A stretch of 64,000 bases of DNA from Thermoplasmata archaeon (lineage in GTDB: Archaea > Thermoplasmatota > Thermoplasmata > Lutacidiplasmatales > UBA184), in contig JAKIWV010000001.1 of the NCBI GenBank assembly GCA_022749815.1, forward strand, positions 248,001 through 312,000, written 5' to 3'. The position numbers were made by a program, and so were the translations under genes. Each line of letters starts with the position of its first letter. Position 1 is the first letter of the stretch. Below the pieces are notes generated by a model. It was not told the DNA's origin, made no database searches, and saw nothing but the letters and a program-made list of their open reading frames with translations. Positions 1 through 64,000 of the stretch are shown in pieces.

Positions 1-2339
1 CCAAACTCGCCCTGGGCTACACTCTCCCGGAGCTCAAGAACCGGGTCACCGGGGTCACGACCGCCTGCTTCGAGCCCTCGCTCGACTACATCGTGGTGAA
101 GCTCCCTCGCTGGGACCTCGACAAGTTCGCCCGGGCCGACCGCCGGCTCGGCCCGTCGATGAAATCCGTCGGCGAGGTCATGGGCATCGGGGCGTCGTTT
201 CCCGAAGCGGTCCAGAAGGCGGTCCGGATGACCGACCCGACGATGGACCTCGTTCCTCCGGAGGCCGCGCGCCCGCTGGCCGAGATCGAGCCCGAGCTTC
301 GGCAGGCGGGACCGGAGATACTTTTCCGCGTGCTCGAGGCGCTCCAGGCGGGGGCGTCGGTCGACCGCATCTCTCGACTCTCCGCCATCGACCCCTGGTT
401 CGTGGAACAGCTCGACGACATCGTCCGCACGAGTGCCGACCTCCGGCGCGGTCGGAGCCGGACCCTCGCCCGTCCTCTGATGCGCCAGGCGAAGGAGCAG
501 GGCTTCTCGGATCGGGCGATCGGCCGTATCACCGGTCACGCCGAAGCGGCCGTGCGGGCCCGACGCACGAAGCTCGGCATCCGACCCCGGGCCCGGATGA
601 TCGATACGCTCGCCGGGGAATGGCCGGCCCGGACGAACTATCTCTACCTGACCTACCGGGCCGATTCCGACGATGTGACCCCGTCGCCCCCCGGGAGCGT
701 GCTCGTCCTCGGAGCCGGCCCCTATCGCATCGGTTCAAGCGTCGAGTTCGATTGGTCGACGACGAACCTCGTCGCTGGCCTCAAGACGGAGGGGATCCCC
801 TCGGTCTCGATCCTGAACTCGAATCCCGAGACCGTCTCGACGGACTACGACCGGTCGGACCGGCTCTACTTCGAGGAGATCACCCTCGAACGGGTCCAGG
901 ACCTCTTCGACTTGGAGCGGTTCCGGGGAGTTGTTACCTGCGTCGGAAGCCAGCTCGCCCAGAACCTGACCCCCAGCCTGAAACGAGCCGGACTACCGGT
1001 GCTCGGAACCTCTCCCGAGGCGATCGAGACGGCCGAGGACCGCTCCCAGTTCGCCCGGCTCCTCGAGCGGCTGGGGATCCCGCAACCGGCCTGGAGGGCC
1101 TTTACGACCCTGGAGGAGGCTTCCGCTTTCGCGGACGAGGTGGGGTATCCGGTGCTGGTGCGGCCGTCGTTCGTGCTCAGCGGCCAAGCGATGCGGGTCA
1201 TCTGGGGCCGTCCGGACCTCTCCCGGTTCCTGGATGAAGCCGTCCGGATCTCCCCCGAACATCCGGTCGTGGTCACGAAATTCGTGCAAGGGGCGGACGA
1301 GCTCGAGCTGGACGCGATCTCCGACGGCGAGCGCGTGCTCGTGGCCGGGGTCCTGGAACACGTCGAGCGGGCCGGGGTTCACTCCGGCGACGCGATCTTT
1401 TCGATCCCTCCGAGACGCACCCCCGTCGCGGTGCAGGAAGAGCTCGTCCGCGCGGCGGAGCAGATCGCCCGTTCTCTGAAGATCCGCGGCCCCTTCAACA
1501 TCCAGTACCTCGTGAAGGATGGCGAGTTCCAGATCATCGAGCTCAACCTTCGCGCCAGCCGCTCCCTTCCGTTTCTGTCGAAGTTCACGGGCCTTCCCCT
1601 TATCGCCGAGGCGGCGCGGGCCCTCCTCGGGGGCCAACTTCACCAGACCGGGTGGTCCCCCCCTCCCCCCGACCGGTGGGGGGTCAAGGTGCCTCAGTTC
1701 TCCTTCCTGCAGCTCGTCGGCGCGGACCCGCTGCTCGGGGTCGAGATGCAATCGACCGGGGAGGTCGCGTGCTTTGGCTCGACGTTCCCGGATGCGCTGA
1801 TGCGGGGACTGTTCGCCGCCGGCTGGGTCCCCCCCCGCGCCGGGGGTCGCGCCTTCGTGTCGGTCGGCGGCCCGGTCCTCAAGGCGGAGATGCTCCCCGC
1901 CGTGGAGCGGCTCGCCGGTCTCGGCTTCGGACTCGCGGCCACGGAGGACACTTGGGCGTATCTCTCGCAGGCCGGCTTCGCGGATGTGAAAGTGCTCTAC
2001 AAGGTCAGCGAACCCGACCGGCACCCGAACATCCTCGAAGCGCTCGCCGACGACCAGGTCTCGATCGTGCTCAACGTGCCCTTGTCGCTCTCCCAGGAGA
2101 AACTCGAACGGATGCTCGAGGACGAGTACGTCCTCCGCCGGCGGGCGGTCGAGCTCGGCGTGCCGCTCTTCACGAGCCTCGAGGTCTTCCAGGCGTACGT
2201 CGAGGGACTGGCGTGGATGCAAGGGCATGCGCTCGCCGTCGAGCCGGCGTACGGGATGCACGGGGCTCCTCCGGTCGCCTCCCCCACGGCGAGCGTCGGC
2301 GTCCGACTGCGGATCACGACGCCGGCGCGGCCGGGGTAG
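1..2339 (+). CDS. carB: Carbamoyl-phosphate synthase large subunit, 5' end outside window
   Basis: Makes carbamoyl phosphate from bicarbonate, ammonia (from glutamine via CarA) and two ATP, for pyrimidine and arginine synthesis in the cytoplasm. The open frame is already coding at base 3 and runs about 778 residues to TAG. It enters in the first ATP-grasp half at the conserved KLALGYTLPEL segment, followed by FEPSLDYIVVK. The oligomerisation domain, the second ATP-grasp domain (starting near VLVLGAGPYRIGSSVEFDW) and a C-terminal MGS-like allosteric domain follow. About 270 N-terminal residues of the usual ~1070 are missing because of the window edge. The next gene is convergent, only 9 bases away. 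The GTG codons near base 93 are internal, not the start. Confidence 0.96.
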   Translation, partial: KLALGYTLPELKNRVTGVTTACFEPSLDYIVVKLPRWDLDKFARADRRLGPSMKSVGEVMGIGASFPEAVQKAVRMTDPTMDLVPPEAARPLAEIEPELRQAGPEILFRVLEALQAGASVDRISRLSAIDPWFVEQLDDIVRTSADLRRGRSRTLARPLMRQAKEQGFSDRAIGRITGHAEAAVRARRTKLGIRPRARMIDTLAGEWPARTNYLYLTYRADSDDVTPSPPGSVLVLGAGPYRIGSSVEFDWSTTNLVAGLKTEGIPSVSILNSNPETVSTDYDRSDRLYFEEITLERVQDLFDLERFRGVVTCVGSQLAQNLTPSLKRAGLPVLGTSPEAIETAEDRSQFARLLERLGIPQPAWRAFTTLEEASAFADEVGYPVLVRPSFVLSGQAMRVIWGRPDLSRFLDEAVRISPEHPVVVTKFVQGADELELDAISDGERVLVAGVLEHVERAGVHSGDAIFSIPPRRTPVAVQEELVRAAEQIARSLKIRGPFNIQYLVKDGEFQIIELNLRASRSLPFLSKFTGLPLIAEAARALLGGQLHQTGWSPPPPDRWGVKVPQFSFLQLVGADPLLGVEMQSTGEVACFGSTFPDALMRGLFAAGWVPPRAGGRAFVSVGGPVLKAEMLPAVERLAGLGFGLAATEDTWAYLSQAGFADVKVLYKVSEPDRHPNILEALADDQVSIVLNVPLSLSQEKLERMLEDEYVLRRRAVELGVPLFTSLEVFQAYVEGLAWMQGHALAVEPAYGMHGAPPVASPTASVGVRLRITTPARPG

Positions 2340-2348
2340 TCCGTCGCT

Positions 2349-3056
2349 TCAGCCGGCGGGGGAGCCGGGCCCGGAGCGGGCCGGCTGCATCGGGAATTTC
2401 GATACGGAGTACTCCGGCACCAGGGTGCTGGTGTCGACGACCTCCGGAAGGCCCCGGATCTTCTCCGTGACGAACTGAAGCACCTGGCGCTTCCGGGTGT
2501 GCGCCTCCTTGAACTCCAACACGATGAACACGTCCCAATCCCCGGTGAGCAGGTGGAGCTCCCGGACCTCGGGGTAGGCGAGGACGATGTCGCGGATCCG
2601 GTCGAGGTCGCCGCCGCGCACCTTGACGTAGGTGAAGGCCCGGAGACGGAACATCTCGGTCGGCATCAGGTCGCAGAGGCGCTCCTCCGAGAACGACTCC
2701 GTGCCTTCCAACCGCTGGCCCGTCGCTCCGATCAGCACCGGGAACCGCTCGACTCCGCGCAGGTGCTCCGCGACGAGCTTCGTGAATATGCCGGCCTTGC
2801 CGACGTCGACGACCCGGATCCGGTACCCCCGGCGGGCGGCCGTCTCCTCGGCCATCGCGAGGGCGTGCGCCTGGTCGTCCGACAGGAAGTAGGCCTCCTC
2901 CGCGGAGCCGGCCCCCTCGTCGCCCCCCACCTTCGAGGACGTGTCGCTGGCTTCGGGGGTGGTCATCATCCGGGCCGCGGACGGACGATAGAAACTGGTG
3001 ACGACCTTCTTGCTCTGGACGAACAGCGTGAGCTGTCGGCTTTTCTCGTCGACCAT
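2349..3056 (-). CDS. Thioredoxin-like domain fused to Lrp/AsnC-type ligand-binding (RAM) domain
   Basis: A 235-residue two-part protein. Residues about 1-130 look like a thioredoxin/glutaredoxin-type fold: an early strand (RQLTLFVQSKK), a helix-strand unit ending in YRIRVVDVGKAG, then FPVLIGATGQRLEG with the proline where the cis-Pro usually sits. No CxxC motif is present. Residues about 145-220 match the Lrp/AsnC RAM domain (AFTYVKVRGGD, ELHLLTGDWDVFIVLEF, IRGLPEVVDTSTLVPEY). The usual Lrp DNA-binding helix-turn-helix is absent. A RAM domain binds small effectors and oligomerises, so this may be a sensor rather than a DNA binder; that is inference. A TATA-like element lies about 30 bases upstream, suggesting a leaderless mRNA. 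Confidence 0.8.
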   Translation of the reverse strand: MVDEKSRQLTLFVQSKKVVTSFYRPSAARMMTTPEASDTSSKVGGDEGAGSAEEAYFLSDDQAHALAMAEETAARRGYRIRVVDVGKAGIFTKLVAEHLRGVERFPVLIGATGQRLEGTESFSEERLCDLMPTEMFRLRAFTYVKVRGGDLDRIRDIVLAYPEVRELHLLTGDWDVFIVLEFKEAHTRKRQVLQFVTEKIRGLPEVVDTSTLVPEYSVSKFPMQPARSGPGSPAG

Positions 3057-3083
3057 GGAAACCGAGGGGGGAACCGAGGGGCG

Positions 3084-3092
3084 CTATTTAAG
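3084..3092 (-). promoter_or_regulatory. TATA-box-like element for the thioredoxin-like/Lrp fusion gene
   Basis: Minus-strand CTTAAATAG lies about 30 bases before the ATG at 3056. This is the spacing expected for a TATA box when transcription starts at or just before the start codon. It is AT-rich within very GC-rich surroundings. Confidence 0.6.
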
Positions 3093-3171
3093 GGCGTGTC
3101 GAGAAAAAGAGCCGAAAAGGGTTCGGGTCTGCCGTGAAGCAGACCCGGGGTGAATCCGGCAGACCGCCGGC

Positions 3172-3693
3172 TCAGTACCGCTTGTAGCTCTCGGAGCGTT
3201 CGCGGCCGCCACCGCCGCCGCCACCGCCACCGCTCTCGCCGCCGCCCCCGTATCGGGAGCTGCCGCCGTAGCTGCCGCCTCCGCCACCGGAGCCCCGGTC
3301 ACGGAAGCCGCCGCCGTAGGATCGCCGCTCGGTCTCGAATTCCTGCTGGCTCATGTCGAGCTGCTGGTTGACCGTCGCGATGTCCTCGTTGGACTTGGAG
3401 AGCGCGCCATACCGGCCCACGTTGAGGCGCATGTGGCCTCGGACGAGGGAAACGTACCCGTTATCGATCAGGATGTTCTCATCCTTCGCGATCGAGCCGA
3501 TCTGTTCGTTCCACAGGGACAACGTGATGACCGCCGTGTCATCGCCGATGACCGCTTCGGCCACCTTTCGAGGGTCGCCGTACTTTCCCATTACCTGCTT
3601 CGCTTCGCCAACGTTGACCACTTTCGCGTGGACGTTGACTTGCTTCGAGCTCGGTGTCAGGTCTCGCACTTTTGTCAGGGGTTTGTCTGCCAT
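3172..3693 (-). CDS. ssb: Single-stranded DNA-binding protein, one OB fold plus Gly-rich tail
   Basis: Binds single-stranded DNA in replication and repair. The chosen start gives MADKPLTKVRDLTPSSKQVN, which begins like crenarchaeal-type SSB and human SOSS-B1 proteins; an in-frame ATG 17 codons upstream is less likely. Residues about 1-115 form one OB fold (VNVHAKVVNVGEAKQV, AVITLSLWNEQIGSIAKDE). The final ~50 residues are a low-complexity Gly/Ser/Arg/Tyr tail ending in SYKRY, a disordered interaction tail like that of Sulfolobus SSB. At 173 aa it is slightly longer than the ~148 aa Sulfolobus protein because of the tail. The leader before the ATG is purine-rich. It is transcribed alone. Confidence 0.9.
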   Translation of the reverse strand: MADKPLTKVRDLTPSSKQVNVHAKVVNVGEAKQVMGKYGDPRKVAEAVIGDDTAVITLSLWNEQIGSIAKDENILIDNGYVSLVRGHMRLNVGRYGALSKSNEDIATVNQQLDMSQQEFETERRSYGGGFRDRGSGGGGGSYGGSSRYGGGGESGGGGGGGGGRERSESYKRY

Positions 3694-3861
3694 TTCTCTG
3701 TCGCCTTCTTTTCGCGTTTCGCGTTTTCTTTGTCGGGAAGCCAATCCCCGCGACTCACGCAGCTGTCGGGCGTCAACGTCCCACGAAAAGTAGGCTTCTG
3801 ACGGCGACGGCTCAATGGGCTGAGGGTACCGACTTCTTCGAGTCGATGGACCCAGCCGGTG

Positions 3862-3868
3862 TATTTAA
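3862..3868 (+). promoter_or_regulatory. TATA-box-like element upstream of the TPR gene
   Basis: TATTTAA within GTATTTAAGG. A start site 25-30 bases downstream would fall near 3890-3897, almost on the ATG at 3898 that opens a very short reading frame. The reverse strand of the same bases also reads as a TATA box, but lies about 170 bases from the ssb start. Confidence 0.55.
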
Positions 3869-3897
3869 GGAGCCGGACGCCGCGAGAGGCTGTCACA

Positions 3898-3923
3898 TGC
3901 CGCTCGAACGACGGGCCCGTTGA
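3898..3923 (+). other. Possible eight-codon leaderless upstream ORF overlapping the TPR gene start
   Basis: ATG followed by seven codons and TGA (MPLERRAR). Its TGA at 3921-3923 overlaps the TTG start of the TPR gene at 3920. The predicted transcription start lies just before this ATG, and no Shine-Dalgarno precedes the TTG. Translation of the main gene could therefore depend on termination and re-initiation. The ORF is seen directly; its use is inference. Confidence 0.35.
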
Positions 3924-4756
3924 GCGATTCCCCTCGAACACTAGGTTTTTCCCCCCCCGAGGGAGAGTCGCGGCCGGATGGATTCTTGACGCGCGAGTTC
4001 GATGTCGGCCTCGAGCTCTTCGCCCGCAAAGAGTACCCCCGGGCGGCGAAGGTGTTCGAGGAGGTTCTCCTCGGCGACCCCCATCACGCCCGCGCCTGGT
4101 CCTACCTGGGGATCTCCCTCGCCCACATCGGACGCGCGCCCGAAGCCGAGCAGGCCCTGCGACGCGCCCTCGATATCGCCCCGACGAACGGGGAATGCTG
4201 GTTCCATCTCGGCATCGCCCAGAGCCTCGAAGCGGATTGGCCCCGGGCCGCCGAAACGCTGCGCCACGCCGCGGCGCTGATGCCCGGCGACCTCTCCGCC
4301 TGGCACCGCCTCGGAGTTGCGTTGGCGGAGGCCGGCGATCTGGAGGGAAGCGCCGCCGCCTTCGAACGGGCCCTCATTCTCTCGCGGGACATCGCGGGCG
4401 CTGGACGCCCCGTCCGGGCCTCGCGCGGACACGGAGACGACCATCTGTCGGAGCCCGGAGAGAGGGAAGGGCCGAAGGAGGCCGAGAGCTGGCTCTCGCT
4501 GGCCTTGTCGCTCTTGACCCTCGGTGAAGTGGAAGAGGCCGTCGCCGCCTACGAACGTGGCTACGAAGTGGATCCGGAGAGGGCGCGCCACTCGATGTTC
4601 CGCCCGATGCTCCAGCTCCTGACCTCGACCGCGGGCGGGCCCGAAGAGGAACTTCCCGGCGCCCGGACTTTTGAAATTTCGCCCGACTCACCGATCCGAC
4701 CCCCCCAACGGCCCACTCCCACGGGCCCGGACGACCCCCTCACAGGCGTCGGCTGA
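3920..4756 (+). CDS. Tetratricopeptide-repeat protein
   Basis: A 278-residue protein with at least three consecutive TPR units at about residues 25-130 (for example ARAWSYLGISLAHIGRAPEA and ECWFHLGIAQSLEADWPRAA). A fourth helical repeat lies near residue 200 (WLSLALSLLTLGEVEEAVAA). TPRs are protein-interaction scaffolds, and nothing here identifies a partner. There is no signal peptide or membrane segment. The C-terminal ~45 residues are Pro-rich and probably disordered. The start is taken as the TTG at 3920, the first initiation codon in frame. The gene is convergent with trpS across a 30-base gap that contains a perfect palindrome. Confidence 0.75.
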   Translation: MSDSPRTLGFSPPEGESRPDGFLTREFDVGLELFARKEYPRAAKVFEEVLLGDPHHARAWSYLGISLAHIGRAPEAEQALRRALDIAPTNGECWFHLGIAQSLEADWPRAAETLRHAAALMPGDLSAWHRLGVALAEAGDLEGSAAAFERALILSRDIAGAGRPVRASRGHGDDHLSEPGEREGPKEAESWLSLALSLLTLGEVEEAVAAYERGYEVDPERARHSMFRPMLQLLTSTAGGPEEELPGARTFEISPDSPIRPPQRPTPTGPDDPLTGVG

Positions 4757-4764
4757 GACCGGGG

Positions 4765-4782
4765 CGACCCGCGCGCGGGTCG
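4765..4782. terminator. Perfect 18-bp palindrome between convergent TPR and trpS genes
   Basis: CGACCCGCG followed directly by its reverse complement, in the short gap between two convergent stop codons. Such a GC-rich hairpin could end transcripts from both sides. No clear T-run follows, so termination is inferred from position and symmetry. Confidence 0.45.
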
Positions 4783-4786
4783 GGCC

Positions 4787-5974
4787 TCACGGGAGCGGTA
4801 TTTCGCCGCGAACGACCGGACCGGAACCGTCCGAGCGTTCGCCGCCTTCAATGATCAGGGACTCGGCGGTCGCCCGGACCGCCTCTTTCCGCTTGGCGTG
4901 TTCCGATAGGAAGTCCTGTACCCGGACCAGCACGCGCGACTTGCAGTCCCCGCAGAGCAACTCGCCCGACCGGCAGCCTCGGGTGACCTCGTCGAACTCC
5001 GCGTCGTCGCGGGCGAATTTCGCCCGCCACAGCGCCCACACCGAGCAGATCTCGGGCACGGCCCCCAAGCGCCGTTGCTCCTCCACCGTGGCTCGCCCTC
5101 CGGTGAGCGCGTTCTTGATCTTGCGTTCCACTTCCTTCGGCCGGTCGTCGAGAAAGATCGCATTGTCCTTCGAGTCGCCGGTGGTGGACATGACCCGCTC
5201 TCCGAGGAGGCCGGGCAACATGACCGAGTGGAGGAGGGCGGGTTTCGGATAGCCGAGGCTCTCGGCGAGGTCCCGGGTCACTCGGAAGTGGGGGTCCTGG
5301 TCGATGCCGCACGGGATCAGGCAGGGGATGGCGCGGCCGGCGTACCACGAGGGCCAGAAGCAGGGCACGCTCTGGAGGGCGGTGTAGAAGATCGCTCCGA
5401 TGTTCTGGCTCGCCGAGAAGCCGAAGACCGATTTGACGGTGGAGAAGTTGACCTTCTTGGCCACGTCCACGGCGAGGGGGTACATCGCGCCGATCGACCG
5501 GGTGTCGAAGAACACGCGGGTCCGCTTCGGGTCGAATCCGAGCGCCAGAAGGTCGGCGAGGTTGTCGAGACCCCAGCGGTACGTCTCCTCGCGGGTCAAT
5601 CCGGCCCGGACCCAGAACTTCTCGTCGTCGGTGATCTGGATATACATCGGCGCGTCGAACTTCTGCTGCAGCCATCGGCACAGGTCGAACGGAAGGAGAT
5701 GGGACGTGTGGAGCGGCCCCGACGGCCCGCGTCCCGAGTAGAGAAAGAACCGTTGCCCGCGAGCCGCCCGGTCGAGCGTCTCCCCCAGGTCCCGATGCGA
5801 GAAATAGATCCCACGCGCCAGGAGCGGATGCAGCTCGCCGCCGGCGCGGACGCGGATCTGGTCGAGCAGCGCCGGCGTGAGGTCCTGAGTCCCGAACAGC
5901 TCCTTCAGACGCTGGTAATCGATGTGTCCTTTGACCTCATACGGAGTGACGACGAACTCCTCCTTCGTCGGCAC
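4787..5974 (-). CDS. trpS: Tryptophanyl-tRNA synthetase, archaeal/eukaryal type
   Basis: Class I aminoacyl-tRNA synthetase charging tRNA-Trp; 395 aa from the GTG at 5974. The start gives MPTKEEFVVTPYEVKG, the usual N-terminal region of archaeal TrpRS, and is preceded by a purine-rich AGGAAGG. The HIGH-equivalent signature is GRGPSGPLHTSH at about residues 81-92, followed by LLPFDLCRWLQ and YIQITDDEKFW. The KMSKS-equivalent loop reads VMSTTGDSKDNAIFLDD and lacks the usual Lys before Met-Ser. It sits 22 bases downstream of a small Cys-rich gene and is probably co-transcribed with it. Confidence 0.95.
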   Translation of the reverse strand: MPTKEEFVVTPYEVKGHIDYQRLKELFGTQDLTPALLDQIRVRAGGELHPLLARGIYFSHRDLGETLDRAARGQRFFLYSGRGPSGPLHTSHLLPFDLCRWLQQKFDAPMYIQITDDEKFWVRAGLTREETYRWGLDNLADLLALGFDPKRTRVFFDTRSIGAMYPLAVDVAKKVNFSTVKSVFGFSASQNIGAIFYTALQSVPCFWPSWYAGRAIPCLIPCGIDQDPHFRVTRDLAESLGYPKPALLHSVMLPGLLGERVMSTTGDSKDNAIFLDDRPKEVERKIKNALTGGRATVEEQRRLGAVPEICSVWALWRAKFARDDAEFDEVTRGCRSGELLCGDCKSRVLVRVQDFLSEHAKRKEAVRATAESLIIEGGERSDGSGPVVRGEIPLP

Positions 5975-5996
5975 GGTCCCGCCTTCCTGTCCGGTG

Positions 5997-6305
5997 TTAC
6001 CCTTCCGGGAAGGAGATCTTGCCCAAAATGACTTCTCGCTCGTGCATCGGCACCCCCATCGTGGCGAGGGCGGAACCGACACAGGTCCGTTCGTGGGTGT
6101 GGTGCATCGTGGTCGCGCATGTCGGGCAGGTGCACGAACCCTGGATCAATCGGCGCAGTCCTTCCCGGCCCTCGGAGGAATCTCGACGGGCGAACCGGTC
6201 GATGAGGACCGATGCGCCGGTGGAATTCTCTAGCTCCGAGAGGGGAACCCGGATCGGGGTATTGCATACCAAGCAGCGGGGTATCCGCCGGCAAGTGCAC
6301 GCCAT
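5997..6305 (-). CDS. Small Cys-rich, probably zinc-binding, protein upstream of trpS
   Basis: A 102-residue protein not assigned to a family. It has CTC near the N-terminus, CLVC at about residues 11-14, a CTCPTC cluster near residue 58, then His-rich MHHTHERTC. This many paired Cys/His residues suggests zinc binding. Codon third positions are mostly G or C, supporting real coding on this strand. It ends 22 bases before the trpS start, so the two probably form an operon. A role in translation is suggested only by that position. Confidence 0.55.
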   Translation of the reverse strand: MACTCRRIPRCLVCNTPIRVPLSELENSTGASVLIDRFARRDSSEGREGLRRLIQGSCTCPTCATTMHHTHERTCVGSALATMGVPMHEREVILGKISFPEG

Positions 6306-6540
6306 TGGAGTAGAGTGCTAGGAACGCCCTCGCATAAGATGTATCCGTTCCTCGGGGTGGCCCCGGAAAAAACTTGGGCAGCTCTGCCCCGAACCCCGGA
6401 ACGGTAGAGGAGTTCAAGTAGGGGGACTCGGGCTATTTTGGGACACGCAAGCGCCGGACGGCCGCCAAGACCCGATTCGGGCCGCGCTCCTCGCCGTACT
6501 CCGCCAGCTAAACCAGACCGAGGCGAACCACGAGGGTCGA

Positions 6541-6548
6541 GAGGAGGA
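6541..6548 (+). promoter_or_regulatory. Strong Shine-Dalgarno sequence before the small wHTH-like gene
   Basis: GAGGAGGA, with a full GGAGG core, ends about 7 bases before the ATG at 6556. It supports that ATG as the start even though the open frame continues upstream without an ATG, GTG or TTG. Confidence 0.5.
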
Positions 6549-6555
6549 GCAGGCG

Positions 6556-6789
6556 ATGGAGCTCGCCGAACTCGAGCAGCGCCTCCAGGAGTTCTGGGCC
6601 GTCAAACAAGGCCGGGTCAAGATCCCCCTCGCCGTCGGTCTGCTCCTGCGGAACAAGATGGTCGAGACACGGTCCGACCCGAAGGCGTCGTGGCAGCGCC
6701 AGCGCAGCGTGACGCAACGGTATCAGATCACGACCGAAGGGAAGCGGTTCCTCACCGAGGCTGTGGCCTCCGATTCGCGCATCCAGTGA
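6556..6789 (+). CDS. Small winged-helix-like protein
   Basis: A 77-residue protein. Its second half, with IPLAVGLLLRNKMVETRSD followed by TQRYQITTEGKRFLTEAV, resembles a winged helix-turn-helix: recognition helix, wing, then the 'YxITxEGKRFL' ending common in MarR/PadR-like folds. The start is the ATG behind a strong SD. The same frame stays open and protein-like upstream to about 6421 (GRQDPIRAALLAVLRQLNQ), so the true protein may be longer with an unusual start. It lies 67 bases before the rps15 operon. The target is unknown. Confidence 0.6.
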   Translation: MELAELEQRLQEFWAVKQGRVKIPLAVGLLLRNKMVETRSDPKASWQRQRSVTQRYQITTEGKRFLTEAVASDSRIQ

Positions 6790-6827
6790 GCTCTCCGGAC
6801 CCTCGCCGACAGCGCCTCGCGCCAAGC

Positions 6828-6837
6828 TCTAATATGC
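6828..6837 (+). promoter_or_regulatory. TATA-like element of the rps15 operon
   Basis: TCTAATATGC centred about 25 bases upstream of the GTG start of rps15 at 6857. The spacing predicts transcription starting at the start codon, i.e. a leaderless message. Confidence 0.55.
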
Positions 6838-6856
6838 ATCCCTTTCTCGGGCGAAT

Positions 6857-7312
6857 GTGTCGCGCATTCACTCGGGCCGGAAGGGTCGTTCCGGCTCCGA
6901 CCGGCCGTATCCGGCGCTCCCTCCCACGTGGCCCGTTCCGGAGCCGGCCGAGGTGGCCGACCAGGCCCTCCAGCTATCCAAAGGAGGGCTGTCCGCCGCC
7001 CAGGTGGGGGCCGTTCTACGCGACACGTATGGGGTCCCCTCCGTCCGACTGGCGACCGGAGAGCGACTCGTCCCGCTCCTCGCGAAGCGCGGGGTGCGCC
7101 CCGAGTTGCCCGAAGACCTGGCCGCCCTGTTGCGCCGGGTCGTGACGCTCCAGCGCCACCTCAAGGAACATCCCAAGGACCGCTCGAACCACCGGGGCCT
7201 TGCGCTCATCGAGTCTCGCATCCGGCGACTTGCCCGGTATTACCGGGACCGGAAGCTGCTGCCCGAGACCTGGCGGTACACGGCCTCTGAGGCCGTCCTC
7301 CAGGTGGAGTGA
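6857..7312 (+). CDS. rps15: Small-subunit ribosomal protein uS15
   Basis: Binds the central domain of 16S rRNA in the 30S subunit. At 151 aa it has the archaeal/eukaryal size. The N-terminus MSRIHSGRKGRSGSDRP is the classic archaeal S15 start, and the C-terminal half contains the S15 core (LQRHLKEHPKDRSNHRGLAL, then ESRIRRLARYYRD). The GTG start fits that N-terminus and a leaderless promoter. Its TGA shares one base with the ATG of the downstream DHH gene, so the two are translationally coupled. Confidence 0.96.
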   Translation: MSRIHSGRKGRSGSDRPYPALPPTWPVPEPAEVADQALQLSKGGLSAAQVGAVLRDTYGVPSVRLATGERLVPLLAKRGVRPELPEDLAALLRRVVTLQRHLKEHPKDRSNHRGLALIESRIRRLARYYRDRKLLPETWRYTASEAVLQVE

Positions 7313-8706
7313 TGCCCTCGGGACCCGAGGGCTTCGTAGCCCACCCGCTCTACGCCCAGGAGTTCACCCGGGCGCGCGAGCTCCTGCTCGCCACTCCCGG
7401 ACGCTGGCGCGTTATCTACCACTACGACGGCGACGGCATCGGGGCGGCTTCGGCGTTGGTCCGCGGCCTCCGGCGACTGGGATACGGGTTCCAGACCACC
7501 GCCCTGAAGGGCGTCGAACGGGCCCGGATCGAGGAACTGCTCCACGCAACTCCTGGGCCGGTGATCGTGACGGACACGGGCGCGAGCTGGCCCGAGTCGT
7601 ACGCCGCGCATCGCTTCCCGGTGATCGTCCTCGACCACCACACGTATCCCGGCTCTCCCACGCCGCCCTCTTGCCCACCCCACGTCGCGTTCGTCAACCC
7701 GCTCGACTGGGGCGTCGATGGCATGACCGAGATGTGCGCCTCTACGCTCTCCTGGCTGTTCACGATTTTCCTCGACCCCAAGAACTGGGACAACGTTCCC
7801 TGGGCGCTCTCGGGGGCGATCCACGACCGGCAGCACGTGGGCGGCTTCCGGGGTCTCAACGGCACCCTGGTTCGGGAAGCGCTCCATCGACAGCTGTTGA
7901 CCGAGCGCACAGAGCTCGTTCTTCGCGGAGCTACGGTGGCGGCCGGCCTCGAGGCTAGCATCGACCCGTATTTCGTCGGTCTATCGGGGCGCCCGGAGGC
8001 CGCGAGCGAATTCGTCGGTCGGCTCGGCATCTCGGCCGACCGGACCCTGGACGCGTTGGAGACGGGCGACCGGGACCGATTGACTGCGGCGCTGGCCGGC
8101 CAATTGGCCCAGCAAGGCGCCCGTCCCGAGTTCTGCGAACGGGTGATGACCGAGCGTTGGAACTTCCCCGGAGAAACCGTGGACGCGGAGGAGCTCTCCC
8201 AGCTCCAGAACGCCGCGGGCCGGGCCGGACAGCCGGGGGTCGGCGTGGCGCTCGCCTTCGGCGATCCGGACGCGGGCCACAAATGCCGCGACTTCTGGGA
8301 GAGCTGGCAGAGCGGCGTCCTCCGGGGCCTGCGGCGGCTGGAGGACGAACGCCCCTGCCAGCTCGCGTCGATCCAATGGTTCCAGAGCCCCGAGCTGACC
8401 CTCGCCGGCACCCAGGCGGGCCTGGCGATCACCTACTTCCTCGACCCGTATCGGCCCGTCTTCGTGCTTTCGCGCAGTGACGGCTCGACGAAGGTGTCGT
8501 CCCGCGGGACGACCTGGTTGGTCGGTCGCGGGCTGGACCTCGCAACGGCCTGCCGGGAGGCGGCGGCCAAGGTGGGCGGCGAGGGCGGCGGCCATCGCGT
8601 CGCCAGCGGGGCGACGATTCCCGTGGATCGAGAGGAAGAATTCCTTCAAGAGGCCGATCGAATCATCGCTACGCAACTCCCCGCGCCGGAGGAGAACCAT
8701 CGATGA
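7312..8706 (+). CDS. DHH-family phosphoesterase, archaeal RecJ/GAN (Cdc45-like) type
   Basis: Predicted single-strand nuclease of the RecJ/GAN group, which in archaea associates with GINS and the replicative helicase. It is 464 aa. The DHH motifs are visible: [12 protein letters not shown] near residue 39 (motif I), [10 protein letters not shown] near 82 (motif II) and [11 protein letters not shown] near 100 (the DHH itself). A DHHA1-like C-terminal part includes [12 protein letters not shown]. The ATG overlaps the rps15 stop, and its own stop overlaps the gyrA start as ATGA. The association of rps15 with the RecJ/GAN gene is widespread in archaea and supports the replication assignment. Confidence 0.88.
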
Positions 8707-11315
8707 GCGCCCCGGCCCACAAGCTCCCTCCCGCCGATCCGTCGACGGTCGTCGACCACATCACGGACCACTCGGTGGAGAAGGAGCTGCACAAGTCGTA
8801 CCTCGACTACGCGATGAGCGTCATCGTCGGTCGCGCCCTCCCGGACGGCCGGGACGGGCTCAAGCCGGTGCACCGTCGCATCCTCTGGTCGATGTGGGAC
8901 GGCGGCGTCACGCACGACAAGGCCTACCGGAAGTCCGCGCGCATGGTGGGCGACGTCCTCGGCAAGTACCATCCCCACGGCGACATGGCGGTCTACGACG
9001 CCCTGGTCCGGATGGCCCAGACCTTCTCGCTCCGCTACCTGCTCATCGACGGACAGGGAAACTTCGGCTCCGTCGACGGAGACATGCCGGCGGCGATGCG
9101 GTACACCGAGGCCCGGCTCTCCGCCCTCGCCGAGGAGCTCCTGCTCGACATCGAGAAGGAGACCGTCGAGTGGGGGGACAACTTCGACGGTTCGCTCCAG
9201 GAACCCCTGGTCCTCCCCTCCAAGATCCCGAATCTCCTCGTCAACGGGTCGGCCGGGATCGCCGTCGGCATGGCGACCAACATGCCGCCCCACAACCTCT
9301 CCGAGATCACCGACGCGCTCCTTCTCCTCCTCCGCGACCCCGACGCCTCGCTCGACGACCTGTTGCGCGTCGTGCCCGGACCCGATTTTCCGACCGGCGG
9401 CCTGCTCGCCGCCAACTCCGGTATCCGGGACGCCTACGCGACCGGTCGGGGGCTCCTGCGCACCCGGGGCAAAGCCGAGGTCCGCGAGCGCGACGGCCGG
9501 GACGAGATCGTCATCACCGAGATCCCGTACGAGGTGAACAAATCCCAGCTGCTCCAGTTGATGGCCGACCTCGTGCGCGACAAGCGCATCGACGGCGTCT
9601 CCGACCTGCGCGACGAGTCCGACCGGAACGGCATGTCGATCGTCGTGGAGCTGAAGCGCGACGTGCCGGCCGAGATCGTCCTCAACCGGATCTACGAGCA
9701 CACCCCGCTCGAGACGACCTTTGGCGTGATCAATCTCTGCCTGGTCGGTGGCCGCCCGAAGGTCCTGGGACTCAAGGAGCTGCTCGAGATCCACCTCGCC
9801 CACCGGCGCAATATCCTCAGCCGGCGGACCACGTTCGACCTCTCCAAGACCCTCGAACGGCTCCACCTGCTCGAGGGATTCCTTATCGCAATCGACCACA
9901 TCGACGAGGTGATACGGATCATCCGTCGGTCGAAGGACGCCGAGGCCGCCTCGACCTCCCTCATGGGAAAATTCCTGCTCTCCACGGAGCAGGCCAAGGC
10001 GATCCTCGACATGCGCCTCGCCCGGCTCACGCAGCTCGAGCGCGAGTCCGTCGAAAAAGAGACGAAGGAGAAGGAGGCGCTCGTCACCCGCCTGAAGGCG
10101 ATCCTCGCCTCCCCCCACGAGCTCGATGGGCTCATCGTCGAGGAACTCCACGACATCAAGCGCCGGTTCGGGGACGCGCGCCGCACGACGATCGTTCCCG
10201 GCTTCACCGAACGCACGCTCGAGGACCTGATCCCCGACACCGACGTCGTCGTCCTCGTCACCCATGACGGCTACATCAAGCGCCTGCCGCTCGACAGCTA
10301 CCGGCGACAGCGGCGGGGTGGGAAGGGCCTCATCCAGATGGAGACCAAGGAGGAGGACTTCGTCACGCGCACGTTCGTGGGCCGCACGCACGACAACATC
10401 CTGTTCTTCACGACGCTCGGCCGCGTCTACCGGCTCAAAACGTACGAGATGCCCGAGGGCAGCCGACATTCCAAGGGGAAGGCGATCATCAACCTCCTGC
10501 CGAAGCTCAAGGACGGCGAGAAGATCCAGACCCTGCTCCTGGCCCGGGACCTCGGGCAGACCGGCGACCTCGTCTTCGCGACGCGCGCCGGCCTCGTGAA
10601 GCGGACCGGCCTCGAGCAGTTCCAGAACATCCGGACCAACGGCATCCAGGCCGTCCTCCTCGAGGAGACCGACGCCCTCGTGGACGTGCAGCTGATCGCC
10701 GACGAGACCGTGGAGATCCTCCTGGCCACCCGCTCGGGCCAGCTCGTCCGGTTCCCCGTGGGCGAGATCCGTCGGATGGGCCGGGCCACCTACGGGGTCA
10801 TCGGCGCCCGGCTCTCCGGCGAAACGGACGACCAGGTCGTCTCGATGACCGTCGCGAGCCCGGCGTTCCCGTACCTGCTCTCCCTCACGTCCACGGGCTT
10901 CGGAAAGCGGAGCGAGACGGAGGAGTACCGCCGCACGCACCGGGGGGCCAAGGGCGTCCGGACGATCCGCACCGGGGGCCGGAACGGCCAGGTCGTTGCC
11001 GTCCTTCCGACGAGGGACGATCAGGAGCTGCTCGTCACCACCCAACGCGGCGTGACGATCCGCGCGCCGATCGAAGGGATCCGTGCTCAGGGCCGGAACA
11101 CCCTCGGGGTCCGGGTCATTCGGCTCGAGGAGGGGGACACCGTGCGGGACGCGGTCGCCCTCGTGCCGCCCGGGGAGACCGCCGACGCCCCCGCGCCGGG
11201 CGGCTCGCCACCGGATGCCGGCTCCCCCCGAACGGCGAATGCGACGACAACCCCCGAGGGCCCCGACGAGGACGGAGCGGAGGACGGCGACGAAGCGACG
11301 ACGGCCCCGGGGTAA
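8703..11315 (+). CDS. gyrA: DNA gyrase subunit A
   Basis: The breakage-reunion subunit of gyrase, which supercoils DNA together with GyrB. It is 870 aa. The N-terminal domain carries [20 protein letters not shown] and GKYHPHGD. The catalytic tyrosine is Y134 in [10 protein letters not shown]. The C-terminal beta-pinwheel begins with the GyrA box QRRGGKG near residue 535, which identifies gyrase rather than topoisomerase IV. The last ~40 residues are an acidic, low-complexity tail. The gene starts inside the stop of the DHH gene (ATGA). gyrB is not adjacent and not in the window. Archaeal gyrase was acquired from bacteria; here it is fully embedded in an archaeal rps15 operon. Confidence 0.97.
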
Positions 11316-11472
11316 GATCATCCGACGCTGTCCCCAGTGTCGTTCGACCCACCTCGTGTTCGAGGGCGGTCTGATCCTGGGCCAGTTGTATCACTGCCTC
11401 GACTGCGACTACGTGGGGCCCTTGGTGATCGAGGAGGAGGAGCCGACCGTTTCGTCCTCCCCGTCGGCCTGA
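11239..11472 (+). CDS. Small zinc-ribbon protein overlapping the gyrA end
   Basis: A zinc ribbon of the type CPQC-x18-CLDC (Cys 31, 34, 53 and 56 from the chosen start), with the core [16 protein letters not shown] and [11 protein letters not shown]. Archaeal homologues of this pattern are short and usually start just before the first CxxC. Here no ATG, GTG or TTG lies there; the nearest in-frame ATG is at 11239, giving 77 aa with a basic N-terminal stretch read from gyrA DNA in another frame. The true start could be a rare codon near the gyrA stop (11313-11315). The 3' end overlaps the convergent folP gene by 64 bases. Function unknown. Confidence 0.65.
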
Positions 11473-12728
11473 CCGCTGAGGAATCGGCCGAGCCGGACCG
11501 CATCGGCGACCGCGAGCGCCCGCACCGTCGGAGCCACATCGTGGGCTCGCACCACGGACGCGCCCCCGAGGGCCGCGAGGACGGCGGCGGCGAGACTTGC
11601 CTCGACCCGGGCTTCCACCCCCTTCTCCCCTGTGGCCCGGCCAAGGAACGCCTTCCGAGAGGCGCCGACGACGACGGGTGGGCCGAGGCTCCGGAACTCC
11701 CCGAGGTGATGCAACAGCTCGAGGTTCTGTTCCGCCGACTTTCCAAACCCGAGGCCGGGGTCGACGAGCAGCTGGCCGGAGGCGATCCCGTCCGCGACGG
11801 CGTCCGCAATGGACCGGGCGAGCGCGCCGTACACCTCCGTGCGGAGCTCCCCGTACCCCAGGTTCTCCTGCATCGTCGCGGGGGTCCCCCGCATGTGCAC
11901 GATCACAGCGGGCGCGCCGGAACGGGCGATGACCCGGCGCATGTCGGGGTCCCGGAGCCCCGACACGTCGTTGATCAGGTCGGCGCCGAGGTCGAGAGCG
12001 ACCCGGGCGACCTCCGCCTTCTGGGTATCGACGGAGATCGGGATCGTGAGCCGGTCGTGGAGGGCCGGGAGCACGGTCCGGAGACGCTCGAGCTCCTGCT
12101 CCGCCGAGATCGGTCGAGCGCCGGGGCGGCTCGATTCCGCGCCGAGGTCGAGGAGGTGGGCCCCCTCGTGCTCGATCTCGAGACCCCGGGCGATCGCGGT
12201 CTCCGGCCGGTCGAAACGTCCGCCGTCGCTGAACGAGTCGGGCGTAACATTCAACACCCCCATCACCGAGGTCGTATTCCCGAGCGTGATCGACCGATGA
12301 AGTCCCCGCAGAGGACGCGGGGCCGCTCGGGCATGATTCTCCAAGACGGCCTGGAGCGCCTCCGCGACCGCCTTGAGTTGGAACGGCTGCCGGCGCAGTT
12401 TCGGGAGGAGGTGGGCGTACTGGCCGGGGGTCCCCAGCAGGACGACGGCGCTCTGCTCCACCGATAGGTCGGCGACGCCCTTCGCGTGGGCCGAATCGGC
12501 GCCGAGGGCGAGCATCTCTTGCTTCAGTAGCGGAGCGGCCTTGAGGGAAATTCCGTTGAGACGGACCAAGACCGTCTGACCCTTCCGAGTCATGATCCCG
12601 ACGCCTTCGGGGTCCGAGTCGGTCTGCTCGACCTCGCGGGCGATCTCGGCAGGGGTCGTCGCGTCGAGGACCCGGACGCCATAACGAGCGATGAGCGCCG
12701 CGACGGACCGGGGCGACGCGCGCGGCAC
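11409..12728 (-). CDS. folP: Dihydropteroate synthase with archaeal N-terminal extension
   Basis: Joins a pterin pyrophosphate to an aminobenzoate-type acceptor in folate or methanopterin synthesis. It is 439 aa. Residues about 1-135 form an extra domain seen in some archaeal DHPS proteins. The TIM-barrel follows with all signature loops: MGVLNVTPDSFSDGG, GAESSRPGA, ISVDTQKAEV, INDVSGLRDP, VIVHMRGTP, DPGLGFGKS, GASRKAFLG and a C-terminal RAHDV. The GTG start fits an N-terminus beginning MPRASPRSVAALIARYG. The gene is divergent from lsm, and its last 64 bases overlap the zinc-ribbon gene on the opposite strand. Confidence 0.92.
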   Translation of the reverse strand: MPRASPRSVAALIARYGVRVLDATTPAEIAREVEQTDSDPEGVGIMTRKGQTVLVRLNGISLKAAPLLKQEMLALGADSAHAKGVADLSVEQSAVVLLGTPGQYAHLLPKLRRQPFQLKAVAEALQAVLENHARAAPRPLRGLHRSITLGNTTSVMGVLNVTPDSFSDGGRFDRPETAIARGLEIEHEGAHLLDLGAESSRPGARPISAEQELERLRTVLPALHDRLTIPISVDTQKAEVARVALDLGADLINDVSGLRDPDMRRVIARSGAPAVIVHMRGTPATMQENLGYGELRTEVYGALARSIADAVADGIASGQLLVDPGLGFGKSAEQNLELLHHLGEFRSLGPPVVVGASRKAFLGRATGEKGVEARVEASLAAAVLAALGGASVVRAHDVAPTVRALAVADAVRLGRFLSGQADGEDETVGSSSSITKGPT

Positions 12729-12850
12729 GGCCGGTCGGGACGCCGGCAGGCCCCAAAAAGGCTGGCCGCCGCGCCGGACCTTCGAGGTTCCGAGTTTCCC
12801 CGGCGCTCCTCTCTACGGGATCGGGCGCCGAACGGCCCCGGCCAATGTTA

Positions 12851-12878
12851 AGAGCGGTCCCCCGCCTTCGACCGCTCT
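12851..12878 (+). promoter_or_regulatory. Perfect 9-bp inverted repeat immediately upstream of lsm
   Basis: AGAGCGGTC at 12851-12859 and its exact complement GACCGCTCT at 12870-12878, separated by 10 bases and ending four bases before the ATG at 12883. It lies downstream of a weak TATA-like GTTAAG near 12847. It could be an operator over the transcription start or a hairpin in a short leader; a stem here would limit ribosome access. Regulation, perhaps autoregulation, is inference. Confidence 0.5.
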
Positions 12879-12882
12879 CCCG

Positions 12883-13101
12883 ATGAAGCCGCTAGACCTG
12901 CTCCAGGAGAGCCTTCACAAACCGGTGCTCGTCGAGCTCCGGGGGGGCCGCCGGATCCGGGGAACGCTGGAGTCGTTCGACCAGCACCTGAACCTCCTCC
13001 TCTCGTCGGCGGAGGAGCACGATGCCGAGGGGCAGAATCCGACCCCCCGGCCCGGCGTCACGTTCGTCCGGGGCGATAGCGTCATCTTCATCTCCCCGTA
13101 A
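12883..13101 (+). CDS. LSm (Sm-like) archaeal RNA-binding protein
   Basis: Forms a heptameric ring that binds U-rich RNA. It is 72 aa, the usual archaeal size. Sm1 motif: PVLVELRGGRRIRGTLESFD followed by HLNLLL. Sm2 motif: FVRGDSVIFISP, matching the consensus IRGDNVVYI. The ATG gives MKPLDLLQESLHKPV, the standard N-terminal helix. The gene precedes rpl37e by 27 bases; lsm-rpl37e is a conserved archaeal pair. Confidence 0.95.
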   Translation: MKPLDLLQESLHKPVLVELRGGRRIRGTLESFDQHLNLLLSSAEEHDAEGQNPTPRPGVTFVRGDSVIFISP

Positions 13102-13128
13102 GCTCCGCCCCACGACCCGGAGGGACCC

Positions 13129-13290
13129 ATGTCCAAGGGCACACCGTCCAGTGCGGGCGGCAAGATCGTTCATTTCCGCTGCCGTCGGTGCGGCCGCCAT
13201 TCGTTCCATCGACAGCGGCGGGTCTGCTCCTCCTGTGGCTTCGGTCGGACCGCCCACCTCCGGCGATACGATTGGGCGAAGCTCCGTTGA
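13129..13290 (+). CDS. rpl37e: Large-subunit ribosomal protein eL37
   Basis: A 53-residue zinc-binding protein of the 50S subunit. It begins MSKGTPSSAGGKIVHFRC and carries two CxxC knuckles (Cys 18/21 and 33/36) with the characteristic CxxCGRHSFH and CSSCGFG. It ends with HLRRYDWAKLR. A GGAGGG Shine-Dalgarno sits five bases before the ATG. It is the second gene of the lsm operon and ends 12 bases before the convergent glycosylase gene. Confidence 0.95.
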   Translation: MSKGTPSSAGGKIVHFRCRRCGRHSFHRQRRVCSSCGFGRTAHLRRYDWAKLR

Positions 13291-13302
13291 GTGGACCGGC
13301 CT

Positions 13303-13902
13303 TCACCCGGACCACCCGGGGGGCCGCGGAGACGAGACCCAGCGATTCCGAGCGAGGGCGAACCGCCACCGTCGACTTCGGGCCCAGCGGATTCCCAGCC
13401 TCGCACCCGTGACGACCGGACCACGGGCCGACGGACCGGGCACCACGCGGAACCGGGCGCCGGTGACCGCGCTGTCGCCGTCGTCGTCGATTGTGATACC
13501 AAACGCCCGGCACAGGCGTCCCGGCCCCCGCGGGTCGGTGAGCCCCTCGGTGGCGGGCTCGGCGGCCCGAAGGAGCACCGCCTGTCCCGGTCGGGTCGTC
13601 AGATTCGCGCAACGGACCTGGTGGATCCGGTAGACGTAGAGCGTTCCCGGGTCGCCGAACATCGAGCGATTCCGGGCCGTCACTCCCCGGAAGGCGTGAC
13701 TCGCGGGATCCCTCGCGCCGTACGCCTCCGTCTCGACTATCCGGCCGGCCCGCCAGCCCTCCGACGTCCGGCCCACGAGCCAATCTCCCAGGAGCGCCCG
13801 GGCCACGACCGGCGCCGGTCGGTCGTACCAGGACATCGGCCGCGGACGGTCGAAGGCCCGCCTCCAATCCACGGGAAGGGAGCGGTCCGCGGGTCCGCCC
13901 AT
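13303..13902 (-). CDS. mpg: 3-methyladenine DNA glycosylase, AAG/MPG family
   Basis: Removes alkylated or deaminated purines in base-excision repair. It is 199 aa, typical for bacterial-type AAG proteins. Family signatures include ARALLGDWLVGRT, IVETEAYGARDPASHAFRG (with the catalytic Glu in VETEAY), RSMFGDPGTLYVYRIHQVRC and GQAVLLRAAEP. A late LCRAFGITIDDD segment is present. The ATG at 13902 is the first start; an internal start near MSWYDRPAP is also possible. It ends 12 bases from rpl37e and 16 bases from the M29 stop upstream on the same strand. Confidence 0.9.
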   Translation of the reverse strand: MGGPADRSLPVDWRRAFDRPRPMSWYDRPAPVVARALLGDWLVGRTSEGWRAGRIVETEAYGARDPASHAFRGVTARNRSMFGDPGTLYVYRIHQVRCANLTTRPGQAVLLRAAEPATEGLTDPRGPGRLCRAFGITIDDDGDSAVTGARFRVVPGPSARGPVVTGARLGIRWARSRRWRFALARNRWVSSPRPPGWSG

Positions 13903-13918
13903 TGCCGGCGGCCCGGGG

Positions 13919-15025
13919 CTAGAGAAGCTTTCCCCGGTCGACGAGGGGCTTCCCGTCCAGCGCGACCGTTGCTTCGCCGATGATGAGCCAGGCCAGGAAC
14001 GGGTTCTGGTTGCTGCCCCCGTACCCGGCGTTCCCTCCGATGCCCACCGCTACGGCGCCGGCCTCCTGGTCCTCCACTTGCGGCGTCCCGGGGTCGAGGG
14101 CCGGGTTGACTCCGACGGAAAAGAATCCGGCCCGGTTCCACCCCGGGGTCGCCTCCTGGCTGCTCTTCTCGAAGGTGTCTCCCCCATCGGTGAACGTGGC
14201 ACTGACCATCTGGCCGTGCTCGAACTCCCATTGCCCTCCGTCGATCCGGCCGCTCCCGAGGAAGCTCGGACGATTCGCCACGGCAATCCCCGAGGCGGTC
14301 TTCTCATCGATGGCAACGGCCACGAAGCCGGGCGGCTGGACGGCCATGTTATTCCCGGCCTTCACATCGGTGGCGTCGGTGATCCCATCGTCGCTGATCG
14401 GGGGCCGGCCCCGGAGCTGGAGCGTAAAGTCCGTGCCATTCGGCGCCATGATCCGAAGTTCGCGGCCCTTGCGCAGCTTCGGCGTGAGGCGGGCGACGTC
14501 GCGCTTGATCGCCGAGGCGTCCGACTGGGTCGAGCCCCGCACCAGCTGCTCCCGCCACGCCGGCCCATCCACATGCCAATGGGCGGCCGTTTCATCCGAC
14601 GCATACCCGAGGATCGAACGAACGCCCCGGAGATGCCCCGCCTTCGCCCGGCGGTACCACTCCCGGTTGTACGCGACCGTCTGACGGGAATCCTTGCCCG
14701 GAAGGGCTCGCCACCGGGGCCGGTTGGCCGGCCCCGGGAAGAAGACGTACGCCTGGGCCTTTGCCAAGGCCGCCCACTCGTGGCTGCCGACCCGACCCAT
14801 CTGCGCCTTGGGAACTACCTCCAAGCTTCGCCAGTACGCCGCCTCGTCCTCGAGGAAGAGGAGCGGATTAGCCCCCCGGCGGCGCGCCTCGGTCACGCAG
14901 GCCGTGGCGTAGGGGAGACTGTGGCTCCAGGTTTCGATGATGACGTTCTCGCCGCGCTTCACTCCGAGGGAGGAACCGAGGAGCACCCGGGCCAGCGCCT
15001 CGGTGCCGGATCCGCTGGTCGCCAT
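13919..15025 (-). CDS. M29-like (thermophilic) aminopeptidase family protein
   Basis: A 368-residue protein resembling the M29 aminopeptidases. The N-terminal part (ARVLLGSSLGVKRGENVIIE, followed by WSHSLPYATACVTEARRRGA) matches the first domain of that family. The C-terminal half includes FEHGQMVSATFTDGGDTFEK and VAVGIGGNAGYGG, where M29 proteins carry metal ligands. The ligands were not all verified, so activity is uncertain. The ATG at 15025 is chosen because a TATA-like CTTTAAG lies 25-30 bases upstream and the protein then starts MATSGSGTEALARVLL. The promoter sits inside the end of the preceding gene. Confidence 0.7.
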   Translation of the reverse strand: MATSGSGTEALARVLLGSSLGVKRGENVIIETWSHSLPYATACVTEARRRGANPLLFLEDEAAYWRSLEVVPKAQMGRVGSHEWAALAKAQAYVFFPGPANRPRWRALPGKDSRQTVAYNREWYRRAKAGHLRGVRSILGYASDETAAHWHVDGPAWREQLVRGSTQSDASAIKRDVARLTPKLRKGRELRIMAPNGTDFTLQLRGRPPISDDGITDATDVKAGNNMAVQPPGFVAVAIDEKTASGIAVANRPSFLGSGRIDGGQWEFEHGQMVSATFTDGGDTFEKSSQEATPGWNRAGFFSVGVNPALDPGTPQVEDQEAGAVAVGIGGNAGYGGSNQNPFLAWLIIGEATVALDGKPLVDRGKLL

Positions 15026-15049
15026 GGGAGCCGGAAAGCGGAAGGGCCG

Positions 15050-15056
15050 CTTAAAG
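15050..15056 (-). promoter_or_regulatory. TATA-like element for the M29-like gene
   Basis: CTTTAAG on the minus strand, 25-31 bases before the ATG at 15025, consistent with a leaderless transcript. It overlaps the TAA stop of the upstream gene (15051-15053). Confidence 0.55.
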
Positions 15057-16355
15057 GCGTGACCGACGGGGTCGCGCCAGGTTCCGAAGGCGACGAACAA
15101 AGTCCGCCGCCGGCTCCTCGCTGACGGACCACTCGCTGGCCCAACGGTCGAGGAGCGTTCCCGCGTCGTTCCAGGGCACCGAGAATTCGACCGCCGCGGC
15201 CCGGCCCGGGAAGCGGGCCGACCAGGCGGGCTGCTCTGTCGCTCTTCGGACGATCGCCGCCACCCCGCGCAGCCGGGAGAACCCTGCGAGATCGGTCCGG
15301 AGCTCCTTCGAAACCCCGCGATGACGCCAAACCTCGAGCAGGCTCTCGATCTTCTCGGGGCGGTGCCGGCGCGTCCGGGAACCGCGGTTCATGACTCCAT
15401 TGAAGTAGAGGAAGGGGCCGCCGACGGCGATCGCTTCGAGCAGGGTCCGACTACCGGTCACGAGCCGGAGTTCCGCGCTCTGGAATCGTCGGGACCAGAC
15501 CCTCGGAGACGCCGGACCGGTCCACCGCCACCGGAGACCGGGTCCGGGGGGCAGTGTGAAGCGTCGCGGTCCTCGAACCTCGATGCGGATCGGGGGCGAT
15601 TCGGGGGCCGGGGGAGGCATCGCCTCGGCCAGCGTCGCGGCGAGACGGTCCGAGGTCGAGGGACTCGCGTACCAGATCCACCGACGAGGGAGCTCCCTCT
15701 GCCGAGGGGAGGCGACGGCCTCCGGCCACAGCGGGCCCGTCTGGATCGCCTCTGGAAACTCACGACCGAAGGAACGGGACGGTCGGAAGCCGGTGAACAG
15801 ATGCACCACATTGGGCCGGTCGAACGCACGCCACTTCCGGTACGCGTCGTGGAACGCGCGGACCTCCCGTCCCGCCGCCGGGCCCCGTAGCCGGCCGGGA
15901 ATCTGCCGCGCGGCGACCCCGCCTTCCCGCCACCGTTCCCGGGTCTGCTGCCGGCTCGTGAGCGTTCGCGCGAACTCCTCGAGGCTCAGGTGAACGACCC
16001 GGTCCTTCCCGTAGACGCGCTCGATATCGGCGGTCTCGAGGCTCCAAGGTCCCGGCCGTCCCGTCCGTACCGCGCCAGGGTCGGCGGAGACGCCCCACCA
16101 CGGAGTCACCGTCAGCGCGTGGGGAGCCGCGGGGGCTAGCCGACCCACCCGGCGAAGGGAGGGCCAGTCCCATGGACCATCGACCGTAGGGGGCAGGGGT
16201 CGGCTCCCCCGGCGGTAGAGCAGGGGCTTCCATCCAGAGCGCGCGAGCCGTCGTCCGACCGCGAGCACCTCTTCGATATCGCCGAGACCCCCGCCGACGA
16301 CGGCCGGTTGGAGGTAGACTTCGAGGGGCGTCCGAGCGCGACCTAGTGCGGTCAT
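15051..16355 (-). CDS. Uncharacterised 434-residue protein, possibly glycosyltransferase-like
   Basis: I do not recognise this family with confidence. The N-terminus LEVYLQPAVVGGGLGDIEEV, followed by LAVGRRLARSGWKPLLYRRG, looks like a Rossmann-type first strand and glycine loop. Near residue 325 ELRLVTGSRTLLEAIAVGG then PFLYFNGVMN resembles the donor-binding half of GT-B glycosyltransferases. There is no membrane segment or signal peptide. The ATG overlaps the stop of the upstream double GNAT gene as ATGA, which fixes the start and implies translational coupling. It is the last gene of the GNAT-HEAT-GNAT operon. Confidence 0.6.
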   Translation of the reverse strand: MTALGRARTPLEVYLQPAVVGGGLGDIEEVLAVGRRLARSGWKPLLYRRGSRPLPPTVDGPWDWPSLRRVGRLAPAAPHALTVTPWWGVSADPGAVRTGRPGPWSLETADIERVYGKDRVVHLSLEEFARTLTSRQQTRERWREGGVAARQIPGRLRGPAAGREVRAFHDAYRKWRAFDRPNVVHLFTGFRPSRSFGREFPEAIQTGPLWPEAVASPRQRELPRRWIWYASPSTSDRLAATLAEAMPPPAPESPPIRIEVRGPRRFTLPPGPGLRWRWTGPASPRVWSRRFQSAELRLVTGSRTLLEAIAVGGPFLYFNGVMNRGSRTRRHRPEKIESLLEVWRHRGVSKELRTDLAGFSRLRGVAAIVRRATEQPAWSARFPGRAAAVEFSVPWNDAGTLLDRWASEWSVSEEPAADFVRRLRNLARPRRSRL

Positions 16356-17302
16356 GCCGCGAGTCGGTGAACCAGCGTGTGCACGCCGAACTGCTCGACA
16401 AACCCGAGCGAATCGAGGACAGGGCGCGCCTGCACCTGGTGGGCCAGAACCTCCGTCACCACGCGGGGGGCATTCTGCGCCTCGACCCACCGCAGCGCGG
16501 TGACGAGCAGGTCCTGCATGACCGATGCCGCGACGCCGCGGCGGAACACGGGGGAGGTGAGGTTCGCCGCATCCATCAGGTGGCTCCGGGTCGCCCGAAG
16601 AAATCCCACAGGGCCCCCATCGGCTTCGGCGACCCAGGCCTCCGTGTCGGACTCCAGGATGCCGCGGGCGATCGCGGGCATCCGGAAATCCCCCGGATGT
16701 CGCGGGACCACGGCTCGGACCTCGGGGGGCATGAGCGCGTTGTCCGCCTCGGCGAGGGCGGACCCGTCCCTGCGGCGAAACGGACGCACTCGTGTCGTGC
16801 CGGTCAGCGGAGGAAGGGGAGCCGTCCCCCGGCCGAAGGCGCGGTACATCCAGTGCTGGTCCCGAAGCGGCCGGTACCCCCATCGGTCATACAGTCGCAG
16901 GGCGGCGTCGTTGTTCGACAGCACGTCGAGGACGACGTAGCGGCGTCGATAGCGCCGGCAGGTCTCGTCGCAGGCGCGGAGCATCGCCTGGGCGAGTCCC
17001 CGACGACGGACGGTCGAATCCACGACGACGCCGCTCACGTATCCCGCCTCGCGGGTGAAGTTGAGCAACGTGGTCCCCATCACCCGGCCGTCTAGATCGA
17101 CGACGAACATCGCGAAGAGCGGCCGGCCGAACAGGCGGGCCAGACGGAGGATGAACTGGATGCCCGGGCGTTCGGTCTTTCGGAGGATCTCCCCGACGAC
17201 ATCGGGGTTCAACCCCAAGAGCGGAAACTCCCTCGAGGGATTTCGTCGCCAAAGGTCGGCCACGCCCACCGACTCGCCCGTCCGATACCCGCGGACGCTC
17301 AC
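16352..17302 (-). CDS. Tandem GNAT acetyltransferase (two GNAT domains)
   Basis: 316 aa with two acetyl-CoA-dependent N-acetyltransferase folds. Domain 1 (about 1-155) contains YVSGVVVDSTVRRRGLAQAM, the pyrophosphate-binding RRxGLA loop, and NNDAALRLYDRWGYRPL. Domain 2 (about 165-316) has VFRRGVAASVMQDLLVTALR and VLDSLGFVEQFG and looks more diverged. The GTG start at 17302 overlaps the HEAT gene stop as GTGA, and its own stop overlaps the next gene. The substrate is unknown. An alternative ATG upstream in frame would run far into the HEAT gene and is rejected. Confidence 0.85.
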   Translation of the reverse strand: MSVRGYRTGESVGVADLWRRNPSREFPLLGLNPDVVGEILRKTERPGIQFILRLARLFGRPLFAMFVVDLDGRVMGTTLLNFTREAGYVSGVVVDSTVRRRGLAQAMLRACDETCRRYRRRYVVLDVLSNNDAALRLYDRWGYRPLRDQHWMYRAFGRGTAPLPPLTGTTRVRPFRRRDGSALAEADNALMPPEVRAVVPRHPGDFRMPAIARGILESDTEAWVAEADGGPVGFLRATRSHLMDAANLTSPVFRRGVAASVMQDLLVTALRWVEAQNAPRVVTEVLAHQVQARPVLDSLGFVEQFGVHTLVHRLAA

Positions 17303-18813
17303 CGCGGGACCCTCCGAGCGGCGCGGGAGCGCGTCGGGAACAATGCCCCGAGAGTGGGAGGCGTCCTTCCGCGACCAACCTCGGGGGCCGCCAGTCGGGC
17401 CGGCCGGCGCAACTCGGTCGCGGAAAGCTGTCGGCGAGCGGAGTTCAACGCCCGCCGGGTCTTCTGGTCGGGATAGCGCTGGTTCAGTCGGGCGAGCGCC
17501 TGGACCACGGCGTCGAAGATTCGGTCCTGCGCGTCGCTCTGGAGCATGACCGCCCCATCGCCTTGAGCAAACGTCGAAGGGCCGCCGAGCGGAGCGGTGG
17601 GGTCGCGCAGCAACGTGAGGAGCGCGTCGCGACTCTCGCGATCTCCCAAGTGGCCGACCGCCCACACCGCGGCCAATCGGACTTCGGGGTCCGGGTCCCC
17701 CAGACGGTCCCGGATCTGCGGCGTCGCCTCGACGGAGCCGAGACGCCCCAGGGCGTAGACGGCCGCTCGACGCGGCCACATCTGGGGATCCTGCAACAGG
17801 GGAAGCAACCGGTCGCGGTCCTCCGGTGCCCCCACCTCGCCGAGGCACTCGGCCGCGGCGCCCCGCACCGACCAAATCGGATCTTGCAAATGCTTGCGAG
17901 CCGGTGCGGCCACTTCCGGCGCCGAGAGTTCCCCCAGCGCGTGGAATGCGCAGACCCGGGCCCAGCTCGTCGGGTGGGAAACGTATCCGAGCAGGGCGGG
18001 CACGGCGGTCCGGTCGCCGATCCGGCCCAAGGCCACCAGAGTGGCGGGCAGTACCCGGACGTCCTTCTCCACCCGGAGTCGTTCGAGGAGCAGCGGCACC
18101 GCCGCAGCGTCCTTCCGCTCGCCGAGCCCCACGGCGGCCGCGATGCGTACCCGCGTGGACGGGTCGGCCAGGAACGGGCGGAGCAGCTCCCCCACGTTCG
18201 GTGGATGAAGATGGGCGAGTCCGAGGAGGGCCTCCCGTCGGACCCGGTCGTTCGGGTCCCCCCGAGCGAGCATCAGGGCCGGGACGGCGGCGGGTCCGCC
18301 GACCCGACCCAGCGCGACGGCGCTGCTCCATCGCACCCCTGGCTCGTCGTCGTCCAATCGCTCGACGAGCGCCGGCGCCGACCGCGCATCGGCGAGGGCC
18401 CACAGGGCCCAGGCCGTCTGCTCGCGGACCCGTGCCTCCGGGTCATTGAGAGTTCGTTCGAGCACACGGCGGCTCCGTGAATCCCCCAAGGCCCCGAGAG
18501 CGCTGGCCGCGAGCCCCCGGACGGCGGGTTCCGAGTCCTGGAGCGCCCGCTCGAGCGCCCGCCGGCTGCGGTGCACCTTGAGGTGTCCCAGGCCCCAGGC
18601 CGCGGCCTGGCGGAGCACCGATTCCGTATCGTCGAGCCGCTCGGCCAACGCTGCGGGGTCCGTATCCCCGCCCCGGTCGATCCACTCGCGGATCTCCCGA
18701 AGCCGCTCCGCCACCGGTCGATCCGCTCCGATCCCCGGCCCGGCCGGTCGATTCCGGTTCGAGGCCTTCCGCCGGGCACGGGTCATCGCTTCCTGTACCC
18801 GGTCGTCGCTCAA
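17299..18813 (-). CDS. HEAT-repeat protein
   Basis: 504 aa, mostly about ten or more 31-residue HEAT/PBS-lyase-type repeats between residues 50 and 410 (for example VRGLAASALGALGDSRSRRV, VRWSSAVALGRVGGPAAVPA, VRLAAVWAVGHLGDRESRDA). Such solenoids act as scaffolds. The C-terminal ~80 residues are basic and Pro-rich. It starts with TTG at 18813, four bases after the stop of the upstream GNAT gene, and ends in GTGA overlap with the double GNAT gene. Its position between two acetyltransferases suggests a partner or substrate-presenting role; that is inference. Confidence 0.88.
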   Translation of the reverse strand: MSDDRVQEAMTRARRKASNRNRPAGPGIGADRPVAERLREIREWIDRGGDTDPAALAERLDDTESVLRQAAAWGLGHLKVHRSRRALERALQDSEPAVRGLAASALGALGDSRSRRVLERTLNDPEARVREQTAWALWALADARSAPALVERLDDDEPGVRWSSAVALGRVGGPAAVPALMLARGDPNDRVRREALLGLAHLHPPNVGELLRPFLADPSTRVRIAAAVGLGERKDAAAVPLLLERLRVEKDVRVLPATLVALGRIGDRTAVPALLGYVSHPTSWARVCAFHALGELSAPEVAAPARKHLQDPIWSVRGAAAECLGEVGAPEDRDRLLPLLQDPQMWPRRAAVYALGRLGSVEATPQIRDRLGDPDPEVRLAAVWAVGHLGDRESRDALLTLLRDPTAPLGGPSTFAQGDGAVMLQSDAQDRIFDAVVQALARLNQRYPDQKTRRALNSARRQLSATELRRPARLAAPEVGRGRTPPTLGALFPTRSRAARRVPR

Positions 18814-18817
18814 GACG

Positions 18818-19780
18818 TCACTCTGCTGCCAGGCCGGCCGGTGCGTCTCCCCGGACCCAGTGACCCTCCCGGCGTCCCTCGGGCGGCGGAACCTGTTCGA
18901 ACCCCAGGTCTCGATACAGCCGGTACGGAGCTCCCCCCCGAATCGCCACGAGGGCGACCGGGCCGGGGTTGATTGTCTCCAGCGTCTGAAGGGCGTGGAT
19001 CATCAATCGTCGTCCGATACCTTGGCGCTGGTGCCGAGGGTCGACCATTAGATTCGCCACGCCCGGCCCTCGACCTCGGTTGGCGTCCACGAGGACACAC
19101 CCGACCACTTCCCTGTCCAATCTCCACAGGGCGGACGACTCCGGGTCGAACTCGCCCGTCCACGTCCCATCCGGACGGAAGAACTGCAACAGATAATCTC
19201 GGCCGTCGGCCGCAGGGTCCGGTGACGACCAGACCCAGAACTCTCCCGGCCGCTCGGTGTACGTTCGCGCGTACAGGCCCACCAGGGCGTCCAAATCCGT
19301 CGGTTGGATTCGGCGCAGCTGGCCGACGGGGGGATCGGCGGCAACGAGCGTTCCGAGCCCCGGGCCCCGGCGCATCAGTACCTTCGCCCGATGCCAGAAG
19401 CCCAACGGTTCCAGCAAGCGCGGCTGATCCTCGGGGTCGATGCCCGGCAGAACATCCGTGAGCGCATGCAGCGGGCCCTCGCCTTCCCCTGCCACGTCAG
19501 AAAGGAACGCCGTGAGCTCGTCTGCGCCGGACGGATCGAGGTAGAGTCCGTGGACCTGCAGGCCCTTGGAGGCCCGGTTGATGAAGGCGATACCCCGGCT
19601 TGGACGGGAAGGGGGGTGCCATACGAGCAGACGCAGCCACCCTTGCTTCCATTGATGGACCAGCGCGTTGGCCTGGTCCGCTCCCCACCCCGGAAAGCCC
19701 TCGACGAGAAACTCGCGGTAGCGATTCACCAGGTCGGCCGTGAGCGACGGTTCGGCGGAAGGGTCGATGAACGCGCCCAT
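18818..19780 (-). CDS. GNAT-family acetyltransferase
   Basis: 320 aa. The C-terminal domain has the acetyl-CoA signature VANLMVDPRHQRQGIGRRLM followed by ALVAIRGGAPYRLYRDLGFE. The N-terminal ~150 residues form a second, degenerate GNAT-like region (GIAFINRASKGLQVHGLYLD, then LLEPLGFWHRAKVLM). It is the first gene of a four-gene minus-strand operon with the HEAT protein, the tandem GNAT and the 434-aa protein. Target unknown. Confidence 0.85.
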   Translation of the reverse strand: MGAFIDPSAEPSLTADLVNRYREFLVEGFPGWGADQANALVHQWKQGWLRLLVWHPPSRPSRGIAFINRASKGLQVHGLYLDPSGADELTAFLSDVAGEGEGPLHALTDVLPGIDPEDQPRLLEPLGFWHRAKVLMRRGPGLGTLVAADPPVGQLRRIQPTDLDALVGLYARTYTERPGEFWVWSSPDPAADGRDYLLQFFRPDGTWTGEFDPESSALWRLDREVVGCVLVDANRGRGPGVANLMVDPRHQRQGIGRRLMIHALQTLETINPGPVALVAIRGGAPYRLYRDLGFEQVPPPEGRREGHWVRGDAPAGLAAE

Positions 19781-19933
19781 GGTGCTCGCCCCCTCGCCCG
19801 GCGCTCCTACGAAGCGACCGGTGGCTTATCGGCGCGTACGCTCGCGAGAACCGTGCCCCGCGGCGCTTCACGCGGGTCCTGCGCGGTCATCGCGCCTGCG
19901 TCATCGGCCGCGCGCGTCCACCGGCTCGGGCAG

Positions 19934-20818
19934 CTATCCGGCCCGGAAGTATGAGTAAGCCCGCTCGATGTGGAAATCGTACCTCCGGTAGAGCGATACT
20001 GCGGGTCCGTTCGTGGCCCAATAATCGGCCACGACTCGCCGGGCACCGCGACGACGAAGCGAGCCAACCCCCACCGCGAGCAAGGCTGGCCCAAGTCCCC
20101 GGCCTCGATGCTCGGTCGCCACGGCGAGATTGAAGTCACCTAGCTCGCCTCCTCGGCGCAGTTCGGCGATCATCAAGCCAACGACCTCACCGTTCCGGGT
20201 GGCGGAGAAGGTCTCGCAATTCGGCTGCTGCGCCCATCGATGGTAAGCCCCGGCGGGCACTATCTGCTGGAACGCGTCCCTGTGGATCTGGGCGAATGCT
20301 CGCGCGTCCCCCAGCTCATAGCGACGGAGGCGGTATCCGGCGGGAGGTGAAACGGGAGGAAAGCCGCGCGTGGGGCGGGTCGCTAGGAGCAACACCGTCG
20401 CCAGCGACCACCCGAATCGATTCGCCAGCAGAGTGCCGAAGGGATTGTCCGACTCCACACGGACGATGACGGGACGAGCCGCCCGGGCGCGGACATCACG
20501 GATCCATGTCCGCGTGGTGTTGAGCAGCCGCTCGTCGCGCGGAAGCGAAGACCGAACCGTCCGGTCCGCGAGGCCAGTGCAACGGCACCATAATTCGAGC
20601 AGGCACAGCTCGGTGCGCGTAGTCAAGCCGACGGCATAGCCGTCCGCATGAGAATGAGAGCCATGCACCCAGGTGTGGGCTGATCGGCGACCGAGGTCAG
20701 CGAGCCGAAGATGGGAGTACTGGCCGAGTAGCTCGTAAAGTCCTGGGTTTCTTTCGCGGTGGAGTTGAAGGATTAGCGTCCGGTCACGGGAAATCCTCCA
20801 GACATCATTCATGACCAC
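19934..20818 (-). CDS. GNAT-family acetyltransferase
   Basis: 294 aa. The C-terminal GNAT fold is clear: FNLAVATEHRGRGLGPALLA with the RGRGLG pyrophosphate loop, then YWATNGPAVSLYRRYDFHIE. The N-terminal ~130 residues are a degenerate second GNAT-like half (VIVRVESDNPFGTLLANRFG). GTG at 20818 is the first start, with ATG at 20813 as an equally good alternative. A TATA-like CCTTTATGG lies at 20862-20869. It is separated from the GNAT-HEAT operon by 153 bases and from polB2 by 106 bases, and is probably its own unit. Confidence 0.82.
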   Translation of the reverse strand: MVMNDVWRISRDRTLILQLHRERNPGLYELLGQYSHLRLADLGRRSAHTWVHGSHSHADGYAVGLTTRTELCLLELWCRCTGLADRTVRSSLPRDERLLNTTRTWIRDVRARAARPVIVRVESDNPFGTLLANRFGWSLATVLLLATRPTRGFPPVSPPAGYRLRRYELGDARAFAQIHRDAFQQIVPAGAYHRWAQQPNCETFSATRNGEVVGLMIAELRRGGELGDFNLAVATEHRGRGLGPALLAVGVGSLRRRGARRVVADYWATNGPAVSLYRRYDFHIERAYSYFRAG

Positions 20819-20861
20819 CTACCGAGGGCTGCGAACGCCGGATGGACCAAGGATTGCCGTG

Positions 20862-20869
20862 CCATAAAG
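20862..20869 (-). promoter_or_regulatory. TATA-like element for the GNAT gene at 20818
   Basis: CTTTATGG on the minus strand, about 45-50 bases before the start codon. It would give a leader of roughly 20 bases. Confidence 0.4.
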
Positions 20870-20924
20870 GAGTCCGTTGGCCTTCGCAGAGATGGATCGC
20901 CCTGAGCTAGGCGTTCCCTTCCCC

Positions 20925-23219
20925 CTAGTCCCCCAACCGCCGCTGGTTCAACGACTCGGGGGACCGGTAGCGACCCAGTGCCTTCTCCGTCGAGACGCCC
21001 CATCGCGCCAGGAGCGCCTCCCGGCGCACCCCCATCGGCGCGAGGAGCGTCTCCGCCATCCGGGCCAGGAGCTCCAGGTACGTTACCGGATCGTACGGCT
21101 CGTCGCCCCGAAGCGCCTCAGCGACGACCACCCGGTCCCGCCACGACCGGGCCGACCGGTCCACCACGAGGTACCGGACCGTCTCGCCCGGCGCCCGCGC
21201 GATCCCGTGGGAGGCCAACTGCCGGAGCGCCGCCACCGAATCGCTGAACGTCACGTAGGCACCGAGCTCCTGGACGATCCGGCGGGCGATCAGCAGCTCC
21301 TCTCGCGGCCACGCGCCCTCGCGGATCTGCTCGGCGAAGGTGTCGGCCCGGGCCAACGCGCGCGGGACCGCCGCGGTGAACTCCGCCGCCGTCCGGGCGC
21401 GGCCGAACAGCTGGAGGAGTTCCCCCTCGAACCGGCGGAGCAGGACCGGCGTGTCGTGGCGTCGGGAGCCGATGCCCCGGAGCTTGAACTCACCGGTGTC
21501 GTAGAGACCGTAGTACCGATTCGGTACGCCGAGCCCATGACTCACCGCCGGCAAGAAGACGATCCACCGGTACCGTCCCTCGTAGCCCAGGGGAAGGTCG
21601 AACTCTCGGCTCATCGTCTCGGCGAACCGCTCGGGGTCCGGCGGATGGGCCGGGTCGATCGGCTGCACCCAGAGCGAGTCGACGATCCCGTGGATGACCC
21701 GATACCCGCTCTTCTCCGCCCGGTGCAGGAGACGGGCCAACAGTTCGCGGGCATAGGCGTTGATCGCCTCGTGGCACTCGATCCGGCCGAACCGGGCGTT
21801 CCGGTATCCCTGGTACCCGAAGGCGGTGACCAAGATCCACTTGAGCATCTTCACCCGCCGTTCGAGCGTCTCCCGTTCGATGGCGGAGAGCCCCGGTTGC
21901 CGGAGACGTGCCTTGTACGCGAGGCGGCGGACCAGGAGCGGTTCCAGGGTTCGGGGAATCAGGCCCACCCGACGGTCGCACGAACGGTATCCAAGCCCCG
22001 GCGCGCGGCGCCGAGGCGAGAGACAGCACCGGCAATCGAGCGTCTCGGCCGAGAGGTTTTGACGGACCATGATGTGCGGATAGAGGCTCGCGAAGTCGAA
22101 CTCGTCGACGTGGTCGTGCACGCCAACGGGGGGCTGGAAGATCACGCCGCCCCGGTCCCCCTCGAGGAGCATCCGGCCGGATTTCCACGCCTCGGGCCGG
22201 TTCTTCTTCCAGGGGATGTGCACCCCCTCCTCCCGGGCATGTGCCATCTCCATCGCCGTGAAGGAGGTCCCCGGGGATTGGCGTGCCACGGTCTGCAGCG
22301 AGAGCCGGGAGAGCCGGGCCGCTTCGATCAACCCCGGCAGCTCCGCGTCGCCCCAGAGGAACGAGTTGTCGGTGTCGAGGTGGAATCGGCCGGGCAGCAC
22401 GAACGCTGCCTCCCGGTGCTCGATCTTTCCGTAGGTCTGATACGAGAAGGCGGCCCGGGACGGCTGGAACCGGGCCGGCTCCCGGCCGAGAAAGAACGTC
22501 GTCTCGTTGAAGCCGACGGCCTGGGCCCGCCGGTACAACCAGGGAATGTCGCCGCCGTCTCCCCCATCGGTGAGGAGCACGTCCGGGTCCTGTCGGACCA
22601 CCTCGTCGCGGAGCGCCCCCAAGAGCGCCTCCTCCGGCCCCTCGAGGGTGACGTCCCCCAGCCGGACCGCCGAGATCGGTTCCGTGCCGCGGACGAACCC
22701 GTCCCGGCGACATCCTCGGAGCTCGACTTCAAGTCCGGCGCCCCTCATGGGCGGAAGGGCGTAGTCGATCGTTTCCGCTGGCTCGAGCGCCGAGACGCGG
22801 TCGGCGTCCCATCGCACCGGTGCGAACGGGTAGAGCTGGTGCTCGAGATGGTAGAGGTGCGGCGGGGTGAGGTCCACGTCGTAGAGCTGGAACCGGGTGT
22901 AGCCGCCCCGGGCATCGATCGTCGTGGCGACCCGCCGACGGTCGGGGTTCCGGCGCGTCGTGACCGACAGGATCCGGCGCGGCCGCCGGTCGTAGAGGGA
23001 GGGCCGGATCACCTGGAACTCGGCGGTCGCGACCTGAGGATTCTGCCCCAGCTCGCGGGCGAGCGCGGTGAGGTCGGCCCGGGCGCCGTCGACCCAGAAC
23101 GGTGGGAGGAACGGCTCGACGCGCCGGGTGACCGTTCCCTTCGCGCAGTCCTTCAGCCAGAGGACGACCGAGGTTCCGTCCCGTGTTTCGGTGACGTCAA
23201 GTAACCAACCTTCCGCCAT
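20925..23219 (-). CDS. polB2: Family-B DNA polymerase of the PolB2 branch
   Basis: 764 aa. Motif A is intact: D375-FASLYP. Motif B reads KWILVTAFGYQGYRNARFG (from K460), a form I associate with archaeal PolB2. Motif C is altered: HGIVDS at 510-515 stands where active enzymes have YGDTDS, so the first metal-binding Asp is Ile512. PolB2 was described as an inactivated archaeal polymerase family, although Sulfolobus Dpo2 has since been linked to damage tolerance. The ATG at 23219 has a perfect GGAGGA Shine-Dalgarno. The gene overlaps the small upstream gene by 67 bases and is last in an operon with a RadA-like gene. A translesion role is likely but inferred. Confidence 0.9.
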   Translation of the reverse strand: MAEGWLLDVTETRDGTSVVLWLKDCAKGTVTRRVEPFLPPFWVDGARADLTALARELGQNPQVATAEFQVIRPSLYDRRPRRILSVTTRRNPDRRRVATTIDARGGYTRFQLYDVDLTPPHLYHLEHQLYPFAPVRWDADRVSALEPAETIDYALPPMRGAGLEVELRGCRRDGFVRGTEPISAVRLGDVTLEGPEEALLGALRDEVVRQDPDVLLTDGGDGGDIPWLYRRAQAVGFNETTFFLGREPARFQPSRAAFSYQTYGKIEHREAAFVLPGRFHLDTDNSFLWGDAELPGLIEAARLSRLSLQTVARQSPGTSFTAMEMAHAREEGVHIPWKKNRPEAWKSGRMLLEGDRGGVIFQPPVGVHDHVDEFDFASLYPHIMVRQNLSAETLDCRCCLSPRRRAPGLGYRSCDRRVGLIPRTLEPLLVRRLAYKARLRQPGLSAIERETLERRVKMLKWILVTAFGYQGYRNARFGRIECHEAINAYARELLARLLHRAEKSGYRVIHGIVDSLWVQPIDPAHPPDPERFAETMSREFDLPLGYEGRYRWIVFLPAVSHGLGVPNRYYGLYDTGEFKLRGIGSRRHDTPVLLRRFEGELLQLFGRARTAAEFTAAVPRALARADTFAEQIREGAWPREELLIARRIVQELGAYVTFSDSVAALRQLASHGIARAPGETVRYLVVDRSARSWRDRVVVAEALRGDEPYDPVTYLELLARMAETLLAPMGVRREALLARWGVSTEKALGRYRSPESLNQRRLGD

Positions 23220-23515
23220 CGGTGCTTCCTCCGGGTTGCTCGACCGTTCGGCTCGACCGGGCGACGACCGGGAACCGCCGACGACGCGTCGGCGTCCTGC
23301 CGCGTGCGGAGGTCGAGGAGAATCGATAGGAAGATCGTCTCGGTGAGGTCCGGCGAGCCGCCGTACGTCGACTGGGGGATGTACCGCCGCACGGAGGTGC
23401 GGAGCGACTCGAGGGCGGTGCGCTCCTCGGGCGTGGGAAGGAGCGCGGCGAAGCGATCCCACCGCTTCAGTCGTTCCTCGAGTGCCTGACGGTAGGTAGG
23501 GGCGGTGCGGCCCAT
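23153..23515 (-). CDS. Small uncharacterised protein of the polB2 operon
   Basis: 120 aa, family not recognised. The N-terminal ~70 residues look helical (YRQALEERLKRWDRFAALLP, then TETIFLSILLDLRTRQDAD); the C-terminal ~45 are basic and probably flexible. The ATG has a textbook AGGAGGTGA Shine-Dalgarno. It overlaps the RadA-like gene by 49 bases upstream and polB2 by 67 bases downstream, so the three are transcribed and probably translated together. By position it may bridge the RadA-like protein and the polymerase. Confidence 0.65.
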   Translation of the reverse strand: MGRTAPTYRQALEERLKRWDRFAALLPTPEERTALESLRTSVRRYIPQSTYGGSPDLTETIFLSILLDLRTRQDADASSAVPGRRPVEPNGRATRRKHRWRKVGYLTSPKHGTEPRSSSG

Positions 23516-24345
23516 GGATTCACCTCCTGCGTCGCGTCGGGGGGAGCGAATTCCTCGAGACCCAGTTGACCGGGCGACCGATGGACCATCAGGAGACGGC
23601 GACCTTCCCGGACCGAGGCGAGCTCGACGCCCGCAGGACGAGGAATCAGTCGCACCAGGTCGCAGAACCGGGGACCCTTCTCGGCCAATCCGGGAAACGT
23701 GGCGACGCCTTCCGACACGGTGAGGAGGAGGGGAAGCCCGGTCCCTTCGACCAGGTCGGCGAGCCGTTCCGCGACGTAGCGGAGCAACGGCTCGCGTTCC
23801 TCGGGTGGAAGTTCTTCCGGATTTCCGAACAGCGCTGGCAGCTCGTGTCCGATGAGGAGCGTCGGCCGGCGTCGCCGGGCCTCGGCCGACCAGCCATCGA
23901 CCAACGCGACCAATTGGTACGCCGTGAAGGCCCGGGCGAGCCGGATCCCGGCGAGGACCGGGTCGGGCTCGAGCCCGAGCGCCTGACCCTGCTCGGCGAT
24001 GCGATAGGGATTGAACCGGTTGGCGCCCTCGAGCAGCGAGATCCGGCCGTCAGCGAGCGTGCTGCCGGCGTAGAGCAGCTCGAGCAGCCGGTCAATCGCG
24101 GAGGAAGCGCCGGTCCAGATCGTCGCTTCGCCAGGAGCGAAGCGATTCCCGAGCCAGCCGAAGAGCGCCGGAGCGTCGGGAAGCACCCGCCGGGCCGGCA
24201 ACCGACGACGGATCCGAACCGGGATCCGCGGCCCCGGTCCGGCGGGTCCGGTCGGAATCGATACCGGGCCCGACGCCGGTACCAGGTCGGGTATGGCCCA
24301 CGCCGGGTCCGATGAGACGAGCGCGGCCGCCACTCCTCGAGACAC
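23467..24345 (-). CDS. RadA/RecA-superfamily protein with degenerate Walker A
   Basis: 292 aa. The central part aligns by eye to RadA: ISLLEGANRFNPYRI stands where RadA has a YIDTEGTFRPERI-type segment, and GLEPDPVLAGIRLARAF where RadA has GLDPD..L.NI..ARAF. At the P-loop the sequence reads GEATIWTGASSAIDRLL (72-88), lacking GxxxxGK[ST]. Walker B is PTLLIGHELPALF without the acidic residue. ATP hydrolysis is therefore unlikely. It is the first gene of the polB2 operon, with a GTG start and a TATA-like element about 38 bases upstream. RecA-like neighbours of PolB2 occur in other archaea. Confidence 0.82.
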   Translation of the reverse strand: MSRGVAAALVSSDPAWAIPDLVPASGPVSIPTGPAGPGPRIPVRIRRRLPARRVLPDAPALFGWLGNRFAPGEATIWTGASSAIDRLLELLYAGSTLADGRISLLEGANRFNPYRIAEQGQALGLEPDPVLAGIRLARAFTAYQLVALVDGWSAEARRRRPTLLIGHELPALFGNPEELPPEEREPLLRYVAERLADLVEGTGLPLLLTVSEGVATFPGLAEKGPRFCDLVRLIPRPAGVELASVREGRRLLMVHRSPGQLGLEEFAPPDATQEVNPWAAPPLPTVRHSRND

Positions 24346-24380
24346 GATGAAACCTCGAACGAGTACGAGCGGTCCGGTCG

Positions 24381-24390
24381 CATCTTAAGT
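24381..24390 (-). promoter_or_regulatory. TATA-like element of the polB2 operon
   Basis: ACTTAAGATG on the minus strand, about 38 bases upstream of the GTG at 24345, the first gene of the three-gene operon. The predicted leader is about 10 bases. Confidence 0.45.
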
Positions 24391-24630
24391 CGCTGCATGG
24401 GGTACCTGAAACGGTCCGAGACACCGGCGTTTCAACCGGCCCGCTGACGTCACACGCTCCTCGCGATCCCGTCATGACTCGCACGGCCCGGAAAGTATGA
24501 TGCGCCTGTGGGCACACCGGCTTGTGAGCTGAAAGATGAGGGTCCAACTGCGGGTGGGGCGTTCCAGCCGATGAACTGGATGGAAGTCGGAGACCCACCT
24601 CTCGAGATAGCGACGTGGCGGGCCGCGTGA

Positions 24631-24969
24631 ATGAAGAAATTCATCCCGGTTGGAAGCGTTCTTGGTGGGTTCCTGAGCGGCGGTTTCGCCGGATTCGCCG
24701 CCGTCAACGTTTGGCCTGGCGCGTCATCGTGGCCGTTCACGGTCAAAATGGAACTGTTCCTGGGGATCGCTATTCCCGTCGGCGTTGCGGAGTTCTTCAT
24801 CAACAGATGTATAATCCCGCTACTGGCCAGGGCTAGTCTCCTCCGCGTTCGGCGGGTGGCGATATTCGACGGGAAGCTCTACCTCGACCAGTTTTCGGGG
24901 GCTTCCACGGAGCGCCCCTTGAAGCAGGTGAGCGTGTCCAAGGAAGCAATTGCCGGTGGTTGGTACTAG
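24631..24969 (+). CDS. Small membrane protein, unknown function
   Basis: 112 aa, not recognised. It begins MKKFIPVGSVLGGFLSGGFA, a Gly-rich hydrophobic helix, followed by a second one (LFLGIAIPVGVAEFFINRCI), giving two probable membrane helices. A ~35-residue soluble tail contains VRRVAIFDGKLYLDQFSG. Codon use is less GC-biased than in core genes. It stands alone between the polB2 operon promoter and a pseudogene region. Confidence 0.65.
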   Translation: MKKFIPVGSVLGGFLSGGFAGFAAVNVWPGASSWPFTVKMELFLGIAIPVGVAEFFINRCIIPLLARASLLRVRRVAIFDGKLYLDQFSGASTERPLKQVSVSKEAIAGGWY

Positions 24970-25287
24970 GTCTCGCTCCCGGCGGGACGAGCCGCCCTGA
25001 CCTTCTATGTCCCGCCCTTGGTGGCGTCGACGATTACCAGCGCGATGGGTCGATAGTTGGAAGCTTGAACTTGGCTCTCGAACTTAGCTCGAGCTCCCTG
25101 GGCCCCCCTTGATCGAGCGATCCCATGGTGCAGTCGGAAGCGCACGTTGCCGATCTTCGAGACACCGAATCGATTTACGTGGCGCAACGGGCACCCACCG
25201 ACGCAATCCTAGCTTTCCGCTTCCCCGTCGCCCCACAAACCCGAATGTCGAGGAAGGGTTGATGACAGCTCGGCGATAGTCCGTGCA
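24970..25287. other. 318-base region without a convincing gene
   Basis: No complete gene is seen. A minus-strand frame (25005-25187) contains a protein-like stretch (SNYRPIALVIVDATKGG) but has no partner domain, and could be a gene remnant. The region borders a pseudogene and may be decaying sequence. No strong hairpin or promoter was found. Confidence 0.4.
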
Positions 25288-25680
25288 AGGTTCCAGAAGG
25301 TCGACCGCGTGTGCCTCCCGGTTCCGGATCTGGACGAGGGGCCCCAATTCTACGGGGACAAGCTGGGTCACGAGCTCCTGTCGCGACGTGGGATGGTCGC
25401 GGCGGGACTTTGCAGAGCGAAATCCGATACCTAGCTCGATCTGTTCACGGAACCTCCGGGCGACATTGGCGGAGCCCCCGAGGTTGACCTGCTCGTGACT
25501 GCCACCGATCCGGCCGCAACGAGGTTCCAGGAGCTCGGCGGGCGGCCGATTGAGGGACCGTTCGACATTCCCGTCGGTCGATGCGCCGTCGTCGTCGACC
25601 TGTTCGGCAACGAACTCGTCCTCCTCGATCTGTCGAAGGGCCTGCTGAGGACGGACGCCGATCGAAACGTGATCGAGTGA
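25288..25680 (+). pseudogene. VOC/glyoxalase-like pseudogene, paralogue of the gene at 29364
   Basis: Reading from AGG at 25288 gives a frame matching the intact VOC gene at 29364 almost throughout (RFQKVDRVCLPVPDLDEGPQ against MFQKIDCVRLRVPDLDEGLR). The ATG has become AGG, and an in-frame TAG lies at 25432-25434 where the intact copy has GAG. The last 42 residues differ at only four positions. The two disabling changes with strong residual similarity indicate recent decay after duplication. A truncated C-terminal product from GTG at 25495 is possible but unlikely to fold as a VOC domain. Confidence 0.8.
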
Positions 25681-25776
25681 TCTCGATTCTTGCTCCCCCG
25701 CAGAGCCCACCCATGAGGACGGTTCTATCAACACCCGTTCAGTTTCGGCGCTCTTGCCCGGGCGGGTGGCCCTGAG

Positions 25777-26760
25777 TTACCGCGAATCGGGTCGAGCCAA
25801 CACCTTCTCGGTTTGAATCCCGGCGTATACTTTTCGGAAACCCAACCGCTCGTTCAGCGCCCACATCGGGACGTTCGAGGAGTCGTTGTGGGTACGGATC
25901 CAGCGGTATCCATGTCGCTTCCCGTAGTCGATGATCCGGAGCTTCAACGCTAGCGCCAGCCCCTGGCGTCGGTACTCCCGTTGCGTGCAGGTGAACATCT
26001 GCTCCAGCGTGTCCGGCGCGGCGGACTCTCGCTGCGCGTAACTGAAGGCGACGTACTGACCTCTATCCTTCGCGATGAACCACGCCTCGGGAAGTGCGTT
26101 GGGCCCTCCGAAGTTGAAGGTCCGGTAGTTGGCAAATGACGGAGGGACGTACGGCTCCAATCGGGGCTCGTCGACGGACGCCTCGGCGTCCAGTCGATAC
26201 AGCTGTTCCAACACCCGGGGATCGTGCACCCCCTCGCGAGCGAGCGTCGAGATCTCGATCCGACTCGTGTTTGGCTCTCGGCTCCGCGTCGGTAGGCGCT
26301 CCAGGTCGACCGACGCCAGGTCCAGGAGGGAGGTCCAATTCCGGCGTCGCTCCACAAACCCGCGTTTCACTAGGAAAGCGCGCCCGGCCCGTTCCTCCTC
26401 CCGGACGAACGCTCGAAGAAGTTGGGCGCCCTTCTCCTCTGCGCGGGCAAGAAGAGTTTCGTAGAGACGGGCACCGATTCCTTGCCGTTGCACTTCGGGG
26501 TGGACCGCGACGTCCAGCCAGAAATTCCCTCGGGCCGCTTCGGGCGCTTGACCAACGCCGCCTACGGCGACAGCCCGTGTGAGTTGTCGTGCGTCCACAT
26601 TGTAGAGCTCGTGATAGTTCGATGGCCCGAAGGCCTCCTCTTGATGGCGTAAAGTTTCGGCCGAGACCGGTTGATCTGGGCGAATCGCCTGCTCAATCGC
26701 CGCCCACGACCCGTAGTCGCCTTCGGTGAGCGGGCGCACCGAGAAGCGCGATTCATCCAT
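25777..26760 (-). CDS. Tandem GNAT acetyltransferase, copy 1 of duplicated pair
   Basis: 327 aa with two GNAT domains. Domain 1 has LDVAVHPEVQRQGIGARLYE; domain 2 has EYRRQGLALALKLRIIDYGK, then RTHNDSSNVPMWALNERLGF, the arrangement known from mycothiol-synthase-like double GNATs. It is clearly paralogous to the gene at 29857-30834 (both share PVSAETLRH, KRGFVERRRNWTS or near, EISTLAREGV and PNALPEAWFIAK). It is convergent with the VOC pseudogene, as the paralogue is with the intact VOC gene. A CTTTTATC TATA-like element lies about 33 bases upstream. Substrate unknown. Confidence 0.86.
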   Translation of the reverse strand: MDESRFSVRPLTEGDYGSWAAIEQAIRPDQPVSAETLRHQEEAFGPSNYHELYNVDARQLTRAVAVGGVGQAPEAARGNFWLDVAVHPEVQRQGIGARLYETLLARAEEKGAQLLRAFVREEERAGRAFLVKRGFVERRRNWTSLLDLASVDLERLPTRSREPNTSRIEISTLAREGVHDPRVLEQLYRLDAEASVDEPRLEPYVPPSFANYRTFNFGGPNALPEAWFIAKDRGQYVAFSYAQRESAAPDTLEQMFTCTQREYRRQGLALALKLRIIDYGKRHGYRWIRTHNDSSNVPMWALNERLGFRKVYAGIQTEKVLARPDSR

Positions 26761-26790
26761 TACGAGCCCCGCAATCGAGTCCGGAACATC

Positions 26791-26798
26791 GATAAAAG
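26791..26798. promoter_or_regulatory. TATA-like element between divergent GNAT and CopZ-like genes
   Basis: GATAAAAG; read on the minus strand it is CTTTTATC, about 33 bases before the GNAT ATG at 26760, a good promoter spacing. For the plus-strand gene at 26841 it lies 45 bases upstream, leaving a ~20-base leader. Confidence 0.45.
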
Positions 26799-26840
26799 CG
26801 GTCGGGCCCTCCCGAGTCTCTTCCCGAAAGTCCCATCTCT

Positions 26841-27659
26841 ATGGCTCTGATTCCGCTCGTGATGGCCACCGCAACCAGCGGGCGAGACCCAGCGGTGCGT
26901 ACCGTCGCGGGACTCGAGTTTCCCCGCGCTGAGCAACTGGAAGCGGGTGTTGAACCGGCGAAAGCCTGTCCCGTTTGCGGTCACCAGGGGAGGAGGGTGA
27001 TCGCCCTGACGGTCACTGCCCACCTACGTCCGGAGTATTGGAACGCGCTCGGCGACGGCTTCTGGTTCTGCTGGACTCGTGAGTGTCCCATTTTCTATTA
27101 CGACAACGCCCGTCGGGTCTACGTCTCCAAGGACCTTCTCGAAGTGAGGAGCCGGTTCGGTCTGAAAGAGAGCGAGGTGCCCCGGCCGATCTGCTACTGT
27201 CTCGGCGTCAACGCGGAGCGGATCTTCGACGAGGTCGAGAACAAGGGGTGCTGCGATTCTCTCGAGGACGTGGAACAGTATACTCGGGCCGGCACCGGGA
27301 AGTGGTGTGTCACTACAAACCCCTCTGGCGTCTGCTGCAGGGCCTACCTCAAGGAGTTGGTCGCGGAATCCCTGGCTCGTTCCTCGGTCGAGTCCCGGCC
27401 GCCGGTCGAGGAAGTGGCCGAAAGGCTGAGTGCCGACGAGGCTCCGCGGAGCCCCGTCGGGCTGAAGGTCGGAGGGATGGACTGCGAGGCGTGCGGTGTG
27501 GCCGTCACTGCGCTCATCGAGCATGCCGGGGGGCGCAACGTTCGAGTCTGGGTCCCGGATGGACGAGCCACCTTGGAGGCGGCAGCAGGGTTGAACCTCC
27601 CGCAGCTTCTGCGTGAGTTGACCGATGCGGGCTACTCCTCAGAGGTTACGTCCGACTAA
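26841..27659 (+). CDS. copZ: CopZ-like copper chaperone: Zn/[2Fe-2S] domain plus HMA domain
   Basis: 272 aa resembling Archaeoglobus CopZ. The N-terminal region has CPVC (43-46), C77 and C82 (CWTREC), CYC (118-120), CC (137-138), C156 and CC (165-166), which would hold a zinc and a [2Fe-2S] cluster. The C-terminal ~65 residues are a heavy-metal-associated domain with GGMDCEACGVAV (Cys 215/218), the GMxCxxC copper site. CopZ passes Cu(I) to CopA-type ATPases; none is in this window. It lies between the two copies of the duplicated VOC-GNAT pair. Confidence 0.85.
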   Translation: MALIPLVMATATSGRDPAVRTVAGLEFPRAEQLEAGVEPAKACPVCGHQGRRVIALTVTAHLRPEYWNALGDGFWFCWTRECPIFYYDNARRVYVSKDLLEVRSRFGLKESEVPRPICYCLGVNAERIFDEVENKGCCDSLEDVEQYTRAGTGKWCVTTNPSGVCCRAYLKELVAESLARSSVESRPPVEEVAERLSADEAPRSPVGLKVGGMDCEACGVAVTALIEHAGGRNVRVWVPDGRATLEAAAGLNLPQLLRELTDAGYSSEVTSD

Positions 27660-27772
27660 GATGCGGGATCAAATCCGGTCCTGGACAAACCCAACGAGGC
27701 GGAGCAACCTAGGCCCATGCTCAAAGAAGCGCATTTAGGCTCGGGGCACTCCCGCCGGACCACGGACAGAAG

Positions 27773-29338
27773 ATGTCGACCCTCCGACCTCCTCCACTCA
27801 CCGCTCCACGCGCGGCCCAGCGCGCCTTTCTAGACGAGATAGAACGTCGGGTCGAACCTCTCCTCCGAGGCCGGATGCTGGCCGACTGGCGGCTATACAC
27901 GGGACGTTCCACGGTGGGACCCCTGCAGTGGCAGTTGCGCCGACATCGGTTGCTTTCCGCGGAGGGCTTGGTCCAGTGGGCGGAGGAATGTCGCCGCAAC
28001 GAACCCGACCAGTCCTCCGCCCGGAGACTCGAACTCCTGCAGCGCTTGGCTACCGACGCCATCCTCGAAGAGCACCCTTCCGTCAGCCGGCCGAGAGCGG
28101 TCCTCCAGAGGAGGATCGCCCGGTTCCGACCGACTTGGAAAGGGAAGAGGGTCGACCGGTCGGTGGTCCGGAAGCAGCTTCGAACCAGCCCCGACCGGGA
28201 CCAACGTCGCGCCGCATGGTACTCTACCGAACCGCTGTATCGGAGCGTGGAGGAGCCGCTACGGAGATTGGTCCGAACCCGGAATGCCCGGGCCCGGGAA
28301 CTCGGATTCCGCTCCTATCCCGAGTATCGGCTGGGGTTCGAGGGATTCAACCTGTCGCGGCTGAAAGACCTCCTCGACGAGGTCACTCGACCCGTGCGCG
28401 CCGCGGCCGTCGAGAAACGCGCTGCCTTCGAGGACGAGACCGGATTGCGCGGCTGGTGCCCATGGGACGCGGGGTACGCCGACGAGCTCGCCGTACGATT
28501 GCCCGAGAGGGCTTTCGGGACCGCCTCTCTGCTGCGATCCGTTCTGGCTGGGGTGCGTCAGTGGGGATTCTCGGAGCGGCGGCTGCGATTCAACATCGAT
28601 CACCACGACGGAGCCTTCGGCGGTATCGCGATACCGGTGGACCCACCGCGGGACGTCCGCGTGGTGGTGGGCTCCGGAACGGGGTGGACCAACTACATGA
28701 TTCTCTTCCACGAGGTTGGTCATGCCGTACAGGACCGTTCAACCGCAGTCCATCCCCCGCTGCTGCGGTGGTACAGCTACCTCCCCGGCTTTCCCGGATT
28801 CCTCGAAGGGATCGGAACCCTGTTCGAAGAGATTCCCAAATCCCCCGAGTGGCTGGTCACCCGGCCCGGGATTGACCGCCGGCTAGCCGCTCGATTCGCG
28901 AGCATGAAACAACTGACCCAGCTCGCCGAGATGAGCTGGCTTCTCGCCTGGATCCGCGCCGAGCTCGAGCTCTATCGCAACCCCGAAGGCGATATCGGGG
29001 AGGTTCGGGGCCGGTGGCTCCGACGCTTGGGCGGGTACGACGCATTCGATCCGCCCTCGTTCGCGGACTTCTTCTATGTGGAAGCTCCCGTGTATTCTCA
29101 GAACTACCTGTTCGCCATGCTGTTCGCCCGGCAGCTACTTTCGACGCTGCGGAAGGAACTGGGGGGCCCCCTCTGGCCGAACCGTCGATTCGGCCCCTGG
29201 CTCACGAGAAACTGGTTCCGGTCCAGCGGGGAGTTCGACTGGGTCCCCCGATTGGAGGCTCAGACGGGTCGGCCGTTCGGCGCGGAGGCTTTCAATCGCT
29301 CGGCCCGGGCCACCCTGGTCGAGGCCCGGAAGGGCTGA
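27773..29338 (+). CDS. M3-like (oligoendopeptidase-type) zinc metallopeptidase
   Basis: 521 aa. The zinc motif is H313-EVGH in MILFHEVGHAVQDRS, followed ~25 residues later by FLEGIGTLFEEI, which supplies the third-ligand glutamate region of M3/M2 peptidases. The helical N-terminal ~270 residues, with RELGFRSYPEYRLGFEGFN, and the C-terminal DFFYVEAPVYSQNYLFAML fit the M3 fold. There is no signal peptide, so it is probably cytoplasmic and processes oligopeptides. The VOC gene starts 25 bases downstream and may be co-transcribed. Confidence 0.8.
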   Translation: MSTLRPPPLTAPRAAQRAFLDEIERRVEPLLRGRMLADWRLYTGRSTVGPLQWQLRRHRLLSAEGLVQWAEECRRNEPDQSSARRLELLQRLATDAILEEHPSVSRPRAVLQRRIARFRPTWKGKRVDRSVVRKQLRTSPDRDQRRAAWYSTEPLYRSVEEPLRRLVRTRNARARELGFRSYPEYRLGFEGFNLSRLKDLLDEVTRPVRAAAVEKRAAFEDETGLRGWCPWDAGYADELAVRLPERAFGTASLLRSVLAGVRQWGFSERRLRFNIDHHDGAFGGIAIPVDPPRDVRVVVGSGTGWTNYMILFHEVGHAVQDRSTAVHPPLLRWYSYLPGFPGFLEGIGTLFEEIPKSPEWLVTRPGIDRRLAARFASMKQLTQLAEMSWLLAWIRAELELYRNPEGDIGEVRGRWLRRLGGYDAFDPPSFADFFYVEAPVYSQNYLFAMLFARQLLSTLRKELGGPLWPNRRFGPWLTRNWFRSSGEFDWVPRLEAQTGRPFGAEAFNRSARATLVEARKG

Positions 29339-29363
29339 TGATAGGTCGACCATACTAGGTGCC

Positions 29364-29756
29364 ATGTTCCAAAAGATCGATTGCGTGCGGCTCCGAGTTC
29401 CGGATCTGGACGAAGGCCTGCGGTTCTACTGCGATCGGCTGGGCCACCAGCTCGCTTGGCGGCGGGGCACCTCGGAGGCGGGACTTGTCATGCCGCAGTC
29501 CGACACCGAGCTGGTTCTGTTCGCGGAGCCCCCGGGTTCTACCGATGCAGCCCCCGAGGTTGACCTTCTAGTGACCGCGACCGATCAGGCCGCGACGAAT
29601 TTCAAGGAACTCGGGGGGCGAGTGATCGAAGGACCGTTCGACATTCCCGTGGGCCGATGCGCCGTCGTCCTCGACCCCTTTGGCAACAAACTCGTCCTCC
29701 TCGATCTGTCGAAAGGGCTGTTGAAGACCGACGCCGACCGAAACGTGATCGAGTGA
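29364..29756 (+). CDS. VOC (glyoxalase/bleomycin-resistance) superfamily protein, intact copy
   Basis: 130 aa, one VOC unit. It begins MFQKIDCVRLRVPDLDEGLR, then FYCDRLGHQLAWR, the first beta-alpha-beta module, and ends with IEGPFDIPVGRCAVVLDPFG followed by NKLVLLDLSKG, the classic second module. Metal ligands of glyoxalase I are not clearly conserved, so the reaction is unknown. The GNAT gene at 29857 is convergent, 100 bases away. A decayed paralogue lies at 25288-25680. Confidence 0.85.
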   Translation: MFQKIDCVRLRVPDLDEGLRFYCDRLGHQLAWRRGTSEAGLVMPQSDTELVLFAEPPGSTDAAPEVDLLVTATDQAATNFKELGGRVIEGPFDIPVGRCAVVLDPFGNKLVLLDLSKGLLKTDADRNVIE

Positions 29757-29856
29757 CCGAGGCACTCTCATCGCCGAGGAACGGGTCGAGTGCGACGGGA
29801 CGATCGACCTCAGCTCCAGCCCCCAGGATCACCGTTCTCGGCGCATCCCGTCGACA

Positions 29857-30834
29857 CTAGTCCTCGCGAGAGAGCCCCTTCTCGGTTTGGATGATGGTGG
29901 AGACGCGGTGGAATCCCAATCGCTCGTTCAGCGCCCACATCGGGGCATTCAAGGAGTCGTTGTGCGTGCGAATCCACCGATAGCGGTTCCGTTTCCCGTA
30001 CTCGATGACGCGGAGCTTGAGCGCCAACGCAAGCCCCCGGCGTCGGTAGTCCCGTTGCGTGCAGGTGTACGCCTGCTCGAGCGTATCCGGCGCGGCGGCC
30101 TCTCGCTGGGCAAAGCTCATCGCGACGTAACGACCCCGGTGTTTCGCAATGAACCACGCCTCCGGAAGCGCATTCGGGCCTTCCATGTAGAAGCGTCGGA
30201 ATGCGGCGAGCGGGATGGGGACATAGGGATACATACGGGGCACATCGACCGACGTCTCGCAGTCCAGCCGATAGAGCTGTTCGGCGACTTCCGCGTCGGT
30301 GACTCCCTCGCGAGCCAGAGTCGAGATCTCGATCCCGGCCGCGGCCAGATCCGGGCTCAGGGACAAAAGACGATCCGTGGCGGCGGCCTCCAAGTCCAGG
30401 ACGGATGTCCAGTTCCGGCGTCGTTCCACAAACCCCCGTCGCAGCAGAAACGCCTGCCCGGCGAGTTCGTCCTCGAGCACAGCCGACCATAGACTCACCC
30501 CGTCGTGCTCCCTCGCTGAGGCCAGCAGGGTCTCGTACAATCCCCCACCTATACCCCGCCCTTGAAAGCCGGGTAGGACCAAGGCAAAGACCCAAAACTT
30601 CCCCCGCTCCGCCGCCGGGTCTTGCTCGAGGCCGCCGATGGCGACCACCTGACCGGTAGTTCGCACTTCCACGACGTATCTCTGGTGGAAGGGGCCGGGT
30701 CCGAACGCCTCCTCTTCGTGCCGAAGTGTTTCGGCTGACACCGGATAATCGGGACGAACTTGCTTCAGAATGGTGGCGAACGACTCGTAATCGTCGGGCA
30801 TGAAACGTCGTGCAGAAAAGAGCGAATCGTCCAT
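29857..30834 (-). CDS. Tandem GNAT acetyltransferase, copy 2 of duplicated pair
   Basis: 325 aa, two GNAT domains. Domain 1: VFALVLPGFQGRGIGGGLYE. Domain 2: DYRRRGLALALKLRVIEYGK then RTHNDSLNAPMWALNERLGF. Long stretches match the paralogue at 25777-26760. The ATG at 30834 has CTTAATATTG 27-36 bases upstream. It is convergent with the intact VOC gene; the pair VOC-><-GNAT is the duplicated unit. Confidence 0.86.
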   Translation of the reverse strand: MDDSLFSARRFMPDDYESFATILKQVRPDYPVSAETLRHEEEAFGPGPFHQRYVVEVRTTGQVVAIGGLEQDPAAERGKFWVFALVLPGFQGRGIGGGLYETLLASAREHDGVSLWSAVLEDELAGQAFLLRRGFVERRRNWTSVLDLEAAATDRLLSLSPDLAAAGIEISTLAREGVTDAEVAEQLYRLDCETSVDVPRMYPYVPIPLAAFRRFYMEGPNALPEAWFIAKHRGRYVAMSFAQREAAAPDTLEQAYTCTQRDYRRRGLALALKLRVIEYGKRNRYRWIRTHNDSLNAPMWALNERLGFHRVSTIIQTEKGLSRED

Positions 30835-30860
30835 CTTGGGCTCTTCATTCGGACCCTGGA

Positions 30861-30870
30861 CAATATTAAG
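30861..30870 (-). promoter_or_regulatory. TATA-like element for GNAT copy 2
   Basis: CTTAATATTG on the minus strand, centred about 31 bases before the ATG at 30834, fitting a leaderless or very short-leader transcript. Confidence 0.5.
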
Positions 30871-30998
30871 GAGGGGTCGGCACCCATCCGCCGATCCACT
30901 TCAACTGGTTCTAGATTGGACTTGGCCGTCGTGGTGGTTCGACCCCCGAATGCACCCCGCGGGTCTGGGCTATCATCGTCTACACCCTCCTACTCAGC

Positions 30999-31589
30999 AT
31001 GACGGGCTTCCTCTTGTCCCCCGGAATCACCCCGGCCCTTGTCGGCGCGTGCTCGGTGGAAATCCCCCTGGCTTTCGGCCTGGCGTACGTCTTCTTTCGA
31101 GGTCGGGGCCTCGAGGTTGCGATCGGTCTGAACACCGTAGGTCTCGCCGCGATCAAGATCTACACTGACTATGCTGACCTGTATGACCTGCTCCTTGCTG
31201 TGGTCATTCTCGCCGCTGGCCTCGTGTGGCTCGTGCTCAGCTTCTCGTGGCACCGTTCTCCTGCCCGGTTGATTCGCGGAGGATCCATGGCCCTCGCGAC
31301 CCTCGTGGTCCCCCTGGGGGCCATCAAGGTCATCTCAGACTTCTACGACCCGTTCGACATCTTCCTCGCCTGCCTGGGCATCCTCGCGGGCGCGTTCCTC
31401 CTACGGTGGTCGCTGTCGGGGCCGTCGTGGCTCCGCTACAGCCCTCGCCGGACCGGCTTGATCATTGGAGGGTCGGTCGTCGCGATGCTGGCACTCCTCC
31501 TCGCCGAATGGGCGCGAGTGTTGCCAACATGGATGCTGCTGGTGTTCGTGCTCCCGTTTCCGATCCTGACGGTCGTCTACTCGAGATGA
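30999..31589 (+). CDS. Polytopic membrane protein, unknown function
   Basis: 196 aa with about six hydrophobic segments: ALVGACSVEIPLAFGLAYVF, LLLAVVILAAGLVWLVLSF, MALATLVVPLGAIKVIS, IFLACLGILAGAFLLRW, LIIGGSVVAMLALLLAEW and MLLVFVLPFPILTVV. Two halves share the pattern 'KI/KV-x-S/T-D-[FY]-x-D-x-[FY]-D' (IKIYTDYADLYDLLLA, IKVISDFYDPFDIFLA), suggesting an internal duplication of a three-helix unit with conserved acidic residues. I do not recognise the family. Confidence 0.7.
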   Translation: MTGFLLSPGITPALVGACSVEIPLAFGLAYVFFRGRGLEVAIGLNTVGLAAIKIYTDYADLYDLLLAVVILAAGLVWLVLSFSWHRSPARLIRGGSMALATLVVPLGAIKVISDFYDPFDIFLACLGILAGAFLLRWSLSGPSWLRYSPRRTGLIIGGSVVAMLALLLAEWARVLPTWMLLVFVLPFPILTVVYSR

Positions 31590-31723
31590 TTCCCGTTCTC
31601 GTCGATGCCGGGCTCGACCCGGGGGCCGGATCTGCGAGAGGTATGTTGACCGCGGTCCCGGTCTGCCACAGTGGGCGCTCCTCACGCCCCGACATCGCCC
31701 GCGCCCTGCCGTCTCTGAGGTCG

Positions 31724-32011
31724 TTAGGTGGCTCGAGCCGCCTGGCGGAGTAGCGACCAGTTGATACCGGAGAAAATTGCTCCGACCAGGATCAGGGTCG
31801 ACCCAATCCCGCCCATGAGTGCATCCAGGAGGCTGGCCGACGCGTACTGTGCATACTATCCCGAGGAGTTGGCCCAGATGGAGAAAGCGACGAACGCGAT
31901 CGTCACCGCGATGCCGGCAAAGAGGAGGGCGAGGCTGACCTGGAAATCGCGACGGGTCCGGAGGACGCTGAGGCGGATTTCTCCCTCGATTGCCTGACTC
32001 GGCGCGCCCAT
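31724..32011 (-). pseudogene. Two-helix membrane protein gene interrupted by one in-frame TAG
   Basis: From ATG at 32011 the frame reads MGAPSQAIEGEIRLSVLRTR, a basic start, then a membrane helix (VSLALLFAGIAVTIAFVAF). It meets TAG at 31856-31858 and continues in the same frame through a second helix (GGIGSTLILVGAIFSGINW) to TAA at 31724-31726. Apart from the TAG the frame is intact over 96 codons. It could be a recent nonsense mutation, a sequencing error, or readthrough. TAG is an ordinary stop for many genes here, so a general amber recoding is unlikely. A perfect inverted repeat precedes the ATG. Confidence 0.5.
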
Positions 32012-32017
32012 CGACCG

Positions 32018-32040
32018 GTTCCCGGAACACAACCGGGAAC
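32018..32040 (-). promoter_or_regulatory. Perfect 8-bp inverted repeat just upstream of the interrupted membrane gene
   Basis: GTTCCCGG at 32018-32025 and CCGGGAAC at 32033-32040, exact complements separated by seven bases, starting seven bases before the ATG at 32011. It could be an operator or leader hairpin. Confidence 0.4.
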
Positions 32041-32153
32041 GAAAACCGTTTCGCTAACAGGGGTCCGTCATCGTGTCCCGCCGTTGGTGATCGGGGCGCA
32101 TTCAGATATCGCGCACCGCACGCGCGCGATTCCGCTCTTCGCTTGCGCGGGAG

Positions 32154-32939
32154 TCAAGGAACGAGCTTCCCGGCGGCCGCCCACGGAGGAGGTGGTAGGG
32201 CGAGGAGCTCGGAGATCGTCCGGGCATTCACCGCGGCGTCTCCGCGGAAATGGTTGTTGAAGAACCCGTAGACGACCTCGGTCCGCCCGCGCAGTTGGGC
32301 GACGCGAGGCGTCCAGGCCTGGAGTTCCTCGCGGGTGTAGGTGTAATCGTACCAGATCTCCTTCCCGTGGCCGTGCCATCGCACGTAGCTGAACGGAGCC
32401 GTTACCGTGAGGTCGATCGGGAGCAACGGTTCGTCGACCACTACGTAGGCGAGTCGGAACTCCTTGAGCAGTTCCTTGGATTCCGGCTGCAGCCAGGACC
32501 GTTCCCGGGGCTCCACGGCGATCGGAATCCCCGCAGGGAGGCTCTCGTAGAACCGCCGTACCGTGGCCGGCTCGAAGCGAATCGAGGGCGGAAGTTGCAC
32601 GAGAGCGGCGGCGAGTTTCCCGGCCTCTTGGATCGGTTTCAGAAACCGGGCGAACTCGGCAATTTCGGTTTCCGCTCCGACGAGGAGCTTGTCGTGCGTG
32701 ATCGTCTGAGGGAATTTGAGCGCGAGACGAAACTCCCGGGGCGTTCTTCGGACCCACGACTCGGCGACGGAGACCGGGGGGAGGCGGTAGAAAGTGGAGT
32801 TGACCTCGACGATGGGGAAGAATCCCGTGTAGAACCGAAGCCGGTCGCTGGCTCCCCGTTTGGGATAGAACCGGCCCACCCACTCGGGATAATCCCAACC
32901 GCTCGTGCCGATGTAAACCGCACCCACGGGCCTTCGCAC
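32154..32939 (-). CDS. DUF72 (YecE-like) TIM-barrel protein
   Basis: 261 aa. The N-terminus AVYIGTSGWDYPEWVGRFYP is diagnostic of DUF72, followed by FPIVEVNSTFYRLPP, FRLALKFPQTITHD and LVQLPPSIRFEPATV. Near the end VVYGFFNNHFRGDAAVNAR is the usual closing signature. The molecular function of the family is not established. GTG at 32939 is the first start; a GTG at the MGAVYIG position is an alternative. Probably a single-gene unit. Confidence 0.92.
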   Translation of the reverse strand: MRRPVGAVYIGTSGWDYPEWVGRFYPKRGASDRLRFYTGFFPIVEVNSTFYRLPPVSVAESWVRRTPREFRLALKFPQTITHDKLLVGAETEIAEFARFLKPIQEAGKLAAALVQLPPSIRFEPATVRRFYESLPAGIPIAVEPRERSWLQPESKELLKEFRLAYVVVDEPLLPIDLTVTAPFSYVRWHGHGKEIWYDYTYTREELQAWTPRVAQLRGRTEVVYGFFNNHFRGDAAVNARTISELLALPPPPWAAAGKLVP

Positions 32940-33077
32940 GCGGCTAGCCCGCGCTCATGGAAATAGGGGCGGGACAGGCTGTGAAACGGTCGTGCACTCG
33001 GGTCCCTTGCTCGGGTGCGGCAAAGGCCAAATAGCCCTCTCAGGGTGTATGACTCGGCGCGACCCAAGGTACTGACG

Positions 33078-33356
33078 ATGGTTGCAGTGGATGTCCAGCT
33101 CAGCAAGTGCACGGGCTGCTCCCATTGTCGGGACGTCTGCCCGGTCAATGTCTTCGAGATGAAGCCCCGGGACCAGTTCCCGGAGGTGGTCGATGACCCC
33201 GGCATCGCCGCGAAATTCCAGTTCCGCGGTGAAAAGTCGGCCGTGATCAATGGGCCGGAGTGCATCGTGTGCGAGGCCTGCCTCTTCGAATGCGAAGGGG
33301 AATGCATCACGATCACCGACGACGAGGGCAACCTCCACAACTCGACCTACAAGTGA
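33078..33356 (+). CDS. Ferredoxin with two [4Fe-4S] clusters
   Basis: 92 aa soluble electron carrier. First cluster motif: C11-x2-C14-x2-C17-x3-C21-P. Second: C62-x2-C65-x2-C68-x3-C72, followed by an extra C76. About 40 residues between the motifs make it longer than clostridial ferredoxins, as in FixX/ferredoxin-like archaeal proteins. The ATG at 33078 gives MVAVDVQLSKCTGC; earlier in-frame codons add an unlikely basic leader. It lies 112 bases before the ATP synthase operon. Confidence 0.92.
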   Translation: MVAVDVQLSKCTGCSHCRDVCPVNVFEMKPRDQFPEVVDDPGIAAKFQFRGEKSAVINGPECIVCEACLFECEGECITITDDEGNLHNSTYK

Positions 33357-33437
33357 TTGGCCCGGCCTCGCGGCCCCTCGAGGCCGGCGGAGTCCCGTGC
33401 GTTTCTGGCCCACGCGGCGCCCGCGCTCGGGCAGTAG

Positions 33438-33445
33438 TTAAATAT
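33438..33445 (+). promoter_or_regulatory. TATA box of the ATP synthase F-A-B-D-H-I operon
   Basis: TTAAATAT centred about 27 bases before the GTG start of atpF at 33469. This is one of the best TATA matches in the window and predicts a leaderless operon transcript. Confidence 0.65.
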
Positions 33446-33468
33446 GGTGTTTCCCCGCCGGTGACGCC

Positions 33469-33801
33469 GTGGACGAAGCGGGGACGGGTATCGGCCAAAC
33501 GGCGGTCATTGGCGAGCGCGAGCTCGCCATCGGCTTTCGATTGATTGGACTCAAGGACGTCTTCGAGGTAACCCCGGCGACGGCGGCTGCGGAGTTTCAG
33601 CGCGTGATGAGTCGCGACGACATCAATCTCGTGATCGCGAGCGAGGGGGTGCGTCGGCGGCTCTCCGAGAACCAACGCGTACACGCGGAAGGCTCCCTGC
33701 AGCCACTAGTGGTCTTCGTCCCCTCCCCGACCGGCGAATACGAGGTGGAGAGCCTCGCTGCACTCGCAAAGCGCGTGCTCGGCATCTCTCTCCAGGTCTA
33801 G
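33469..33801 (+). CDS. atpF: A-type ATP synthase subunit F
   Basis: Central-stalk subunit of the A1 sector. It is 110 aa. The N-terminal Rossmann-like strand TAVIGERELAIGFRLIGLKD is diagnostic, followed by DDINLVIASEGVRRRL and LVVFVPSPTGEYE. The GTG start fits the leaderless promoter. It is the first gene of the plus-strand ATP synthase operon; atpA follows after 18 bases with a GGGGGAGAGG Shine-Dalgarno region. Confidence 0.92.
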   Translation: MDEAGTGIGQTAVIGERELAIGFRLIGLKDVFEVTPATAAAEFQRVMSRDDINLVIASEGVRRRLSENQRVHAEGSLQPLVVFVPSPTGEYEVESLAALAKRVLGISLQV

Positions 33802-33819
33802 GCTCATCCGGGGGAGAGG

Positions 33820-36800
33820 ATGGGAGCGGTCGCGCGGGTTTCCGGTCCGGTGGTCATCGCCGATGGCCTTCCCGGAGCCAAGATGTTCGACGTCGTCCGC
33901 GTCGGCGACCTCGGATTGATTGGCGAGATCATTCGTCTCGTAGGTGAAACCGCCTCGATCCAGTGTTACGAGGATACCACGGGGATTCGGCCGGGGGATA
34001 AGGTAGAGAACACCGGCAAGGCGCTCTCTGTCGAGCTCGGTCCAGGCCTCCTCACCTCAATCTACGACGGGATTCAGCGGCCCTTGGATGTATTGAAGCA
34101 GAACCTCGGGGACTTCATTACGCGCGGTTCCGTAGCGGCTCCGCTCGACGAGAAGAAGCGGTGGGAATTCACCGCGACGGCCACCGTGGGACAAGAAGTC
34201 GAACCGGGAACGATCCTTGGGACCGTCCCCGAGACGCCGCTCATCCTCCACAAGGTGATGGTACCGAACGGAGTCACCGGCACGCTCGTTCGACTCTTGA
34301 GCGGAACATACACGATACGGGACCAGATTGGCGAAGTCAAGACGCGCGGCGGTGCGGTGCCACTCGGGCTCAGCCAGAAGTGGGTCGTGCGGATTCCCCG
34401 CCCGGTTCGGGAGAAGCTACCCCCAGACATCCCGCTCCTGACGGGACAGCGCGTCATCGATACGTTCTATCCTGTGGCCAAAGGCGGCGCCGCTTGTATT
34501 CCGGGACCCTTCGGGTCCGGCAAGTGTCTAGGTGGAGAAACACCCGTACTGCTGGGAGATGGCCGGGTTGCCAGCATCGACGAGCTTTACGCGACCGCCC
34601 GCAAGGACGGGGAGGTAACAATCGATGGGTCTGATGAGTGGATAAAACTGAATGCCGGGCTCGACCTCTTCTCGTTAGTCGACAACAAGATGGTCCATAG
34701 CCGTTCGAAGACACTCTACAAGGGACGCAGTGATTCACTGGTTCGAGTAAAGACCCGGAGCGGACGGAGCGTGCGGGTCACTCCGGTGCATCGACTATTC
34801 ACCATACGCCCCAGCGGCATCCTTCAGGAAACCGCGGCACGCGATCTCAAGCCCGGAGACTACATCGCATCGATTCGCCAACTGCCGGCTCCTCAGGCGG
34901 ACCGGAAAGTCTCCGTCCGCCTCCCTAAGCTCCAACGGCCGGGGAAGACCATCCGAATCCCGCCATTCATGACACCAGATTTCGCGGAATTTCTGGGACT
35001 CTTCGTCGCCGAGGGGTGCGTCCGCCGCGGAAGAGTTGTTGTATTCACTAACTCCGAGGACCGACTTCTTCAGAGGTTCCTGCAACTGACAAAAGAGCTC
35101 TTCGGCATCCAGGGACAGATCGAGCGACGGGGGAGGAAGATCCCGAACGCGGTCGTTTTCAGCAAGTCTCTCGTCGACCTCATGGACCTTCTCGGCACCG
35201 GGCGGGAGTGTTTTTCTAAGCACATCCCACCGCTCGTGCTCTCCTCGAGCAATAAGACTCTGGGGGCCTTCCTTCTCGGATACTACCTCGGGGATGGTCG
35301 CGTTTACCGGTACCAGATCGAGTTCTCCACTGCGAGCCGACCCCTCCAGACCGAATTGTCCTACGCGCTTTCACGCTTCGGGATTACCTATTCCCTCGCT
35401 AGCAGGGTTGTCGAGGGAACCGACTATTTCCGAGTTTTCGTACGAGGCGTCGCCAATTTCTCGAAGGTCCGGGACCTCCTCGCCTCGGATCATCCGAAGG
35501 TGGTCCCAATCGGACGGTACGTCGACGCCCATCGAGTCCCGCGCGCACAGACCGACGTAGTGCCGCTGTCTCCCTCGGTCATCGAGCGAATCTACCGTGG
35601 ACACCTCACCCACACCGGATTGAAGGCTGACGGGATCGAAGTCTGCAACTACGTCGGCAACCGTGAAAGGATGAGTGCCGCTACTTTCCAGGGTTTCATG
35701 GGATCTTCCGGCTGGGACGACGCGGGGATTCTCCCCGAGTGGGATGCCACACGACTGGCGGAGCTACCGGACTGGGTCTTCTGCGATGAGGTGGTGGAGG
35801 TCCACGAGGACAAGGAGGGACCTTTCGACGTGTACGACGTCTGTCTCCCCGAGTACGGGAGCAACTTCGTCGGTGGTTACGGCGGGCTGCTCCTCCACAA
35901 CACCGTGGCCCAGCAACAGCTCGCGAAGTGGTCCGATGCCGACGTCGTCGTCTACGTCGGATGCGGCGAGCGGGGCAATGAGATGACCGAGGTACTGGCC
36001 ACATTCCCCAAGCTGATCGACCCCAAGTCGAAGCGTCCGCTGATGGAACGGACGATCCTGATTGCGAACACCTCCAACATGCCGGTCGCCGCCCGGGAGG
36101 CGAGCGTCTACACGGGCATCACCCTCGCGGAGTACTACCGGGACATGGGCTACGACGTGGCCCTCATGGCTGACTCGACCTCCCGATGGGCGGAGGCGAT
36201 GCGGGAAATCTCCGGTCGGCTCGAAGAGATGCCCGGCGAGGAGGGATACCCGGCGTACCTGGGTCGCCGGGTGGCCGAGTTCTACGAACGATCCGGCCGC
36301 GTCACCACGGTGTCGCCTGAGGGTCGCCAGGGATCTGTCTCGGTCGTGGGTGCAGTGTCTCCCCCAGGCGGGGACACCTCCGAGCCGGTCTCCCAGAACA
36401 CGCTCCGGGTCGTCCGAGTCTTCTGGGCGCTGGACGCGGGGCTCGCCAATCGACGACACTTCCCCTCCATCAACTGGCTTCAGAGCTACTCGCTCTATGC
36501 CGGTGAGCTCGAGCCGTGGTATCGGACTCACATCGCTCCGGATTGGGGAGCGCTGCGGCAGCGGGCCATCCAGACCCTGCAACAGGAAGCCGAACTCCAG
36601 GAGCTCGTGCAGCTCGTCGGGGTCGACGCGCTCCCCGAACGAGAGAAGGTCACCCTGGACATCGCACGGATGATCCGGGAAGATTTCCTCCAGCAGAGTG
36701 CCTACGACGATATCGACACCTACACCTCGATCAAGAAGCAGTACCGGATGCTTCGGACAATCCTGCGGTTCGGCGACCAGGAACAGGAGGCGGTCCTGAA

Positions 36801-36996
36801 GGGGGCCACCCTCGCCCAGATTGCCAAACTCCCCGTACGTGGTCGCGTCTCCCGTATGAAGTGGACCAAGGAGGCTGATGTTGACACCACATTCAACCAA
36901 CTCGAACTCGACATCACCGCGGCGGTCGCCGGGGTCATTCAGTCCGCCGGAGCGCCGGGTGCTCTGGATGTAGCGGTCACGGCGGGGGCGAGCTAA
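33820..36996 (+). CDS. atpA: A-type ATP synthase catalytic subunit A with an intein in the P-loop
   Basis: Catalytic subunit of the A1 head, making ATP from the ion gradient. The precursor is 1058 aa; the spliced exteins are 599 aa, the normal size. The N-terminal extein includes RVSGPVVIADGLPGAKMFDV and ends GPFGSGK at residue 235. The C-extein resumes TVAQQQLAKWSDADVVVYVG, then ALMADSTSRWAEAMREISGR and YPAYLGRRVAEFYERSGR, the conserved catalytic-subunit segments. Residues 236-694 are an intein with endonuclease. The TAA stop directly abuts the atpB ATG (TAAATG). Confidence 0.97.
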   Translation: MGAVARVSGPVVIADGLPGAKMFDVVRVGDLGLIGEIIRLVGETASIQCYEDTTGIRPGDKVENTGKALSVELGPGLLTSIYDGIQRPLDVLKQNLGDFITRGSVAAPLDEKKRWEFTATATVGQEVEPGTILGTVPETPLILHKVMVPNGVTGTLVRLLSGTYTIRDQIGEVKTRGGAVPLGLSQKWVVRIPRPVREKLPPDIPLLTGQRVIDTFYPVAKGGAACIPGPFGSGKCLGGETPVLLGDGRVASIDELYATARKDGEVTIDGSDEWIKLNAGLDLFSLVDNKMVHSRSKTLYKGRSDSLVRVKTRSGRSVRVTPVHRLFTIRPSGILQETAARDLKPGDYIASIRQLPAPQADRKVSVRLPKLQRPGKTIRIPPFMTPDFAEFLGLFVAEGCVRRGRVVVFTNSEDRLLQRFLQLTKELFGIQGQIERRGRKIPNAVVFSKSLVDLMDLLGTGRECFSKHIPPLVLSSSNKTLGAFLLGYYLGDGRVYRYQIEFSTASRPLQTELSYALSRFGITYSLASRVVEGTDYFRVFVRGVANFSKVRDLLASDHPKVVPIGRYVDAHRVPRAQTDVVPLSPSVIERIYRGHLTHTGLKADGIEVCNYVGNRERMSAATFQGFMGSSGWDDAGILPEWDATRLAELPDWVFCDEVVEVHEDKEGPFDVYDVCLPEYGSNFVGGYGGLLLHNTVAQQQLAKWSDADVVVYVGCGERGNEMTEVLATFPKLIDPKSKRPLMERTILIANTSNMPVAAREASVYTGITLAEYYRDMGYDVALMADSTSRWAEAMREISGRLEEMPGEEGYPAYLGRRVAEFYERSGRVTTVSPEGRQGSVSVVGAVSPPGGDTSEPVSQNTLRVVRVFWALDAGLANRRHFPSINWLQSYSLYAGELEPWYRTHIAPDWGALRQRAIQTLQQEAELQELVQLVGVDALPEREKVTLDIARMIREDFLQQSAYDDIDTYTSIKKQYRMLRTILRFGDQEQEAVLKGATLAQIAKLPVRGRVSRMKWTKEADVDTTFNQLELDITAAVAGVIQSAGAPGALDVAVTAGAS
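34525..35901 (+). mobile_element. Intein with LAGLIDADG homing endonuclease, in the AtpA P-loop
   Basis: 459 aa between GPFGSGK and TVAQQ, the site called VMA-b in Thermoplasma and Pyrococcus ATPases. Splicing block A starts CLGGETPVLLGDGRVASIDE. Block B has RVTPVHRLFTI with the conserved TxxH. Two LAGLIDADG motifs are seen: FLGLFVAEGCVRRG and FLLGYYLGDGRVYR, both keeping an acidic catalytic residue. Block F is GPFDVYDVCLPEYGSNFVGG. The end is LLLHN, followed by Thr as the +1 nucleophile. All splicing residues are present, so both splicing and homing look functional. Codons appear less GC-rich than in the exteins, a sign of transfer. Confidence 0.95.
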
Positions 36997-38427
36997 ATGG
37001 CCCAGGCAAAGGCCAAAGCCATGGCCGCGGACGCTTCCCCCCGCGTCCCGATCGAATACCGGACCATCGACCGCATCGCGGGGCCTCTCCTCTTCGTTCA
37101 GGAGGTGGCCAACGCCGCCTACGGCGAGCTGGTCGAGATCGGACTGCCGGACGGCACCCGACGCCAAGGTCAGGTGCTCGATGCCCGAAGGGGCCTGGCG
37201 ATCGTGCAGGCCTTCGGCCCGACGATGGGCATGAACCTGCGCGACACGTCGGTCAAGTTTCTCGGCGAAACGGCCCGGCTGCCGGTCTCCGAGGAGATGT
37301 TGGGCCGCGTCTTCGATGGTCTCGGGCAACCCCGCGACGGGGGTCCGCGGATTGTCTCGAAAAACCCGCTCGAAATCGTGGGCAACGCGATCAACCCATA
37401 CTCTCGGGAGGAACCCTCCGAGTTCATCCAGACGGGGATTTCCGCCATCGACGGCATGAACACGCTCGTTCGGGGGCAGAAGCTCCCGATCTTTTCCGCG
37501 GCGGGGCTGCCGCACAATCAGATCGCCGCCCAGATCGTGCGCCAATCGAAACTGCGGGAATCCTCGGAAGGATTCGCCGTCGTCTTCTGCGCGATGGGAA
37601 TCACCAGCGAAGAGGCGAACTTCTTCCTGCGCGAGTTCGAGAGCACCGGGGCGTTGGAGCGGGCGGTCGTCTTCCTCAACCTGTCGAGCGACCCGTCGAT
37701 GGAACGCATCGTGACGCCCCGGATGGCGCTCACGACCGCGGAGTACCTTGCCTATGAGAAGGACCTCCACATCCTAGTGGTGCTCACCGACATGACGAAC
37801 TACTGTGAGGCGCTCCGAGAGGTCGCCGCCGCTCGGGACGAAGTGCCTGGCCGCCGGGGTTACCCGGGGTACATGTACACGGACCTCGCGACGATCTACG
37901 AGCGGGCCGGGAAGATCCACGGCCGGAAGGGCTCGATCACGCAGATCCCTATCCTGACGATGCCCGCCGATGACATCACGCACCCCATCGCCGACCTGAC
38001 CGGCTACATCACGGAAGGTCAGACAGTCGCGAGCCGCGACCTCCAACGGCGGGGCGTCTTCCCACCGATCGATGTCGCGCTCTCGCTATCGCGGCTAATG
38101 AACCAAGGCATCGGTCCGGGCCACACCCGCGAGGACCATCGGGGCTTGTCCGACCAGTTGTTCGCCTCCTACGCCATCGGCCGGGACCAGCGGGCCCTCT
38201 CGGCGATCGTCGGCGAGGAATCCCTCTCCGTCACCGACCGGCTCTACCTCAAGTTCGCCGAACGGTTCGAGCAGGAGTTCGTGAACCAGCGACCCGATGA
38301 GGACCGCACGATCGACGAGACGCTCGACCTCGGCTGGAAGATCTTGTCGGGATTCCCGGACAGCGAGCTCAAAAGGATCAAGCCGGAATTCATCGCGAAG
38401 TACCGCAAGAGCGTTCCCGCGGCCTAG
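36997..38427 (+). CDS. atpB: A-type ATP synthase subunit B
   Basis: Non-catalytic nucleotide-binding subunit of the A1 head. It is 476 aa. Signatures: [19 protein letters not shown] near the start, [39 protein letters not shown] (the degenerate P-loop region of B subunits), and [20 protein letters not shown], followed by [19 protein letters not shown]. The ATG follows the atpA TAA with no gap. atpD starts 27 bases later. Confidence 0.96.
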
Positions 38428-38454
38428 TCCCGAGGGATCGGGTCCGGTGAACAG

Positions 38455-39111
38455 ATGGCGCTCGAGAACGTGCGACCGACCCGCCTCGAGCTGCTGCGAA
38501 CCCGACGCCGGATTCAAGTCGCCAAGCGGGGACTCAACCTGCTGAAGCTGAAGCGGACGGCCCTGATCCAGGAGTTCTTCGCCCTCTCGAGGGCGGCACG
38601 GGAACTGCGAGGCGATCTCCAGCGCAAGGTCGCTCGCGGCTACGGGTCGATCCGGATGGCCGAGATGCTCGAGGGACCGATACGGCTCGAGAACGTAGCG
38701 ATGCTGATCCCCCAGATCATTCCGGTTCGGGTGGCCACCAAGAACGTGATGGGAGTGCGGACACCCCGCCTCTACGGGGCAGCCTACGTACCCCTCGAGG
38801 CCCCCCAGCTCCTCGACCTGCCGACCTCGGTCGACGAATCGATCCGGCACTTTCAGGGCATCTACCAGGTGGTGCTGAACATCGCGGAGAAGGAGAACGC
38901 GATGCGCCGGCTTCTCAAGGAGATCGAGCGGACCAAGCGCCGGGCGAACGCCATCGAGAACGTATTGGTCCCCCGGCTGGAGTCGACGGTACGCTACATC
39001 AAGTTCCGTTTCGACGAACTCGAGCGGGACTCCTTCAGCATGCTCAAGACCGTCAAGCGCAAGATCGAACGCGCGGCCGAAGCGGCCGAGGGAGTAGCCG
39101 TTGAAGGCTAG
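38455..39111 (+). CDS. atpD: A-type ATP synthase subunit D
   Basis: Central-stalk coiled-coil subunit. It is 218 aa. The start ENVRPTRLELLRTRRRIQVA followed by KRGLNLLKLKRTALI is the hallmark of subunit D, and a second long helix ends RTKRRANAIENVLVPRLEST then VRYIKFRFDELERDSF. The stop overlaps the small membrane ORF by 11 bases. Confidence 0.94.
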   Translation: MALENVRPTRLELLRTRRRIQVAKRGLNLLKLKRTALIQEFFALSRAARELRGDLQRKVARGYGSIRMAEMLEGPIRLENVAMLIPQIIPVRVATKNVMGVRTPRLYGAAYVPLEAPQLLDLPTSVDESIRHFQGIYQVVLNIAEKENAMRRLLKEIERTKRRANAIENVLVPRLESTVRYIKFRFDELERDSFSMLKTVKRKIERAAEAAEGVAVEG

Positions 39112-39211
39112 CGCCAACCGATTCGCCTGGGCGACGGTGGCCATCGTCGCGGTCCGCGTGGTCGCGGTGGTCGTGGCGCTGGTCGTACTGAAGTGGACCG
39201 GAGTGATCTGA
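39101..39211 (+). CDS. Possible 36-residue single-helix membrane protein in the ATP synthase operon
   Basis: TTG at 39101 opens a frame KASANRFAWATVAIVAVRVV, then AVVVALVVLKWTGVI and TGA. This is one clean hydrophobic helix with a basic N-terminus. It overlaps atpD by 11 bases and ends five bases before atpH, filling the gap between them exactly. The ORF is seen directly; expression is not proven. It could be an accessory A-ATPase or assembly peptide. Confidence 0.45.
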   Translation: MKASANRFAWATVAIVAVRVVAVVVALVVLKWTGVI

Positions 39212-39215
39212 ATCG

Positions 39216-39572
39216 ATGGCCGCCACGGTGGAGAGCGGGACCGGGAGCCCGGAGAGCCTCGCGTCGCTCGAACGACTGAAGCAGGTAGAGACGGATGCTG
39301 ACGAGCAGCTCCGCAGGGTTCGGGAGAAGATAGAACGGACCCTGTCCCACCTCCGGGACGCCAGCGAAGCGCTGGTCCAGGCCGCGCGGGACGAGGCCGA
39401 GAAGGGAGCCACGGCGACGATCGATCGCGCCCGAGTGGAGGCCGAAACCGAAGCCGCACGCATCGTGGCGGGGGCGAAGGCCGCGCTCGCGCAACGAGCC
39501 ACCGAGGGCACCTCGGACCTGACCCCGGTATGGGATCGCCTCCGGCAAGCCCTCTTCGAAGAGTTCGGCTGA
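39216..39572 (+). CDS. atpH: A-type ATP synthase subunit H (peripheral stalk)
   Basis: 118 aa, almost entirely a charged amphipathic coiled coil (LERLKQVETDADEQLRRVRE, then DEAEKGATATIDRARVEAET). That, and its place just before subunit I, match subunit H, which pairs with subunit E in the peripheral stalk. Sequence similarity is low, as usual for coiled coils, so position carries much of the call. Confidence 0.8.
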   Translation: MAATVESGTGSPESLASLERLKQVETDADEQLRRVREKIERTLSHLRDASEALVQAARDEAEKGATATIDRARVEAETEAARIVAGAKAALAQRATEGTSDLTPVWDRLRQALFEEFG

Positions 39573-39599
39573 CACGTACGCATCCACCACGGAGAAACG

Positions 39600-41606
39600 A
39601 TGGGGTTCCTGCGACCGGTCGCGATGGAGAAGGTCGGTCTGGTCGGTCTCAAGTCCGACCGCGAGACGATCCTCTCGATCCTGCACGACCAGGGCGTCGT
39701 CCAAGTGGAACCGCTGCGAAAGGAAGCCCTCGCTATCTTCCCCATGGAGGGCACCCCGGAACTCCAACGAGCCGTCGCCGACCAACTACTCCGCGTCCGG
39801 GGGATCAAGAGCGCCCTTCCACCCGCCGGCGGGGTCGTGGCCCGCGCGTTCCCCACCCGGGACGGGCTGCTCGAGGCGGCCCGGGCGATCCCGATCGAAG
39901 GTACGGTTACCGCATTGAAACGGGAGGAGGAACGGCTCCAGACCGAGCGAAAGAGCGTCGTCGACCAGCTCGACCTGCTGGCTCGTTTCTCGTTCTATTC
40001 CGGCCGCCTCGAATACCTCCACATGGAGCACCTGTTCGGCTTCTTCGGAGAGGCGCGGAGCGACAGTTATGCACCGCTCCGGTCCCAGATCACCGCGATC
40101 GCGGACGTGATCTTCATCGAATCTCCCGGTCCCGAGACCGTCCGCTTCGTCCTCGCGGTAAACTCCAGTCAGGCGGAGGCCGTCAGCCGGCTGGCCCAGC
40201 AACGCGGCGTGCTTCTGACCTCGGCGCCGGCCCTGAGCGGGACCATCGCCGAGCGCCGGCCCGAACTCGAACGGCGCCGCACCGCCCTCGACACTCGTCT
40301 CGGCGAGATCCGGCAGCAGCTCGCCGACCTGGCGAAGGAATGGTACGCGCCCGTGGCGTCGATCGAGGAGGCCCTCACGATCGAGGCCCGGAAGCTCGAC
40401 GTCCTCGGACGGCTCGGGGCCGGCGAGACGGTCTTCGCCCTCGAAGGGTGGGTCCCAAAACGGGCCCGACCGGCGCTTGAATCGGCGCTGGCATCGGCGA
40501 CCCAGAACCGGACCGGGTTCTACCCCGTGCCCACGACCGAGGAGCCGCCGACGCTCCTCGACAACCCCGGCTGGGTCCGACGGTTCGAGTTCTTTGTCCG
40601 ATTCTACGCGCTCCCCCAGTCGAGCGAGTGGGACCCCACGTGGATCTTTGCCCTGGCGTTCCCGCTCTTTTTCGGCTTCATGCTCTCCGACATCGGCTAC
40701 GGCCTGGTGATCCTGGGCTTCTCCCTCTGGATGGTCGCGGGGTTCCCGGGTCGCCGGTACGTCCCCGGCCCCCTCAAGCGATTCCTCAAGCGGATCATGT
40801 CGCCCGGCGCGATGCAATCGCTCGCCTGGACGCTGATTCCCGCGTCGATCCTCGCGGTCGCCTTCGGGTGGTTCTCGAACGAGTTTTTCGGCCCCTGGGT
40901 CAGCCTTCCCGGACCGCACTGGGATGTTCGGACCAATCTGGGCGACCTGTTCCTCGTGGCCGGTTTCATTGGGCTCGCGATGGTCGTCTTCGGCTTCGTC
41001 CTCGGCGCGCTCAAGGCGTACTATCACCACCGCCGGAAGGAGATGATCGCGCGACTCGCCGGCATCGCGATCGCCTTCGGCCTGACCCTCCTGGGCCTCC
41101 AGCTCGTCAGCAAGACCTTCCAGGCACTGCTCGGGCCCATCGGCTTCACGGCCGCCCATCCCGCCAGTCTCGTCGAGATCGCCGTCCTCCTCCTCGGCAT
41201 CGGGGCGATCCTGTATGCCGAAGGGTTCCAAGGCATCCTGGCGATCACCGAGATCTTGAGCCACATCCTCTCCCACCTCCGGCTCGTCGGAATCCTGCTC
41301 TCGTCGGTCGTGATCGCGTACCTGGTGACGCATATCGCGCAGGGAATGTTCCATTCGGGCCTCTTCGGGAGCCTGGTGCTCGGGGCCCTCTTCGGGGGGC
41401 TCATTCTCGTCGGGGGCCAGATCTTCAACCTCGTGGTCGCCGTCTTCGAACCCGGTATTCAAGGGGCCCGGCTGCTCTTCGTCGAGTACTTCTCGAAGTT
41501 CTACACCGGTAACGGCAAGGAGTTCCGGCCGTTCGGCAGCCGCCGCACGCACACGCTGCCCGCGGCGGCACCCCGCGAAGCCCCGGCCCCTTCGCCGTCG
41601 ACGTAG
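39600..41606 (+). CDS. atpI: A-type ATP synthase membrane subunit I (a)
   Basis: Stator membrane subunit carrying the ion half-channels. It is 668 aa. The N-terminal ~300 residues are cytoplasmic and start FLRPVAMEKVGLVGLKSDR. About seven or eight membrane helices follow, including FGFMLSDIGYGLVILGFSLW, and LSHILSHLRLVGILLSSVVI with the essential Arg in a 'SHLRL' helix. Last gene of the plus-strand operon; 19 bases separate it from the convergent atpC. Confidence 0.95.
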   Translation: MGFLRPVAMEKVGLVGLKSDRETILSILHDQGVVQVEPLRKEALAIFPMEGTPELQRAVADQLLRVRGIKSALPPAGGVVARAFPTRDGLLEAARAIPIEGTVTALKREEERLQTERKSVVDQLDLLARFSFYSGRLEYLHMEHLFGFFGEARSDSYAPLRSQITAIADVIFIESPGPETVRFVLAVNSSQAEAVSRLAQQRGVLLTSAPALSGTIAERRPELERRRTALDTRLGEIRQQLADLAKEWYAPVASIEEALTIEARKLDVLGRLGAGETVFALEGWVPKRARPALESALASATQNRTGFYPVPTTEEPPTLLDNPGWVRRFEFFVRFYALPQSSEWDPTWIFALAFPLFFGFMLSDIGYGLVILGFSLWMVAGFPGRRYVPGPLKRFLKRIMSPGAMQSLAWTLIPASILAVAFGWFSNEFFGPWVSLPGPHWDVRTNLGDLFLVAGFIGLAMVVFGFVLGALKAYYHHRRKEMIARLAGIAIAFGLTLLGLQLVSKTFQALLGPIGFTAAHPASLVEIAVLLLGIGAILYAEGFQGILAITEILSHILSHLRLVGILLSSVVIAYLVTHIAQGMFHSGLFGSLVLGALFGGLILVGGQIFNLVVAVFEPGIQGARLLFVEYFSKFYTGNGKEFRPFGSRRTHTLPAAAPREAPAPSPST

Positions 41607-41625
41607 GCCGGCGGCCGCCGCGCTT

Positions 41626-42705
41626 TCACAGCGACGGCGAGATGAGAAGCGGCTCGAACTGCTCCTGGGTCACCCCGTAGGCTTTCGCGAAGACGATCCT
41701 CTGGAGGTCGTTGCGCTCGAGCTCGGCGAGCAGAAGGAAACCGAAGATGACCGCGAGCGAGAGCGGGTAGGACCGGAGTTGCTTCAGCTGGTCGATGGCC
41801 CGCTGGCGGGTCATCGCGGCCTCGAAGCCGACCAGACTGCGGTCGGTGCGATACTGTTCGAGCCCGTCGGGGAGCCGAGGGGCCCGACCTTCGAGCGCGT
41901 GGACGAGGTCCGGCACGTCGCGTCCCGTCGAGTACAGGTCCTGGGCCGCCGCCCGGCCGAGCTCGCCGCCCTCGAGGAACCGGGCAAAGACGGTCTCGGG
42001 CGTGAACCCCCCGTCGCGGCCCTTGAGGAGCAGGAGGAGGTTCCGAAGGTCGATCTCCGTCTGGATGAATCGGCGCACGGTCCACTCGTCCCCCTGGAAA
42101 AACTTGGCCGACTCCAGAAGCTGGGCGTAATAGAACCGGTCCAGGGCGGAGAGGAGCGGGAAGATGTCCTTCGTCCGTTGGAACGGCTCGACGAGGGGCA
42201 GGAGGACCGCTCCATATCCGAACTTGACGAGGCCTTGCACGACGGCCTCGACGCTCGGCGCCTGCATCAAGAGGCGGAAGTCGTCGAGGACCATCGGACC
42301 GGCGAGCAGCCCGGCCGGGAGCTCGCGGGGCGAGACCAGGAACGTCTCCGCTTCGGTCAGGGCCCGGCCCTGGACCTTGGCGGCCAGGATTGCGCCGAGG
42401 TTCTGGATATCCCACCGCCGCAGGTAGGCCTGGACGATCGCCCGGCCGGAGAAGGGGGCGACCTCGAGGCCCATCCGGTTCCGCTGGACGAAGAAGCGGT
42501 TCACCGCCACCTCGATCAACTCGGCGCCGCGGTAGGTCGCGGCCGCCTGCCCCAGGTAGGGGCCGTACGGCGTCGGTTCGAGAAGCTTCGAGATCTCGCC
42601 CACATCGGGCGCGTTCGCGAGGGTCGCGTACGTGTCCTTGGGGAGGAACTGGGGCATCTGGGCCTTGATCCGACCCAAGGGGCTCGCGTACGGGGAACTC
42701 GACAC
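41626..42705 (-). CDS. atpC: A-type ATP synthase subunit C
   Basis: Links the rotor to the c-ring. It is 359 aa. Recognised by PYASPLGRIKAQMPQFLPKD at the N-terminus, RRWDIQNLGAILAAKVQGR in the middle (the 'DxxNL' motif of V/A-ATPase subunit C/d), QTEIDLRNLLLLLKGRDGG, and a C-terminal segment ending LAELERNDLQRIVFAKAYG. Last gene of the minus-strand K-E-C operon, starting 15 bases after atpE. Confidence 0.92.
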   Translation of the reverse strand: MSSSPYASPLGRIKAQMPQFLPKDTYATLANAPDVGEISKLLEPTPYGPYLGQAAATYRGAELIEVAVNRFFVQRNRMGLEVAPFSGRAIVQAYLRRWDIQNLGAILAAKVQGRALTEAETFLVSPRELPAGLLAGPMVLDDFRLLMQAPSVEAVVQGLVKFGYGAVLLPLVEPFQRTKDIFPLLSALDRFYYAQLLESAKFFQGDEWTVRRFIQTEIDLRNLLLLLKGRDGGFTPETVFARFLEGGELGRAAAQDLYSTGRDVPDLVHALEGRAPRLPDGLEQYRTDRSLVGFEAAMTRQRAIDQLKQLRSYPLSLAVIFGFLLLAELERNDLQRIVFAKAYGVTQEQFEPLLISPSL

Positions 42706-42720
42706 CCGGTCTGGCCTCCG

Positions 42721-43275
42721 TTACGCCGGGAGGAGCGCCCGGAGTTGGTCCTCGCGGAGGCGGAGGAGCTCGTCGAACGTGAGGTTCAGGCGCCGAGTTC
42801 CATCCGCGGTCTCGGCCACAAAGCCCCCGACCACGGACAAGGGAGTGTCATCGAAGCCGCTCCCGGCGACCGACCGAAGGAGGCGCGCGTCCTCGGCGCG
42901 GCCGCGGAGCTTGAGGTCCTTTCCGAGCCGGGACGCAGCGGCCGCGTACATCCGCTTGAGCAGCCGCGGATAGTCCGGGCTCCCGGCGTACTCTGCGAGC
43001 CGGGTCTTCACCGTCTCCAGGAGCTCCTTCGTTCGAGCTTCCTGGTACTCGTATCCGAGCTTCTTCGCCTCGAGCCGGGCCCCGGCGATTCGCCGGGTCC
43101 GTTCCCGGGCGGCGGTCTGGGCGGCCCCACGCTGGGCGTCGGCTCGGATCGCCTCCATCCGGCGAGTCCGGTCCGCCAGGATCTTCGCCTGCTCCGCCTC
43201 GAAGCGGGCCTGTTCGCGCGCGATCTCTTGCTCGGCGCGGTGCTCGATTTCCGCGACGAGGCGCTCGAGGCTCAT
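42721..43275 (-). CDS. atpE: A-type ATP synthase subunit E (peripheral stalk)
   Basis: 184 aa. The N-terminal half is a charged coiled coil (LVAEIEHRAEQEIAREQARF) and the C-terminal half a compact domain (YPRLLKRMYAAAASRLGKDL, then SVVGGFVAETADGTRRLNLT), ending with the leucine-rich helix typical of subunit E. It lies between atpK and atpC. Confidence 0.9.
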   Translation of the reverse strand: MSLERLVAEIEHRAEQEIAREQARFEAEQAKILADRTRRMEAIRADAQRGAAQTAARERTRRIAGARLEAKKLGYEYQEARTKELLETVKTRLAEYAGSPDYPRLLKRMYAAAASRLGKDLKLRGRAEDARLLRSVAGSGFDDTPLSVVGGFVAETADGTRRLNLTFDELLRLREDQLRALLPA

Positions 43276-43290
43276 CGACGGGCGGGGCCC

Positions 43291-43509
43291 CTAGTGAATG
43301 ACGTTGAGGATGAGCAGGATCCCGAGCGCCAGGCCGATGATCCACAGGGTCTCTGGAATCACGAAGAAGAAGATGACCTGACCGAACTTCTCTGGCTTCT
43401 CGGCGATGATGCCCATCCCGGCGGCCCCAATCCCGGACTGGGCCAACCCGGTACCGATGAGTCCGCCCGCGATCGCGATGCCGGCCGCCAGCGCCAACGT
43501 GTCGCTCAT
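43291..43509 (-). CDS. atpK: A-type ATP synthase subunit K (c-ring proteolipid)
   Basis: 72 aa, a single two-helix hairpin that forms the rotor ring. Helix 1 holds GGLIGTGLAQSGIGAAGMG with Gln24; helix 2 holds IPETLWIIGLALGILLIL with the ion-binding Glu53 followed by Thr54. The loop reads AEKPEKFGQ. The ATG at 43509 is chosen over an in-frame extension, because it gives the expected short N-terminus and a TTAAATA promoter about 35 bases upstream. Confidence 0.95.
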   Translation of the reverse strand: MSDTLALAAGIAIAGGLIGTGLAQSGIGAAGMGIIAEKPEKFGQVIFFFVIPETLWIIGLALGILLILNVIH

Positions 43510-43541
43510 GGATGAATACCGGGTCGGCGAGTTGGGTGCAC

Positions 43542-43548
43542 TATTTAA
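43542..43548 (-). promoter_or_regulatory. TATA box of the K-E-C operon
   Basis: TTAAATA on the minus strand within CGTTAAATAG, about 35 bases before the atpK ATG at 43509. It is a second strong promoter, independent of the F-A-B-D-H-I operon. Confidence 0.55.
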
Positions 43549-43641
43549 CGCGAAGGGCGGGTCGAGCGACGGCATATCCTCGCCGGTGAAACGACGCCAC
43601 CGGAGCATCCGCCGGCGAGCCGCGCCGGGTATCCGGATTCC

Positions 43642-43647
43642 TATAAG
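43642..43647 (+). promoter_or_regulatory. TATA box of the DUF169 gene
   Basis: TATAAG within CCTATAAGCC, about 32 bases before the ATG at 43677. The predicted transcript starts only a few bases before the start codon. Confidence 0.55.
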
Positions 43648-43676
43648 CCGGGCCTACTTGGAGCCCGGGAGCGACC

Positions 43677-44408
43677 ATGAACGACCATCTTAAGGAAATC
43701 GCGGCCCAACTGACCCGGGACCTGAACCTTGACCTGCCGCCGGTGCAGGTTTCCTATCTCGATGCGCCCCCCGCCGGCGTGCCGGAGCACCCCGGGGGTG
43801 TTCCTTCGGTGTGCACATTCTTCGCCCAGGGAACCGAGAAGGCGTTCTACGCCGGCCTACCGAAACACGAGGATTGCGAGATCGGCGCCTTCGTCCTGGG
43901 GATCCCGCCCGAGGGGGCGGGCGGTCAGCGCCTCATGGGCACGATCGGCACGATGCAGAAAGAGGGATACCTGAACCCCGGCGAGGAGGCCCACGTACCG
44001 CACAACGCCACCCCACCGAACTTTGTCGCCTACGGTCCGCTCGGCTCCTTGCCGATGCCCCCGACGAGCGTACTCCTCTTCGCGCACCCGGACTCCGTCA
44101 TGCTGGCCGTGGAGACCGCGGGGGCGGGTCCCGGCGCGCAGGCGGTGCCGATGAATGGACGGCCGATGTGCGCGATCATGCCGATCATGAACCACGGAGC
44201 CCCGGTCGCGATCTCCCTCGGCTGCACCGGCTCGCGGATCTACACCGAGATGGGGAACGACCGGATGGTCGTCGGCATCCGCGGCGACCACCTCGACCAA
44301 TTCGCGAAGAAGCTCTCGGGGATCGTCCACGCCAACGAGTGGGTCCGCACCGAGGACCTCCGCCGGAAGCAGGAGTCCTCCCACCCGTTTCACCGGTCGG
44401 GACCCTGA
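43677..44408 (+). CDS. DUF169 family protein
   Basis: 243 aa. DUF169 proteins are widespread in archaea and anaerobic bacteria with no established reaction. Visible features are an N-terminal helix (DHLKEIAAQLTRDLNLDLPP), CTFFAQGTEKAFYAGLPKHE with a Cys pair (C46 and, in EDCEIGAF, C67), FVAYGPLGSLPMPPTSVLLF, and MNHGAPVAISLGCTGSRIYT, a typical DUF169 ending. Transcribed alone from a leaderless promoter; convergent with the VKOR gene 10 bases away. Confidence 0.88.
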   Translation: MNDHLKEIAAQLTRDLNLDLPPVQVSYLDAPPAGVPEHPGGVPSVCTFFAQGTEKAFYAGLPKHEDCEIGAFVLGIPPEGAGGQRLMGTIGTMQKEGYLNPGEEAHVPHNATPPNFVAYGPLGSLPMPPTSVLLFAHPDSVMLAVETAGAGPGAQAVPMNGRPMCAIMPIMNHGAPVAISLGCTGSRIYTEMGNDRMVVGIRGDHLDQFAKKLSGIVHANEWVRTEDLRRKQESSHPFHRSGP

Positions 44409-44418
44409 GCCGGGTCGC

Positions 44419-44892
44419 CTACTTGTCTGCGGCGGCCGGTCGCCCGGTCGCCGACCGACCGGAGCCGCTCGATGGCCGACGGAGCCAGAAGGCCGCGAGG
44501 AACGTGACCGCGTTCGACAGGTAGGCGCCTAGGCAGACCAGACAGAAAGCGCCGATCACGCCGAGCTCGAGCCACGCCAAGTACGCGGCGAACGCCAGAC
44601 CCGCCGCGGAGACCAGCGTGAGGGCGTCGAGCCACCGCCCCCGCCCTTGCCGATAGACCTGCACGTCGAGGGCGAAGAGGACGACGAATCCCGCGATGCC
44701 CCACAGATAATCCTGGATCCCGAGCGTCGTGGTGTAGGCGCTCTGGTCGACCTTATGGCACGAAAAGAAAGGGGAGACCGAGCAGATCCCTTGGAGTGCC
44801 GGGTCGAGCGACTCGACCGCCGCGAACAGGGAGAAGGCCAGGCCGGCGACGATCGAGAGCGGCAGGATAGCGTGGAGCGTCTCCGACCGCAT
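44419..44892 (-). CDS. VKOR-family membrane disulfide-forming protein
   Basis: 157 aa integral membrane protein, four or five helices, homologous to vitamin K epoxide reductase and functionally like DsbB. Active-site CxxC is C117-LV-C120 in GAFCLVC. The loop cysteines that shuttle electrons are C37 and C45 in GICSVSPFFSC. The ATG at 44892 is preferred; a TTG four codons upstream abuts the stop of the preceding gene. It is co-transcribed with the DUF929 thioredoxin-like protein, its likely partner. Confidence 0.9.
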   Translation of the reverse strand: MRSETLHAILPLSIVAGLAFSLFAAVESLDPALQGICSVSPFFSCHKVDQSAYTTTLGIQDYLWGIAGFVVLFALDVQVYRQGRGRWLDALTLVSAAGLAFAAYLAWLELGVIGAFCLVCLGAYLSNAVTFLAAFWLRRPSSGSGRSATGRPAAADK

Positions 44893-44904
44893 GGGTGGCC
44901 GCAA

Positions 44905-46032
44905 CTAGCCGATTTGCGCGAGGTCCGTCGCGACGTTCGGGTATTGGGTCAGGATCGAGGCGGGCTGGCCCCCGTCGACCTTCAGGAGAAAGGCCGTGAG
45001 CCAATCGGCCTGCGGAGAGATGGCGGTCGACCAGGCGGCCCCGCTCTGGCCGGCGATCTGCGACTGCACTTGGGCGGGGCTCAGTTGGGCCAGGATCATT
45101 GGACTGAAGAGCGTCCCGATGGCGAAGTACTGGCCTCCGATCACGATGTAGGGGATCGAGCCGGTCGAGTCGTAGGCCACGTAGTAGGCGTTCTGATACT
45201 CGTTGCCGAAGCCCGGGAGGGTGACGGCACCGGTGTAGGTCGTCTCGGAGACCTGGAACGAGATGTAGCTGCTGGTGAGGACGGCCGAAGCGAGGACTGT
45301 TTCCGGAGTGTAGGGGTAGACGTCGCTGGGACTGGAAGTGTCGAAGAAGGTGCCGGTCAGAGACCCGAACCGTTCGAGCGCCACCACCACCGCCCAGCTC
45401 GAGGCCGAACAGTACGGACACGCCGCCGAGCCGAAGAAGAAGAGGACGGGCTTGCCCGACGAGGTGAGGGTGTCGGTCCAGACCGGATTCTTCGCGAGGT
45501 GGAAGTTGTCGGGCGCCGCGCTCGTGATCGGCGTCAGGGTGGGGAACCCGGCGAGGATCCCACCGATCCCCACGACCGCCGACACGACGAGTCCGAGGAT
45601 GATCCCGCTGGCCAAGGCTCCCCGCAGGGGGCCGGACCACTTTTTCTCCGAACGGAGGAGCCCGAAGGCGAGCACGAAAGCCGCGACGGCCAATGCCAGC
45701 CCGAGAGTCGGGATGGCGCTGATGAAGATGCCGACCGGCGACGGAAGGGAGTACGCGATGAGGAACCAGATCGCCAGCAAGGGGGTTGACAGCATGCCCA
45801 CCCGGGCGAGGGTCCACCGGGACTTCTGGTCGGTCCGCTGACTCGATTTGGGTTTCTCGGTCTTCTCCTCCCGACTCGCCGTTCGGGCCCGTCGCACGTA
45901 GAGGGACCTGAGGGCACGGCCCGTGTCCGTGACCCCTCGCGGAGCCTGGTAGCCGACACTGGAATCGTCGGCGATCCGATCCCAGTCCCAGCCCTTGGTC
46001 CGGAGCTCCTCGACGCGCTCCCAGTCGACCAT
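44905..46032 (-). CDS. DUF929 membrane-anchored thioredoxin-like protein with N-terminal HTH-like segment
   Basis: 375 aa. Residues 1-50 (VDWERVEELRTKGWDWDRIA) look like a small helix-turn-helix-type domain. Residues about 76-165 contain three hydrophobic helices. Residues 166-375 are a DUF929 thioredoxin-like domain with the redox motif C205-PY-C208 in FFFGSAACPYCSASSW. The redox domain probably faces outside and oxidises secreted proteins, recharged by the VKOR protein encoded next. ATG at 46032. Confidence 0.85.
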   Translation of the reverse strand: MVDWERVEELRTKGWDWDRIADDSSVGYQAPRGVTDTGRALRSLYVRRARTASREEKTEKPKSSQRTDQKSRWTLARVGMLSTPLLAIWFLIAYSLPSPVGIFISAIPTLGLALAVAAFVLAFGLLRSEKKWSGPLRGALASGIILGLVVSAVVGIGGILAGFPTLTPITSAAPDNFHLAKNPVWTDTLTSSGKPVLFFFGSAACPYCSASSWAVVVALERFGSLTGTFFDTSSPSDVYPYTPETVLASAVLTSSYISFQVSETTYTGAVTLPGFGNEYQNAYYVAYDSTGSIPYIVIGGQYFAIGTLFSPMILAQLSPAQVQSQIAGQSGAAWSTAISPQADWLTAFLLKVDGGQPASILTQYPNVATDLAQIG

Positions 46033-46120
46033 GTGACGAAACTTACCCGGGGGTACTACAAGTCGGTTTCAGGCCGTAGGAACGACGGGAGGACCGGCGG
46101 CCGCTCCGCCCCCCGGGGAC

Positions 46121-46126
46121 TAATAT
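46121..46126 (+). promoter_or_regulatory. TATA-like element of the rnz-hutI operon
   Basis: TAATAT, centred 25 bases before the GTG of rnz at 46148, consistent with a leaderless message. Confidence 0.55.
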
Positions 46127-46147
46127 CAATGGCCCCTTCCCCTCGCC

Positions 46148-47050
46148 GTGCGGCTGGTTTTTCTGGGCACCGCCGGGTCCTGGCCGACCAAGGAACGGTC
46201 GGCGAGCGCCATTGCTCTGGATACGGAAAAGGAACTCGTCCTCCTCGACTGCGGCGAAGGCACGCAACGACAGTTCTTCCAATCGACGGTCTCGTTCATG
46301 CGCGTTCGGCGGATCTTCATCACCCACTTCCACGGCGACCATTTTCTCGGACTTCCGGGCCTGATCCAGAGCATGTGTCTCAACAATCGGACCGAGCCGC
46401 TCGACCTCTATGGCCCTCCCGATGCGAAGGAGTGGTTCGAGCGCGTGCTGGCGATGGGGTACTTCACCCTCCGATTCCCGGTGCACCTCCACCCCTTGAA
46501 TCCCGGGGAATCGGTGGACCTGCCGGGGTACTCGGTGCGGACCGCGCCGGCCGATCACACGGTGCCGGCCCTGGCCTACCGGGTCGAAGAGGGTCCCAAA
46601 CGGGGACGGTTCGATGCCGCCAAGGCGCACGGACTGGGGATCCGGGGCCGAGATTTCGCCCGGCTGGAAGCCGGCGAGACGGTACACGTCGAGGGCCGGG
46701 CGGTACACCCCGAGGAGGTGATCGGCCCGCCGCGCGGCGGACTGTCCATCGTATATTCCGGCGACGGGCGGCCGTCCGAGGAGGTACGGAAGCTGGCCCA
46801 ACGCGCCTCGGCGCTGATCCATGAGTCGACGATGGCCGAGGACCACGAGGCCGAAGCCAACGCCTGGGGCCATTCCTCGGCACGCCAAGCCGCCGACGTG
46901 GCCCGCGAAGCGGAGGTAGGACGACTCTTTCTGACGCATTTTTCCTCCCGGTACAAGGACCCCGAGCCGCTCGCCATGGAGGCGCGGACTCGCTTCGCCG
47001 AGACGGTCGCGGCCCGCGACTTTCTCGAGGAGCTCCTTCGGCAGCCGTGA
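46148..47050 (+). CDS. rnz: Ribonuclease Z
   Basis: Cuts the 3' trailer of tRNA precursors. It is 300 aa. The metallo-beta-lactamase motif is H60-F-H62-G-D64-H65 in FITHFHGDHFLGLPG. An N-terminal FLGTAGSWPTKERSASAIAL, LLDCGEGTQRQ, YSGDGRPSEEV and LTHFSSRY near the end are standard RNase Z landmarks. GTG start with leaderless promoter. Its TGA overlaps the hutI start as GTGA. Confidence 0.95.
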   Translation: MRLVFLGTAGSWPTKERSASAIALDTEKELVLLDCGEGTQRQFFQSTVSFMRVRRIFITHFHGDHFLGLPGLIQSMCLNNRTEPLDLYGPPDAKEWFERVLAMGYFTLRFPVHLHPLNPGESVDLPGYSVRTAPADHTVPALAYRVEEGPKRGRFDAAKAHGLGIRGRDFARLEAGETVHVEGRAVHPEEVIGPPRGGLSIVYSGDGRPSEEVRKLAQRASALIHESTMAEDHEAEANAWGHSSARQAADVAREAEVGRLFLTHFSSRYKDPEPLAMEARTRFAETVAARDFLEELLRQP

Positions 47051-48318
47051 CGCGGGCCGACCTGGTCGTGACGGACATCGGCGAGCTCGCGACGCTCGCA
47101 ACGGGACCCATCCCCCGGGTCGGGTCGGCGATGCGGGAACTCGGGCGAATCCCGCGCGCCGCCGTCGCCATCGACCGCGGTCGATTCGTCTATGTCGGCC
47201 CGGAGGCCCGCCTCAAGCGCGAGGTCCACGTCCGCAGCGGCGGGGCCACGTGGGGCGCGGGCGGCGGGACCGTGGTGCCGGGGTTTGTGGATCCCCATAC
47301 CCATGTGTTGTTCGCCGGGGACCGGGCCGCCGAGATCGACCTAAAGATCGGGGGTGCGTCGTACCTCGACATCGCGGGCCGCGGAGGCGGTCTGTTCCAG
47401 ACCGTCCGGTCCACCCGGCGGGCCTCCACCGCCCTGCTCTTACGTTCCGCCGAAGCCCGGCTGCGCCGAATGGCCGCGATGGGAACGACGGCCTGCGAGG
47501 TGAAGAGCGGGTACGCCCTGACACCGGCCGGCGAGCGGCGCCTGCTCTCGCTCGTGCCGATCCTCGCGCGCCGCACGGGGCTTCGACTGGTGCCGACGTT
47601 CCTCGGGGCGCACGCCGTCCCCCCCGAGTACGCCGACCGGCCGGAGGCCTATGTCTCCGCCCTGGTCACCGACGCATTGCCCCTCGTGGTCCGGCATCGG
47701 TTGGCGGACTTCTGCGATGCGTTCTGCGAACCCGGTTTCTTCTCCGTCGAGCAAACGGAGCGGTTGCTCCTCGCGGCGCGTGCCCTCGGCCTGGGCCTCA
47801 AGGTGCACGCGGACGAATTCGTCCACAGCGGCGGGGCGGAGCTCGCCGCTCGCCTCGGGTGCCGGTCCGCCGAGCACCTCCTCGAGAGTTCCGAAGAAGA
47901 CCGCCGGGCGCTCGCCTCGGCCGGCGTGACGGCGGTGCTTCTCCCCGTGACCCCGTTCGCGTCGTTCGCCCACCGGTCCAGTCCGGGCCGCGCGATGGTC
48001 GATGCCGGGGTTCCGGTGGCGGTGGGCACCGACCTGTCGCCCAATTCGTGGGTCGAATCGATGCCGCTCGTGCTCGCCCACAGCGTCTACGGTGCCCACC
48101 TGACTCCGGGGGAAGCACTGACGGCGGCTACGGTGAATTCGGCGCACGCCATCGGGCTCTCCGGTGAGGCCGGAACGATCGCCGTCGGCCGCTCCGCCGA
48201 TTTCGTGGCGTTTGACGTGCCGTCCATCGAGCACATCCCCTACCGCTTCGGTCTCCTGCCGGAGCGCGTCTACCGGCGAGGAATCCGGGTCCCACCGGCG
48301 AGGAATCCAGGGTCCTAG
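47047..48318 (+). CDS. hutI: Imidazolonepropionase
   Basis: Hydrolyses imidazolonepropionate to formiminoglutamate in histidine breakdown. It is 423 aa, amidohydrolase fold. Metal ligands H84 and H86 in GFVDPHTHVLFAG, then ACEVKSGYALTPAGE, LVPTFLGAHAVPPEY and LKVHADEFVHSGGAELA match HutI closely. No hutH, hutU or hutG is in the window. It is coupled to rnz by a GTGA overlap. The last ~12 codons lie in a 22-base imperfect tandem repeat that changes frame. Confidence 0.95.
   Translation: MTRADLVVTDIGELATLATGPIPRVGSAMRELGRIPRAAVAIDRGRFVYVGPEARLKREVHVRSGGATWGAGGGTVVPGFVDPHTHVLFAGDRAAEIDLKIGGASYLDIAGRGGGLFQTVRSTRRASTALLLRSAEARLRRMAAMGTTACEVKSGYALTPAGERRLLSLVPILARRTGLRLVPTFLGAHAVPPEYADRPEAYVSALVTDALPLVVRHRLADFCDAFCEPGFFSVEQTERLLLAARALGLGLKVHADEFVHSGGAELAARLGCRSAEHLLESSEEDRRALASAGVTAVLLPVTPFASFAHRSSPGRAMVDAGVPVAVGTDLSPNSWVESMPLVLAHSVYGAHLTPGEALTAATVNSAHAIGLSGEAGTIAVGRSADFVAFDVPSIEHIPYRFGLLPERVYRRGIRVPPARNPGS
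48272..48315 (+). repeat. Imperfect 22-base tandem repeat at the hutI 3' end
   Basis: Two copies of ACCGGCGAGGAATCC plus a GGGTCC-like end, beginning at 48272 and 48294. The 22-base period is not a multiple of three, so the second copy is read in another frame and forms the final residues of HutI. Confidence 0.6.
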
Positions 48319-48426
48319 CCACCGTCCGTACCCGTTCCACCGTCAAGGAATTTCGCTTCCTTCGAGGTGAAATGCGCCCGTAGATTCAAATAGGGGTCGC
48401 CGTCTTCTCGCCGGCAGAGGCCCCAA

Positions 48427-48642
48427 ATGGCGGAAAAGGTCGGCAAGGAGCAAATCAAGCGAGAGAAAGGCTACCTGTACTACCTCGGGAAGGACGGTTA
48501 CCTCTGGAAGACCCCGACGAAGCTCAACAAGTCGGGAAAGAAGGCCCGGGTCGGTTCCGAGCATGTCAAGCGCGAAGACGGCTACATGTATTTCCTCGAC
48601 AAGAAGGGATACATCGCGCGCGCCCGGATGAAGAACGCGTAA
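48427..48642 (+). CDS. Small basic protein made of two similar repeats
   Basis: 71 aa, Lys/Tyr-rich. Two copies of a ~30-residue unit: VKREKG-like lead then GYLYYLGKDGYLWKTP at about 16-31, and VKREDGYMYFLDKKGYIARA at about 47-66. I believe similar short proteins occur in other archaea but know no function. The repeat pattern and charge suggest nucleic-acid or ribosome association; that is inference. TTCAAATAGG lies about 35 bases upstream of the ATG, and a strong hairpin follows the stop. Confidence 0.75.
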   Translation: MAEKVGKEQIKREKGYLYYLGKDGYLWKTPTKLNKSGKKARVGSEHVKREDGYMYFLDKKGYIARARMKNA

Positions 48643-48668
48643 CTCGCACCGTTCGAGATCCCCGAAGG

Positions 48669-48690
48669 GCCCTTCCCGGTCGGGAAGGGC
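48669..48690 (+). terminator. Perfect hairpin after the small repeat protein gene
   Basis: GCCCTTCCCG and its exact complement CGGGAAGGGC separated by two bases, 27 bases after the stop. A pyrimidine-rich tract (TCCCTACCCTTTC) follows. Likely a transcription end or RNA-stabilising stem. Confidence 0.5.
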
Positions 48691-48745
48691 TCCCTACCCT
48701 TTCGCGTCTCATGGACCTCAAGTCGTTTCGCGGGTTGGCCCCGCG

Positions 48746-49243
48746 GTGACCCAAGCTCGGGTTCGACTTCGGATCAGTCTGGCCGCCCGCCGCGTGGTGG
48801 ACGAACAGCGACTCGGGTTTGTGGCGACCGTTGGCCCGGGCGCCGTTCCGAACCTCTCGCCCAAAGGAACCCTGTCCGTCTGGGACGACCGTCACCTCAT
48901 CTTCGCCGACCTCGATTCCCCCGGCACCGTGAGAAACCTCCAGCACCACCCTCGGTTCGAGGTGAACGTCGTGGACCCCATCCTCCGGAAGGGCTGGCGA
49001 TTTCGTGGAACCGGGAGGGTGTACCGCCGCGGGCGGCTGTTCGAGGCCGGCGTGCGGTTCTTCGAAGGGAGGAAACTCTCGGACGCCCCGCGGCGTGTCC
49101 GCTCCATTGTCCTTCTGACGGTGGACTATGTGGCTCCGCTCATCTCCCCCGCCTATGCCGCCGGCAGGACCGAGGAGGAGCTCCGTCGGCACTGGTGGAA
49201 ATACTTCCGCGAACTGGAACGCCGTCGACATCAACCGACGTGA
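48746..49243 (+). CDS. Pyridoxamine-phosphate-oxidase-like FMN-binding split-barrel protein
   Basis: 165 aa. The fold signature is LGFVATVGPGAVPNLSPKGT, then LSVWDDRHLIFADLDSPGTV and RNLQHHPRFEVNVVD, the classic flavin-binding split barrel. The substrate could be a flavin or F420-dependent reaction and cannot be decided. GTG start at 48746. Transcribed alone; 336 bases separate it from nrdJ. Confidence 0.85.
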   Translation: MTQARVRLRISLAARRVVDEQRLGFVATVGPGAVPNLSPKGTLSVWDDRHLIFADLDSPGTVRNLQHHPRFEVNVVDPILRKGWRFRGTGRVYRRGRLFEAGVRFFEGRKLSDAPRRVRSIVLLTVDYVAPLISPAYAAGRTEEELRRHWWKYFRELERRRHQPT

Positions 49244-49579
49244 ATCGATCCCCTCCCGCCGGACCGTGTGCTCGCGCAACGTGGTCAGTTCTCACCGTCG
49301 CGGCAACTCTGGAACGCGTCTCGACGAATTTCGCGACCGGCCGAACTAATCGAACTTATACAGGGACAGGCCTCGCGGGACCCGGAGTATCCGATCCAGG
49401 CATCGGAGTGACTACGCGTCCACGAGGAGGAGGCCCCTCGGACTTGAAACGGGATCACGCCGGGACCGTTTCTTAGACTCTCGACCCCCCCGTAATGAGC
49501 CCATGACGCCTCCCTCCGGTGGACGCCCCCGTCACTCCGCGTCCGGCGGAGCGGAGCTTCGTCATCGGAGAGAAATCAC
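49244..49579. other. 336-base intergenic region upstream of nrdJ
   Basis: No gene recognised. A TATA-like TTATACAG lies at about 49356-49363, more than 200 bases from nrdJ, and a short purine-rich GGAGAG lies 11 bases before the nrdJ ATG. If the distant TATA is used, nrdJ has a long leader that could be regulated. No tRNA or cobalamin riboswitch was identified. Confidence 0.4.
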
Positions 49580-52381
49580 ATGGCAATAACCCGCAAACGC
49601 ACCAGCCCTGTCGCCGAGGCCACCGAATCCAAAGGGGGCCGACGCGGCTCCCGGGACGAATCGATCCCCATCCCCCGGCTCGTACCGCGCGGCAAGACCG
49701 CCTTCGACACCGTCGAATGGAAACTGCACGACGCGATGATCAAGAACGCCGACGGAAAGGTCATCTTCGAACAGAAGGGGATCCGGGTCCCCTCGACCTG
49801 GTCCGAAACGGCCCTCAACATCGCCGCGTCGAAGTACTTCCGAGTGATCGGCGGCCGTCGGGAGAACTCCGTCGAGGGAATGATCCGGCGCGTCTGCCAC
49901 TGGATCGCCGATCGCGGGCTCGAGCTCGGGTACGTCGACACGTCGGAAGAGGCCTCGATCCTCGAGGAGTCGCTCTCCTACCTCATGGTGCAGCAGATGG
50001 CGGCGTTCAACAGCCCCGTCTGGTTCAACGTCGGCGTCCGCCAGCCCCCCCAGTGCTCCGCGTGCTTCATCCAGGCGGTCACGGACGATATGGAGTCGAT
50101 TCTGGCGCTCTCGGCCAGCGAGGGACGGCTCTTCAAGGGCGGCAGCGGCACCGGCAGCAACTTCTCCGCCCTCCGGGGGAGCCACGAACGGCTCTCGGGC
50201 GGCGGCATCGCCTCGGGCCCGGTCTCTTTCATGCGCGCCTTCGACGCGATGGCCGGCGTGATCAAGTCCGGCGGAACGACCCGCCGCGCGGCCAAGATGG
50301 TGATCCTCAACATGGACCACCCGGATATCGTCGACTACATCGAGTGCAAGGTCCGGGAAGAGGACAAGGCCCTGGCGCTCATTCGCGCGGGCTTTTCCTC
50401 CAATTTCGACGGGACCGACCCCGACTCCGCGTACGCGTCGATCGCCTACCAGAACGCCAATCACTCGGTCCGGATCCCGGACTCGTTCATGGAGGCCGTC
50501 CTCCACGACGGCGTCTGGAAGACCACGAACCGGACCGACGGCTCCGTCGCCACGACGTACCCCTCTCGGGAACTCTGGCGGAAGCTCGCTTACGCGGCCT
50601 GGCGCTGCGGGGACCCCGGCGTCCAGTTCGACGACGTGACCAACGACTGGCATACCTGCCCGACGACGGGCCGCATCAACGCCTCGAATCCGTGCAGCGA
50701 GTACCTGTTCCTCGATGACACGGCGTGCAACCTCGCGTCGATCAACCTGATGCGCTTCCTGGACGAGAAAGGGACCCTCGACCACGAGCTGTTTCGGCAG
50801 GCCGTCCGCACGATGACCCTCGCGATGGAGATCGTCGTCGACGCCTCTTCCTATCCCACGGCCACGATCGCCCAGAACTCCCACGACTATCGGCCGCTCG
50901 GGCTCGGCTATGCCAACCTGGGCTCCCTCCTGATGCACTACGGGTACCCGTACGACTCCGAGGAGGGACGGACCCTCGCGGCCGCCGTCTCGGCGCTCCT
51001 GTCGGCCGAGGGATACCACATGTCGGCGGAGATCGCGAAGAGGATGGGCACCTTCGCCGGGTTCGACCGCAACCGTACCCCGATGCTCCGCGTGATGAAC
51101 AAGCACCGCGCCGCCGCGGAGAAGGTCTCGAAAGAGCCGTCCGAGCTGCGCGCGGTCGTGGCCGCCGGCGCTGACCGTTGGCACGACACCGTCAAGGCCG
51201 GCGAGTTATGGGGCTACCGGAACGCACAGATCTCGGTCATCGCGCCGACGGGCACGATCGGCCTGTTGATGGGCTGCGACACGCTCGGCCTCGAACCGGA
51301 GCTCTCGCTCCTCAAGATCAAGAACCTCGTCGGCGGCGGCACGATGCGGATGATGAACCGGACCGCCCAGACGGCGCTCGCCCGGCTCGGTTACTCGACG
51401 GAGGAGCAAACGGCGATCTCGAAGCACATCGAGGAAACGGGCACGATCGAGGGGGCGCCCGGCCTGAAGGCGGAGCACCTCGCCGTGTTCGATTGCGCGC
51501 TCGCCCCCGCGGCCGGGAACCGGACCATCGCGCCGATGGGGCATCTCAAGATGCTGGGCGCGGTGCAACCGTTCCTGTCGGGCGGGGCGTCGAAGACGAT
51601 CAACCTGCCGAACGACGCCACCGTCGAGGACATCGAGAAGATCTACCTCGAGGCGTGGCGCTTGGGCGTGAAGTCCGTCGCGCTCTATCGGGACGGCTGC
51701 AAGGCCTCCCAACCGTACGAGACCGGCAAGCGCGCCGTCACCGGCCCCCTCGGACCGCTCAAGCCGACGCGGGAGCGGCTCCCCGACGAACGGAAGGCGC
51801 TCACCCATCACTTTTCGGTCGGCGGCCACGACGGGTACGTGACGGTGGGCCTCTATCCGGACGGACGGCCCGGCGAGCTGTTCTTCCGGGTCACGAAGGA
51901 AGGCTCCACGGTCAACGGCCTGATGGACTCGCTTGGGATCTCGATGTCGATGGCGCTCCAGCACGGAGTGCCGCTCAAGGACCTCGTGCGGAAGCTCGCG
52001 CACCTCCGGTTCGAGCCGGCCGGCGCGACCAACAATCCGAAGATCCGCTTCGCGAAGTCGATCCCGGACTACGTCGCGCGCTGGCTCGCCAACGAGTTCC
52101 TCACCGAGGACGAGCGGCGCTCGATCGGCCTCGAGGGCCCCGTCGAGGGGAACGGCAACGGCCACGGGAACGGCACCGCCGGCGGGGGCCGGACCAAGAC
52201 CGCCTCCACGGCCTCCTTGCAGACGTTCCAGACGCGGCCGCTCGACACATTCGTTCCGCTCGCGGAGCTGCACGTGACCGACGAGGACGCGCCCTCGTGC
52301 CACGTCTGCGGGGGCATCATGGTCCGTTCCGGCACCTGCTACGCCTGCACCGTCTGCGGTGCGACGAGCGGCTGTTCCTAG
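49580..52381 (+). CDS. nrdJ: Class II (B12-dependent) ribonucleotide reductase
   Basis: Reduces ribonucleotides to deoxyribonucleotides using adenosylcobalamin, independent of oxygen. It is 933 aa. Landmarks: MAAFNSPVWFNVGVRQPPQC with the redox cysteine, GTGSNFSALRGSHERLSGGG, NPCSEYLFLDDTACNLASIN with the NPCSE active-site loop, and ISVIAPTGTIGLLMGCDT. The C-terminus holds CHVCGG...CYACTVCG, a zinc-binding tail that probably carries reducing thiols. The ATG gives MAITRKRTSPVAEATESK, a basic leader. A strong hairpin follows the TAG. Confidence 0.96.
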   Translation: MAITRKRTSPVAEATESKGGRRGSRDESIPIPRLVPRGKTAFDTVEWKLHDAMIKNADGKVIFEQKGIRVPSTWSETALNIAASKYFRVIGGRRENSVEGMIRRVCHWIADRGLELGYVDTSEEASILEESLSYLMVQQMAAFNSPVWFNVGVRQPPQCSACFIQAVTDDMESILALSASEGRLFKGGSGTGSNFSALRGSHERLSGGGIASGPVSFMRAFDAMAGVIKSGGTTRRAAKMVILNMDHPDIVDYIECKVREEDKALALIRAGFSSNFDGTDPDSAYASIAYQNANHSVRIPDSFMEAVLHDGVWKTTNRTDGSVATTYPSRELWRKLAYAAWRCGDPGVQFDDVTNDWHTCPTTGRINASNPCSEYLFLDDTACNLASINLMRFLDEKGTLDHELFRQAVRTMTLAMEIVVDASSYPTATIAQNSHDYRPLGLGYANLGSLLMHYGYPYDSEEGRTLAAAVSALLSAEGYHMSAEIAKRMGTFAGFDRNRTPMLRVMNKHRAAAEKVSKEPSELRAVVAAGADRWHDTVKAGELWGYRNAQISVIAPTGTIGLLMGCDTLGLEPELSLLKIKNLVGGGTMRMMNRTAQTALARLGYSTEEQTAISKHIEETGTIEGAPGLKAEHLAVFDCALAPAAGNRTIAPMGHLKMLGAVQPFLSGGASKTINLPNDATVEDIEKIYLEAWRLGVKSVALYRDGCKASQPYETGKRAVTGPLGPLKPTRERLPDERKALTHHFSVGGHDGYVTVGLYPDGRPGELFFRVTKEGSTVNGLMDSLGISMSMALQHGVPLKDLVRKLAHLRFEPAGATNNPKIRFAKSIPDYVARWLANEFLTEDERRSIGLEGPVEGNGNGHGNGTAGGGRTKTASTASLQTFQTRPLDTFVPLAELHVTDEDAPSCHVCGGIMVRSGTCYACTVCGATSGCS

Positions 52382-52424
52382 ACCGAGAACGGACCGGACC
52401 CGAGGCCATCGGCCGACGCCTCCC

Positions 52425-52451
52425 GAGGGGCGGGAGCGACTCCCGCCCCTC
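52425..52451. terminator. Perfect 12-bp stem between convergent nrdJ and MFS genes
   Basis: GAGGGGCGGGAG at 52425-52436 and CTCCCGCCCCTC at 52440-52451, with a CGA loop. It lies between the nrdJ stop at 52381 and the MFS stop at 52464, so it can serve both strands as a bidirectional terminator. Confidence 0.6.
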
Positions 52452-52463
52452 TCGCCCAGCGCT

Positions 52464-54098
52464 CTACGCTCCGCCGGGTCCGGTGCCGGCGCCCGGCCGG
52501 GTCCGGGGAAGGCGACCCTCCAGGAAGAAAGCCGACACGAAGGCGGCGAGCGCCACGACGAGCAGGAGGCTGAACGCCCCCTCGATGGAGGCCCCGGTGG
52601 CGTGGGGGAGGGCGCCGTAGAATCCCCCACAGGCAAGGTTGATCGGCGTCGTGGGAGGCACCGGGCACGAGACCCCGGCCGGCGCCGGGTCGAGCACCCC
52701 GAGGCGCAGTTGCTGGTAGGCCGTGAGCGCCGAAACGCCGACCGCGCCGCCCAGGTTCGCGAGGAACTGCACGAGCGAGGTCGCCGCTCCGAGGTCCTTG
52801 GGGGGCACGGCGTACTGGACCGACAGGGCGGTCGAAGCGAAGGTAAGTCCGACACCGGTTCCGAGCGGGATCAGGTCGAAGAGCAATCCGCCGGTGGGGA
52901 AGAAACCGTAGGAGAAGACCCACGGCGCCGTCGCGGTCGATATGCCCAGGAGGAGAAAGGTCCCGAGGACCATGAACCCCATGCCGACGACCCCGAGGAC
53001 CCGGTACGTGGTTCGGGTCAGGAGCTGCCCTCCGACCGCCGAGGCGAAGACCATCGGAATGACGAACCCGTAGAGGACGTTGCGGATCGTGTCGGGGGTG
53101 CCCCCCAGGGCGAAGGCGATGAAGACGGAGATGAACGTGGTGACGGTGATCAGGACGGCGCCCCGCAGGAGGGCGATCGAGCTGCTCGCCGCGACGACCC
53201 GCTTCGCGAAGAACCGGAGGGGCACGAGGGGTTCCTTCGCGACCGACGCCTCCCAATACACCCACGCCGCGAGGACGATGGCCGCCGCGATCAAGAGCCC
53301 GAGGAACCGGGCGTCGGAGGAGGACCAGCTTCCCTCGGAGTTCAGCACGAGGGGATAAAGGAGGAGCGTCACCCAACTCGACAACAGGGCCGCTCCTCCG
53401 AAGTCGAACCGGGCCCGGCTCGCCGACTTGAGCGGCCCGAGCGACAGGAGGAGGAGCGCCATCCCCGCGACTCCGATGGGGATGTTGATGTAGAAGATCC
53501 ACCGCCAGGTGGTGTGGTCGACGATGTAGGCGCCGGCGAACGGTCCGACCACGGTGGCGATGCCGAAGATACTCGAGAAGGCGCCCGTCAACCGCGCCCG
53601 GGTCTCGGGGTTGAAGAGGACAGCGATGATGGTGAACCCGACGGAGAAGAAGGCCCCACTGCCGAATCCCTGGATCGCCCGGAAGGCGATGAGCTCCGGT
53701 AGCGTCTGGCTCAATCCGGCGAGGATCGACCCGGCGATGAACACGACCATGCCGGCCAGGAAGATGTTCCGCTTGCTGAGAAGGTCCGCGAGCTTGCCGA
53801 AGATCGGCGTGGAAACGGTCGCGGCGATGAGATACGCGGCGACCACGAAGGGGACGCCATTCGCCTGGTGCAGGTCGCCGGCGATCCTGGGCAGCACGGT
53901 CGCCACGATGAGGTTGTCGAGTGCCCCCATCAGGATCCCCAGCAGAATCCCGGCGAGGACGAGCACCGTCTTGCCGCGGGGCATCCCGCCGGTCCCCCCC
54001 TGCGCCCCGCTGACGCGCGTATCCGGCGTCCCGTCCCGTCTCATCGGGGCCGCGTTAGATTCCGGCAGCGTTGGAGGGGGCTCGGGCGTCGCGGCCAT
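52464..54098 (-). CDS. MFS drug-exporter-like protein, 14-helix DHA2/EmrB type
   Basis: 544 aa. After a ~40-residue polar N-terminus come about 14 membrane helices. Family motifs: ILMGALDNLIVATVLPRIAG (motif D1), FGKLADLLSKRNIFL (motif A), FRAIQGFGSGAFFSVGF (motif B) and IFGIATVVGPFAGAYIVDHT (motif C, antiporter signature), then WRWIFYINIPIG. It exports unknown hydrophobic compounds with proton uptake. A CGTTAAGTAC promoter element lies about 30 bases upstream. Confidence 0.93.
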   Translation of the reverse strand: MAATPEPPPTLPESNAAPMRRDGTPDTRVSGAQGGTGGMPRGKTVLVLAGILLGILMGALDNLIVATVLPRIAGDLHQANGVPFVVAAYLIAATVSTPIFGKLADLLSKRNIFLAGMVVFIAGSILAGLSQTLPELIAFRAIQGFGSGAFFSVGFTIIAVLFNPETRARLTGAFSSIFGIATVVGPFAGAYIVDHTTWRWIFYINIPIGVAGMALLLLSLGPLKSASRARFDFGGAALLSSWVTLLLYPLVLNSEGSWSSSDARFLGLLIAAAIVLAAWVYWEASVAKEPLVPLRFFAKRVVAASSSIALLRGAVLITVTTFISVFIAFALGGTPDTIRNVLYGFVIPMVFASAVGGQLLTRTTYRVLGVVGMGFMVLGTFLLLGISTATAPWVFSYGFFPTGGLLFDLIPLGTGVGLTFASTALSVQYAVPPKDLGAATSLVQFLANLGGAVGVSALTAYQQLRLGVLDPAPAGVSCPVPPTTPINLACGGFYGALPHATGASIEGAFSLLLVVALAAFVSAFFLEGRLPRTRPGAGTGPGGA

Positions 54099-54123
54099 GT
54101 AATCCGCTGTCCGACCGGTCCGG

Positions 54124-54133
54124 GTACTTAACG
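54124..54133 (-). promoter_or_regulatory. TATA-like element for the MFS gene
   Basis: GTTAAGTACC on the minus strand, 26-35 bases before the ATG at 54098. Good spacing for a leaderless transcript. Confidence 0.5.
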
Positions 54134-54180
54134 CATCGGGAACTCGGGGAGGGCGGACGCGCGGGCGTCCGCCGCGCGCC

Positions 54181-54636
54181 TCAGGTCAAAGCATATCGTG
54201 CGAGGTTGACCACGTCGGCGAAAGGAATCGCGTACCGTTTCGCACGCGCGTTTGCGTCCCAGCGCGCTTCGATCGCTCCCTCGGGAAACTCGGGCACATC
54301 GCCCGCGATGCGGGCAGCCAGCCTGGTAGGCAGCCCCCGTCGATGACACTCACCGACGATCACGAGGGCGCCCACCGGCCCCGACGTCACCGTGAGCACG
54401 TCGGCAGATCCCACGGAGCGGTGTTCGATGCGGGCCGTCTCATCGTGATAGTACGCCAGGCGCGCGCCGATCACGGACCGGGCCATGGCACCGGACCGAG
54501 CGACCCGCGGCTTGCGGCGCGACGTGGCGGAAATCGGTGGCGGGTCGACGGGTCGCCATTCGACACGGTGCTCGGCCTCCAAGAACCGTTCCAGGAGCCC
54601 GAGATCGATTGGCAGGGGGGACGCCGCCCGCGTCAG
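54181..54636 (-). CDS. Uncharacterised protein coupled to DUF2400, probable CTG start
   Basis: 151 aa, not recognised. The open frame contains IDLGLLERFLEAEHRVEWR, a Ser/Arg linker, then GARLAYYHDETARIEHRSVG, SGPVGALVIVGECHRRGLPT and AKRYAIPFADVVNLARYA. No ATG, GTG or TTG lies near the natural beginning. A CTG at 54634-54636 overlaps the TGA of the DUF2400 gene as CTGA and is preceded by AGGAGGGG six bases upstream, just as ATGA overlaps are elsewhere in the window. The alternative is an ATG at MARSVIGAR, losing ~50 residues. Confidence 0.5.
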   Translation of the reverse strand: MTRAASPLPIDLGLLERFLEAEHRVEWRPVDPPPISATSRRKPRVARSGAMARSVIGARLAYYHDETARIEHRSVGSADVLTVTSGPVGALVIVGECHRRGLPTRLAARIAGDVPEFPEGAIEARWDANARAKRYAIPFADVVNLARYALT

Positions 54637-55517
54637 GAACCCCTCCTGGTGTGTCGCCACAGGAGGCAATCGGGTCGCACGACGCACGGGCCGCAGACGC
54701 TGAGGTCCCGTTCCTTTGGGCAGTCTCCTGAGATCCCGGTGTGGCAGAGAACGAAGTCGTACTTGATCGGGTCGAGGGGGTCGACGGTCCGAAGTTGCGC
54801 CGTTACTTCCTCGACGGTCTTCCAGTTGCGCGTCCTTCGATGGGTGAGACCGAGATGGTACGCGATCCAGTACACGTGAAGGTCGAGGGGGATCCGGAGC
54901 TCCGACGAGGGAACTCCGCGCCACACTCCGAGGTCCGGGAAACCGGACCGACTCATCCACCGGATGTAGAGCGTGAGCCGCTTGCACGGACTGTGCGAGC
55001 CCTCGATCGGCGTCGGAAACAAGGCCCGGTAACCTCGAGGGGCGGTGGCTCGGGAGCCGCGCGGTCCCCGGAGTGACTGTGCTAGGCGATCCAGTCCTTC
55101 GACGAACCCCCCGTCTTCGAGACCGCCACGGAACAGCTCTCCGAGGGACCCGTGCTCTCGGCGCGTGGCGGCGACCCGGCCGGCGAGGAAGGAGAGTTGA
55201 TTCCCGCGGATCCATCGATGGCGAAAGCTCCGAAGGGCCGGCCGCGCCTCGGCCGCGCCGTCCGGTTCCGCAAGCGCCACGAAGTCGTGGCCGATCCGGC
55301 GTTCGAGGTCCGCGTAGGCGCGTCGGATCGACGTGACGTTCCCGATCGCCAGAGTCGCGGCGAAGATCCCGGCCACTTCGGCAGCGGTGGGATTCTCCCG
55401 GAGGGGCCGAATGCACGAGAGCGGGTCCCGCGCCAGCGACCGTTCGAAGGGGAACTGCCGGTAGAGAGCTTCCAAGTGGGCGGGGAACTCGGGGGTGGGA
55501 TGGTGTAACGAGTTCAC
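54633..55517 (-). CDS. DUF2400 (TIGR02757) family protein
   Basis: 294 aa. Conserved parts: AGIFAATLAIGNVTSIRRAY, RHRWIRGNQLSFLAG, CKRLTLYIRWMSRSGFPDLG, VYWIAYHLGLTHRRTRNWKT and a C-terminal Cys cluster (CHTGISGDCPKE...CGPC...C) that could bind an iron-sulfur cluster or zinc. The middle resembles helix-hairpin-helix DNA glycosylases, so a nucleic-acid role is plausible but unproven. GTG start at 55517; divergent from the GNAT at 55632. Confidence 0.82.
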   Translation of the reverse strand: MNSLHHPTPEFPAHLEALYRQFPFERSLARDPLSCIRPLRENPTAAEVAGIFAATLAIGNVTSIRRAYADLERRIGHDFVALAEPDGAAEARPALRSFRHRWIRGNQLSFLAGRVAATRREHGSLGELFRGGLEDGGFVEGLDRLAQSLRGPRGSRATAPRGYRALFPTPIEGSHSPCKRLTLYIRWMSRSGFPDLGVWRGVPSSELRIPLDLHVYWIAYHLGLTHRRTRNWKTVEEVTAQLRTVDPLDPIKYDFVLCHTGISGDCPKERDLSVCGPCVVRPDCLLWRHTRRGS

Positions 55518-55631
55518 AGCGTACTGACGAGGCCGATGGGCCCTTTACCGTTGCCCGGCAGGTGAGTGGTCTGTTCCGTTCAGAGAGTGCCTCCTCATTC
55601 GGTAAGTAGGCCTCCCCCCTCTCGGGCTTCA

Positions 55632-56417
55632 ATGTCCGCCACCGGCGAGACCCTCGAGGAACGGATCGATCGGAAGTGGCTCGAAGCGCAGGCCCACATC
55701 GACCCGATTACCCATGCCTGGGCGGTCTGGGACCTCGACCACGTCCCCGACCGGGTCCGGTTCGTTTCCCTGCTCCGAGACGGTCGAACGGTGGGATATC
55801 TCCTCGTGTGGTACGGCGCCGGCGCACCCCGGGCCCATTGGGTCAGCTCCGACCCAGTCGATGGCCTTCTCGCGGTGGGCCTGCCCCAGCCGCCCGTGAT
55901 CGCCCTCGTGCCGGAACGGGTCGCTGCGGGCGTCGGCGAGCGGCTGCACGCGAGGGAAGTGTACCCCGTGGACGTACTGGAATGCGTCGGCCGAACGCTG
56001 ACGTCACCGGACCCTCGGGTCCGACGATTGCATGCGCCGGACGCGCCCGCCCTGGAAGGATTGGTTGGTCGCAACCCCACGGTAGAGACGGCCGGCTACG
56101 CCGGGACGAACCTCGACCGGAGTCCGGTCTGGGGCGCCTTCGAGCTGGACCGGCTCGTGGCGGTGGCGCGGGTGGCGGTCCAGCTTCCGGCGGTGTGGAT
56201 CGTGACCGGCGTCTTCACGGAGCCGTCGTACCGGGGCCGCGGACTCGGTCGTGAGGTCACGGCGGCGGTCACCGGGGCCGGCCTTGCCGCCGGCGCGCGG
56301 GTCGCGCTGTACGTGCGCGCCGACAACGCCGTGGCGCAGAGCATCTACCGGGAGTTGGGGTTCGCGCGCGTCGACCGGCGGATCTGGATTGACGGCGGAG
56401 TCGGACTCTCGCCGTAG
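55632..56417 (+). CDS. GNAT-family acetyltransferase
   Basis: 261 aa. C-terminal GNAT: VWIVTGVFTEPSYRGRGLGR with the RGRGLG loop and RADNAVAQSIYRELGFARVD. The N-terminal ~130 residues form an FR47-like or degenerate GNAT half (TVGYLLVWYGAGAPRAHWVS). ATG at 55632 gives MSATGETLEERIDRKW. A GGTAAGTAGG element lies about 30 bases upstream. polX follows 43 bases later. Confidence 0.82.
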   Translation: MSATGETLEERIDRKWLEAQAHIDPITHAWAVWDLDHVPDRVRFVSLLRDGRTVGYLLVWYGAGAPRAHWVSSDPVDGLLAVGLPQPPVIALVPERVAAGVGERLHAREVYPVDVLECVGRTLTSPDPRVRRLHAPDAPALEGLVGRNPTVETAGYAGTNLDRSPVWGAFELDRLVAVARVAVQLPAVWIVTGVFTEPSYRGRGLGREVTAAVTGAGLAAGARVALYVRADNAVAQSIYRELGFARVDRRIWIDGGVGLSP

Positions 56418-56460
56418 GCCCCATCATTTTGAACCGGCCCGCGTTGGGGAGCTCGTCGCG

Positions 56461-58164
56461 ATGTCGACCAACTCCGGGGTCGCGCAGATTTTCTACGCCA
56501 TCGCCGACCTGCTCGACCTCCAGAGCGAGCGGTTCAAGCCGGACGCGTATCGTCGCGCGGCGCGGTCGATCGAATCCCTCGGGGAGGACCTCCGGAACGT
56601 CGCCCAACGAGGCGCCCTCGACGAGATCCCCGGCGTCGGCGAGGCGCTGCACGAGAAGATCGGGGAGTACCTCCGAGACGGCCGGATCTCGTACTACGAC
56701 AAGCTCCAAGCGACGTTTCCGCCGGGCGTTCTGGAACTCATGCGGATCCCGGGCATCGGTCCCAAGACCACCGGCCGCTTCTATCTCCAGCTTCAGATCG
56801 ATAGTCCCACCGCTCTCGCGCACGCCATCGACCAGGGCCGACTCGTAGGACTTTCGGGGTTCGGCCCCCGCAAGATCGAAAAGTTGCGGGAGGCGCTCCG
56901 GACCGCCGCGGCGGCGCCGCCGGCGGCTCGAACGCCGTTGCTCACCGCGTGGCGCCTCGCTCGGTCCGTGATCAGTGAGCTCTCGAGCCGGACACCGGTC
57001 CAGGACATTACCGCCGCCGGGAGCCTGCGCCGGTGCCGGGAATCCGTCGGCGACCTGGACATCCTCGCCACCTCGGCGCGGCCACCGGAGACGATCGCCG
57101 TCTTCACCGGTTTGGCCGGGGTCCGTTCCATCCTCCTGCAGGGGGACACCAAGGCCACGGTCATCCACGAACCGGGGATCCAGATCGACCTCCGGGTCGT
57201 CGAGCCGGCGAGCTTCGGCGCTGCGTTGCAGTACTTCACCGGCTCCAAAGACCACAACATCCACCTCCGGTCCCTCGCCCGCGACCTGGGGCTCAAGATC
57301 AACGAGTACGGCGTCCTTCGGGGGGAGGAGCGGGTCGCCGGCGTCACCGAGGCCGAGGTCTACGAGTCCCTCGGACTCGCGTGGATCCCCCCCGAGATCC
57401 GCGAGAACCAGGGTGAGATCGAGGCGGCCCAGACGGGCCATCTCCCGACGTTGGTCTCCGTCGACCAGCTGCGCGGGGAGCTCCATCGTCACCTGCCCGA
57501 CGCCCCCACCGCGGAGTGGATGGCGGCCCTCGTGACCGACGCCCGCCGTCGAGGGTTCCAGTACCTCGGGCTCGTTGTTCCGGCCGCCCGGAACGGCGAC
57601 TCCCTCGGGAGGCTCGTCCCGGAGGTCCGGAGATTCTGGTCCGACGCGGCCCCCGGCGCGCTCCGTCTCCGTCTGGGCTTGGAGGTCGTCCTGGGAGGTC
57701 CGACGGATCGGTACGACCCCGAGTCGCTCTTCGACTACCTCATCGGCGTCCCGGCCCCGGGGCCGGCAGCGCAACCACCGACGCCTCCCGCCACCCGCCC
57801 GCCCCGGCGGCCGGCCTTCGTGGGTCACCTCCGGCTCGGTCCCGCCGGTGGCGACGCGCCCCGGGAATCCACCGGGCCATGGATCGAGTGGTGCGCAACC
57901 CACGGCGTGGCGCTCGAGTTGACGCCGTTGGGTATCGAGGACGGCCTAGACGCCGCCGGTGCTCGTCGGGCCCGGGAAGCCGGGGTGGGACTCGTTCTGA
58001 GCGGGGGCCTCGGCGACCTCTCGGAACTCGAGCTCTCGGTGGGCCGGGCTCGACGCGCGTGGGTCTCGGCCGAGGGCGTGCTCAACTCACGCGCCGACGG
58101 GGTGGGAGCGGCCGCCCCGAAGGGTCCGAAACGGAAGCGGCCAGCCCCGGGCGCGGGAAACTGA
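56461..58164 (+). CDS. polX: Family-X DNA polymerase (PolX) with degenerate PHP domain
   Basis: 567 aa. Residues 1-150 contain the lyase-like helix-hairpin-helix region (LDEIPGVGEALHEKIGEYL and LMRIPGIGPKTTGRFY). The palm holds GSLRRCRESVGDLDIL with Asp198 and Asp200, and Asp243 in GIQIDLRVVE, so all three catalytic aspartates are kept, followed by YFTGSKDHNIHLRSLA. The PHP domain (from ~333) is altered: GELHRHLPDAP replaces the usual DLHxHT...DG, and the TDHS strand reads LVVPAARNGD. The 3'-5' exonuclease is probably lost. The 3' end overlaps the convergent gene by 83 bases. Confidence 0.9.
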   Translation: MSTNSGVAQIFYAIADLLDLQSERFKPDAYRRAARSIESLGEDLRNVAQRGALDEIPGVGEALHEKIGEYLRDGRISYYDKLQATFPPGVLELMRIPGIGPKTTGRFYLQLQIDSPTALAHAIDQGRLVGLSGFGPRKIEKLREALRTAAAAPPAARTPLLTAWRLARSVISELSSRTPVQDITAAGSLRRCRESVGDLDILATSARPPETIAVFTGLAGVRSILLQGDTKATVIHEPGIQIDLRVVEPASFGAALQYFTGSKDHNIHLRSLARDLGLKINEYGVLRGEERVAGVTEAEVYESLGLAWIPPEIRENQGEIEAAQTGHLPTLVSVDQLRGELHRHLPDAPTAEWMAALVTDARRRGFQYLGLVVPAARNGDSLGRLVPEVRRFWSDAAPGALRLRLGLEVVLGGPTDRYDPESLFDYLIGVPAPGPAAQPPTPPATRPPRRPAFVGHLRLGPAGGDAPRESTGPWIEWCATHGVALELTPLGIEDGLDAAGARRAREAGVGLVLSGGLGDLSELELSVGRARRAWVSAEGVLNSRADGVGAAAPKGPKRKRPAPGAGN

Positions 58165-58993
58165 GCGCCGGCGGCCGCGGGACCGACCGTTCCTGGACGC
58201 AGACGGCGCAGAGGTGGGCCCGGGGGCCGGACGAGGTCCGCCAGTAGCACCGCTCGCACAAGGCCCGGCCGCAGTCGCCACACGGTTCGAAGTGGGGGGG
58301 GGAGCCCAGCGGCTCGCCGCAATCGTTGCACCGACGAGCGGCCTCCATGGACGAGGTCGCCGTCGGGGGGCTCGGGATGCGAGATAACCGGAGCAGGAGT
58401 GGGGAGATCGGCGGTCCCGACGGGGAGGCGGAGGGAATCGCGGCACGCGGGGAGCCGTTCGGTGCGACCCGTTGCAACGTCTCCATTCGGTCGACGAGAC
58501 GGCTCACGCTCTGGCCCGGGGTCGAATTGGGAGGCGTCGGGGCTGGCCGTATCGGTTCGTCCACGAAGGGGATCAGAAGGGTGGAGGTAATGGAGCCTTC
58601 GGCGGCGAACCCCGCGGGTTCGCGGGCGGACGCGGGGAACCCTACGGCCCCGGCGCCCTCGTCCGGAACCGACGAGGGGACCGGGGAGCCTGCCAATCCT
58701 TTCCCGACGATCGCCGGCAGGGCCATCAGGCTCGATTGGGGGGAGGCGAGGGCGCCGGCCGCCCACTCGCGGGGCGCCGGGATGGGCTCGAGACGGTCCA
58801 GGACGAGGGAGAGAAGGGCGGTGAACAGGATCAAGACCCCCGCGGCCACGAGTGGGATCTCGAGCAGGGGATTCTGGAGAAATCCGGGGGCGAACGGCCA
58901 CTCGAGGCCCAGGGCGGCGGTCGCCACCAAGGCGGCGCCCAGCAGCATCAGCCCGCCTAGGCGCGCCTGGCGCCCCGACTCTCGCTGGGTCAT
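58082..58993 (-). CDS. Membrane protein with C-terminal FYVE/RING-like zinc finger
   Basis: 303 aa. Two membrane helices near the N-terminus (GGLMLLGAALVATAALGLEW and LLEIPLVAAGVLILFTALLS), a ~120-residue Pro/Ser-rich linker, then an eight-cysteine cluster with the spacing CX2C-X12-CX2C-X4-CX2C-X12-CX2C, beginning CNDCGEPLG and ending CAVC. The order and first three gaps equal those of FYVE-type cross-brace fingers. ATG at 58993 is chosen; a longer frame upstream is less likely. The basic tail is encoded opposite the polX end. Function unknown. Confidence 0.7.
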   Translation of the reverse strand: MTQRESGRQARLGGLMLLGAALVATAALGLEWPFAPGFLQNPLLEIPLVAAGVLILFTALLSLVLDRLEPIPAPREWAAGALASPQSSLMALPAIVGKGLAGSPVPSSVPDEGAGAVGFPASAREPAGFAAEGSITSTLLIPFVDEPIRPAPTPPNSTPGQSVSRLVDRMETLQRVAPNGSPRAAIPSASPSGPPISPLLLRLSRIPSPPTATSSMEAARRCNDCGEPLGSPPHFEPCGDCGRALCERCYWRTSSGPRAHLCAVCVQERSVPRPPALSFPRPGLAASVSDPSGRPLPPRRRVS

Positions 58994-59117
58994 GGCCTGC
59001 TCGAGGGCCGATGGCACTAGCCGGGCCCCTTGGAAAGGCTTGTGTTCCGCTTGCAACGAGGGTCGAGTGCGAGTCCAGAGCGAATTTCATGTACTCGAGC
59101 GGCGGGCTCGCTGACAC

Positions 59118-59492
59118 GTGTACGTCCGCCCGCGCTATCGCCGGAGCATCGGTTCCGCGGCGCCGGAATCGACTCCTCCGGTCGCGCAGCCGGTGCAGCA
59201 CCGGTCGCACGTCGCGATCCTACCGGCGATCCTGCTCCTCGCCGTGGGCTGGTACCTCGCCCGCTATTCGGTCATCTTCCCCGCCGTGATCGGCTTTTTC
59301 CTCCTGAGCGGAGCGCTCGGGCTCTTGGGCTCCCGGCTCAACCCGCTGGCGACCTCCTTCTACCTGACCACGAAGCCGTCGTGGACGGCGATCGGCACGG
59401 TCTTCCTCACGGGGGGCGTCCTCCTCTGGATGACCTACGAGTACTACTTCCACGCCGGGGGGCCGGTGCTGCCCCGCCTGCCCGGTCTCTGA
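59118..59492 (+). CDS. Small membrane protein, unknown function
   Basis: 124 aa. After ~30 polar basic residues come about three hydrophobic segments: AILPAILLLAVGWYLARYSV, IFPAVIGFFLLSGALGLLGS and WTAIGTVFLTGGVLLWMTYE. It starts with GTG at 59118, divergent from the zinc-finger membrane gene. It ends nine bases from the convergent nadA stop. Not recognised. Confidence 0.65.
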   Translation: MYVRPRYRRSIGSAAPESTPPVAQPVQHRSHVAILPAILLLAVGWYLARYSVIFPAVIGFFLLSGALGLLGSRLNPLATSFYLTTKPSWTAIGTVFLTGGVLLWMTYEYYFHAGGPVLPRLPGL

Positions 59493-59501
59493 CCCGCGGG
59501 C

Positions 59502-60407
59502 CTACGCCGCGATCATCCGCTCGAGCGCCTGGCGGGCCTTCGCCGCGATGGGCGCGGGCACGTCGATGACGTACCGCATCTGGGCGAGGGAATCCCGAAC
59601 GTCGGGGAGGTCGATCTCCTTCATGTAGGGGCAGATCGCGCCTCGGGAGAGGGGAAGGAACTCCGTCGCGGGGTTCAGTTTCTGCATCCGGTGCAGGATC
59701 CCCACTTCCGTCGCGACGATCACCGTCGGCGCCCGCGTCTCTTCGGCGAATCGGACCATCCCGTCCGTCGACAGCACCTGGTCGACGTGGCTGAGGGCGG
59801 CGCTCGCACACCCGCACTCGGGGTGGGCGATGACCGGGGCGCCGGGGTGCGCCACCCGGGCGCGGTCGATCTCTTCGGGGCGCATCTTGGCATGGACCGG
59901 ACAGTCACCGGCCCATAGGTGCATCTTGCGTCCGGTCTTCCGGCGCACGTAATCGCCCAGGAACATGTCGGGCAGGAACAAGATCTCCTGGTCCGGCGGC
60001 AACGAGCTCACGGTCTTGATCGCGTTCGAGCTCGTACAGATGTAATCGGACTCGGCCTTGACGTCCGCCGACGTGTTGATGTACGAGACCACCACGGCGC
60101 CGGGATGGTCCGCTTTCCAGGTCCGGAGCTGCTCGGCCGTGATCGAGTCCGCGAGACCGCATCCCGCCTTCAGGTCGGGAAGCAAGACGGTCTTGGTGGG
60201 GTTCAGGATCTTGGCCGTCTCCGCCATGAACTGGACCCCGGCGAACAGGATCACGGGCCGGTCGGTTTCCGCGGCCTTCCGGGACAAGTAGAGGGAATCG
60301 CCGACGAAGTCGGCGACCTCCTGGACTTCCGCGCGTTGATAGTTGTGGGCCAGGAGGACGGCCCGGCGTTCCTCCTTGAGCCGGTGGATCTCCTCCGCGA
60401 GCGACAT
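59502..60407 (-). CDS. nadA: Quinolinate synthase
   Basis: [4Fe-4S] enzyme joining iminoaspartate and dihydroxyacetone phosphate to quinolinate, for NAD synthesis. It is 301 aa. Signatures: AVLLAHNYQRAEVQEVADFV, LLPDLKAGCGLADSI (first cluster Cys), GDCPVHAKM and HPECGCASAALSHVD (second Cys), and LSRGAICPYMKE (third Cys region). The ATG at 60407 has a GAGGAGGG Shine-Dalgarno. It follows nadC by 59 bases. Confidence 0.95.
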   Translation of the reverse strand: MSLAEEIHRLKEERRAVLLAHNYQRAEVQEVADFVGDSLYLSRKAAETDRPVILFAGVQFMAETAKILNPTKTVLLPDLKAGCGLADSITAEQLRTWKADHPGAVVVSYINTSADVKAESDYICTSSNAIKTVSSLPPDQEILFLPDMFLGDYVRRKTGRKMHLWAGDCPVHAKMRPEEIDRARVAHPGAPVIAHPECGCASAALSHVDQVLSTDGMVRFAEETRAPTVIVATEVGILHRMQKLNPATEFLPLSRGAICPYMKEIDLPDVRDSLAQMRYVIDVPAPIAAKARQALERMIAA

Positions 60408-60466
60408 GTCCCTCCTCGTCACCCGACGACGGCGAGAGGCCTCATAAGCCGAGTGTGACCAGGGAG

Positions 60467-61366
60467 CTACCTCGGGGCGCCCCGGCGCGGCGGGTCGAGC
60501 ACGAGATGGAACGGCACGGCCGTCGCGGAGTGGGTTAATCGACCGAGGCTCGCCGCATCGGCGCCCGTTCTGGCATACGCCGCCACGGTCTCGGGCCCGA
60601 TCCCGCCCGAGACCTCGACCTCCACAGAGGAGCCTCCCGGGACGCGACGCAGCGCCCGGACGATCCGGGTCACCGCGGCCGGCGTCTGGTTGTCGATCAG
60701 GAGGCGCCGGGCGCCGGCGGCCGTCGCCGTGCGGGCTTCGGTCAGGGACCGGACCTCGACCTGCACGGGGTGGGGAGAACCCACCCGACCCCGGGCCCGA
60801 TGGACAGCGACGCTCAGGGGAACGAGCGAGAGGTGGGTGCCCTTGATCAACACCGCATCGGACAGGTCCCGTCGATGCGGTTCCCCGCCACCGTGAACGA
60901 CCGCCGCCTTCTCCAGGTCCCGGAGTCCGGGGAGCGTCTTCCGGGTGGCGCGAATGCGAAATCCCGGCCGACTCCGACGGGCCGCTCGCACCGCGACCGC
61001 TGTCAGGGTCGCTACGCCGGAGAGATGCATCAAGAGGTTGAGGAGGGTCCGCTCGACAGCGAGGATCCGTCGCGCATCACCGGACAGCTCGAGGACGGTC
61101 GTGCCTCGACGGATCGGGGACCCGTCCACGAATCGGCTGCGACTTCGGAGACCGGCGATCCGGGCGATGGCTCTCGCGCCGGCCAGGCCGGACAACACGC
61201 CGGTGCCCTCGGCGATGACCCGGGCCCGGGCCCGGGGATGCCCGCGCAGGACTGCACGGGTGGTGATATCGTGCGTCCACCGGTCCTCGCGGAGCGCCCG
61301 GCGAAGGACGGCGAGCGTACCGGGAGGAACGCCGGTGGGGCGGGCTCTACGCCGTGGGGGGCTCAC
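60467..61366 (-). CDS. nadC: Nicotinate-nucleotide pyrophosphorylase (carboxylating)
   Basis: Converts quinolinate and PRPP to nicotinate mononucleotide. It is 299 aa. Motifs: REDRWTHDITTRAVL, ERTLLNLLMHLSGVATLTA, RATRKTLPGLRDLEKAAVVH, GGGEPHRRDLSDAVLIKGTH and VEVSGGIGPETVAAYARTGA. GTG start, overlapping the end of the STAND ATPase gene by 20 bases, so the three genes may share one transcript. Confidence 0.95.
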   Translation of the reverse strand: MSPPRRRARPTGVPPGTLAVLRRALREDRWTHDITTRAVLRGHPRARARVIAEGTGVLSGLAGARAIARIAGLRSRSRFVDGSPIRRGTTVLELSGDARRILAVERTLLNLLMHLSGVATLTAVAVRAARRSRPGFRIRATRKTLPGLRDLEKAAVVHGGGEPHRRDLSDAVLIKGTHLSLVPLSVAVHRARGRVGSPHPVQVEVRSLTEARTATAAGARRLLIDNQTPAAVTRIVRALRRVPGGSSVEVEVSGGIGPETVAAYARTGADAASLGRLTHSATAVPFHLVLDPPRRGAPR

Positions 61367-63782
61367 GTTCCCCCTCCCGCTCCGAGACCTTCTTTTCCAG
61401 GCCCCGGTAGTCCTCGAGCAGGTCCGGTCGAAGGCGGGAAAGGGCCCGGCGGTCCAGCTCCCGAATCTTCTCCCGCGCGGGCGCCAGCGCCCCCCGGGCG
61501 AGGTCGACCTCCGCGAGCCGCATCACTACCTCCACTTCATCGCCCGGCAAGCGCTCTTCGCGGAACAGTTGGGCGGCCTGCCCGAGCGCCTGCGCGGCGA
61601 GGTCGAGCTCACCGGCCAACAGATGCAGCTTGCCCTCGTTCAGGTAGGTCTGGGCGAGTCCGAACCGGTCGCCGATGCCCTCGAGGAGCGCCCGAGCGGT
61701 CTGGTTGTGCTTCTCGGCTTCGGGGAGCCGCTGTCGAAGCCGTTCCAGGTCCGCGATGTTGAAATGGGCCCACCCCAGGCGGCGCAGGTCGTGGGCCCGG
61801 TCGGCGAGCTCGGCGGCGATGACGAGCTCCTCGAGGCCCTGGTCGACCTCCCCGTGCTGGCTCAGGACCACCCCGTGGCACAGGTAGGCGTAGGCCGCCT
61901 CGGCGTTGTCGCCCAAGTCCCGTAACGTCTCGCCGGCCTCGTGGAAGAGGGCGAGCGCCTCGACCTCCCGGCCGGGTGTCATCGAGAGCACATTCGCCAA
62001 CCGAACCCGCTGGATCGCCACCTCGTGGTCGTTCCCCGTCGCCTCGGCGGCCGACAGCGCCTCCTGCTGGTGGACCAGCGCTTCGCCGTACTCGGCCCGG
62101 TAGAACAGGATCTCGCCGCGCAGCCGGAGACCGTAGACCTTGAGCATAGGGTCCGTGGCGGCGTCGATGTTCGGCCGGGAATCCTGGACGGTCTGGTCGG
62201 CCTCCTCCCAGCGCCCCTGGTCCGCGAGGATGCGGCCGAGGAGCAGCCCGAACAGCGCCCGCTGATCGGGCGTCGCGGACGTGAGCACGGCGGGTCTCGT
62301 CAGCGTCTCGCGCAGGAGCTGTTCGGCTCGCTTGAGCTCGCCGACCCGGTCCCGTTCGAGGGCGATCTGGAGCACCAGGTCGAGCTCCCCCGGCAGGTCC
62401 TCGGGAAAGGCGCGCCGATGCGCCTCCAGCGCCTGCTCGTAGTGGACCATCGCCACGTTCGAGGTGTGGGCGCGTCGGGCGAACTCGGCGGCCCGTCGGT
62501 TGAAATCGACGGCCTTCGCGTCGGCGCGCCCGAGATAGTAGTGCCGGGCGAGCGAGAAGATCGTCGCGAGGTCGGCGGCTCCGATCGCTTCCGTGGCCTC
62601 GCCCACTCGCCGGTGGAGGAGCCGGAGTCTCGGGCCGGTCAGCCGCGAATAAAGCTCGAAGCGGACATCCTGTCGCAGGAACTCGAACACCTCGCCGGGC
62701 TTCTCTCGGAGGAGACCGAGCTCCACGAGCCGTTCGACCGCCTCGGCGAGGCTCTCTTCGTCCTGCCCGGTCGCTTTCATCAGCAGGGGGAAGGAAAAGT
62801 CGCGACCCGCCACGGCCGCGAGCGTCAGCAGCTTGAGCTCCGGCTCCGTCACCTCCTGGAGCACCGCCTGCGGCTCGAGCGACCATCGCCGCTCGTCCTC
62901 GGCCCGGCCCGGGCCCCGGTAAGCGGCCTCGCGGCCCCGGATCAGCTGCTCGAGCAGCACGGGGACCCCACCGGTCGCTTCGAACCAACGGCTCACCTCC
63001 GGCGAATGGACCTCGCGCTTGGCATCGACCCATCGGACGAACTCCGGAACCTCGCGCTCGGTGAACGGACGGAGGCTGAGGCGTTCGGCCTGTCCCGAGG
63101 CGACCCACGCCTCGACCGACGCGAGCAACTCGGGGGAAAGCCGGTCGGACGGAGGCACCGTCGCGAACAGCCACAACGGCCGGTCCGCGAGCCGGGGGAC
63201 CAGGTAGTCGAGGAACTCCATCGTCGCCGGGTCGACGAACTGCAGGTCATCGAGGGCGAGAAGGACGGGCCCGGAACGGGCGGCAAGGAACAGCGGCTCG
63301 GCGAATCCTTCGAACAGCCGCTGCCGGCTCGAGCGGACATCTCCGGCCCCTTCGCTCGAAGAGAGCAGATGGGCGGCCAACGGAGGGAGGTCGGTCCGAC
63401 CGCTCTCCGCTTCGGGGAGCAGCCCCAACGACCCGCCGACGGCGGTGGCGGCGGCCGCGTACTGGGCCAGAGGGGAGGGAGCCTCCTTCCCGTTTCGAAT
63501 CGCCGGCTCCTCGTCAGCGCCAGGACGAAGTATCGCTTCCTGCAGCACCAGGAATGGCGGGGGGTTTTCCAGCGAGGGGGCCCGGCTGTGGAAGACGCGG
63601 AACCCGCCCCGTTCGCTTTCCTCCACGAGGGCGGCGAAGAACGAGGACTTCCCGACGCCGTTGGTGCCCTCGAGCAGCGTGATACCGCCGGCGCCACCCC
63701 GCACGCGTTCCCGGCGGCGGAGAATGGCGTTCCAGACCTCCACCCGGCCGATCGGGGGGACCGCAGACGGACGGGACGGCAT
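61347..63782 (-). CDS. STAND-type AAA ATPase with TPR-like repeats
   Basis: 811 aa. P-loop G39-TNGVGKS-46 in LLEGTNGVGKSSFFAALVEE, Walker B at LLALDDLQFVDP (Asp 178/179), and a winged-helix-like region near 330 (VTEPELKLLTLAAVAGRDFS, then ESLAEAVERLVELGLLREK). From ~400 on come many TPR-like helical pairs. This is the MalT/AfsR-type signal-ATPase layout; no DNA-binding domain is attached. ATG at 63782 is chosen because CTCATATAG lies 26-34 bases upstream. A paralogue ends just upstream at 63864. Confidence 0.85.
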   Translation of the reverse strand: MPSRPSAVPPIGRVEVWNAILRRRERVRGGAGGITLLEGTNGVGKSSFFAALVEESERGGFRVFHSRAPSLENPPPFLVLQEAILRPGADEEPAIRNGKEAPSPLAQYAAAATAVGGSLGLLPEAESGRTDLPPLAAHLLSSSEGAGDVRSSRQRLFEGFAEPLFLAARSGPVLLALDDLQFVDPATMEFLDYLVPRLADRPLWLFATVPPSDRLSPELLASVEAWVASGQAERLSLRPFTEREVPEFVRWVDAKREVHSPEVSRWFEATGGVPVLLEQLIRGREAAYRGPGRAEDERRWSLEPQAVLQEVTEPELKLLTLAAVAGRDFSFPLLMKATGQDEESLAEAVERLVELGLLREKPGEVFEFLRQDVRFELYSRLTGPRLRLLHRRVGEATEAIGAADLATIFSLARHYYLGRADAKAVDFNRRAAEFARRAHTSNVAMVHYEQALEAHRRAFPEDLPGELDLVLQIALERDRVGELKRAEQLLRETLTRPAVLTSATPDQRALFGLLLGRILADQGRWEEADQTVQDSRPNIDAATDPMLKVYGLRLRGEILFYRAEYGEALVHQQEALSAAEATGNDHEVAIQRVRLANVLSMTPGREVEALALFHEAGETLRDLGDNAEAAYAYLCHGVVLSQHGEVDQGLEELVIAAELADRAHDLRRLGWAHFNIADLERLRQRLPEAEKHNQTARALLEGIGDRFGLAQTYLNEGKLHLLAGELDLAAQALGQAAQLFREERLPGDEVEVVMRLAEVDLARGALAPAREKIRELDRRALSRLRPDLLEDYRGLEKKVSEREGEREPPTA

Positions 63783-63807
63783 CCTGCCCACTATCGGCGG
63801 AGCCGGT

Positions 63808-63816
63808 CTATATGAG
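63808..63816 (-). promoter_or_regulatory. TATA-like element of the STAND ATPase gene
   Basis: CTCATATAG on the minus strand, 26-34 bases before the ATG at 63782. It supports that ATG over the GTG three codons upstream. Confidence 0.5.
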
Positions 63817-63863
63817 CGTAGCCTCGTTGGAAATCGGTCGGGACGTTTGCCGGGGTCGTTGGC

Positions 63864-64000
63864 CTACGCCGGGGGAAGGCCCTGGAGGTGCTCGAGGTCG
63901 TGCACCAGGTCGGGCCGGAGCTCGCGGATCCGGCGGCGGTCGAGGTCGGCGAGCTGCTCCCGGACGAGCGGCCAGTTCTCTCGGGTGGCGGCGACCTCGG
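63864..64000 (-). CDS. 3' end of a second STAND/TPR ATPase paralogue, cut by window end
   Basis: The last 45 codons of a minus-strand gene ending in TAG at 63864-63866. The tail WPLVREQLADLDRRRIRELR then PDLVHDLEHLQG matches the C-terminus of the neighbouring ATPase (APAREKIRELDRRALSRLRP, then DLLEDYRGLEKK). The two are therefore tandem paralogues in the same orientation, 81 bases apart. The ATPase domain lies outside the window. Confidence 0.7.
   Translation of the reverse strand, partial: EVAATRENWPLVREQLADLDRRRIRELRPDLVHDLEHLQGLPPA

Follow-up and report, generated by a model that had tools for sequence, protein, structure and literature searches.

In a soil-type archaeon of the class Thermoplasmata, assigned to the Candidatus Lutacidiplasmatales, two gene pairs, each consisting of a VOC-type gene and a convergent gene for a tandem-repeat GNAT, lie on either side of a CopZ-like gene and an M3-like peptidase gene (Table 1). 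The coordinates, orientation, and collinearity of the two pairs, first read from the sequence alone, are borne out by families of ungapped repeats and by a blastn search of the 64-kb window (the whole stretch of DNA that was analysed) against itself. The two genes reported to sit between the pairs are likewise confirmed by their Pfam and NCBIfam domains and by the HEVGH motif of the peptidase.

Table 1. Features of the duplicated VOC–GNAT region (positions in the window)
Feature	Positions	Strand	Basis and remarks
Variable slot, polB-linked Rad51-like gene to DUF72 gene	24346–32153	.	7808 bp in the window
Left block copy (VOC1 pseudogene and GNAT1)	25252–26760	.	blastn 70% over 1446 bp; alignment to the GNAT start
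VOC1 pseudogene	25288–25680	+	Start codon absent; in-frame TAG at 25432; long branch; 9/50 invariant residues altered
Open frame of 61 aa, GTG start	25495–25680	+	ORF list; spans the C-terminal half of VOC1, which has fewer differences
GNAT1, intact tandem-repeat GNAT, 327 aa	25777–26760	-	ORF list, Pfam; dN/dS against GNAT2; motif in both domains
CopZ-like gene	26841–27659	+	Pfam zf_CopZ and BFD-type [2Fe-2S]; CopZ-like C-terminus
M3-like peptidase gene	27773–29338	+	HEVGH at residue 313
Right block copy (VOC2 and GNAT2)	29328–30834	.	Begins just inside the 3' end of the M3-like gene
VOC2, intact, 130 aa	29364–29756	+	Starts 25 bp past the M3-like gene; possible shared operon
GNAT2, intact tandem-repeat GNAT, 325 aa	29857–30834	-	ORF list, Pfam; model me4235adbb9ee; closest solved folds tandem GNATs

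The nucleotide self-comparison aligns positions 25252–26684 of the left block with 29328–30758 of the right block at 70% identity over 1446 bp (listed E-value 0.0), the alignment reaching as far as the GNAT start, and the block is the single repeat returned for the window at E ≤ 1e-6. The ungapped repeats comprise 25252–25551 and 29328–29627 (73%), 25793–26092 and 29867–30166 (79%), and 26228–26400 and 30302–30474 (73%), with a spacing of 4074–4076 between the copies. A recount of the VOC C-termini agrees exactly with the 38 of 42 identical residues given earlier, and the GNAT copies, described as alike over long stretches, share 62% identity over 325 residues. Chance likeness of the VOC copies is excluded because no other ungapped match to VOC2 within the window exceeds 39%. 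In shuffling tests, neither the convergent intergenic stretches of the two blocks (133 of 500 shuffles scored as high) nor the stretches upstream of GNAT1 and GNAT2 (136 of 500) resemble each other above chance. The block duplication is real and represents one event within the lineage, an ordinary local duplication.

Among the single-copy genes between the blocks, the CopZ-like protein matches the NCBIfam model of the CopZ metallochaperone in its C-terminal part, at a score below the cut-off. Two more M3-like paralogues, with 40–41% identity to the M3-like protein of the window, are encoded on contig C4 of the window's own genome (G000) at 109050–110531 and 179136–180653 (L037 and L039). VOC2 belongs to the VOC/glyoxalase superfamily (PF00903, 50 bits against a gathering cut-off of 20.6) and scores below every NCBIfam equivalog cut-off. 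The family profile matches the nearest solved chain of the VOC/glyoxalase fold, Rv0577 (3oxh), at 4e-12, although VOC2 is a single short chain of 130 aa and the 3oxh chain has 282 aa; the single-sequence structure model of VOC2 has a mean pLDDT of 36.4. Because VOC2 starts 25 bp after the M3-like gene, the CopZ-like gene, the M3-like gene, and VOC2 may share one transcript, and VOC2 is perhaps a separate accessory protein expressed with the two upstream genes.

Decay of VOC1 and retention of both GNATs

The VOC frame at 25288, which the sequence-only reading took for an intact gene, is a pseudogene. A start codon is lacking at 25288, and the frame upstream, as far as an in-frame TAG at 25210, offers no ATG, GTG, or TTG in phase; a further in-frame TAG, at 25432, occupies codon 49 of 131. 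Of 50 columns invariant across four intact relatives, nine are changed in VOC1; VOC2 is one of these four relatives and has no changes by construction. In a tree of 11 VOC proteins, VOC1 and VOC2 are sisters (support 100/100), with branch lengths since their split of 0.35 to VOC1 versus 0 to VOC2. VOC1 thus combines a lost start, an in-frame stop, and relaxed constraint relative to the intact copy, as expected of a pseudogene. A base-calling error in the assembly could yield one of the lesions but not the long branch. With a dN of 0.16 versus a dS of 0.66 over the whole gene, constraint probably acted on VOC1 for some time before the gene broke.

A pyrrolysine at the TAG codon is not plausible because the genome contains no PylS match above the family cut-off; its only PylS-like match scores 25.7 bits versus a cut-off of 178.15. 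Among 14 control genomes, 13 had a match at the listing threshold and just one exceeded the cut-off; with the genome 93.2% complete, the absence of PylS is not absolute. Most VOC relatives in other genomes are without internal stops. The copy in G051 (C136:13109–13477, L073) contains an internal TAG and an internal TAA; decay of the VOC may have occurred more than once.

The uneven preservation of VOC1 might instead indicate a gene that was shortened rather than killed, its C-terminal half (one VOC half-module, 25495–25680) still being expressed. That half forms an open frame of 61 aa with a GTG start, differs from VOC2 at 8 of 61 residues as opposed to 26 of 69 before it, and has lost fewer invariant residues when the protein is split at residue 65 (2 of 28 versus 7 of 22; Fisher p 0.03). 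However, the same half-versus-half contrast of VOC1 against six pairs of intact relatives gives Fisher p values from 0.004 to 0.24, and the synonymous divergence is likewise lower in the C-terminal half, which fits gene conversion or chance. On these comparisons, expression of a half-module remains decidedly unlikely.

Both GNAT copies, by contrast with VOC1, are intact. PF00583 matches two stretches of each copy, which gives two GNAT domains per chain. The acetyl-CoA motif A, searched in the form [QR]xxGx[GA], is found in the N- and C-domains of both GNAT1 and GNAT2; across 28 members of the GNAT family, it is present in 26 N-domains and 25 C-domains. The copies differ by a dN of 0.285 and a dS of 1.03 and are both kept under purifying selection. 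Divergence is uneven along the chain, with a dN of 0.33–0.45 in three segments of residues 1–165 versus 0.11 in residues 221–275.

An AlphaFold2 model of GNAT2 built from three sequences (mean pLDDT 79.5) has the tandem GNAT fold across residues 1–325. It aligns with 7q3a (Z 24.2, rmsd 3.7, 300 residues), 3tt2 (Z 23.4, rmsd 4.6, 293 residues), 2wpw (Z 22.9, rmsd 3.9, 291 residues), and the mycothiol synthase 2c27 (Z 22.1, rmsd 3.2, 273 residues). The solved tandem GNATs, which are ORF14 of the clavulanic acid cluster (2wpw/2wpx), MAB_4324 (7q3a), and a GNAT of S. thermophilus (3tt2), have two domains in a chain of ~325 aa, as have the proteins of the window. The closest relative by profile is 2wpw (E 3e-17) and the closest by fold are the tandem GNATs (Z 22.8–24.2), but identity to the solved proteins is only 19–23%, and the present GNATs are archaeal. 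The two-domain fold of the GNAT2 model is also common to the mycothiol synthase MshD (1ozp, 2c27; TIGR03448; Z 21.7–22.1). An assignment as mycothiol synthase was rejected for both copies: GNAT1 matches TIGR03448 weakly (23.5 bits versus a cut-off of 163.1), and GNAT2 does not match it. Each GNAT is most likely a small-molecule N-acetyltransferase that transfers the acetyl group of acetyl-CoA to an amine, and the pair would now most likely cover two substrates or two expression settings.

A variable slot and the origin of the duplication

The region lies in a slot that is flanked on one side by PolB and its Rad51-like neighbor (Rad51 match below the Pfam cut-off) and on the other by the DUF72 gene and a ferredoxin-like gene, the latter label being read from the translation. 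A scan of named genomes provided 79 PolB loci, mostly from Thermoplasmata MAGs and one from Candidatus Lutacidiplasma silvani, and slot length was measured in the 47 loci with both slot markers. The interval has a median of 309 bp, exceeds 1 kb in 16 and 2 kb in 8 of these 47 relatives, and ranges from 140 bp (the distance between the markers in L118) to 7.8 kb.

The contents of the slot include transporters, GNATs, glyoxalase-fold proteins, and transposase-type genes (L115, L117, L118, L121, L138, L152, L158, and L161). Two congeners (L115 and L117) carry an ABC transporter and DUF998, ornithine cyclodeaminase-type, and glyoxalase-fold proteins, and L115 additionally a PEP mutase-type protein; in L115, the ABC and cyclodeaminase-type labels were assigned from the likeness of its frames to those scanned in L117. 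In L161, the slot contains genes for an MFS transporter and a cupin alongside a related GNAT and a further VOC. In a tblastn search of the window proteins against the 79 PolB loci, the GNAT was found only in L161, a VOC2 match only in L185 (31%), and an M3 match only in L172, with no CopZ-like match in any of them. Because contents and length of the slot differ among relatives, the block of the window is accessory cargo within a slot of variable content.

A DDE_3/HTH_32 transposase lies inside the slot of L138 (6186–7292) and an HTH_32/HTH_23 protein inside that of L121 (7504–8469). L146 (5134–11402) carries a second PolB gene that faces the opposite way from the first, and both have a Rad51-like neighbor; this may reflect a duplication or an assembly artefact. 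The 64-kb window contains no tRNA that could have served as an insertion site, and viral carriage of the GNAT was rejected because a search of viral_contigs gave no match to it.

The differing cargo of the slot, together with the lack of this GNAT in congeners, would be compatible with two separate acquisitions of similar VOC–GNAT pairs from other organisms. Against this stands the full-support joining of the window copies in both trees. The GNAT tree comprised 28 family members, namely the two window copies, 25 of the 29 loci L041–L069, and one further copy (L111); left out were L056 (same scores as L055), L058 (internal stop), L064 (first residues missing), L069 (broken match), and further matches of the two-copy profile without an assigned locus. 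GNAT1 and GNAT2 are sisters in this tree (100/99), and next to them are proteins from another genus of the same family, G099 (47% identity to GNAT2) and G089 (43%). The GNAT copies are 62% alike versus 47% for the best relative aligned, and in neither tree is a copy nearer to the genes of other species than to its partner. The duplication proposed by the sequence-only reading is thereby upheld, and separate acquisition is hardly credible.

The two copies become homologous ~75 bp ahead of the VOC start, in a stretch that takes in the final codons and stop of the right-hand M3-like gene (score 42, against a maximum of 29 in 500 shuffles). This reach into the end of the gene suggests that the right copy, beside the intact M3-like gene, was the source. 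The direction of copying is not firm, because the part of the overlap that lies in M3 coding sequence is weak by itself (equalled in 3 of 500 shuffles). A search for M3 remnants further left of VOC1 (24970–25211) yielded nothing above chance (224 of 500 shuffles as high). At 0.66, the dS of the VOC pair is lower than that of the GNAT pair (1.03), a gap that a single event would not be expected to leave unless gene conversion or codon bias had intervened; noise is a further possible cause.

It is very probable that an accessory VOC–GNAT block was duplicated locally in the variable slot and that VOC1 then decayed, with the GNATs diverging as N-acetyltransferases and VOC2 being separate. The block from the 3' end of the M3-like gene through the VOC to the convergent GNAT was copied once, within a slot where accessory genes come and go, and the right copy, which adjoins the intact M3-like gene, is probably the nearer of the two to the source. 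VOC1 subsequently lost its start, acquired a stop, and decayed, and GNAT1 and GNAT2 remained intact while diverging, more in the N-terminal than in the C-terminal domain.

Linkage of VOC and GNAT in other genomes

With GNAT2 alone as the query, only its own genome was matched among 41 genomes, and none of the 40 others, which include five congeners. A profile of both copies matched 45 of 103 genomes of the family at E ≤ 0.001, some of them merely by weak partial GNAT matches, and the strong matches outside the own genome (E below 1e-30) were all in one other genus. Among 400 genomes of the class, a 28-row GNAT profile matched 44 (E ≤ 1e-20) and the VOC profile 13 (E ≤ 1e-15). Both families are present in four of them (G000, G056, G090, and G101), on different contigs in the latter three and on the same contig only in G000.

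Duplication of the convergent pair had been taken as a sign that the two products work together. If the pair were a functional module of two parts (detoxifying one compound, for example), duplicated as a unit since its products cooperate, both genes should be found in the duplicated block with their orientation kept, as they are, and the presence of a related GNAT with a VOC of another subfamily in the same slot of L161 provides a weak hint in the same direction. There (6489–8776), the tandem GNAT and the Glyoxalase_6 VOC are 0.84 kb apart, separated by another reading frame, and co-directional rather than convergent. However, VOC1 is dead while GNAT1 is kept under purifying selection, and adjacent genes copied in a single event of 1.5 kb require no functional link.

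The pairing is also not conserved. Linked pairs were not found elsewhere: VOC and GNAT families share a contig in just one of 400 class genomes, the window's own. No GNAT of this family lies near any of eight VOC relatives (L100–L107, flanks up to ~10 kb), no VOC of this kind near any of seven GNAT relatives with flanks (L108–L114), and none at 29 GNAT loci surveyed with flanks of ~1.5 kb or less. Fragmentation of the genomes surveyed limits the linkage counts; in G002 and G051, the contig stops only 0.2–0.4 kb downstream of the VOC. A full-text literature search returned no title on a VOC–GNAT pair among the matches listed, and the main text of PMC9287336 has no match for glyoxalase or GNAT. 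With one of the two VOC copies dead and the linkage confined to a single one of the genomes surveyed, a joint function is unsupported, and a cooperating module is quite improbable.

A broader scenario would see the locus as a snapshot of partner loss, with the GTG-started VOC1 of 61 aa still made and possibly pairing with VOC2, GNAT1 and GNAT2 splitting substrates, and the polB–DUF72 slot acting as a standing exchange site among soil Thermoplasmata for small-molecule-modifying enzymes; this combination is very doubtful. Local duplication with subsequent loss of VOC1 follows the known pattern of gene duplication with nonfunctionalisation of one copy, VOC1 being broken and VOC2 unchanged. The sole unusual point relative to ordinary nonfunctionalisation is that the co-duplicated neighbor, the GNAT, was retained.

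Co-duplicated neighbors are no evidence of cooperating products once one of the copies has decayed, and a tempting but unsupported functional inference from the co-duplication of VOC and GNAT is thus removed. The conserved frame of the polB-linked gene and the DUF72 gene around a variable slot in this archaeal order could help to trace how uncultured soil archaea acquire and lose genes.
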